Source: a bacterium (GTDB lineage: Bacteria; DUMJ01). From it: a DNA stretch of 33,690 bases. Of the stretch, positions 1-33,690 are shown one piece after another. The stretch spans positions 1-33,690 of the forward strand of contig JAOACC010000158.1 in the NCBI GenBank assembly GCA_026418035.1, given 5' to 3'. The position numbers and the translations under genes are program-made. The notes beneath the pieces are model-generated. The model had not been told where the DNA came from. It saw only the letters and a list, made by a program, of their open reading frames with translations, and did not search any database. The first letter of the stretch is position 1; the number at the start of each line of letters is the position of its first letter.

Positions 1-65
1 CAGAAGTTTCTTAATAGAAATACTAAAAGCCACCTACCTAATATTTTACTTTCATCTCTAAACAT
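1..65 (-). CDS. Possible N-terminus of a gene running off the window
   Basis: An ATG on the minus strand opens a frame that stays open to the edge of the window, starting MFRDESKILGRWLLVF, which could be the start of a membrane protein. A GAGGAG-like sequence lies directly against this ATG with no spacing, so the start is doubtful. Only about 21 codons are visible and no family can be named. It could equally be chance. Confidence 0.2.
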   Translation of the reverse strand, partial: MFRDESKILGRWLLVFLLRNF

Positions 66-83
66 CTCCTCTTAACAAAGCAT

Positions 84-126
84 GAAGGGGAAATGCCTTC
101 CATAAAGCTGGAGGTACTTTCCCTTC
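84..126. terminator. Imperfect hairpin after the clostripain gene
   Basis: The arms 84-100 and 110-126 pair over about 16 bp with single-base bulges at 90 and 117 and a 9-nt loop. On the plus strand a short T run follows (GTTTTA); on the minus strand the tail is only moderately T-rich. It lies just beyond the stop of the minus-strand protease gene and may end transcription from one or both sides. The rest of 1-195 shows nothing else convincing. Confidence 0.4.
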
Positions 127-195
127 GTTTTATCCCGCACTAAAGTTTACAGAGCCCTTCTTTAATCTCTGCCAGACATTATAGCAAATTATCCT

Positions 196-1614
196 TTAGT
201 ATAAGTCATCTATCATTTCATCCCACTCTGTATCGTGAGCAAAATCTAGATTACGATAGTTGGCCAAGTCAGCAGTGGATGTTGGTAACCATATAGAAAT
301 ACCATGCGAGTTAGCCAAATTTGTTCCACTATGCCCCTCTGCAGTTATAACGTTAACTACTGCATTCATTACTGCCTGAGCTGCATTCTTTATAGAGGTA
401 GGCATAGAAGCATTATCTTTTAGTCTTTTAGCAAAGTCATAAAGGTCCTTATAATCTGAATAGTAGTAATGTTGAGTGCTACTTATTATTTCTTTTACTG
501 TTCCCCAAACACTTGAATTGTTTCTAATAGCATGAGCTAAGTCATTTGCTTTATAAGCCACTTCTCTGGAGTATAAAATCCTAGAAGACTGTGTAACGCC
601 TCCACCGGGATAAGAATCCATATATTTGTTTACTATTATTGTAGGTAGCTGAGATATAGCCATGTTAGGGTTGTTCTTTAATTCCTGGAGTATTGCATCA
701 TAGGGCCAACCATCCCCAGGTTCAGTTTCTTGGGAGGTAACAAGATAATAACCTTCATACATTATCTGATGAGCTACTTCTTCCATCTGCATGAGACAGG
801 CATCCATTCCTATAATATGAATTGGCCTATCTATAGAGTCAAAGACATTACCTAGTTCCACAGTATTTATAGACCCCCCATGATCATCATAAGAGATCCC
901 TTTTACAGCTTCTCCTACCTTTCTTCTCCAACCACCTCCATGATCCCAAATAACTAAGACATATCTGCTTGCAGGGTAATTAGTCATAGCCCACTCCACA
1001 AAGCTAAGAAGAACATTAGGGTCACCAAAGTCTTGTTCACCAAGGGTCTGTAAAGTTGTCAAACTTCCTTGATTAACCTTGTATCTCCAGCATCCAGATT
1101 CGTTATACTTGTCTAATTGAACTATGATATTCAGCTTATTAGTAGAGCCAACAGATTTCATCTCGTCTAAGTCACCTAATGCTGCACTTTCTAGATTATT
1201 ATCTCCATTCATATACACCATAAATGTCCACTTGATATCATTATTAACTTTGACTGTTACAGCCATAGACTCCGCAGTTTTTCCGCCAGAGGCATAGGCC
1301 TTTGCCTTTATAGAATAGGTACCATTAGCAAAAGTAGTGGTATCCCACTCGGTAGAGAAAGATGGAGGATAAGCAGTGAAAATACAAGGAGCATAAGGTC
1401 CACCAGTTATAGTAAATTCTACCCTTGTTACACTCGAAGCCAAAGAGCCAACTATACTAGCCTCTAGCTCAACCATATCACTCACAGTAGAACCACTAGC
1501 AGGATTAGTGATAACAACTAATAGTTCTATACAATTCTGGCAACTTCCACCCACCTGTCCCATAATAAAAATAACTAATACTAAAGCAAGAAACTTCCAA
1601 ACTAAAGCTTTCAT
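196..1614 (-). CDS. Secreted clostripain-family (peptidase C11) cysteine protease
   Basis: This is a 472-residue exported protein. Residues 1-25 form a signal peptide (basic start, then a long hydrophobic run); a Cys at 25 follows VGGS, a poor lipobox, so lipidation is uncertain. Residues about 32-123 look like an Ig-like or bacterial surface domain (NPASGSTVS opening). From about 128 the C11 fold begins (WTFMVYMNGDNNLE), with the catalytic His at 225 in VIWDHGGGW and the catalytic Cys at 273 in MDACLM, both intact. Clostripain-type enzymes cleave after Arg or Lys; that specificity is inferred from the family. The start has a GGAGGTGG site just upstream. It probably feeds peptides to the Opp-type importers nearby. 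It appears monocistronic, with promoter-like sequence 70-210 bases upstream. Confidence 0.9.
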   Translation of the reverse strand: MKALVWKFLALVLVIFIMGQVGGSCQNCIELLVVITNPASGSTVSDMVELEASIVGSLASSVTRVEFTITGGPYAPCIFTAYPPSFSTEWDTTTFANGTYSIKAKAYASGGKTAESMAVTVKVNNDIKWTFMVYMNGDNNLESAALGDLDEMKSVGSTNKLNIIVQLDKYNESGCWRYKVNQGSLTTLQTLGEQDFGDPNVLLSFVEWAMTNYPASRYVLVIWDHGGGWRRKVGEAVKGISYDDHGGSINTVELGNVFDSIDRPIHIIGMDACLMQMEEVAHQIMYEGYYLVTSQETEPGDGWPYDAILQELKNNPNMAISQLPTIIVNKYMDSYPGGGVTQSSRILYSREVAYKANDLAHAIRNNSSVWGTVKEIISSTQHYYYSDYKDLYDFAKRLKDNASMPTSIKNAAQAVMNAVVNVITAEGHSGTNLANSHGISIWLPTSTADLANYRNLDFAHDTEWDEMIDDLY

Positions 1615-1687
1615 CCTTCCACCTCCGACATAATTTTTAAAGCAAAATCTAAAACATAGACTTTTAATAGCGAGTTAATGGATTAAA

Positions 1688-1696
1688 ATTATATCA
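1688..1696 (-). promoter_or_regulatory. Extended -10 promoter element for the protease gene
   Basis: On the minus strand the sequence reads TGATATAAT, an extended -10 box, about 75 bases upstream of the protease start codon. No good -35 box is visible at the right spacing. It could serve alone or together with the stronger upstream promoter at 1828-1855. Confidence 0.35.
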
Positions 1697-1827
1697 AACT
1701 ATTAGAAAGGGTACCTTGAAAAGAAAATTACTTGAATAGCTATTTAAAAGTCGCCCAGCTTTAAGATAGATCAAAGTTATTTTATATGTGCTCTCTTTCT
1801 CACCTCCTCGTATATAACTTCAATTAC

Positions 1828-1855
1828 ATTATATCACTAGGCAATAAAATGTCAA
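1828..1855 (-). promoter_or_regulatory. Strong sigma70-like promoter upstream of the protease gene
   Basis: On the minus strand a perfect TTGACA (1850-1855) is followed after 16 bases by TATAAT (1828-1833), with an extended TG element. Transcription would start near 1821, giving a leader of roughly 200 bases before the clostripain ATG. The leader holds a GAGGAGGTGA ribosome-site-like sequence near 1800 with no well-spaced start codon after it. Confidence 0.6.
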
Positions 1856-1881
1856 AAAAACAATCTTATACAAGTAATAAG

Positions 1882-2913
1882 CTACCCTACAAGGATCTTA
1901 CTGCCAACTTGCCTAAAAGAACCTCTAAAGTCACTTTCCTCAAGCATAAGGTGAGAGTCAAGGTCGCAGAAGTCAAAACATCCTATTCCACAAGCAAACT
2001 GAACACTCTGATTAATACCTATACTAGACTCACTTACGCATCCTATCATCAATTTTATATTAGCTGTCTTAGCTAGCTCAACTATAGCTATTGCATCTGA
2101 TATACCACTTTTCATAAGCTTTATATTAAACATATCAACCGCCTCTTCTTTGATTAGTTTTAAGGCGTTGTATTTAGTTTTCAATGATTCATCAGCACAA
2201 ATAGGAAAAGGGGAATTAAATCTAACATATTTAAGACCTTCTATGTCATATCTACTGACTGGTTGTTCAAAAACCGATATATCTATTCCATTAGAGTAGA
2301 GCTTCTTTACAAAATAAACAGCATCTTTTAGTGTATAGTTTTCATTAGCATCTACTATATATCTACAACCCTCGGTGTTTCTGCAAATCTCATAAACTGC
2401 TTCTAGATCTTTATTTAGGTCTTCTCCTACCTTTATCTTTATAATCCTAAAACCTTCCTTATATATCTCAATCGCTTCTTCAATCCTATCCTCTATAGAT
2501 CGAACAGAAACGGTTCTATCTGTTTCTATCTCATTCTTTACTCCGCCAAAGAATTCCCATGCATCAATTTCACATTCTTTACATAATGCATCAATTACAG
2601 CAAACTGCACTCCTGCCTTAAGGCTAGGAGAAGAGAGTAGTTTATCTGTTATATTGAATATCTCTCGATAATGCCTAATTTCTTTATCTAAAATCATATC
2701 TTTAACTTTTGATTCTAAAGCCAATATCATCTCTGGGGTCTCTCCGTTTATCCTAAATGATGGTGCCGATTCCCCGTATCCTACAATCCCACTTTCGGTA
2801 ATAACCTCTATCTCTATATTTTCAGTCTCTGTAACAAAACCATATGCTATACAGAAAGGTCTCTTATAAGTGTATTTCTTAAGAATAAACCGTATATCTT
2901 TTATCCTACTCAT
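1882..2913 (-). CDS. Dipeptide epimerase of the enolase superfamily (L-Ala-D/L-Glu epimerase type)
   Basis: The 343-residue protein has the capping domain and barrel of the muconate-lactonizing subgroup. The KxK motif is at 159-161 (IIKIKVGED), the metal ligands at Asp188 (VDANEN), Glu216 (FEQPV) and Asp241 (ADES), and the opposing catalytic Lys at 265 (NIKLMKSG), so the full two-base active site is present. Enzymes of this type invert the second residue of dipeptides such as L-Ala-D-Glu from murein; the exact substrate cannot be read from sequence. It is 25 bases downstream of the glycosidase gene and probably co-transcribed with it. Together with the downstream secreted protease it suggests peptide or murein fragment use. 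A related MLE-type enzyme with another substrate is the main alternative. Confidence 0.85.
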   Translation of the reverse strand: MSRIKDIRFILKKYTYKRPFCIAYGFVTETENIEIEVITESGIVGYGESAPSFRINGETPEMILALESKVKDMILDKEIRHYREIFNITDKLLSSPSLKAGVQFAVIDALCKECEIDAWEFFGGVKNEIETDRTVSVRSIEDRIEEAIEIYKEGFRIIKIKVGEDLNKDLEAVYEICRNTEGCRYIVDANENYTLKDAVYFVKKLYSNGIDISVFEQPVSRYDIEGLKYVRFNSPFPICADESLKTKYNALKLIKEEAVDMFNIKLMKSGISDAIAIVELAKTANIKLMIGCVSESSIGINQSVQFACGIGCFDFCDLDSHLMLEESDFRGSFRQVGSKILVG

Positions 2914-2938
2914 ATCTCCCTCATAATATCACAAAAAT

Positions 2939-4555
2939 CTATTCTTCCACTAAGACAACTTTTACTACCCCTATATCAGGATGAACCCATATCCCAAAGT
3001 CACTCTCATCTCCATTTCTTTTTTTAGTTGTAATCCAATTACCATTACTATCAAAGTAACCCTCCTCTACTGAGATATAATTTATATCTCTTGGTTTTAT
3101 AAAATCACTACTGTAAGAAACTGAAAGTGGACCTCTAATCATATCCTTTCTATGCAATAAAACTCTAAAGCCACCACCTAATATATAGAATTCTCTTTCT
3201 CCGGCCTGAACTATTAAGCCTCTACCTCTTTCTTCCATTACCTTTTCTCTATAACGGAAGTCTAAAAATCCTACATTAGGGTCAACCTGGTGAGTATATG
3301 GGTCTAGTTGAAAAAATCTGACAAAACCAACGTATTTCCCCAAATCTATCCTCTGCTCAGTCATATATTCTTCCTGAATAACAGAATGAATCTTGCCGGT
3401 ATTATGATACTTAACAATGAGAGGTATTGCAGAAGATAATGCTTTAAAGCTACTTACTATAGGCTTAGCCAGAGGTTTTACTAGACCATTCTCATCTAAG
3501 ATGCTTTCTATGCCAAAGATATGAAATCCAATAGCATTGTAATCAGCGATTGCTCGAAACATATTAAGCGAATTACTTTCATCTACAGATGACTCTGGAA
3601 TGAAAAGTAGATTATCTTCTCGATTATAAAGGTTACAAAAATCACAGTAACCCTTTTGATTACGTACATAAATATCTGGGGCAATAAGGTCTATATTCTT
3701 TGCAGTCCACTTCCATATATCTAATACCTTAGGAACTGCTCCTCCAGAGGGATAATTTATTCCAGGGATATCCCAATCAGTAGCTAACCAGACATTTACA
3801 TACATAGGGATATCATAGAGTTTCTTTCCTTCCTCTGCTATTCTATCTATATATTTACCTATACTCCAAGCGGTAAAGAATTCTTCCGCATTGTACCCAA
3901 AAAGGTCCTGCCAGGAGCCATTATCTTTAGAACCATTCTCTTTCCATATACTGTAAACTATGCTACTAGAATTATCTATCATAGCTTCGATTATGTCTCT
4001 AGGTACTAAGCTTTGAAATTCTCTCTCTGCTACCTCGCTGTAATCTCTCTTTGCTCCGCCCATAATGCCAGGTTCATTTTCCACTTGAATTGCAATTACT
4101 GTTCTATTCTGTTCATCTACCTCTTTTATATGCTTTAATAACGCAGAGAATGCTTTTATATCAGCATTTAGGTTATCCTCACAATGAGATGAAAGTACTG
4201 AGATAGGTATTTCTTCTCTAGTAATCACTCTCTTAAATCTCTTAGGATTATTCTTTACCCAAGATGGGGTATACTTCATAGTTCCATTCTTCCAGGTCCC
4301 AAACCAAAGAAATATCAATTTTAGATTATGCTTTTGAGTTTCTTCTATTATCTGATCTACTATAGAAAAGTTAAAATGCCCCTCTTCAGGTTCTATAAGC
4401 TCCCAATACACTGGAATCTCAACAGTATTGGCATTTATCGCTTCCAATGCTTTCCAAGCTATTTCTAAGTCTCTTATACTATAGGCACTAGAATTATGAA
4501 CCTGTCCACCCAAGGGGAAAAATGATTGATTATTAACCTTGAAAATTGTCTTCAT
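2939..4555 (-). CDS. GH35-like beta-galactosidase-type glycosidase (DUF5597-like C-terminus)
   Basis: I set the start at the ATG reading MKTIFKVNN, six codons inside the longest frame, because the GGAGGTGG site ends just before it and the upstream TTG lies inside that site. The 538-residue protein has no signal peptide and so is cytoplasmic. Residues 1-350 form a TIM barrel: NANTVEIPVYWELIEPEEG near 42-60, the acid/base in QVENEPG (Glu161) and a probable nucleophile in FIPESS (Glu321). The C-terminal 150 residues are beta-rich with LGGGFRVLLHR, as in GH35 relatives carrying a DUF5597 domain. It probably releases galactose or a related sugar from imported oligosaccharides; the sugar is not certain. 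It lies 29 bases after the chromate-transporter pair. Confidence 0.75.
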   Translation of the reverse strand: MKTIFKVNNQSFFPLGGQVHNSSAYSIRDLEIAWKALEAINANTVEIPVYWELIEPEEGHFNFSIVDQIIEETQKHNLKLIFLWFGTWKNGTMKYTPSWVKNNPKRFKRVITREEIPISVLSSHCEDNLNADIKAFSALLKHIKEVDEQNRTVIAIQVENEPGIMGGAKRDYSEVAEREFQSLVPRDIIEAMIDNSSSIVYSIWKENGSKDNGSWQDLFGYNAEEFFTAWSIGKYIDRIAEEGKKLYDIPMYVNVWLATDWDIPGINYPSGGAVPKVLDIWKWTAKNIDLIAPDIYVRNQKGYCDFCNLYNREDNLLFIPESSVDESNSLNMFRAIADYNAIGFHIFGIESILDENGLVKPLAKPIVSSFKALSSAIPLIVKYHNTGKIHSVIQEEYMTEQRIDLGKYVGFVRFFQLDPYTHQVDPNVGFLDFRYREKVMEERGRGLIVQAGEREFYILGGGFRVLLHRKDMIRGPLSVSYSSDFIKPRDINYISVEEGYFDSNGNWITTKKRNGDESDFGIWVHPDIGVVKVVLVEE

Positions 4556-4584
4556 AAAATCTACCACCTCCAAAAGATAAATTT

Positions 4585-5109
4585 CTATGAATATATAACT
4601 ATTCCTACTATTCCAGCCAGTATAAGCACTAAAATTGGATCCAATTTCTTGGTTCTTAAGATAATAAAGCTTATTATAGCTATAATCAACCCTTTTATTT
4701 CAGTAATCCCTCCACCTTTTACTAGAGAATAAGCAGCAGAAGCAATTAAAGCAACAACTGCAGGTCTCAATCCCTTTATAACATTATTAACCCATATATT
4801 TGTCTCAAATTTCTTTAGAAACCTGACCACAATAAGAACAAGCATTACTGGAGGAAGACATACTGAGATGGTAGCGATAGCAGAACCTATAACTCCACCA
4901 ACTTTGTAACCAACAAAAGTAGCAGCATTAATAGCTATGGGTCCTGGGGTAAGCTGTGAGATAGTAACTACCTCCAAAAACTCTTTGTGAGTAAGCCAGT
5001 GTAAGTTATTAACTACTTCCTTCTCTATAAGAGGCAATATCGCATATCCCCCACCAAACGCAAAGAGTCCTATTTGAGCAAAGGCTAAAAAGAGTCTAAA
5101 TAAAATCAT
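4585..5109 (-). CDS. chrA: Chromate transporter, short subunit 2 (ChrA family)
   Basis: A 174-residue membrane protein opening with RLFLAFAQIGLFAFGGGYA and carrying PLIEKEVV and QLTPGPIAINAATFVGYKVGG, the standard motifs of a half-length ChrA. Short ChrA proteins work as pairs with opposite topology, and here the partner gene lies directly upstream with a 4-bp ATGA overlap. Family members export chromate or a related oxyanion in exchange for protons; in strict anaerobes the real substrate is often unknown. Placement in a run with a glycosidase and dipeptide epimerase is unexpected and gives no clear clue. Confidence 0.85.
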   Translation of the reverse strand: MILFRLFLAFAQIGLFAFGGGYAILPLIEKEVVNNLHWLTHKEFLEVVTISQLTPGPIAINAATFVGYKVGGVIGSAIATISVCLPPVMLVLIVVRFLKKFETNIWVNNVIKGLRPAVVALIASAAYSLVKGGGITEIKGLIIAIISFIILRTKKLDPILVLILAGIVGIVIYS

Positions 5110-5669
5110 CTCTTCTCTCCTAGAATTATCCCCAAGATTGCTGATATCAATATCGCCAATATAGGATGGATCTTAAAATATACAAGTAAAAGGAATAAAA
5201 CCATAGTTATTATGAGTTCCCTATATCTTTTCAAAGCACTCTTACCTATATCTATTACTGCACTTGCAATAAGAGCAACTATAGCAGGATTTGCCCCTTT
5301 AAAGAAATTCTGAACCAGCTTAAGATCTCTGAATCTCAAGAAGAACATAGCTATAATTAATATCGAGATAAAAGAGGGAAGTATAGCCCCAGCCAAAGCC
5401 ATTAATGAACCAAGCTTACCACAGAGTTTATGCCCAACATAGGTAGCAATATTTATTGCGATTGGTCCAGGAAGGCTTTGAGATACAGCTATTCCATCTA
5501 TAAAGTCTTCCGAAGAAATCCAACCCTTCTTTTCCACCACTTCATTCTTTATAAGAGGGAGCATTGCATAACCTCCCCCCCAAGTAAATGCACCTATCTT
5601 AAAAAATACAGTAAAGATAGAAATAAGTAAATCAAGCTTTGACTTTACATTATCTCTTACATCCATCAC
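5106..5669 (-). CDS. chrA: Chromate transporter, short subunit 1 (ChrA family)
   Basis: A 187-residue membrane protein with the same motif order as its neighbour: FFKIGAFTWGGGYAMLPLI, then WISSEDFIDGIAVSQSLPGPIAINIATYVG. It has about five hydrophobic segments and a Lys/Arg-rich end. It is the first gene of the minus-strand run that continues through the second subunit, the glycosidase and the epimerase. The start codon pair MMD is preceded by AGAGGTTGTG. TATAAT-like sequences lie between 5690 and 5730 but no single promoter stands out. Confidence 0.85.
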   Translation of the reverse strand: MMDVRDNVKSKLDLLISIFTVFFKIGAFTWGGGYAMLPLIKNEVVEKKGWISSEDFIDGIAVSQSLPGPIAINIATYVGHKLCGKLGSLMALAGAILPSFISILIIAMFFLRFRDLKLVQNFFKGANPAIVALIASAVIDIGKSALKRYRELIITMVLFLLLVYFKIHPILAILISAILGIILGEKR

Positions 5670-5830
5670 AACCTCTGTTAGTAAAAATTATATCTCCTAT
5701 TATAACTTATCCATCAAGGATTATAGGAATCTTTCAGAATTTTATATTTGACTATGACTCCATTTTCATCCCGTTGGTATAAAAAATAAATGAGTAAATT
5801 ATCAAAGATGCAAAGAGATACGTTCAATAG

Positions 5831-5935
5831 AAGCTACAGAAAACAAAGAGAGAATTAATAACTAACAAGATAGAATGTATAGATTGTCTTAAATGCGAAA
5901 ATATATGTTCAAGAGGGGCTCCAAATTGCATATAG
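5831..5935 (+). pseudogene. Possible remnant of a 4Fe-4S protein C-terminus
   Basis: In the 280-base gap between two minus-strand genes, a 34-codon plus-strand frame with no start codon ends in IECIDCLKCENICSRG followed by APNCI. The spacing CX2CX2CX3C is that of a ferredoxin-type cluster. A start-bearing frame (ATG at 5790, MSKLSKMQRDTFNRS) runs into it in a different phase, so a frameshifted small gene is possible. No ribosome site is visible. The terminator hairpin of the neighbouring gene overlaps its end. Chance similarity cannot be excluded. Confidence 0.25.
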
Positions 5936-5945
5936 AGCCCCTCTT
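5911..5945 (-). terminator. Terminator hairpin of the fluoride operon
   Basis: A perfect 11-bp inverted repeat (arms 5911-5921 and 5935-5945) starts five bases beyond the stop of the sugar-isomerase-like gene. The minus-strand tail is A/T-rich but not a clean T run. Confidence 0.6.
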
Positions 5946-5949
5946 CTTC

Positions 5950-6798
5950 CTAAGACAGTTTAATTGCCTGATTTAATAACTGAATACTAGCTAAGATACC
6001 CTCTTCCGAAGAAGCCTTACCCTCAAACTCTATAGAGAGATAGCCACTATAACCAACATTCTTAAGCATTCTAACTATCTTTACATAGTCGGGATTAAGG
6101 TTAAAATCATAGAAGATTCCACCACCCCAATAAGTCTTTGCATGGACAAGGACAGTATATGGAACAAGGGCAGATAACTGTTCATAGGTATTCTCTCTAA
6201 AGTTTCCACAATCTAAACAGACCCTTAACCACTTACTGTCGACACCATTTACTATATCTAATACACCCTTAGCAGAATAAGTAAGCCCCCAGTGATTTTC
6301 CACAGCTAGAACAATGCCATACTGGCTAGCAAACTCTGTGCATTCTTTAAAGCATTCTATATTCCATTCCACCCCTTGCTCATATGAATATCCAGGTAAA
6401 GGCGGTTCTTTACCATCTAAAGCCATAAGTTCTATAAAATCTTTAATTGTTCCCCATCTACCTCCAAAAACTCTTATAATAGGAGCTCCCAGCTTAGACG
6501 CTATAACTATCCATTTCTTGACCTTTTCTACTTCTGACTTTCTTACCTCTGGATCTGGATTTACAAAGTTGTTATGAACAGAAAGAGCATAGATATCTTG
6601 TGAGTTAGAAACCGCTAATTGCTTAATCTTTGATACATACTCATCAGTATCCGAAGTAAACTGAACAGCCAAAAGCTCTAAACCATCAAGCCCATACTTA
6701 TAAGCTAATGAAAACATATCCTCTAAAGTAAGATTAGCCTCTTCTGGTCTTCCATAGTTAAATCTTTTAAAAGAATAACTAGAGCTTCCTATACGCAT
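5950..6798 (-). CDS. Sugar phosphate isomerase/epimerase-like TIM-barrel protein
   Basis: This 282-residue protein belongs to the xylose-isomerase-like AP endonuclease 2 barrel superfamily. It opens MRIGSSSYSFKRFNYG and carries the usual metal-site residues in order: HNN near 98, ENHWGLTY (Glu), DCGNF (Asp), VHAK (His) and a final IEFEG (Glu). Family members isomerise or epimerise sugars, myo-inosose or hydroxypyruvate; the substrate here is unknown. It has no signal peptide. The gene lies 27 bases after crcB and so is probably read from the fluoride-controlled transcript, which is odd for a sugar enzyme; an internal promoter may exist. Confidence 0.75.
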   Translation of the reverse strand: MRIGSSSYSFKRFNYGRPEEANLTLEDMFSLAYKYGLDGLELLAVQFTSDTDEYVSKIKQLAVSNSQDIYALSVHNNFVNPDPEVRKSEVEKVKKWIVIASKLGAPIIRVFGGRWGTIKDFIELMALDGKEPPLPGYSYEQGVEWNIECFKECTEFASQYGIVLAVENHWGLTYSAKGVLDIVNGVDSKWLRVCLDCGNFRENTYEQLSALVPYTVLVHAKTYWGGGIFYDFNLNPDYVKIVRMLKNVGYSGYLSIEFEGKASSEEGILASIQLLNQAIKLS

Positions 6799-6825
6799 TT
6801 ACATCCCTCCTAAATTCTATCCATT

Positions 6826-7194
6826 CTACTTTACTATTCTAGCACCAAACTCAATAGCTCCTAAAGATAGCAAAAGGTTAAGAATTATATTATTAAAAGC
6901 CAAGAGATATTTTCCAGATTTAAAATAACTAATAGTCTCTACCCCAAAGGTAGAGAATGTAGTAAATGCCCCCAAAAAGCCAACCATAATAATAGTTTTA
7001 GTTATATCAGGTATATCTAGCTTTTTACTAAATAGTGTTAGAAATGCTCCTGCCAAAAAACAGCCAGTTACATTTACTACAAGACTCACAAATGGGAATT
7101 TCCCTCCAAAATTCAACTTAATCCACTGAGACACTACATACCTCATTACTGCACCCAAAAAACCTCCGATACCAACTGCGACTAGTTCGCTCAA
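6826..7194 (-). CDS. crcB: Fluoride channel Fluc (CrcB)
   Basis: A 122-residue protein with four hydrophobic segments, typical of the family, which forms dual-topology dimers in the inner membrane that let fluoride leave the cell. The signature motifs are GGFLGAVMRY near 10-19, VNVTGCFLAG near 41-50 (pore Asn) and GFLGAFTTFSTF near 73-84 (the Phe box). The gene sits 12 bases after a DUF6062-type gene and both follow a fluoride riboswitch at 7895-7942, so its expression should rise when fluoride is present. Confidence 0.95.
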   Translation of the reverse strand: MSELVAVGIGGFLGAVMRYVVSQWIKLNFGGKFPFVSLVVNVTGCFLAGAFLTLFSKKLDIPDITKTIIMVGFLGAFTTFSTFGVETISYFKSGKYLLAFNNIILNLLLSLGAIEFGARIVK

Positions 7195-7206
7195 AGTTAT
7201 TCCCTC

Positions 7207-7836
7207 CTATTTTAGTCTTAAGATTTCAATAGCCCTTATCCAGCTATCTGCCTCTATTCCAATTGGTTCTTCTCTAAATCTATAATCTTGTTTTCTTATG
7301 AATTCTGAAAGTTGACTCGAAAGCTCTTTAAGTTTTAAAGCAGTTAACTCTAAAAAGATTTCGCTAATCTCTCTATCTTTAGAAAGTGTCAAGACTTTAG
7401 AAAGATGAAACATACAAAGTCCCTCAGAATCTCTATAAATCTGATAAAAATTACGCTCTTTTATGTTCTTTACTAATTCTTCTAATATTCGCCCTTCTAC
7501 ATCTTCTAACACCTCACATATAAGACACTTCCTATTGGAAGATAATGTTCCTTGTGTATTTAGAGTCTTATAATATGCGTCCATAAGGTCTTTATATATG
7601 ATAGAGATACCTAAAGCATATCCTCTATATCCAAATCTGAGTAATTTTTTAGAATGTTCTTTACAGAATCCACCAGAATCTATTAACCTTCCCCTAAGAT
7701 TAGTATCGTTTACACTTTCATATAAAAGATTATCTATATATTTATCAGTGTACGTCTCTAATAAAAGACATACTGGACAACCTCTCTCTTTCATAGCATC
7801 TAACAATTCATAATAGGTATTGCTCTTTATATTCAT
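7207..7836 (-). CDS. DUF6062-type protein with two CX2C...CX2H modules
   Basis: A 209-residue soluble protein of unknown function. It shows an internal duplication: Cys20/Cys23 (CPVC) with Cys58/His61 (CKEH), then Cys104/Cys107 (CLIC) with Cys141/His144 (CMFH), with 33-34 residues between each half. This pattern suggests two zinc (or other metal) sites of three Cys and one His. The rest is mainly helical and charged. It is the first gene after the fluoride riboswitch and lies 12 bases before crcB, so it is made together with the fluoride channel. A role in fluoride stress is an inference from this position only. The family name is from my recollection of similar proteins and is moderately sure. 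Confidence 0.7.
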   Translation of the reverse strand: MNIKSNTYYELLDAMKERGCPVCLLLETYTDKYIDNLLYESVNDTNLRGRLIDSGGFCKEHSKKLLRFGYRGYALGISIIYKDLMDAYYKTLNTQGTLSSNRKCLICEVLEDVEGRILEELVKNIKERNFYQIYRDSEGLCMFHLSKVLTLSKDREISEIFLELTALKLKELSSQLSEFIRKQDYRFREEPIGIEADSWIRAIEILRLK

Positions 7837-7864
7837 ACTTACCCCTCTATTAATGTTAATTTAA

Positions 7865-7903
7865 TAAAAAAAGCTCCTACAGAACAGATGTCCTGTAGGA
7901 GCT
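7865..7903 (-). terminator. Riboswitch expression-platform terminator
   Basis: A perfect 11-bp stem (arms 7872-7882 and 7893-7903) is followed on the minus strand by TTTTTT. The 3' end of the aptamer (AGCUCCUAC) lies inside the first arm as transcribed, so ligand-stabilised pseudoknot pairing would prevent terminator formation: an ON switch. Confidence 0.9.
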
Positions 7904-7942
7904 ATCAGCCCATTTAAGGCAATTAGGCGAGCTCCATCGCCT
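7895..7942 (-). promoter_or_regulatory. Fluoride riboswitch (crcB motif) aptamer
   Basis: As RNA on the minus strand the element starts AGGCGAUGGAGCUCGCCU: a 6-bp P1 stem (AGGCGA with UCGCCU) whose loop GGAGCU can pair perfectly with AGCUCC near the 3' end, forming the known pseudoknot. Between them lie UAAUUGCC, a loop, and GGGCUGAU before the final GCUCCUAC. Order and key conserved bases (GGCGAUG, CUGAU, CUCCUAC-type end) match the fluoride aptamer consensus. It directly precedes the DUF6062-type gene and crcB. Confidence 0.93.
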
Positions 7943-7948
7943 AATCAT

Positions 7949-7957
7949 ATAATACCA
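7949..7957 (-). promoter_or_regulatory. Extended -10 promoter of the fluoride riboswitch transcript
   Basis: The minus strand reads TGGTATTAT, an extended -10 box. A start about seven bases downstream (near 7942) would place the first nucleotide at the 5' edge of the aptamer, as expected. No clear -35 box is present. Confidence 0.5.
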
Positions 7958-7971
7958 TAACAGTCAATTTC

Positions 7972-8523
7972 CTATAACTCTCTTCTTAAAAACTCAAAAA
8001 TAAAATAACACAAGCCTATAAGCAAGATAACATCTCCAATACTATGGACACTTGCATAAGGCTTTAAAAAGGTTGGTGCAATAATATCACCGAGGAAGTT
8101 AAGTCTTGTTTTCTCTGACATCACTATACCATTGTAGTATTTTCCAAACTTACTAAGCATTTCAACCTTATCAAATTTCCCCATCATCTGAAGTTTACTA
8201 ATATCTTGTGGCATATATCCACCATTGGCAATTATAACTATAAGATTAGAGAGGAAACCTAGAAGAGCGATTTTCATCCCTCTATATTTCAAATTTAGTA
8301 ATATCACACTAAACAACATAAGAAGAGATATTACATAGATATGTGGAGTCAAATACCTATAATCTGAATTAAAGAATCTTTCACTAAAAATAACTATCTG
8401 TAGTGTAAAGCCTATAATAATAAGCGGAAATCCTCTAAATGCCTTTTTCTCAATACCTTTAATACCTTTATTGATTAATATTGCAATGAATATACATATG
8501 ACAATAGTTATTAAATAAAGCAC
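7972..8523 (-). CDS. DUF5317-type integral membrane protein
   Basis: I chose the GTG reading (M)LYLITIVIC, with GAGGGA six bases upstream, over a GTG 15 codons earlier that lacks a ribosome site and sits in a palindrome. The resulting 183-residue protein has five or so hydrophobic segments and the motif NGGYMPQD after the third or fourth, which I associate with DUF5317. Function is unknown. Its stop lies just upstream of the fluoride riboswitch promoter on the same strand, so its transcript may run into the riboswitch. Confidence 0.7.
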   Translation of the reverse strand: MLYLITIVICIFIAILINKGIKGIEKKAFRGFPLIIIGFTLQIVIFSERFFNSDYRYLTPHIYVISLLMLFSVILLNLKYRGMKIALLGFLSNLIVIIANGGYMPQDISKLQMMGKFDKVEMLSKFGKYYNGIVMSEKTRLNFLGDIIAPTFLKPYASVHSIGDVILLIGLCYFIFEFLRREL

Positions 8524-8563
8524 GTCTATTCCCTCTATACAATTTTGAGATATTTTAACATGA

Positions 8564-8580
8564 TTCACTTTATAAGTGAA
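8564..8580. repeat. 7-bp inverted repeat upstream of the DUF5317-type gene
   Basis: TTCACTT and AAGTGAA are separated by three bases. The site lies about 40 bases upstream of the chosen start and could be an operator or part of a small hairpin in the leader. No partner regulator is evident. Confidence 0.3.
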
Positions 8581-8788
8581 CCTTACTCCATAATATTACA
8601 GTGAAACCTGCATACCTAGAAAGTCCATAAGATTCTCCTTTAACTTGATAGACCTCTATACCTCGACTTTTGGCAATCTCTATAAGTTTAGTAGAAGGGT
8701 CTACTCCTACTTCAATTCCAAGTGCTTGAGCGAAACGTTCACTGCCAACACCTATCTCAAGCCAAGGTTTAGGGAGTAATTTGACTAT
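8570..8788 (-). pseudogene. Remnant of a SAM-dependent methyltransferase
   Basis: A 72-codon open stretch without a proper start reads LLPKPWLEIGVGSERFAQAL, then GIEVGVDPSTKLIEIAKSRG, then IEVYQVKGESYGLSRYAGF. This matches class I methyltransferase motif I (LEIGxGxGRFA, here with Gly changed to Glu) and the acidic SAM-ribose region (GVDPS). After GES it jumps to something like the usual C-terminal end (AGFTVILWS), so the central catalytic part appears deleted. An in-frame stop lies just upstream (8789-8791) and the N-terminal region is absent. It is almost certainly non-functional. Confidence 0.7.
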
Positions 8789-8810
8789 CTAGATAGGGAT
8801 GTTGTATAAT
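8781..8810 (+). promoter_or_regulatory. Sigma70-like promoter of the FmdE-linked ABC importer operon
   Basis: TTGACT (8781-8786) and TATAAT (8805-8810) are 18 bases apart. The spacer contains the palindrome ATCTAGAT, and a TAGGGAT/ATCCCTA inverted repeat (8794-8800 and 8813-8819) brackets the -10 box and likely start site, a plausible operator. Predicted transcription start is near 8817. Confidence 0.65.
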
Positions 8811-8820
8811 CTATCCCTAG

Positions 8821-8837
8821 ATAAGAGCCACGAAGGC
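8821..8837 (+). repeat. Leader 17-mer repeat, copy 1
   Basis: ATAAGAGCCACGAAGGC, which differs at one position from copy 2 located 49 bases downstream. It can fold into a small hairpin, GAGCC-ACGAA-GGCTT. It lies within the first few bases of the predicted leader RNA. Confidence 0.6.
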
Positions 8838-8869
8838 TTAAACCAAATAAGAATAACAAAATCTAGAAT

Positions 8870-8886
8870 ATAAGGGCCACGAAGGC
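8870..8886 (+). repeat. Leader 17-mer repeat, copy 2
   Basis: ATAAGGGCCACGAAGGC. A CTAGA-like sequence precedes both copies, so the duplicated unit may be about 22 bases. This copy forms the 5' arm of the terminator-like hairpin at 8872-8921. Confidence 0.6.
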
Positions 8887-8928
8887 AGGCTATATGAAGT
8901 AGCTGTGCTTTTGTGGTCCTTAGTTTTT
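8872..8928 (+). terminator. Leader attenuator-like terminator hairpin
   Basis: Bases 8872-8887 pair with 8906-8921 over 16 positions (four GU pairs), and a further 5 bp close a 7-nt loop after a one-base bulge. AGTTTTT follows directly. The hairpin stands between the promoter and the ribosome site (GAGGAGGTG at 8929-8937) of the importer operon, so it can only act on that operon. This arrangement suggests control by premature termination. Confidence 0.6.
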
Positions 8929-8944
8929 GAGGAGGTGTTTAGAA

Positions 8945-10453
8945 TTGAAAAGGTTTTTAGTGGCTCTGATTTGTGGATTTATTTTACTAGTTCAAAGTAT
9001 TGCTTTAGGAGAAACAGTCTATACAATAGGAGACACTACAGGTGACTGGGGAATGCCAACCCCATATCTTCACTACAGTAGAGGTCCTGGGTATGTAAGG
9101 ATGAGTCTTGTGTTTGACTCCCTTATCTGGAAAAGCAAAGATGGTCTTACTGGGCTTCTTGCTAAGGACTGGTCATATGATAAAAAGAGTAATGCTTATG
9201 TCTTTACCCTTAGGGACAATATAAGATGGCACGATGGAGCCTTGTTTACTCCAGATGATATAGTATTCTCATTTGAATACTATAAGAAGTATCCTTATCA
9301 ATTTTCTGATACCGGCTCTATAGTGAAGAAGGTAGAAAAGATAGGGCAAAATAGAGTCAAGATATATCTTAGTTATCCTTATGCACCATTCTTAGCTAAT
9401 ATAGCTGGTACAATACCAATTATACCTAAGCATATCTACAAAGATATACAGAATCCAATAGAATTTACAGATACCAAATGTGCCATAGGGACAGGCCCAT
9501 TTAAACTGAAAGCTTACGATAAGGCAAGCGGACTATATGTATTTGAGGCAAATAAGGATTACTATTTAGGGTCTATAAAAGTTGACCAATTAAAATTTGT
9601 GAAGGTAAATAATCAAATTATACCTAGCCTGCTTACAAGTGGACAACTTGATGCGGTAGGGATAACCCCAGAGATGGTTGGAATCCTTAAGGATAAAGGA
9701 CTTAATATCATAAAGTCTACATATGATTGGAATGCTAAACTTGTATTTAACCATAAAAGATATCCATTCTCAGATGTAAATTTTAGAAAAGCTGTAGCTT
9801 ATGCCATAGACAGAGAAAGAATAGTGAAAATAGCTCTAAGAGGTAATGGAATGTTAGGCAGCCCTGGGATATTGTCCCCTGACAATCCTTACCATATAAA
9901 GGAGATAGAACAGTATAAACAAAATATAGAAAAGGCAAAAGAACTGTTAACAAACATAAACCCTCAAAAGGAGATAACTATTATATATGCTCAGAACTTT
10001 GACCAATGTGCACAGCTTATAAAAGAAGATTTGAGTAAAATAGGGCTAAAGATAGTATTAAAGAGTATGGAACAAAAAACAGTAGATGCGTTAATAAATA
10101 ATTGGAAGTTTGATATAGCTATTTCAGGGCATGGGGGACTTGGAGGAGACCCTGACATACTCTATAGGATTATACTAGGAAGAGGATTCAATTCTAGTAG
10201 ATATTACACCAATAAAAGATTAGTAGAATTGCTTACCAAACAAAGGTTTACTCTAGATGAAAATTTACGTAAAAAACTTATAGCCGAGATACAGAGAATA
10301 TATGCAGAAGAGATACCAACCTTAACATTATACTATCCCGATTCATACTGGTGCTTTAACGATAAGATAGAGTTATACTATGTAAAAGGAGGACTTGGAA
10401 ACGGGGTACCGATTCCCATAAATAAGTTAGCATTTGTTGATATAAAAAGATGA
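8945..10453 (+). CDS. ABC importer substrate-binding protein, Opp/Dpp/Nik type (SBP family 5)
   Basis: The start is a TTG seven bases after GGAGGTG; an upstream TTG lies before the ribosome site and is unlikely. The 502-residue protein has a signal peptide (MKRFLVALICGFILLVQSIA, cut near LGE) and no lipobox Cys, although an anchored protein would be expected in a monoderm. The SBP_bac_5 motifs are present: LAKDWSYDKKSNAYVFTLRD with IRWHDGALFTPDDI, then CAIGTGPFKL, and FRKAVAYAIDRERIV near 285. Family members bind peptides, nickel chelates, sugars or other small solutes. The linked FmdE gene hints at a metal or metal-complex ligand, which is an inference. The gene is first of a five-gene overlapping operon behind an attenuator-like leader. 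Confidence 0.85.
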   Translation: MKRFLVALICGFILLVQSIALGETVYTIGDTTGDWGMPTPYLHYSRGPGYVRMSLVFDSLIWKSKDGLTGLLAKDWSYDKKSNAYVFTLRDNIRWHDGALFTPDDIVFSFEYYKKYPYQFSDTGSIVKKVEKIGQNRVKIYLSYPYAPFLANIAGTIPIIPKHIYKDIQNPIEFTDTKCAIGTGPFKLKAYDKASGLYVFEANKDYYLGSIKVDQLKFVKVNNQIIPSLLTSGQLDAVGITPEMVGILKDKGLNIIKSTYDWNAKLVFNHKRYPFSDVNFRKAVAYAIDRERIVKIALRGNGMLGSPGILSPDNPYHIKEIEQYKQNIEKAKELLTNINPQKEITIIYAQNFDQCAQLIKEDLSKIGLKIVLKSMEQKTVDALINNWKFDIAISGHGGLGGDPDILYRIILGRGFNSSRYYTNKRLVELLTKQRFTLDENLRKKLIAEIQRIYAEEIPTLTLYYPDSYWCFNDKIELYYVKGGLGNGVPIPINKLAFVDIKR

Positions 10454-11361
10454 AGAAGCTTTATGAATATTTAACAACAGTCTTTATAATCCTTTTATTA
10501 AGTTTTAGTCTACCAAGATTATTACCTGGAGACCCTATAAGCGCTATATTTGGTGAAGAGGCTATAGCCAATATGAGTGAAGAATTGATAATACAGGTTA
10601 AGGAGAGGATGGGATTAGATAAGCCAATATGGATACAATTTCTTATATTCCTAAAAGATATTTTTAGGGGAGACCTAGGCTATTCTTACTATTACAGAGA
10701 TTATATATTAAACATTCTCAAAAGGAGTTTTCCTTGGACATTGACACTTATAAGTGTTTCTCTCTCAATCTCATCTCTCCTAGGCTTTTTACTAGGATTA
10801 AACGCTAGTTATATCGTAGGAAGCCGTCTAGATAAAGTGTCTTTTATCATTATGGTTGCAATGGGCAGTCTTCCTGAATTTCTAGTAGGAATTATACTTT
10901 TAATAGTTTTTGCTATTAACTTTAAAATACTTCCAGTATCATTCTCACTCTCTCCATCAGGATTTAAGGCATTCCTGCTACCTTCTCTGTCTCTTATATG
11001 TGTTGATTTCCCAAATAGCTATATAACAACAAGAAATCTGGCGGTATCAATAGTAAAAGAGAGGTTTATAGAAACCGCAAAGGCTAAATTAAAAAATGAA
11101 AGCAGAATAAAGTATGTTCATATAGGCAAGAACATTATCTATCCAGTCATTACAAGGTTTCTCTTAAGGTTATCCCATCTTCTCTTTGGAGCTATATTCA
11201 TAGAAATAGTATTTTCCTACCCTGGTATAGGAACAGTATTGTATAACTCAATAGTCCACAGGGATTATGCATTTGTCCAGGCGTGCATATTGCTTATATC
11301 CATTATCATAGTATCAATAAATATGATAACTGAACTCTCTTTTACAGGAGGAAGTACTTGA
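10450..11361 (+). CDS. ABC importer permease, DppB/NikB type
   Basis: A 303-residue inner-membrane protein with six hydrophobic segments. The N-terminus (LPRLLPGDPI) and the FLKDIFRGDLGYSYYYRD segment are typical of DppB-like permeases. The usual EAA-loop region around ITTRNLAVSIVKERFIETAKA is present, although the following AxGL is replaced by KLKNESRIKYVHIGKN. The segment IFIEIVFSYPGIGTVLYNSI near 253-272 is characteristic. The ATG overlaps the stop of the binding-protein gene by four bases (ATGA), so translation is coupled. Confidence 0.85.
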   Translation: MKKLYEYLTTVFIILLLSFSLPRLLPGDPISAIFGEEAIANMSEELIIQVKERMGLDKPIWIQFLIFLKDIFRGDLGYSYYYRDYILNILKRSFPWTLTLISVSLSISSLLGFLLGLNASYIVGSRLDKVSFIIMVAMGSLPEFLVGIILLIVFAINFKILPVSFSLSPSGFKAFLLPSLSLICVDFPNSYITTRNLAVSIVKERFIETAKAKLKNESRIKYVHIGKNIIYPVITRFLLRLSHLLFGAIFIEIVFSYPGIGTVLYNSIVHRDYAFVQACILLISIIIVSINMITELSFTGGST

Positions 11362-12116
11362 TTGGATTACCTATCACCTATTCTACAATTCAAAGGGATG
11401 AGATATTTATGAGACCATCAAATATACATCTACTTGGAACAAATGAGGCTGGACAGGATGTATTATTTCTAGTATTAGGAGGAGTTATAAATTCAATAAT
11501 ACTATCTATCCTAGTAGTTCTAGGAACAAATCTTATAGCTCTTATCTTAGGGTCTTTAATGGCTCTTTATGGTAAGAGCTTAGAGCGTCTTTTATTAAGA
11601 GTTATAGATATATTTATAGTCCTACCTTCTAATATTCTAATAATGGCTATCTCAATATATATAAAACCTAGCCTTTTTTGGTTTTCCTTTGTTCTAATTC
11701 TATTTGGCTGGGCTCAAGGAACAAAACTAATCTGGAGTCATACAAAGAGGATAGTAAATAAAGATTATATAAATGCGGTCAAATCCTTCGGTGGGAGTGG
11801 GCCTTATATCTTACGTAAACACATCTTTAGAGAAGTTTTCCCTTTACTTTTAGTTATTGCCATACAAACAACAAGGAGAGTAATATTTTTAGAGTCGAGC
11901 CTAAGTTTTTTAGGTATAACAAACCCAGAAATTATAAGTCTTGGAAAGTTAATTAATAATTCGCTAAACTTTCTATATTTAGAAGTATGGAGGTGGTGTC
12001 TCTTACCCCCTCTTTTAGGACTTGTCGGTATCTTAGTAACATTGAGCTCTATAGGGATTTATATAGAAGGGAAAATCGACAGGAGGTTTAACGTTGATAG
12101 AGATAATAGGGCTTAA
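11358..12116 (+). CDS. ABC importer permease, DppC/NikC type
   Basis: A 252-residue membrane protein starting at a TTG that overlaps the upstream stop (TTGA), with GGAGG seven bases before. HLLGTNEAGQDVLFLVLGG near 30-48 is the DppC hallmark (LGTDxxGRDVLSR). The EAA loop appears as AVKSFGGSGPYILRKHIFRE near 141-160. LESSLSFLGI near 179 is the conserved late motif. The protein is shorter than typical DppC (280-300) because the N-terminal extension before the LGT motif, with its first membrane segment, is missing or reduced. Confidence 0.8.
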   Translation: MIGLPITYSTIQRDEIFMRPSNIHLLGTNEAGQDVLFLVLGGVINSIILSILVVLGTNLIALILGSLMALYGKSLERLLLRVIDIFIVLPSNILIMAISIYIKPSLFWFSFVLILFGWAQGTKLIWSHTKRIVNKDYINAVKSFGGSGPYILRKHIFREVFPLLLVIAIQTTRRVIFLESSLSFLGITNPEIISLGKLINNSLNFLYLEVWRWCLLPPLLGLVGILVTLSSIGIYIEGKIDRRFNVDRDNRA

Positions 12117-13725
12117 TGTAAGTTATTCTGATAAGAAAGTCTTAAAAGATATATACCTCTCTTTACAGAGGGGTGAAAAATTAGCTGTTATAGGAGAATC
12201 TGGAGCTGGGAAAACCACTTTGGCTTTTACCCTGTTAGGGTTATGCAGAGGAAATATAAAAGGAAGAATAGATATAGATGGACTTGAAATCACCAAACTC
12301 GATGAGAGAGCTCTTAAAGAACTAAGATGGCGTAAAATTAGTATAGCATTCCAAAATCTAGATGCATTGAATCCTGCATTAAGAATAAGAGAACAGTTGA
12401 CAGAAGTCATTGTAGAAAAGAGCAATAAAAACCTAGAAGAGGCATATTTAGAGGTGGTCAATCTTATAAATCTCTTAGGACTAAATGAATCTTATCTAGA
12501 ACGCTTCCCTTCTCAACTTAGCGGTGGAGAGAAGAGGAAGATAATAATAGCTATGGCTTTAGTAAATTCTCCCGAGATAATAATATTAGACGAACCAACA
12601 TCGAGTCTTGATGGAGAGGCAAGAGATGAAGTTACTGAAATATTGAAAGATATCTTAATAGACAAGACAGTTATTATAAATACCCACGATTTGAAGTTGG
12701 CTTACGAACTCTCAGATAAGGTTGCCATCCTTTATGGAGGAAGAATTATAGAATATGGAGAAACGAAAATGGTTATAGAAAACCCAAGGCATCCCTATAC
12801 AAGAGGACTTTTGAGAGCTTCTCCGCTTCTGAATAAAGGAAAGGATTTACAAGGAATTCCTGGAGTATTTGAATATAAAGAGATGGGTTGTCCATTCTCT
12901 AACAGATGTGTCCAAAAGATTGACCTATGCGAAAAAGAGACACCTAAACTTAATGAGACAGGTAACAGGAAGATAGCCTGTCATAAAGGTGGAATTGAAA
13001 AAATACTAGAAGTAAAATCTCTAAGTAAGAGTTTCTCTGATAAAAAGGTATTAAAGGATATTACCTTTTCTCTATACAGCGGAGAAAGTATTACCATCTT
13101 AGGTAAGACAGGTTCTGGCAAGAGCACTATAGCAAGATGTATAATGGGTCTTACTGAGCCAGATAGCGGAGAGATTTTTCTATTTAATAAAAGAATAACA
13201 AAAAGAGATATATCCTTTTACAGAGATATCCAGATGGTATTTCAGGACCCATTTGAAAGTATAAATCCAAGATTAAATATATATGAGATAATATCAGAGC
13301 CTCTATATATTCAGAAAATAAGAGATAAAGATTCTTACATAAACTTAGTAAAGAGTGTCCTCAAACAAGTTCAATTGCCATATAGTGAGGAATTTCTAAG
13401 GCTCCATCCATATCAACTTAGTGGAGGAGAACTGCAGAGGGTTGCTATAGCAAGGGCTATAATCTTAAAGCCAAAGATACTTATAGCAGACGAGATTACA
13501 TCATTCTTAGATGTTAGTATTCAGGCAAAGATAATGAGGTTATTACTTGATATTCAGGAGAATCTTGGTCTTTCTATAATATTTATCCTTCACGACATAG
13601 CACTTGCTAAAAAAGTGAGTGATAGGATACTGATTCTTAATAATGGAATCTTAGAAGAATATAAAAGTTTAGAATTAGGAGGCGATATCTATGAGTATGA
13701 AAGAGCTATGGGAAGAATCTGTTAA
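12094..13725 (+). CDS. Fused double ATPase (DppD-DppF) of the ABC importer
   Basis: One 543-residue chain carries both ATPase domains. Domain 1 has Walker A GESGAGKTT near 35, signature LSGGEKRKI near 143, Walker B IIILDEPTSSLD and switch His in INTHD, followed by the oligopeptide-type C-terminal extension with four Cys (GCPFSNRCVQKIDLCEKE, then IACH). Domain 2 has GKTGSGKST near 341, LSGGELQRV, LIADEITSFLDVS and FILHD. In domain 2 the usual Pro after the catalytic Glu is Ile (DEIT), a mild departure. It starts at TTG after AGGAGG, overlapping the permease gene by 23 bases. It powers the importer from the cytoplasmic side. Confidence 0.9.
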   Translation: MIEIIGLNVSYSDKKVLKDIYLSLQRGEKLAVIGESGAGKTTLAFTLLGLCRGNIKGRIDIDGLEITKLDERALKELRWRKISIAFQNLDALNPALRIREQLTEVIVEKSNKNLEEAYLEVVNLINLLGLNESYLERFPSQLSGGEKRKIIIAMALVNSPEIIILDEPTSSLDGEARDEVTEILKDILIDKTVIINTHDLKLAYELSDKVAILYGGRIIEYGETKMVIENPRHPYTRGLLRASPLLNKGKDLQGIPGVFEYKEMGCPFSNRCVQKIDLCEKETPKLNETGNRKIACHKGGIEKILEVKSLSKSFSDKKVLKDITFSLYSGESITILGKTGSGKSTIARCIMGLTEPDSGEIFLFNKRITKRDISFYRDIQMVFQDPFESINPRLNIYEIISEPLYIQKIRDKDSYINLVKSVLKQVQLPYSEEFLRLHPYQLSGGELQRVAIARAIILKPKILIADEITSFLDVSIQAKIMRLLLDIQENLGLSIIFILHDIALAKKVSDRILILNNGILEEYKSLELGGDIYEYERAMGRIC

Positions 13726-14281
13726 ATTTCATGGGCATAGCTGTCCTGGGTTAGCCTATGGAGTAAGAGCGAGTATAATTGCCATGGAAAAGTTAAACAT
13801 AAAGAGGTCTCAGGATGAAGAGGTAGTAGCTATAGTAGAGAATGATGCTTGCGGGGTAGATGCGGTGCAAATAATTACTGGATGCTCTATAGGAAAAGGT
13901 AATCTTATTATAAGAAATTATGGTAAGCAGGTCTTTATTTTTATAAAAAGAGGCTATGATAAAGCTTTAAGAGTATATATGAAACCCATGCCGAGAAATG
14001 AAGAAGAAGGAGAACTACGCAAGAAGGTCTTTGAAAAGACCGCTACCGAAGAAGAGAAAGAGAGATTTAACAAGATAAGGCAAGAAAGAATAGAATATCT
14101 TTTAAGTGCTGAAGAAAAAGATATAGCGGACATAAAATGGATAGATATAGAAGAACCTGAAAGGGCAAGAATCTTTAATAGCTTACAGTGCGAGGTATGT
14201 GGAGAATCCTTTATGGAGACAAAGGGAAGAATTCAAGATGGGAAAATAGTCTGTCTGGAGTGTTTTAGGTATAAGGAATAA
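13691..14281 (+). CDS. FmdE-family metal-binding protein with C-terminal zinc ribbon
   Basis: A 196-residue cytoplasmic protein. Residues 8-90 hold the FmdE signature: KFHGHSCPGLAYGVRAS (His14, His16, Cys18), VENDACGVDAVQ and TGCSIGKGNL. The C-terminus has CEVCG...CLEC, a four-Cys zinc ribbon. The family was named from formylmethanofuran dehydrogenase operons but is common in bacteria without that enzyme and has no settled function; metal or cofactor binding is the usual view. It overlaps the ATPase gene by 35 bases, with its own ribosome site (TAGGAGGCGA), so it is part of the importer operon. No molybdenum enzyme gene is in view. Confidence 0.88.
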   Translation: MSMKELWEESVKFHGHSCPGLAYGVRASIIAMEKLNIKRSQDEEVVAIVENDACGVDAVQIITGCSIGKGNLIIRNYGKQVFIFIKRGYDKALRVYMKPMPRNEEEGELRKKVFEKTATEEEKERFNKIRQERIEYLLSAEEKDIADIKWIDIEEPERARIFNSLQCEVCGESFMETKGRIQDGKIVCLECFRYKE

Positions 14282-14282
14282 A

Positions 14283-14313
14283 CTATAGGGGTTCGAATGT
14301 TGAACCCCTATAG
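14283..14313. terminator. Convergent terminator between the importer operon and the esterase gene
   Basis: A perfect 12-bp inverted repeat with a 7-nt loop starts just after the FmdE stop and ends 12 bases before the stop of the opposing gene. The minus-strand tail (TTTATTCC) is more T-rich than the plus-strand tail, so it may serve both directions, best for the esterase. Confidence 0.75.
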
Positions 14314-14324
14314 ACTCATAGTAT

Positions 14325-15113
14325 TTAATACGGTCTTAACCAGTCTAAGACTTTCTTAATATACCTATCCCAGAAATTCCAGTCATGTCCGCCAGGTCCC
14401 TCTTCATAAGTTACTTCGTATCCAAGCTTCTGTAGATGCTCCTTAAATTTCACATTAGAGGGATAGAGACGATCTTCAGTTCCACATGCGATGTATATCC
14501 TAGGTGCCTCTAGATTCTCATTCTTAAGTTTTTCTGCCAGATAGAAGAGGTCATTCTCACTACCTTTTACTTTAGTTAAGTCTCCAAAGAGGTTTTCATG
14601 GAAAGGCTTAGATATACTTTCAGCAGATTCTACAATACCAACAATATCTAAAGCTCCAGAGAGACTTGCACCTGCACTGAAGAAATCTGGTCTTCTAAGA
14701 GCCCACTTCATAGCTCCATAACCACCCATAGATAACCCAGCTACAAAATTATCTTCCCGTTTGTCTGATAATGGGAACAGAGACCGCATAACCAGAGGCA
14801 ATTCTTCTGAGATATAAGACCAGCATCTTATACCATGAACCATATCAGTGTAGAAACTATTATAAGCAGAAGGCATAACTACAGCTATCCCCTTTTCATT
14901 TGCATATCTCTCTATACCAGTATATCTAAGCCAGTTTGTATGGTCGCCTAAAAAACCATGTAGCAAATATAGCGTTGGAAATTTTTTATCCCTGTTATAT
15001 ACGGCTTCTAAAGGATTCTGTAAATCCTTCGACTGTAGAGTAGGAATAATTACTGTTACTTGGGTATCCATCATGAGATATTTAGATAAAAAATTGACCT
15101 GTAAAAGTGCCAT
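14325..15113 (-). CDS. Esterase family alpha/beta hydrolase (EstA/esterase D-like)
   Basis: I start at the ATG reading MALLQVNFLS, five bases after AGGAGG; a GTG two codons earlier overlaps that site. The 262-residue protein has no signal peptide. It shows the Put_esterase pattern: TLYLLHGFLGDHTNWLRYT near 50, the nucleophile elbow GLSMGGYGAMKWA with Ser near 125, an Asp in CGTEDRLYPSN and the His in GGHDWNFWD near 247. Relatives remove acetyl or other short acyl groups from sugars or hydrolyse tributyrin. Given the local glycosidases, deacylation of imported sugars is plausible but not shown. Confidence 0.85.
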   Translation of the reverse strand: MALLQVNFLSKYLMMDTQVTVIIPTLQSKDLQNPLEAVYNRDKKFPTLYLLHGFLGDHTNWLRYTGIERYANEKGIAVVMPSAYNSFYTDMVHGIRCWSYISEELPLVMRSLFPLSDKREDNFVAGLSMGGYGAMKWALRRPDFFSAGASLSGALDIVGIVESAESISKPFHENLFGDLTKVKGSENDLFYLAEKLKNENLEAPRIYIACGTEDRLYPSNVKFKEHLQKLGYEVTYEEGPGGHDWNFWDRYIKKVLDWLRPY

Positions 15114-15220
15114 AAACACCTCCTACTTTTTAAATATTCAAGATAATAGTATTTTATCACAAATTTATAAGGTTTATCCATTCGATCTTTGATATGGAAT
15201 GTTTTATAATAATTAGAGAA

Positions 15221-15934
15221 ATGAAGGTTCGTGAAATTCTGTGTAAATCAGCTATAGTAAAATGTGGTTTTCCAGGTGGGGGATGGGCTATTAACCCCTA
15301 TGTAGGATGCGCGCATAACTGCTTATTAGGAACAGTTACTGACCCATATCAACCTCTAGAGGAAGGATATAGAATTACAAGAAGTATATTAGAAGCGCTA
15401 GTTAATATACCCAATCCTATAAGCATCCTAACTAAGTCTGATTTAATCCTAAGAGATATCGACTTATTAAAGAAAATCTCTAACATTGATGTAAATTTTA
15501 CAATCAACACCTTAGATGAAAAATGGAAGAGTCTTGTAGAACCTAACTCGCCAAGTATTAACAGGAGATTAAAAGCTATCGAAGAACTAAAAAGGGAAAA
15601 TATCAAGGTATATGTAATGATGGGTCCATACTTCCCATTCTTTACAGATGCTAAAAAACTATTCGAAGAGTTCAAGAAACTTGGGATAAGTGAGATTCAT
15701 ACTGAAAGTTTCAATACAATTGGTGGAACGTGGACAGACATAGAAAAAGTCCTAAAGGAATATTATCCAGAAATATTACCCAAAATGAAAGAAATATTTT
15801 TTAATTACAATAAATACTATGATTTCTACAGTGAGGTAGAAAGGGAAATTCAAAATTTAGCTCAAAAGCATGGGTTCTCAGTTAACATATACTTTGGCAT
15901 AGGACATAAAAAAGCTAATTTAAGTTCTACCTAA
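15221..15934 (+). CDS. Radical SAM protein (SPL/Rv2578c type) missing part of its cluster motif
   Basis: The 237-residue protein opens MKVREILCKSAIVKCG with INPYVGCAHNC, the standard start of Rv2578c-like spore-photolyase-type radical SAM proteins. In that family CAHNC continues as VYCYA, giving CX3CX2C. Here Cys34 (codon at 15320-15322) is followed directly by LLGTVTDPYQPLEEGYR, which normally lies about 45 residues further on. The third Cys and the segment after it are absent, so the 4Fe-4S cluster and radical chemistry are probably lost although the frame stays open to a normal C-terminus. An earlier ATG (15194) is possible but has no ribosome site. It is probably a decaying gene; a sequence or assembly artefact is the alternative. 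Confidence 0.75.
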   Translation: MKVREILCKSAIVKCGFPGGGWAINPYVGCAHNCLLGTVTDPYQPLEEGYRITRSILEALVNIPNPISILTKSDLILRDIDLLKKISNIDVNFTINTLDEKWKSLVEPNSPSINRRLKAIEELKRENIKVYVMMGPYFPFFTDAKKLFEEFKKLGISEIHTESFNTIGGTWTDIEKVLKEYYPEILPKMKEIFFNYNKYYDFYSEVEREIQNLAQKHGFSVNIYFGIGHKKANLSST

Positions 15935-16576
15935 TAAGGCATATCGCAGAAAGTATACTCCAAAACCAATCAAGAAGAAGCTTGCAACAATAAGGATATA
16001 TCTATAAACCTTCCTCCAGAATGGCAGAGACAAAGCTCCGCCTATAAAACCTATAAAAAGATACCAAACATAATCTGATAATATGTGTCCTATATAAAAG
16101 GCTAAGATACCTATAACTAAATAAATTTTAGCCTGAGCTATAAAAGAAACTCCTATAGTAAGCCACCACAAAAGCCAGTAAGGATTAGCCAAGGATGTCA
16201 AAGCTCCTGCAAGAATCAAAGAGGGATTAAGAGAGTAGACTTTTGTCTTAGGTGGATCATCTGTATTTGAAGGAGAGAAGATTTTATTCTTTACAATATC
16301 TAAGAATAGATTTATGCCTGAGTAAATCAAAAATAGACTACCAATAAAGCTAAATATCCTAAGGAATATAGGGTTATTAAGAAAGGCTTGAAATCCAAGA
16401 AGAAGTAAAACTATCAAAATTCCCTCTAAAATAGCATGACCTGTAACAATCTCTAAAGATCTTCTCCATCCACCTAAACTACTCTGGGCTAGAACCAAAG
16501 TCATTAGCGGACCTGGGGCAGATGCTCCAGAGAAACCCACCAAGAAACTAGTAGAAAATAAAATTAACAGTCCCAT
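15920..16576 (-). CDS. LysE/RhtB-family amino acid exporter
   Basis: A 218-residue membrane protein with about six hydrophobic segments and the family opening FLVGFSGASAPGPLMTLVLA, then GHAILEGILIVLLLLG and later ALTSLANPYWLLWWLTIG. Family members export lysine, threonine or other small solutes; this one cannot be assigned. Its end overlaps the radical SAM gene tail-to-tail by 15 bases. A site GGAGGTATAC precedes the start. Confidence 0.85.
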   Translation of the reverse strand: MGLLILFSTSFLVGFSGASAPGPLMTLVLAQSSLGGWRRSLEIVTGHAILEGILIVLLLLGFQAFLNNPIFLRIFSFIGSLFLIYSGINLFLDIVKNKIFSPSNTDDPPKTKVYSLNPSLILAGALTSLANPYWLLWWLTIGVSFIAQAKIYLVIGILAFYIGHILSDYVWYLFIGFIGGALSLPFWRKVYRYILIVASFFLIGFGVYFLRYALLGRT

Positions 16577-16624
16577 CTTTAAAAGTATACCTCCTCCATT
16601 GTGAAATACAAATTACTTTAGCTA

Positions 16625-17281
16625 CTATTCAAATAGTTTAGTCCCTATTCTTACTATATTTGCCCCTTCCTCAATGGCAACCTTATAAGAATCACTCATT
16701 CCCATAGAGAGATACTTCATTTCTACATTGGGTAACTTAAGTGAATCTATATAATTAAATAATCTCTTCATCTCTTTAAAGTAGGGTCTTAGTTTCTCGG
16801 GATTGTCAGCCAAAGGACCCATCGTCATTAATCCCATAATCCTTACATATTTAAAAGACAAGATCTCTCTAATTATGTTCTCTAATTCTTCCGGAATTAC
16901 ACCAGATTTCTGAGGCTCTTTAGCTATGTTCACCTCTATAAGTATTGGCATTACTTTCCCTATATTGGCACATCTCTTGTCTAGCTCCTCAGCTAATTTT
17001 ACAGAATCTACAGTCTCTATCATATCAAAAATTTCTAAATACTTTCTTCTCAGGAGATCATGCTTTTCTAAACTGGCTATACCTATATAATGCCAACTAA
17101 CCTTTTTATCTAGCAACGGAAATAGATTTCGGACATCCTTTATATAGTTTACCCCCAGAATCTTTACTCCAGCCTCTACCGCAGTCAAGATGTCTTCAGG
17201 AGAGCGCCCCTTTATGACTGCAACTAGTTCTACTCTCTGAGGTAATTCGTTTATTATCTTCTGAACATTATCTCTTATCAT
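16625..17281 (-). CDS. YggS/PROSC-family PLP-binding protein (divergent)
   Basis: A 218-residue alanine-racemase-like barrel that binds pyridoxal phosphate without a known reaction; family members control PLP and amino-acid balance. The PLP Lys is in [14 protein letters not shown]. The late motifs [20 protein letters not shown] and RIGTKLF are normal. Two central motifs depart from the family: [12 protein letters not shown] stands where HFIGxLQxNK is usual, and GVNYIKD where GENxVQE is usual. The start overlaps the stop of thiC by four bases, so it is translationally coupled to the thiamin gene. Confidence 0.85.
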
Positions 17282-18585
17282 ATATTTTCAAGAGCTTTCT
17301 TTGTTAATCTTATAGCACAGAATTTTGCCCCACACATAGAGCAAAATTCACTAGTTTTATAAGCCTCTCCAGGCATAGCTCTACTGTAAATTTCTCTAGC
17401 CCGATCCGGGTCTATAGCTAATTTAAACTGCTTCTCCCAATCAAAGGCGAACCTTGCCTTAGACATCTCATCATCCCAATTCCTTGCATTCTTAATACCT
17501 CTAGCTATATCTGCTACATGGGCAGAGATCCTAGCAGATATAACCCCAACTCTAACATCCTCTACAGTAGGAAGGCCTAGATGTTCTGAGGGAGTAACAT
17601 AACAGATGAAAGAAGCTCCAGCCCAACCAGCTATAGCTGCACCAATAGCTGATGTTATATGGTCATAACCAGGAGCAATATCGGTTACTATAGGACCAAG
17701 GACATAAAAAGGAGCCTCTCTACATATTCTCCTTGCCTTTTCTACATTCATAACAATCTTATCTATTGGGATATGTCCAGGCCCCTCTATTATAACTTGC
17801 ACGTCTTTCTGCCAAGCCCTTGTTGTAAGCTCTCCCAAAATCTCTAATTCAGCAAATTGAGCAGAATCGTTAGCATCAGCAAGGCATCCTGGCCTTAATC
17901 CATCGCCAAGACTTAGAGTAACATCGTATCTTCTAGCTATCTCTAATATATCATCAAACCTCTCATAATATGGATTCTGTTTATTATGATACGCCATCCA
18001 GCAAGCGAGTATACTTCCTCCTCTACTTACTATACCCATTACTCTTTTTTCTACAAGTGAAAGATGTTCCTTAAGTATACCTGCATGGATGGTCATAAAA
18101 TCAACACCTTGTTTGGCATGAAGCTCAACAATATCTATAAAATCATCCTCTTTTATATCTTTTATGTCATTAAACTCCTCTGCCAATTGATATATAGGGA
18201 CAGTTCCAACAGGAACAGTGCTCTTCTCTATAATCTTTTCTCTTATCCTATTAAGGTCTCCTCCGGTACTTAAATCCATTACAGTATCAGCACCATACTT
18301 TATTGCAGTTTCTAATTTATTAAGCTCAATCTCTTCACTAGCTTCTACTGGAGAACTCCCTATATTGGCATTTACTTTACACCTCACTGATATACCAATT
18401 CCTACAGGATGAAGATTTCTATGATTTACATTGGCAGGAATAACTAACCTACCTACCGCCACCTCTCTTCTAACAAATTCAGGTTCTAATCCCTCGTCAT
18501 TTGCCACTACTTCCATCTCTTCCGTTATAATCCCAGAACGAGCATATCTCATCTGAGTAAGTAAATACTTCCTACTAGGCCGCAC
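17278..18585 (-). CDS. thiC: Phosphomethylpyrimidine synthase ThiC
   Basis: This 435-residue enzyme turns aminoimidazole ribotide into the HMP phosphate unit of thiamin by SAM radical chemistry in the cytoplasm. Diagnostic sequence includes [46 protein letters not shown] and the C-terminal cluster motif CSMCGAKFC (CX2CX4C). The length is that of the short bacterial and archaeal form without the long N-terminal extension. It starts at GTG after GGAGGGAG. No TPP riboswitch is visible in the roughly 125-base upstream gap, unusual for thiC. Confidence 0.97.
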
Positions 18586-18618
18586 TATACACTCCCTCCA
18601 TAAATCAATTATAGTTAT

Positions 18619-18624
18619 ATTATA
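18619..18624 (-). promoter_or_regulatory. Likely -10 box of the thiC-yggS promoter
   Basis: TATAAT on the minus strand, 34 bases upstream of the thiC start, leaving a very short leader. A TGCAAT sequence 16 bases upstream may be a weak -35 box. Confidence 0.45.
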
Positions 18625-18641
18625 ATCTCTTTATTAAACAA

Positions 18642-18672
18642 TTGCATAGACCTTTCAAAATAATGTTATAAT
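18642..18672 (+). promoter_or_regulatory. Likely promoter of the (alpha/alpha)6-barrel gene
   Basis: TTGCAT (18642-18647) and TATAAT (18667-18672) are separated by 19 bases, a slightly long spacer. It lies about 40 bases before the start codon at 18711 and is divergent from the thiC promoter. Confidence 0.45.
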
Positions 18673-18710
18673 TCTATATGATGTGATTTTAAATGTTGGA
18701 GGTAAGAAGT

Positions 18711-19967
18711 ATGGATTTTTATCTTCCCGAAGATCTTTCTTACACAATAGTTGATAGTATGAAGGATTCTGTTAAATTTGTTTTGGATTGTTGTCTCACT
18801 AAGTATAATGGACATTACTGTGCAAAATCTAGTTTTGTAGATGAGAACGGAGAACCAATGTTGTGGCATGATTTTGGAAACTTAGAAGGTCCTGGTTGGG
18901 CAGCAAATGCCGTGGGGGGAAGTTATGAACTCCTGTTGTTTGCAAATTATACTAAGAATAAAAAAATAAGGGAAATAGCATTTTCTATCTTAGATCATAT
19001 CTTAGAGGATGGATTTATCAATTACGAAACGGGCTTTGTATATCCCTACAGAAATATATCAGAAAATAAATTTTGTCTAAATTTTAAACATAATAACTAT
19101 TGGCTCTGTCCAGGTTCCTTAGCTAAGATAGGCTATCAGTTCCTTATTGTAAGTGATCTTGTAGATGAGGTAAAAAAGAAGAAGAAATTATTAAAACTTG
19201 GGAAAAATCTACTAAGATGGATTATTTCTAGAATTGAAATATGTCCAAATGGATGGTTTCCTAGAAGAATAACAATAGATGGGAAAATCTATAAAGAGAG
19301 AGCAGAAGGAGGGTTTGATCCTATATGGGATCACAGTGGAGACGGATTATACATAATTCAACTTATGACTGAGCTTACAAAGAGGAAATTAACAGACTAC
19401 TCTAAAGAAATAAGAGAGAAGACAGACATATTCATCAAAAATGAAGGCTTTTATGGAAGTATTAATCATGATACATACGATGATAACGAAAATGTTAGTT
19501 ATGCTGTTGCCTTTAGAGTTTTAAAGGAGATTGGTAATTTATTTAACGATGAAAAGATAAGAGATTTTGCTTATAATAACTCCTTAGCAGGTTTAGCTCA
19601 GTTTGAACTTAAAGAGGATAGAAATGGTGTTGCCACAAAAGGGTTACTATTTATGGAGAAATCGTGGGATACTGCATATCTATGGGAGAATGCTGAAGCA
19701 TCTTTAGCCTATCTAGAAGCCTATAATGATACCAAAGAAGAGATATTTCTAAACAAAGGGCTTACCATACTTAGAGCCATAGCAAAACATCATCATGGGG
19801 AATATGGATTTCTTACAGAAGGGGTAGACTGGAATAACCATGTAGGAGCGCAACATCATTTTGATGGAAAGGAGTTTGGAGATATAAAATACACAGAACC
19901 CTTTCTCAATAATCTACATATTACAGAACCAACAATATACTATCTATCAAGAATTTTAGGTACTTAA
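18711..19967 (+). CDS. Probable (alpha/alpha)6-barrel glycosidase-like protein
   Basis: I start at ATG (MDFYLPEDLSY), nine bases after GGAGGT; the upstream TTG lies just before that site. The 418-residue protein has no signal peptide. It is helix-rich with repeated aromatic and Gly motifs every 50-60 residues (GPGWAANAVGGSYELL, YWLCPGSLAKIGYQF, FDPIWDHSGDGLYIIQL, WDTAYLWENAEASLAYLEA), the pattern of six-hairpin glycosidases and lyases. I cannot name the family or pinpoint catalytic acids; Asp and Glu in the GNLEGPG, WDHSGDG and WENAEA motifs are candidates. Its gene ends 13 bases from the convergent 775-residue gene of the sugar locus. Confidence 0.6.
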   Translation: MDFYLPEDLSYTIVDSMKDSVKFVLDCCLTKYNGHYCAKSSFVDENGEPMLWHDFGNLEGPGWAANAVGGSYELLLFANYTKNKKIREIAFSILDHILEDGFINYETGFVYPYRNISENKFCLNFKHNNYWLCPGSLAKIGYQFLIVSDLVDEVKKKKKLLKLGKNLLRWIISRIEICPNGWFPRRITIDGKIYKERAEGGFDPIWDHSGDGLYIIQLMTELTKRKLTDYSKEIREKTDIFIKNEGFYGSINHDTYDDNENVSYAVAFRVLKEIGNLFNDEKIRDFAYNNSLAGLAQFELKEDRNGVATKGLLFMEKSWDTAYLWENAEASLAYLEAYNDTKEEIFLNKGLTILRAIAKHHHGEYGFLTEGVDWNNHVGAQHHFDGKEFGDIKYTEPFLNNLHITEPTIYYLSRILGT

Positions 19968-19980
19968 GGACAATTTTAAT

Positions 19981-22308
19981 CTACCAACTTATAATTATTT
20001 TCCCTTCTACTTCCTTTATTCTTATTTTCCTTCTGTCCATATCTACCTCTAAATTGTATTTAGGATTTACTTGAACATTTTCTAACTTGTCTTCGGGAGG
20101 ATAGAAAGTAATTTCAGCTCTATTCAGCCCATTAAGCTCTATTTCATCTTCGGTAAACTCATGTCTAAGTGTTCGTCTACACTTTATCTTCCCTAAAGAT
20201 TGCTTTATAAAGATTCTACATTCTTCATGAAAGGATTTCGGAAGATAATATAAAGAACCTCCATCTTTTATGGATACATCGTAATTAAAGAATATAGGAG
20301 CACCTTCAGGAAATCTAAGTAAAATTTGAACAGTAGTATCTGGCTTATAACCAGAAAAGATATATGCATTATTAGACCTTGAAATAAATATCTGTCCATT
20401 TCTATATTCCTCTGGAATTTGCTTAATACAGTAACCAAAATATTCTAAAAGGAATCTTAGGATCTTTGCGGGTAAGGGGTCTTTAAAATATATATTTTCT
20501 CCTTCTAAAGTAAAAGGTAAAGTCCCTCTAATCCAGAGTATCTTACCACCGTTCCATTCAGGAAGACTCCTTAAACTTGCATATATCTTTCTAACATCTC
20601 CCTTTATAGCCTCATATATAACTTTAGTATAAGGGTCTTTAGGGTCTGCCAACTCTTCTACTATAGGTCCTCCAGAAATATCTGATTCATGATAAAGGTT
20701 AAAGTTTTCTTTTCCAACAATTCTATATAGCTCTATTTCTCTATCTATTTCATCTCCAACTTTCAAATTTAAAAATCTTCTAAAATTATCATCTGTATGT
20801 AATATAGAGCCATAAACAATAACATTTCCACCCGACCTTACGAAATCTTCCACTTTCTTGCTATAATTCCAGAAATACAAAGGTATACATGTATACAGTA
20901 TTGAATTTCTCAATATCTCAAAATTACTCTCACCAAAATTGGTTGTAGAAATTACAGTATTTAAGGGTAAACCATTATCTATACATGATGCAGTAAAACA
21001 ATCCCAGAAAAATAGGTTATCCAATAAATCGGATGCTTTCAAACCAACTTCGTTATATTCATCAAATGGATATAACCATACTAATATGCCAGGCTTATCA
21101 GGACGATGGGAAATAGCCTTCCTAAGATGTGGTATTACTTCATATACTATATCTTCACAATAATCCCCATTATCATCATTTACTGCACTACAAATTATGC
21201 TATCTGCACTTATAATCTCACCTTCTGCATTTATCACTCCACTTGACATTGGACAATAAATATCAAAAGGTTGATGGTCATAGGGAAAATCTTCCCACGC
21301 ATCCTGAGGATACCAAGGGTCTAAAAGATAATATCCAAAATCAAAAGAATCTACAGGGGCTATTCTAGAGAGGTAACTTGCCATAGCAAAACCTAAAGAA
21401 TCATTAAAAAATACAGAAACTGTAGTGCTAAGAGGTCTGGTAAGATAATTTTTATATATATCTTTTATAGGAACACATTTAGCAGATATATCTACTCCAA
21501 TTGGCCAGTTAGTCCCTTGTGCTGTAATTATAATCTCTGGGACTTCCTCTCTTAATAGATTCCAAAACTCCTCTATCTCTTTAGATTCTGAATCAAAATT
21601 AACTAAATTAAATCTTTTTCCATCAAAATTATGCCCAATTAAAGACCAAGGATGTGTTCCAAAACCAAGTCCATTAGAGAATGAAACCCCATCTATTTCT
21701 ATAAACTCAATAAATTTCTTTATTTGTTTACCGAGAAATTTCCCAAAAGGTTCACCTTCTGGAATCCCATCCAGATAACTAGCATACCTATTATTATCTT
21801 TATTAAACTTAGCTCTAAACGAAATTGAATTACCATGCCCACCTCCTTGAAATTCAAGGATCTCTGGATGTCTTATGTATCTGAATGAAGACTCACTAAA
21901 TTCCGGACCAGGCTCTATATTCACTATTATTTTCACATTTAAGCCTTCTCTTTCTAAAAGAGATTTAAATGAACTAAAAATAAATTTTAAATCGTTATAG
22001 GTAAAGTGAATCCAATCTTCTATGTAATTTCTCAACTTAATAGGTTCAAAACTATACCCCCCATATAAAGGATTATTGTGCCCTTTATAATGGTCCCACT
22101 CAAACTCTGAATCAGGATTTCCATCCCAAGTAAGAATCAAATCACCATTACCTATAAGAAAGTTAAACCAGATCTCTTCCGCCTCTTTCATCAAAGGAAA
22201 CCACAAACATAATAATTCTACTATCTTGGAATAAATAAATTCTTTGCTTTTATCCTTAAAGGGCTTTAGAGAAATACCAAGCCCTAGAGTTCTTATTTTT
22301 TTATTCAT
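19981..22308 (-). CDS. Large protein of unrecognised family, probably a multidomain carbohydrate-active enzyme
   Basis: A 775-residue cytoplasmic protein without a signal peptide. The N-terminal 350 residues look like a TIM barrel rich in acidic and aromatic groups (TWDGNPDSEFEWDHYKG, IIVNIEPGPEFSES, FSNGLGFGTHPWS, IIITAQGTNWP). Residues about 400-500 read like a glutamine-amidotransferase-like (beta-galactosidase trimerisation) domain: GILVWLYPFDEYNEVGLKA, then VEDFVRSGGNVIVYGSIL. The C-terminal part is beta-rich. This order recalls GH42-type enzymes, but I do not see their catalytic signatures with certainty. It is the last gene of the sugar-importer operon, 18 bases after the permease, so it probably acts on the imported sugar. 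Confidence 0.5.
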   Translation of the reverse strand: MNKKIRTLGLGISLKPFKDKSKEFIYSKIVELLCLWFPLMKEAEEIWFNFLIGNGDLILTWDGNPDSEFEWDHYKGHNNPLYGGYSFEPIKLRNYIEDWIHFTYNDLKFIFSSFKSLLEREGLNVKIIVNIEPGPEFSESSFRYIRHPEILEFQGGGHGNSISFRAKFNKDNNRYASYLDGIPEGEPFGKFLGKQIKKFIEFIEIDGVSFSNGLGFGTHPWSLIGHNFDGKRFNLVNFDSESKEIEEFWNLLREEVPEIIITAQGTNWPIGVDISAKCVPIKDIYKNYLTRPLSTTVSVFFNDSLGFAMASYLSRIAPVDSFDFGYYLLDPWYPQDAWEDFPYDHQPFDIYCPMSSGVINAEGEIISADSIICSAVNDDNGDYCEDIVYEVIPHLRKAISHRPDKPGILVWLYPFDEYNEVGLKASDLLDNLFFWDCFTASCIDNGLPLNTVISTTNFGESNFEILRNSILYTCIPLYFWNYSKKVEDFVRSGGNVIVYGSILHTDDNFRRFLNLKVGDEIDREIELYRIVGKENFNLYHESDISGGPIVEELADPKDPYTKVIYEAIKGDVRKIYASLRSLPEWNGGKILWIRGTLPFTLEGENIYFKDPLPAKILRFLLEYFGYCIKQIPEEYRNGQIFISRSNNAYIFSGYKPDTTVQILLRFPEGAPIFFNYDVSIKDGGSLYYLPKSFHEECRIFIKQSLGKIKCRRTLRHEFTEDEIELNGLNRAEITFYPPEDKLENVQVNPKYNLEVDMDRRKIRIKEVEGKIIISW

Positions 22309-22326
22309 AATCTACCACCTCTATTC

Positions 22327-23148
22327 TTACATCTTTATAGCTCCAGAGAGTAATCCTTGAATATAGAATCTCATAGTAAATATAAAAAGTATTATTAGTG
22401 GGACAGAAGCTAATATATATCCAGCAAATAAGGGCCCATAATTTTGATAATAAGCAGAATTAAAAGCCATTATCCCTACAGTTACTGGTCTAAGTTCAGG
22501 TTTTGTAATGGTTACTAGTGGCCAAATGATATCATTCCAAGTCCCAACAAAATGCATAATAGCTATAGTCACTAGAGTTGGATATGAAAGAGGAACAGCT
22601 ATCTTTACATAAATCTGGAATATTCCAGCACCGTCCACCCTAGCTGCTTCAAATAGTTCTTCTGGAAGTGAACTCATAAAACTATGTATAACAAATATAG
22701 CAAATATCTGACCGCCTGAAGTCCAAGGTAATATGCATGCCCATCTAGTGTTAAGTAAACCTAGGTTTTTTACAATTATGAATGTAGGTATCAAAGTGAG
22801 GGCTCCGGGAATCATAAGTAAACTTATAATAGCATAGAAAAGAAATTCACGGCCAGGAAATTTGTATCTAGCAAATATATATCCAACATAAGAAGATAAA
22901 AATACCACCATAACTACAGTAAGAGAACTCATTATAAGACTATTATAGATATATTGTCTTACTGCTTTCCAGGCTGCTGTATAATTTGCCCACCTTATAA
23001 GTTGTGGAAGTCCCAAAAAGTTATGTGTAAACTCTTCGTGACTTTTCACGGAAGAGATTAATAAAAAAAAGAAAGGATAAAGAGTTAATAAAATAAGAAC
23101 AATGATTGAGAGGTGCTTAAAAATCTCTCCTATATAGAACCTATTCAT
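22327..23148 (-). CDS. Sugar ABC importer permease, MalG type
   Basis: A 273-residue inner-membrane protein with six hydrophobic segments. The EAA loop is EELFEAARVDGAGIFQIYVK near 184-203 and the later MHFVGTWNDIIWPLV is the family hallmark (FxxxWNDFxxPL). GGAGGT precedes its ATG, which overlaps the upstream permease stop by four bases. It pairs with the MalF-type partner to form the channel of a CUT1 importer; no ATPase gene is in the locus, so a shared MsmK-like ATPase encoded elsewhere is likely. Confidence 0.9.
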   Translation of the reverse strand: MNRFYIGEIFKHLSIIVLILLTLYPFFFLLISSVKSHEEFTHNFLGLPQLIRWANYTAAWKAVRQYIYNSLIMSSLTVVMVVFLSSYVGYIFARYKFPGREFLFYAIISLLMIPGALTLIPTFIIVKNLGLLNTRWACILPWTSGGQIFAIFVIHSFMSSLPEELFEAARVDGAGIFQIYVKIAVPLSYPTLVTIAIMHFVGTWNDIIWPLVTITKPELRPVTVGIMAFNSAYYQNYGPLFAGYILASVPLIILFIFTMRFYIQGLLSGAIKM

Positions 23149-24053
23149 TTTGTACCTCCAAATTCTATAGGAGCTTGTATATATCTACGACTTACTATTG
23201 TCAAAAATAGAATAACTCCAAAAAGGAATGTCCCAATAGCACATCCATAACCCATCCTATAGTAGAGAAAAGCACTATTATACATATACATACCAGGTAC
23301 CATAGTCGAGTAACCAGGTCCACCTTGCGTTAAGACAACCTGAGTAGTATAACCTTGCATTACACCTATTATAGTGAGTATAAGTATAAGTTTAATTTGA
23401 CCAAGTATCATAGGGATATCTATGTAAAATATCTGCTGTAATCTAGTTGCTCCATCTATTATGCTTGATTCAAATAATTCTTTATTAATACTCTGAAGTC
23501 CAGCTAAGTATATAAGATAATTAAAAGAACCAATCCATGGAAAACCTATAAATATAAGTGCAAATAGAGCAGTATTAAAATCACCTAACCAAGGTCTAGT
23601 TAAACTGCCTAAACCTAGAATTGTAAGAAAATTATTTAGTAATCCATCTGGTCTATATATAAATCCCCAAAGTAAAAGGACTACGATACCAGGAACAACC
23701 ATCGGAACTACAAACATTGTGCGATATAAATACTGCATCTTTAAATTTCTAAGATTAAATGTAAGTTCTGCAGCCAACAGAGGGAATGTTATAGAAATAA
23801 TAACACCCGATATAGCAAGAATAGAAACATTTCTTAGAGCTATGATAAATACAGGGTCTTTAAAGAGATTTACAAAATTCTTAATTCCTATAAACTTTTC
23901 ATATCCGATTCCATCCCACTCAAATAGAGAATGATATAGCGCGTTAATAGCAGGATAGTAATTAAAGGTTAATAAAAGTGCAAATGTAGGGACAAGAGAG
24001 AGATAGATAAATTTATTTTTATAGACACTATTTAAAAGAGAACTCCGCTTCAT
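23145..24053 (-). CDS. Sugar ABC importer permease, MalF/UgpA type
   Basis: I start at the ATG reading MKRSSLLNSVYKN, eight bases after AAGGGGG; a GTG three codons earlier is less well placed. The 302-residue protein has six hydrophobic segments, a FEWDGIGYEKFIGIKNFVNL periplasmic part and the EAA loop INKELFESSIIDGATRLQQI. TIIGVMQGYTTQVVLTQGGP near 239-258 is typical of this half. It lies 80 bases after the binding-protein gene, separated from it by a strong hairpin. Confidence 0.88.
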   Translation of the reverse strand: MKRSSLLNSVYKNKFIYLSLVPTFALLLTFNYYPAINALYHSLFEWDGIGYEKFIGIKNFVNLFKDPVFIIALRNVSILAISGVIISITFPLLAAELTFNLRNLKMQYLYRTMFVVPMVVPGIVVLLLWGFIYRPDGLLNNFLTILGLGSLTRPWLGDFNTALFALIFIGFPWIGSFNYLIYLAGLQSINKELFESSIIDGATRLQQIFYIDIPMILGQIKLILILTIIGVMQGYTTQVVLTQGGPGYSTMVPGMYMYNSAFLYYRMGYGCAIGTFLFGVILFLTIVSRRYIQAPIEFGGTK

Positions 24054-24078
24054 TATATTCACCCCCTTCTAGACAATT

Positions 24079-24134
24079 AATAATAAGGGGAGCATAGAAC
24101 TATCAAAATTCTAGTTCTATCTCCCCTTATTATT
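24079..24134 (-). terminator. Intercistronic hairpin between binding-protein and permease genes
   Basis: A perfect 14-bp outer stem (24079-24092 with 24121-24134), a one-base bulge, and a perfect 8-bp inner stem (24094-24101 with 24113-24120) enclose an 11-nt loop. The minus-strand tail ATTGTC has no T run. Such hairpins after a binding-protein gene usually protect its mRNA or cause partial termination, so that binding protein outnumbers permease. Confidence 0.75.
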
Positions 24135-24142
24135 TGTTATTA

Positions 24143-25633
24143 CTATTTAACTCCGTACTTACTAAAATCCCAGTTATTTTCCTTAATAAGCTTATTCACA
24201 GCATCTTCTACATTCTTTGTCACTTCTTCCACATATTTGTCAAGAGATATTTGGTCGCCTATATACAACTGCCATAATTTAAAGTTCTTATCTTTAGCTT
24301 CTTCGGTTATATCTACATATCCTGGATTTGGAAAGATAAGCTCAAGAAATTCGTAAGTTCCAGGTTTCCAGAAAACTGCCTCTAATTCTTTAGCAGGTCT
24401 TACTCCTTTAATACTGGGAAGGAAAGCACCTAGATCTGCTATTAGTGGTCCTGCATTCTTAGGGGCGGTAAGGTACATTAAGAAGTCAATAGCAACCTCA
24501 AGCATTCCTTGTTTCTGAGCAGAAGTAGGAACATTGAATTGAAAAGCAGCAGAAGGTCCTCCTAGAGTTAATCCCTTTATAGTTCCAGGTCTTGGAGCAT
24601 ATTTGGTAGTCTTATTAGTAACAACCGGGAATGGCATCCAACCCCAATTAAATTTTCTCAAGGGATCTAACCTTACTGGTTTTATCTGCCAACTTCCATT
24701 TAAATGCATCGCTGCTTTACCAGTAATAAATTGATCGTAAGCTTGAGACATTCCTAAACCTAAAAAGCCTGGACTCCAATACTTAGAAAGTTCCTTTTGG
24801 AGTTGAGCTCCTATTTTCCATCTTTCGCTAGATATAGTCTCTATACCTTTCTTCCATCCTAAGGCTTGTTCTTTAACAGTTACTAACCCTGGTTTTTCTT
24901 CAGGAATTACATCGAATTCCTTTAACAACGGCTTATACAAGGGATATCTAGTAAATCTATTTAACCACGAATAAGCTACCTCTTTCTCCGCACCAGCCCA
25001 ACTCATAGGTATATATTTACCATCAGCTTTAATCTTACTAAGAACTGTAATAAACTCATCCCAATATCTTGGAACTTTAAGTCCTAACTGATCAAATACA
25101 TCCTTGTTATAGAAAATCCCAGTAGTAACAAGATCTCCATTTATTGTATACTGCTTTCCATCAGGAGCAGCATTTATAGCCAAGACTCCAGGGTCGAATA
25201 TATCGCGCCATTTTTTATTACCAGCTATATAAGGATTAGCCATATCTAGATAAGGATCCATAGATATAAGTAAACCTTTAGGGCCCCACTCTTCAGCCCA
25301 ACTATGATGTCCCCAAAATATATGTGGAGCTTCTCCACCAATTAGCCTAGTCTGAATCCAAGTAAAAAAATCAGTTTCAACTGCTTCTAAAAATTTTATC
25401 TTAACTCCAGGATGAAGTTTCTCATATTCTTTCTGAATAGTCCAGGCATACTGGGGAGGAGGCCATCTATCTGCTTCTGTCCTTTCTCTAGGAGTATATG
25501 CCTGTAAGTAGACTTGAAGTTCACCCTTTAAAGAGGCCTTAGGCCCAAACTTAGGCTTTTCTTGAGCTAAAAGGATAGAGATACTCCCTAATATAAAGAT
25601 CAATAAAACCCCCAATATTAAAATCTTTTTCAT
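24143..25633 (-). CDS. Sugar ABC importer substrate-binding protein (SBP family 1)
   Basis: A 496-residue exported protein. The signal peptide MKKILILGVLLIFILGSISI ends near LLAQE; there is no lipobox Cys. The mature part shows the family 1 pattern: YEKLHPGVKIKFLEAVETDF near 70-90, IFWGHHSW, GIFYNKDVFDQLGL near 178, FITGKAAMHLNGSWQ near 303 and a C-terminal FLMYLTAPKNAGPLIADLG region. It lacks close similarity to maltose binders that I can recognise, so the sugar is unknown. It is first in the operon, 200 bases after a near-consensus promoter, and AGGAGGG precedes the start. Confidence 0.88.
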   Translation of the reverse strand: MKKILILGVLLIFILGSISILLAQEKPKFGPKASLKGELQVYLQAYTPRERTEADRWPPPQYAWTIQKEYEKLHPGVKIKFLEAVETDFFTWIQTRLIGGEAPHIFWGHHSWAEEWGPKGLLISMDPYLDMANPYIAGNKKWRDIFDPGVLAINAAPDGKQYTINGDLVTTGIFYNKDVFDQLGLKVPRYWDEFITVLSKIKADGKYIPMSWAGAEKEVAYSWLNRFTRYPLYKPLLKEFDVIPEEKPGLVTVKEQALGWKKGIETISSERWKIGAQLQKELSKYWSPGFLGLGMSQAYDQFITGKAAMHLNGSWQIKPVRLDPLRKFNWGWMPFPVVTNKTTKYAPRPGTIKGLTLGGPSAAFQFNVPTSAQKQGMLEVAIDFLMYLTAPKNAGPLIADLGAFLPSIKGVRPAKELEAVFWKPGTYEFLELIFPNPGYVDITEEAKDKNFKLWQLYIGDQISLDKYVEEVTKNVEDAVNKLIKENNWDFSKYGVK

Positions 25634-25798
25634 ACTTAAATCTACCCTCCTCTTAATTAAATCAATAATATTTAATTTAAAAACCTTTTAGATTACACCA
25701 CTCAACCCAATATTCACAGGGTTAACTTGACAAAAGATACTAAAAGGATAACAACCTATAATATAAAATTACCTTTACATTATCACCCCCTACCAATT

Positions 25799-25830
25799 TT
25801 ACCACACCTTCGACTTTGATTATGTGGTAA
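25799..25830. promoter_or_regulatory. Candidate operator for the ROK repressor
   Basis: TTACCACA and TGTGGTAA form a perfect 8-bp inverted repeat with a 16-base spacer, starting about ten bases downstream of the predicted importer transcription start. That position would allow road-block or initiation control. A half-site-like TACCA also lies at 25791. Binding by the adjacent ROK protein is inferred from position. Confidence 0.5.
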
Positions 25831-25846
25831 ATATAGTTCCAAAAAA

Positions 25847-25875
25847 AGTATAACACTTAGGACTTCATATGTCAA
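25847..25875 (-). promoter_or_regulatory. Near-consensus promoter of the sugar importer operon
   Basis: On the minus strand TTGACA (25870-25875), 17 bases, then TATACT (25847-25852). Transcription would start near 25840, leaving a leader of about 200 bases before the binding-protein start. The leader contains the candidate operator and an AT-rich 8-bp inverted repeat at 25655-25677. Confidence 0.75.
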
Positions 25876-25892
25876 GTACATCTCCTACTTTA

Positions 25893-25921
25893 TTGACTAA
25901 TATAAGGACTCATGATATTCT
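25893..25921 (+). promoter_or_regulatory. Promoter of the ROK repressor gene
   Basis: TTGACT (25893-25898), 17 bases, then TATTCT (25916-25921), giving a start near 25928 and a leader of about 45 bases. It is back-to-back with the importer promoter, their -35 boxes 17 bases apart. Confidence 0.7.
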
Positions 25922-25973
25922 TTTAATCAAATAGTTAATTTAAAAGGTAAATAAAGATTTTGAGAGGTGAAGT

Positions 25974-27188
25974 TTGAGGAAGCAGACGGCGGACTTTAAT
26001 CTGGTAAGAAATATAAATAAGAGTATTGTACTTAATAAAATAGCTACAAACGAACCTATATCTAGGGCTGATATAGCAAGGATTACTAAATTAAATCCAG
26101 CTACGGTAGCAAATATTGTTAAAGAGTTAATGAAAGATGATTTAGTTAGAGAGATAGGAAAAGGAGAATCTAACGGAGGGAAATGTCCTATTTTATTGGC
26201 ATTAAATCCTCAAAGCTTTTGCCAAGTAGGGGTTCATATTGTAGATAGAATAGCAGGAGGAGTGGTAGACCTTAAAGGAAATACCCTCTCTTATATAGAA
26301 TATCAGTTTAACAAAGAAGAAAAATTAGAAATAGACTTAGTAATTAAATCCATATATGAAGCCATAGAGGAATCAGGAATTAGTCTAGAAAAGGTCAAAG
26401 GAATAGGTATCGGAGTAACTGGACTAATAAACTCTTCCAGCGGTATTGTAGAATTTGCTCCTAATATAGGTTGGGAAAATGTTCACTTAAAAAATATTCT
26501 AGAGGAAGAATTTAATATACCTGTATATATAGATAATGATGTAAAGGCAACAGCTATAGGAGAGCTATGGTTTGGTGTAGCTCAAGGAAAAAGAAATTTT
26601 ATAGTATTCGATATAGGGTCTGGAATTGGTTCAGCGTTAGTTATAGAAGGAAAGATATATAGGGGTGCTAACGGAAGAGCTGGAGAGATAGGACACACCT
26701 TTCTTAGATATAATCCTATAAGATGTAAATGTGGAAACTACGGTTGTTTAGAAACTTTTGTAAATGATAAGATTATTATCGAGAAGATAAAGTCAGAAAT
26801 AAGAACAGGAGGAAAGTCTTTGATTTTAGACTTAATAGATAATATAGAAAATATCACATTAGAAACTATCTTCGATGCTGTAAGAAAAAATGACACACTC
26901 ACTAATAAGATAATTCAAAATATGGGAGAAGACCTTGGGCTTGTGATAGCTAATACAATAAATACATTAGATCCAGAATTAATTATATTAAATGGATATC
27001 TTACAACTATAGCTGGAGACTTACTGATACCTATAATTCAACAAAGTATTAGAAAACATATATTTGGTAAAACAGTAAAGATACCAGAAATAATAGTGGG
27101 GAAACTTTGTTACTTACCTAAATGTATTGGTCCAGCTGCATTAGTACTTCAAAAGGAATTTAGCTATTTAAAAAAAGAGATTCCCTAA
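25974..27188 (+). CDS. ROK-family transcriptional repressor (XylR/NagC type)
   Basis: A 404-residue protein starting at TTG, four bases after GAGGTGA. Residues 10-65 form the winged helix (PISRADIARITKLNPATVAN). The ROK sugar-kinase-like domain follows, with GIGIGVTGLINSSSG near 142, DNDVKATAIGELWFG, FDIGSGIGSALVIEG and the zinc motif CKCGNYGCLE near 251-260. Such proteins bind DNA until their sugar ligand is present. The gene diverges from the importer operon and shares its 340-base regulatory gap, so it most probably controls that operon and perhaps itself. A hairpin terminator follows. Confidence 0.9.
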   Translation: MRKQTADFNLVRNINKSIVLNKIATNEPISRADIARITKLNPATVANIVKELMKDDLVREIGKGESNGGKCPILLALNPQSFCQVGVHIVDRIAGGVVDLKGNTLSYIEYQFNKEEKLEIDLVIKSIYEAIEESGISLEKVKGIGIGVTGLINSSSGIVEFAPNIGWENVHLKNILEEEFNIPVYIDNDVKATAIGELWFGVAQGKRNFIVFDIGSGIGSALVIEGKIYRGANGRAGEIGHTFLRYNPIRCKCGNYGCLETFVNDKIIIEKIKSEIRTGGKSLILDLIDNIENITLETIFDAVRKNDTLTNKIIQNMGEDLGLVIANTINTLDPELIILNGYLTTIAGDLLIPIIQQSIRKHIFGKTVKIPEIIVGKLCYLPKCIGPAALVLQKEFSYLKKEIP

Positions 27189-27214
27189 ATCGTTAAAACA
27201 AAAAACTAATTCTG

Positions 27215-27240
27215 AGCTCCTTATAAGAAGGAGCTATTCT
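27215..27240 (+). terminator. Terminator of the ROK repressor gene
   Basis: A perfect 8-bp stem (AGCTCCTT, 5-nt loop, AAGGAGCT) followed by ATTCTTTTCT lies 26 bases after the stop codon. Confidence 0.8.
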
Positions 27241-27246
27241 TTTCTA

Positions 27247-27255
27247 TGTTATAAT
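27247..27255 (+). promoter_or_regulatory. Extended -10 promoter of the suf operon
   Basis: TGTTATAAT matches an extended -10 box. It directly follows the previous terminator and lies 40 bases before sufC; the region where a -35 box would fall is inside the terminator stem and does not match the consensus. Confidence 0.5.
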
Positions 27256-27295
27256 TAATTGAGAATCTTTATAAATTTACTAAGGAGATGAGAAG

Positions 27296-28027
27296 ATGCT
27301 TGTAATAGAAGACCTCCATGTTGAGGTAGGGAAGGTTCCCATATTGAAGGGGATAAACTTAGAGATTAATGATGGTGAAACCCATATACTCCTTGGACCC
27401 AATGGTGGAGGAAAGACTACACTCTTAATGAGTATTATGGGTTTACCTAGATATAAAGTAACTAAAGGCAAAATATATTTTAGAGGGATAGATATAACTA
27501 ACTTACCACCCAATGAGAGGGCAAAGATGGGGATTGGTATAATGTTCCAAAAACCCCCAAGTATTAGAGGGGTGAAACTTTATCAGATAGGCGAGATTAC
27601 CCTGAAAGATGGAAAAGATGGAGACAAGATAAGAAATTACGCTGAAATGCTCAATCTTATAAACCATCTAGACAGAGACCTAAACTACGGTTTTTCTGGT
27701 GGAGAATTGAAACGTTCAGAGCTTTTTCAACTTCTATGTCAAAGACCTGAGCTTGTCTTACTGGATGAGCCAGAATCCGGGGTAGATTTAGACAATATAG
27801 CCCTTATAGGAAATGTAATAAATGAACTCTTAAATAAGGTAGACAAGGTAAAAAGTAGAAAAAGTTCCGGAATTATAGTAACTCATACAGGTTATATATT
27901 GGAATATGTAAATGCAGATAAAGGACATGTTATTATGGATGGGAAAATTATTTGCCATGGATCTCCAAGAGACCTCTTTGAAGAGATAAGAAAATATGGG
28001 TATGGAAGGTGTGTCGAATGTCTGTAG
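27296..28027 (+). CDS. sufC: SufC ATPase of Fe-S cluster assembly
   Basis: A 243-residue soluble ABC ATPase. It shows Walker A GPNGGGKTT near 36-44, Q-loop MFQKPP, the SufC-type signature FSGGELKRSE near 137, Walker B VLLDEPESGVDLDN and the switch His in VTHTGYIL. The SGGE(L/M)KR(S/R)E form and DEPESGVD separate SufC from transport ATPases. It drives the SufB scaffold. The gene begins the operon, after AAGGAGATGAG, and overlaps sufB by ten bases. Confidence 0.95.
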   Translation: MLVIEDLHVEVGKVPILKGINLEINDGETHILLGPNGGGKTTLLMSIMGLPRYKVTKGKIYFRGIDITNLPPNERAKMGIGIMFQKPPSIRGVKLYQIGEITLKDGKDGDKIRNYAEMLNLINHLDRDLNYGFSGGELKRSELFQLLCQRPELVLLDEPESGVDLDNIALIGNVINELLNKVDKVKSRKSSGIIVTHTGYILEYVNADKGHVIMDGKIICHGSPRDLFEEIRKYGYGRCVECL

Positions 28028-29271
28028 TAAATATTTCAAGAAGAGAAGAACTGAAAAGATTAGCAGAATCTGCAAGAGATAAAAAGGCATTATATGGAGA
28101 GGATATAGATTTAAGCTTATTTGAAGAGCCTGAAGAAAAAGATTCCGTAGATGAACTCTCAAAGCTTCCTCCAGAGCTACAGAATATAGCAGCCTCTTCT
28201 GGGATAGACATAACAGAAAAGGATAGGGCTGGTAGCTTTGTCCAGCTGGACCACAGTGTCATATATCAAAAGATACAATCTGCTTACAAAGGACAGCTAG
28301 AGATTATGAGTATAACAGATGCCTTAGAAAGATATCCTGAATTATTAGAGCAATACTGGTGGAAAGCTGTAAGAGTAGATCAGGATAAGTATACCGCTTA
28401 TGCCGAACTGCATCCAGTTCATGGATACTTCATTAGGGTATTTCCAGGACAAAAGGTAGATAGAGCAATACAGGCCTGTTTATTACTTCAAGAGAACGCT
28501 AAAATGCAAAATGTTCATAATATTGTCATAATAGAAGAAGGTGCATCAGCTCAGCTTATAACAGGTTGCTCTATTGCCCCAAAGGTAAAAGAAGGAATTC
28601 ATATAGGTATAAGTGAGTTCTATGTAAAAAAGGGAGCAAAACTTGTCTTCACTATGATACATAATTGGGCAGAAGGCTTTCATGTGAGACCCAGGACAGG
28701 TATTATAGTGGAGGATAATGGTATCTACGTAAATAATTATGTCTTATTAAAGCCTGTTAAGTCTATTCAATCATTTCCCACTGCTGTACTAGAAGGAGGA
28801 AACTCAAAGGCGGTATTCAACTCGCTAATTTATGGATTAAAGGATTCTCTTATAGATATTGGTTCGAGGATTATACTTAGAGGAAAAAATTCTGCCGGAG
28901 AAGCTATATCTAGAGCTATAGTAGCCGATAGGTCTCGGATATATGCAAGAGGGACTCTTGTTTCTCAAAATGACGATAGTAAGGCTCATCTAGACTGTAG
29001 AGGGATCCTATTCTCTAATGAAGGATTGATGTATGCTATACCAGAATTAATAGCTGATAAGAGCCCTAAGAGTATACTTTCACATGAGGCAGCTATAGGA
29101 CCCATAGCGGAAGAAGAGATAGAATACTTAATGACCAGAGGGCTTTCAAAAGACGAAGCGGTATCTCTAATAACTCAAGGATTTATGGATGTGAAAATAT
29201 TAGGATTACCCAAGCATTTAGAAGATTACATAAGAAAGATGATAGAATTAACACAAAAAGAATCTATGTAA
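28018..29271 (+). CDS. sufB: SufB/SufD-family Fe-S cluster scaffold protein
   Basis: I start at the ATG (MSVVNISRREELK) inside the sufC end; a GTG three codons earlier is also possible. The 417-residue protein has the beta-helix core of the family, with the conserved HNWAEGFHVRPRTGI region and the C-terminal AHLDCRGILFSNEGLMYAIP and LSHEAAIGPIAEEEIEYL motifs. The Cys in HLDCRG matches the cluster-building Cys of SufB, and the His/Glu of SHEAAIG the partner site, so a single protein may serve both roles as in the minimal SufBC of archaea and deep anaerobes. No SufD, SufS or SufU gene is nearby. Confidence 0.88.
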   Translation: MSVVNISRREELKRLAESARDKKALYGEDIDLSLFEEPEEKDSVDELSKLPPELQNIAASSGIDITEKDRAGSFVQLDHSVIYQKIQSAYKGQLEIMSITDALERYPELLEQYWWKAVRVDQDKYTAYAELHPVHGYFIRVFPGQKVDRAIQACLLLQENAKMQNVHNIVIIEEGASAQLITGCSIAPKVKEGIHIGISEFYVKKGAKLVFTMIHNWAEGFHVRPRTGIIVEDNGIYVNNYVLLKPVKSIQSFPTAVLEGGNSKAVFNSLIYGLKDSLIDIGSRIILRGKNSAGEAISRAIVADRSRIYARGTLVSQNDDSKAHLDCRGILFSNEGLMYAIPELIADKSPKSILSHEAAIGPIAEEEIEYLMTRGLSKDEAVSLITQGFMDVKILGLPKHLEDYIRKMIELTQKESM

Positions 29272-29280
29272 GAGGGGAAG

Positions 29281-31131
29281 ATGATAGAAAGAGTTATTAA
29301 TGAGATCAGAGAGAAGTATTATGGTATCCCTTTCCTTGCCCTAGGACAAACAGTTCTTTGGGATGAACCAACAAAGATAGCTTTGAAATACTGGTTAGAT
29401 AAGCTATATCCAGAAGCGGTCTTTATATTTGGGGTACATAATACAGATTACTTTGCTAAATCTCCAATAGCATCAAACAAGGATGAATATGTCCTTTTAT
29501 CTCATAATGATAATTCTACAAGAAACCTATGGGCTTCGACTATAGAAATATCTAGACCATTTGGGAGCGAAAATCACCCAACATTACAGTTTTTTAGGAG
29601 ATGTAATGTTCCAATAGATAGTATAGCTCCTAAAGAGAAAAGAGACGAATTCTTAGACAAAATAACTTCTTCTTGGGGCTGGATGGCGGTAGTAAAAAGT
29701 GGAACTAGATCTATTGTAGCCTGTGATATTAAACTCCAGGATATAATAGAAAGGCTTATAGAACTTATAATCTGGGGAACTTGTGGTGCTAAGGATCTCA
29801 TAGGAGAGAAAGAGTGTATAAAAAACTTCTGTGACAAAATTAAAGAATTTGTATTAAACTATGCCGAGAAAAATACTAATGCTACTATTACAGAGCTATT
29901 CAAAGAACTATACAAATGGTTTTGGCAGGAGCTCATTGGATATATTCCCCAGAATGTAAACTTAACCTCATCTTTAGAGCTTTTTAGGTTTAATACAGAA
30001 ACTTACAATTTGCCAAGATTCTCCATCATAGAAGGATTTATAAATCCAGCTACAAGCAGTGTCTATAAGAGATGTTATAACAATGCTGTAAAAGACTCTG
30101 GCATATATACATTGGAATATTTCGGTTATGGGGCGATTCCCTTTGACTTAGTAATACCAGGAAAAGGGAGAGGAACTATATGTATTCAACCTAAATATCT
30201 TGTAATAGAAGGGGAAGAAGAGATAAGAGTTCCTCTAGATAATCCTATCACCTCTCTCAAAGAACTTGCAGAAGTTATAGAAAAAAACTTTGGTAAATAT
30301 TCAGCTATTGTAGGAAAAGCGGTTACTTTGCTATCTATGATAAGAAGGGAATTTATACTTGTATTTAATGAAAGAGGTTCACTTTACTATAATCTCACAT
30401 TTAATATGGAACAGATGCTGGAAGAGAATGAAATTCATTTAGAATTTTATCCTATTCTTAGAATAAGATATGGTACTTGGGATTTGATGGAAGATATGGA
30501 TAGAGAGATTATACTTCCTGATTATATGAGAATAGTATTTGGAAAGAATTCAATTAATCCCAAAGAGTTTAGTAATAGATGGAGAAAAGTAGTAGAAGAG
30601 CAAGATTATTTTATATACAAAGTAGCTAATATGAGAAAACCTAGAGAACTTATGAAACTACTAGCTGAAATAATAGAGAGAAAATGGGAAGAGAAGTTAT
30701 CCCTCTATAATCAGTTAAAGCAAGATTTGATCATAAAGAGATCAACAATAGAATCAAACTGGCAAAGGGTAAGGGAATTAAAGGAGAAACTGAAAGAGAT
30801 TAGCGATCCTATAGGAAGAAGACAGTTAAAAGAAGAATTGAGAAGACTTAGAGACGAAACTTGGAAGATGGAAAAATCTAAAGAGATAAAAGAGATAAGA
30901 GAAAAACTAAAGGAACTAGAGATGGAGGTAGAGAGAGCCAAAGCAGAAATACTCAGATGTTCTTATCTAGTCAAAGAAAACCTTCCATATACACACTGTA
31001 GACCTTCAGCCTGGTGGTTTATAGCTATGGATCCTACTAGAAATTGGTTTAAGAAGATAATAGATAATCTTGAGGTATACACGGAGGGCGAGAGGTGCAA
31101 AGAGTACAATTTACAAAGATGCAGACAGTAG
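29281..31131 (+). CDS. Unrecognised 616-residue protein in the suf-dapF operon
   Basis: I do not recognise this family. The protein is soluble, with no signal peptide or membrane segment. Residues 1-150 look like an alpha/beta domain (PFLALGQTVLWDEPTKIALK, PEAVFIFGVHNTDYFAK, YVLLSHNDNSTRNLWAS). Residues 240-330 carry RFSIIEGFINPATSSVYKRC and GYGAIPFDLVIPGKGRGTIC. Residues about 450-555 are a strongly charged coiled coil. The tail has YTHCRPSAWWFIAMDPT. About ten Cys are scattered, without a standard cluster spacing. It starts nine bases after sufB behind AGGGGAAG and overlaps dapF by 37 bases, so it is translated with the Fe-S and lysine genes; that is the only functional hint. Confidence 0.6.
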   Translation: MIERVINEIREKYYGIPFLALGQTVLWDEPTKIALKYWLDKLYPEAVFIFGVHNTDYFAKSPIASNKDEYVLLSHNDNSTRNLWASTIEISRPFGSENHPTLQFFRRCNVPIDSIAPKEKRDEFLDKITSSWGWMAVVKSGTRSIVACDIKLQDIIERLIELIIWGTCGAKDLIGEKECIKNFCDKIKEFVLNYAEKNTNATITELFKELYKWFWQELIGYIPQNVNLTSSLELFRFNTETYNLPRFSIIEGFINPATSSVYKRCYNNAVKDSGIYTLEYFGYGAIPFDLVIPGKGRGTICIQPKYLVIEGEEEIRVPLDNPITSLKELAEVIEKNFGKYSAIVGKAVTLLSMIRREFILVFNERGSLYYNLTFNMEQMLEENEIHLEFYPILRIRYGTWDLMEDMDREIILPDYMRIVFGKNSINPKEFSNRWRKVVEEQDYFIYKVANMRKPRELMKLLAEIIERKWEEKLSLYNQLKQDLIIKRSTIESNWQRVRELKEKLKEISDPIGRRQLKEELRRLRDETWKMEKSKEIKEIREKLKELEMEVERAKAEILRCSYLVKENLPYTHCRPSAWWFIAMDPTRNWFKKIIDNLEVYTEGERCKEYNLQRCRQ

Positions 31132-31925
31132 GAAATGATTTCATTGTAATAAATTGGGAGAAAGAAAATTTAGGTTGGAATCTTCTGAGTAAAAGATTAT
31201 CTGATAGACACTTTGGTATTGGGGCAGATGGTCTTATTATCATTCTACCATCTGATGTAGCTGACTATAGAATGCGTATGTTCAATCCGGATGGGACAGA
31301 AGATATGTGTGGTAATGGTCTTAGATGTTCAGTAAGAGTATTCTGTGAGTTAAAAAATATAGATAGAAATGACATTAAGATAGAGACTATTAGCGGTATA
31401 AAGAAGGCTGAGATAATAGACAAAAACAATTGGATTATAAGAGTAAATCTAGGGGAGCCTATCTTAGATCCCAAAAAGATACCAATATTTTTAGATTTCT
31501 CTCCAATAATAGACTATCCGTTAGTGGCTAAGGATAAGATATTCAACGCTACAATAGTATCTACAGGAACTACCCATTCTGTAATATTCTATAAAGATCT
31601 CCCTGATGAGATATTTAAAAAGTATAGTCCTATAATAGAAAATCATCCCCTTTTCCCTAATAGGACAAGTGTAATCTGGGTGGTAGAAGAAGATAAAGAT
31701 GAGCTGAAGATAAGGATATGGGAAAGAGGTGTAGGAGAAACATTAGGTTGTGGGACAGGAGCCTGTGCATCAGTAGTAGCTAAGATGTTAAAAGAAAGAG
31801 AGAATCACAACTATAAAGTAACATCTAGCGGTGGAACTTTATTTGTAGAATGGAGTAATAGAGGGGATATGCTTTTATCTGGCAAAGTAGAAAAGGTCTT
31901 TGAAGGAAGTATCTGTACAGATTAA
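31095..31925 (+). CDS. dapF: Diaminopimelate epimerase DapF
   Basis: The 276-residue enzyme converts LL- to meso-diaminopimelate for lysine and peptidoglycan. The two catalytic Cys are present in MCGNGLRC near 72 and GCGTGACASV near 217. FNPDGTE, GVGET and the N-terminal KMQTVGNDF match, although the usual KMHGxGNDF is altered at HG. The GTG start after GGAGGG gives the normal number of residues before FTKM. It ends the suf operon and its start lies within the upstream gene, implying coupled translation. Confidence 0.95.
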   Translation: MQRVQFTKMQTVGNDFIVINWEKENLGWNLLSKRLSDRHFGIGADGLIIILPSDVADYRMRMFNPDGTEDMCGNGLRCSVRVFCELKNIDRNDIKIETISGIKKAEIIDKNNWIIRVNLGEPILDPKKIPIFLDFSPIIDYPLVAKDKIFNATIVSTGTTHSVIFYKDLPDEIFKKYSPIIENHPLFPNRTSVIWVVEEDKDELKIRIWERGVGETLGCGTGACASVVAKMLKERENHNYKVTSSGGTLFVEWSNRGDMLLSGKVEKVFEGSICTD

Positions 31926-31955
31926 GGAAGTGGAAGCTTATAGCTCCCACTTCCT
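31925..31955. terminator. Convergent hairpin after dapF
   Basis: A 14-bp stem with one GU pair (31925-31938 with 31942-31955) and a 3-base loop overlaps the last base of dapF and the stop and final codons of the opposing ATPase gene. No T run follows on the plus strand. Confidence 0.6.
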
Positions 31956-32744
31956 ATGAATTACTGGAACATCTTCCAAGAGTTTCTTCGTATAAGAATC
32001 TTTAGGATTTGTTATTATCTCTTCAGCATCTCCAGACTCTACTAATCTCCCATTATTCATTATGAATAATCTATCACTAGTATAATAAGCCAACCCTATG
32101 TCATGCGTAATAAACATTATAGACATACCATAATTTTTTCTAAGATCCAAGAGTAGATTTAATATACCAGCTCTAGAAGAGGCATCTATCATAGAAGTAG
32201 GTTCATCTGCAATAAGAAGCTTTGGTCTTATAATTAAGATCCTAGCTAACATTATCCTTTGCTTTTGGCCACCACTCAATTCATAAGGACGCTTATCTAA
32301 AACCTCGTCAGGATTTAATCCAACACTCAACAATGACTCTCTTATTAACTTTTCCTTTTCCTCACCAGAGAGAGAAGTTGAAACAAGCCTAAATGCATTA
32401 TTTAACACCCTTCTTATAGAGTAGAAGATATTAAACGAGGCAAATGGGTCTTGAAATATTGCCTGTACTTCTTTCCAATAACTCAATAGTTCTCTTCTCG
32501 AAGATATATGAGTAATATCTCTATCTTTAAATATTATCCTACCACTTGTGGGAGGTAACAACTTCAATATCAGCCTAGCAGTAGTAGTTTTACCACTACC
32601 ACTCTCACCTAGTAGAGTAACTATCTCACCCTCTTTAATAGAAAAAGAGACATTATCTACCGCTAACACTTGGGACTTGCCAGATCCAAAAACTCTAGTC
32701 AGATTCTCAACTCTTATAAGTTCTCTATTTCTAGCTCTTTCCAT
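31938..32744 (-). CDS. Peptide-type ABC importer ATPase, DppF/OppF type
   Basis: I start at the ATG reading MERARNRELIRV, after GGAGGGAAA; an ATG four codons earlier lies before that site. The 268-residue protein has Walker A GESGSGKTT near 41, Q-loop AIFQDPFAS, signature LSGGQKQRI, Walker B LIADEPTSMID and MFITHD. It overlaps the DppD-type gene by 14 bases. It ends with DVPVIHRKWEL, shorter than OppF, which often carries a Cys-rich tail. It belongs to a second Opp/Dpp importer whose permease and binding-protein genes must lie outside the window. Confidence 0.9.
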   Translation of the reverse strand: MERARNRELIRVENLTRVFGSGKSQVLAVDNVSFSIKEGEIVTLLGESGSGKTTTARLILKLLPPTSGRIIFKDRDITHISSRRELLSYWKEVQAIFQDPFASFNIFYSIRRVLNNAFRLVSTSLSGEEKEKLIRESLLSVGLNPDEVLDKRPYELSGGQKQRIMLARILIIRPKLLIADEPTSMIDASSRAGILNLLLDLRKNYGMSIMFITHDIGLAYYTSDRLFIMNNGRLVESGDAEEIITNPKDSYTKKLLEDVPVIHRKWEL

Positions 32745-33690
32745 CTTTCCCTCCATATAAGAAGCAACTAACTAAGTGGTCAGGCTTTACAGTTATAAAA
32801 GGTGGAACTGCAGTGTCACACACTTTTTCCACATAAGAAGGGCATCTTGTATGGAATCTACAACCAGAAGGAGGATTTTTTAAGTTCGGAGGAACTCCAG
32901 GTATAGCCTCTATCCTCTTAGACTTTATTCCTGTCTCTGGCACTAAAACCGAAGACATCAATAATTTACTATATGGGTGTAATGGCTCAAATATTACACT
33001 CTCCATAGGTCCAACCTCTACGATCTTCCCTGCATACATAACAGCTATTCTATTTGCAAAGTGCCGTAGTAAAGGAAGTTCATGGGTTATAAAGACAATA
33101 CTTTTTATAATCTGCATCCTTAAAAGTTCCACTAACAACTTTATTACAATCTTCTGGCTAGAGACATCTAATGCTGAGGTGGGTTCATCTGCTATCAATA
33201 CTTTTGGATTTAATAATGTTGAAATAACCGTTACTGTCCTCTGTTTCATTCCTCCGCTAAGCTGATGAGGATATGCATCTAATATCCTCGGAGGTAAGGA
33301 CAAGGCTTCAAATCTCTCCCTGGCTCTTTGCAAAGCATCATCTTTAGAGATCTCTGGAAAGTGCTCTTTTAAAACATCTATTACAAAGTTTCTAATTTTT
33401 GATGTAGGGTTTAGAGAGTTCATAGCACCCTGAGGAACAATAGATATATATTTACCTTTTATTTCTCTTCTTAGAGTCTCTTTATCAAGGGTCAATATAT
33501 TTGTACCATTAGCCCTAACCTCACCACTTATCACATATAAAGGGGGAATAACTGTAAATGAAAGAACAGATGCTAATGTAGACTTTCCGCATCCAGATTC
33601 TCCAGCTATACCTAAAACTTCCCCTTCTCTAACCTCTAAAGATACCTCATCTACAGCTTTAATTTCTTCTCCTTGAACTGTCCTGTAGTA
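32731..33690 (-). CDS. Peptide-type ABC importer ATPase, DppD/OppD type (start outside window)
   Basis: The frame is open to the window edge, giving at least 319 residues; only the first few are missing. Visible parts are the opening TVQGEEIKAVDEVSLEVREG, Walker A GESGCGKST at about 33551-33577, Q-loop IVPQGAMNSLNP, signature LSGGMKQRT, Walker B LIADEPTSALDVS and FITHEL. The C-terminal extension IEAIPGVPPNLKNPPSGCRF with four Cys ending near LVSCFLYGG is the oligopeptide ATPase type. The Cys cluster in this family may hold a 4Fe-4S group. It is co-transcribed with the DppF-type gene. Confidence 0.92.
   Translation of the reverse strand, partial: YYRTVQGEEIKAVDEVSLEVREGEVLGIAGESGCGKSTLASVLSFTVIPPLYVISGEVRANGTNILTLDKETLRREIKGKYISIVPQGAMNSLNPTSKIRNFVIDVLKEHFPEISKDDALQRARERFEALSLPPRILDAYPHQLSGGMKQRTVTVISTLLNPKVLIADEPTSALDVSSQKIVIKLLVELLRMQIIKSIVFITHELPLLRHFANRIAVMYAGKIVEVGPMESVIFEPLHPYSKLLMSSVLVPETGIKSKRIEAIPGVPPNLKNPPSGCRFHTRCPSYVEKVCDTAVPPFITVKPDHLVSCFLYGGKDGKS

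Follow-up and report, generated by a model that had tools for sequence, protein, structure and literature searches.

Known fluoride-resistance genes code mostly for exporters, for pH-balancing antiporters or for spare copies of the poisoned enzymes. In the excerpts of a study of Enterobacter cloacae FRM (PMC5533749) and of a review (PMC11139923), the operons controlled by the fluoride riboswitch (crcB RNA motif) comprise crcB, uspA and the genes for enolase, phosphoglycerate mutase and pyrophosphatase. The same excerpts describe enolase, which is inhibited by fluoride at approximately 80 micromolar, as the classic target of fluoride and as a recurrent member of fluoride-riboswitch operons. The operon analysed here lies on the minus strand of a 33,690-nucleotide stretch of bacterial DNA, the whole of which is referred to as the window. 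It shares with the E. cloacae FRM-type operons the riboswitch class and the presence of crcB, and the corresponding unit of its Omnitrophota relatives also contains enolase and a phosphoglycerate-mutase-type gene. It differs in its first gene, which codes for a protein of the DUF6062 family, and this family goes unmentioned in the excerpts of PMC5533749 and PMC11139923. The riboswitch is already known; the new part is DUF6062 as its recurrent client, together with further candidate fluoride-response genes.

The aptamer (positions 7889–7950, minus strand) matched the RF01734 model over its full length with a score of 46.3 bits (E 5.9e-10), which passes the curated cut-off (gathering score 34), and it was the sole RNA-family match within the window. 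The custom model R1, built partly from the window sequence itself, scored it at 61.1 bits. In an alignment of 38 fluoride aptamers gathered in this study, 98.7% of the cells in P1, P2 and the long-range pseudoknot were paired, as against 41–57% in register-shifted controls, and 57 double changes were found in the three helices compared with 10 in shuffles. The pseudoknot (7898–7935, minus strand; strands 7935–7931 and 7902–7898) was paired in 100% of the cells, and three of its five pairs covary. It is followed by an intrinsic terminator (7872–7903, minus strand) with a 14-bp stem and a run of seven T. The 5′ arm of the terminator overlaps the 3′ strand of the pseudoknot, and the aptamer and the terminator are therefore mutually exclusive. 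The same layout recurs behind most DUF6062-linked aptamers. A terminator overlapping a pseudoknot strand is the usual transcriptional design of a switch turned on by fluoride. Since the first arm of the terminator holds the CUCC pseudoknot strand, fluoride binding should favour read-through. All three elements had been noticed in a sequence-only reading of this DNA, whose coordinates were off by no more than a few bases. A probable extended −10 element, TGGTATTAT (TGG TATTAT; 7949–7957, minus strand), was recognized by eye. It abuts the aptamer and has counterparts, also found by eye, in two sister species and at the riboswitch of a MoxR gene; a strict σ70 scan does not list the candidate at 7957–7949.

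On the minus strand, the riboswitch and the terminator are followed by the DUF6062 gene (7207–7836, 209 codons for amino acids) and crcB, encoding a Fluc fluoride channel of 122 aa (6826–7194), which starts 12 nt past the DUF6062 stop codon. The first protein matched PF19538 with 88.5 bits (cut-off 27; E 5.8e-25), and the second matched both PF02537 (E 2.4e-25) and the equivalog model TIGR00494 (92.6 bits, cut-off 80.45). These matches bear out the earlier proposal that the first gene behind the switch codes for a DUF6062-type Cys/His protein instead of the channel, and that it stands ahead of crcB. A DUF5317 gene lies upstream and ends 22 bases before the aptamer. The three species of the genus with sequenced genomes all keep the order riboswitch-DUF6062-crcB. 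In the metagenome assembly of one sister species (G001), crcB is broken by a frameshift (L035:5640–6004), which is either a sequencing error or a sign of decay. Downstream of the crcB region, the window also carries two adjacent genes of the chromate-transporter family (4585–5669).

DUF6062 is a Pfam family without known function, to which the window protein and its relatives belong by score. The riboswitch-linked members include divergent ones which a six-frame Pfam search misses (G014, L166). No named NCBIfam model was found for the window protein. Eight metal-type residues (C20, C23, C58, H61 and C104, C107, C141, H144) were invariant in 29 diverse sequences. The two halves of the protein were recognized as homologous with a probability of 97.1%, compared with at most 4% for shuffled columns, and the protein is thus a duplicated CxxC...CxxH unit. 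The ligand pattern suggests that it binds two structural zinc ions. The AlphaFold2 model is all-helical and confident (pLDDT 91.8, pTM 0.85); a Foldseek search of the PDB with this model returned nothing below E 1, and a profile search of the PDB sequences gave chance-level matches only. The protein is predicted to be soluble, and nothing points to a membrane protein. DUF6062 was named in none of the papers searched; the gene lists of the 2012 discovery paper lay outside that search and may mention it.

A lack of excess association of DUF6062 genes with fluoride riboswitches or crcB elsewhere had been set beforehand as the finding that would mark the link as accidental. The survey of 386 unselected genomes, 23 with DUF6062 and 81 with a fluoride riboswitch, revealed a strong excess. 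Outside the genus of the window, a riboswitch occurred anywhere in the genome in nine of 20 DUF6062 genomes and in 69 of 363 others (Fisher p 0.009). It was located upstream of DUF6062, on the same strand and within about 2.5 kb, in six of the 20 (G521, G530, G534, G567, G585 and G693), compared with approximately 0.002 genomes expected from the riboswitch density and an approximate mean genome size. DUF5317, the control, whose gene flanks the window switch opposite DUF6062, had an adjoining fluoride riboswitch in none of 15 genomes outside the genus under the same rule. Viewed from the riboswitch side, DUF6062 was among the first five genes behind nine of the 86 fluoride riboswitches outside the genus (one of these nine, in G757, being a weak, motif-poor match) and was the first gene behind five. 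It was found within five genes as often as recognized CrcB, in a count whose other labels come from genes at DUF6062 loci and amount to partial annotation.

When named genomes were scanned with an alignment of DUF6062, 14 loci were obtained. At six of them, two in the window genus, three in Omnitrophota and one in Elusimicrobia, a fluoride riboswitch above the curated threshold was found nearby; a seventh, in the Bacillota Ch109, scores below that threshold. A relaxed custom model added one riboswitch, at L043, and detected no hidden one at the remaining switch-less loci. In the cultured Thermomicrobium roseum DSM 5159, the DUF6062 gene TRD_RS12225 is preceded, at a distance of about 40 bases, by a riboswitch-like sequence that does not reach the curated threshold (29.0 bits, E 8.7e-5). 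Mapping the riboswitch label onto the DUF6062 tree takes eight changes, at least four of which are forced by supported branches; the deep branches are poorly supported, so that the gains are not exactly countable. The link thus extends beyond the genus: Omnitrophota, Elusimicrobia, a Bacillota and Thermomicrobium supply independent cases.

The recurrence of DUF6062 behind the riboswitch in many lineages, beside crcB and enolase, indicates that the protein is very probably part of fluoride survival. Its earlier designation as a candidate component of the fluoride response gains support from this recurrent placement, and to judge by position it very probably acts in that response. Export is not its function. 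We consider it probable, with some reserve, that fluoride induces DUF6062 as a cytoplasmic member of a recurring set of response genes, and that it likely protects fluoride-sensitive metabolism. Upon binding of Mg-fluoride, the pseudoknot would hold the CUCC strand that otherwise starts the terminator; with the terminator blocked, DUF6062 and CrcB would be made together. Fluoride would in this way turn on DUF6062 along with whatever further fluoride gene a given lineage employs. CrcB would let fluoride out, and DUF6062, with its two putative structural zinc ions, would help the cell to tolerate the remaining fluoride without moving it. Protection or maintenance of fluoride-sensitive metabolism or proteins is its most likely function. 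An intracellular role of this kind appears to be the most economical reading, the likely action being the shielding or upkeep of a fluoride-sensitive enzyme or complex, with enolase and its pathway, lower glycolysis, as the best single candidate target.

Approximately half of the DUF6062 genes are not located behind a riboswitch even according to the relaxed model, among them those of Caldisericales, Lachnospiraceae, Endomicrobia, Lentisphaerae and Nitrospinota. The family is therefore not exclusively a fluoride protein; its biochemical role is probably broader, and its activity may be a general one borrowed for fluoride. It is quite conceivable, although we lean somewhat against it, that DUF6062 is a general zinc-type stress or protein-quality factor which fluoride regulons have recruited repeatedly, together with MoxR-DUF58, HEAT-repeat and dynamin-like proteins, and which acts on proteostasis, metal homeostasis or membrane damage without a fluoride-specific target. 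The housekeeping-like settings of the members outside riboswitch control agree with such a factor, and so do the riboswitch partners. In T. roseum (L231, NC_011961.1, 656284–666727), the riboswitch-like sequence is followed by the order DUF6062-HEAT-MoxR-DUF58-DUF4129, and in G585 the order is riboswitch-DUF6062-MoxR-DUF58. DUF6062 thus heads MoxR-DUF58-DUF4129/transglutaminase-type AAA+ clusters behind fluoride riboswitches in both genomes, and the searched literature, as far as its excerpts reach, contained no link of these clusters to fluoride. On the other hand, the excess of DUF6062 at fluoride riboswitches is extreme, and enolase and crcB recur as its neighbours, which argues against a purely general factor.

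In the window genus, the genes of the T. roseum cluster or their relatives are split over separate fluoride riboswitches. Besides the one before DUF6062-crcB, the genome of the window has a second in front of a MoxR ATPase-DUF58 pair (L033, contig C124:10802–10864), and so has the sister species G001 (L031). A third riboswitch in G001 (L032, G001:C8:38964–39026) precedes a zinc-ribbon/HEAT-repeat protein gene, followed by an MFS transporter gene. That a single sensor governs the same parts in arrangements that differ from lineage to lineage speaks strongly for their belonging to one response. DUF6062 matched a plasmid in a single case, the T. roseum megaplasmid, and the phage collection gave one weak, unannotated match. 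These single matches provide no evidence for a plasmid- or phage-borne resistance gene.

A narrower proposal, that under fluoride DUF6062 protects or activates enolase, or lower glycolysis, as its partner, seems rather unlikely to us. It draws on four Omnitrophota (G059, G060, G061 and G290) with the order riboswitch-(phosphoglycerate-mutase-type gene)-DUF6062-(transporter)-enolase; one of the Omnitrophota has the mutase-type gene in first place, and in G290, enolase begins just past DUF6062 and remnants of the mutase gene are left in the leader. It is also in agreement with a pyk-eno-pfk-DUF6062 glycolytic operon in G599, which has no riboswitch there, and with an Elusimicrobia locus (L042:251–712) where a second, truncated DUF6062 copy behind its own riboswitch runs into the enolase start. 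The sequence of the latter has the appearance of a decayed DUF6062-enolase unit. However, enolase is not adjacent to DUF6062 in the window genus, in T. roseum or in G534, G567, G585 and G693; its adjacency is mostly limited to Omnitrophota and Elusimicrobia and may merely reflect two fluoride genes on one switch.

A bolder idea, to which we give a similarly low rating, is that DUF6062 represents a new fold acting directly against fluoride in cells; it could, for instance, shield enolase or other Mg-phosphate enzymes from Mg-fluoride. It would act as a second defence behind export, within an unrecognized damage module with HEAT, MoxR-DUF58 and dynamin-like proteins.

DUF6062 might also assist an exporter in its assembly or gating, or deliver fluoride to CrcB, an antiporter or an MFS protein, but this is improbable. 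In the window genus the gene does stand immediately ahead of crcB, as it does in an unrelated family, where G534 has the order riboswitch-DUF6062-crcB-DUF190. G693 and G014 have the order DUF6062-dynamin-like GTPase-DUF190-DUF190-crcB. Altogether, two unrelated lineages place crcB right behind DUF6062, and a third has both genes within one cluster. Genes for Na+/H+ antiporters or MFS proteins adjoin DUF6062 in G062, G165, G521 and G693; in G521, which has the order riboswitch-dynamin-HEAT-DUF6062, the antiporter gene is found further on. Nevertheless, the transporter neighbours are of several unrelated types, and many loci, such as those of T. roseum and L038, have none at all. To our knowledge, the Fluc channels described so far work alone. 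Since the partners vary among exporter, antiporter, enolase, AAA+, HEAT and dynamin-like GTPase genes, a dedicated partner of a single transporter is unlikely. Finally, that the switch serves crcB, its standard client and the second gene of the window operon, with DUF6062 merely lying in between, can hardly be credited: the DUF6062-riboswitch arrangement recurs in many lineages, whether crcB is present or not, and accidental placement was rejected statistically by the 386-genome survey and its DUF5317 control.

That a soluble protein without a known fold is coupled in many lineages to a fluoride sensor suggests a protective step within the cell which has gone unexplored, and it provides a first functional lead for the uncharacterized family DUF6062. 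The presence of a member in the cultured and genome-sequenced thermophile T. roseum DSM 5159 makes this step testable. The finding also bears on the engineering of bacteria for the breakdown or production of organofluorine compounds, in which released fluoride is limiting according to the excerpt of a review (PMC11139923).

Several further observations concern the wider set of riboswitch clients. Proteins of about 500 aa with tandem DUF6062-type units are encoded near fluoride riboswitches at two loci (L109:6094–7593 and L167:2124–3695). The genome of the Bacillota Ch109 (G066; L220, L221 and L222) contains approximately ten fluoride riboswitches, some strong and some weak, the majority of which lie on two contigs, as well as two DUF6062-dynamin pairs, enolase and antiporters; the whole looks like a fluoride-resistance island. 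At L156 (G519:C1:3457700–3476000), six fluoride riboswitch matches, some of them partial, crowd into about 26 kb on a single chromosome. No paper in the searched literature contains both "fluoride riboswitch" and "dynamin". Of the 86 surveyed fluoride riboswitches, 16 have a dynamin-like GTPase gene within the next five genes, and in ten cases it is the very first (the loci include L153, L165, L169, L175, L192, L196, L200, L217, L104 and L178); these GTPases may constitute an unreported major class of fluoride riboswitch client.
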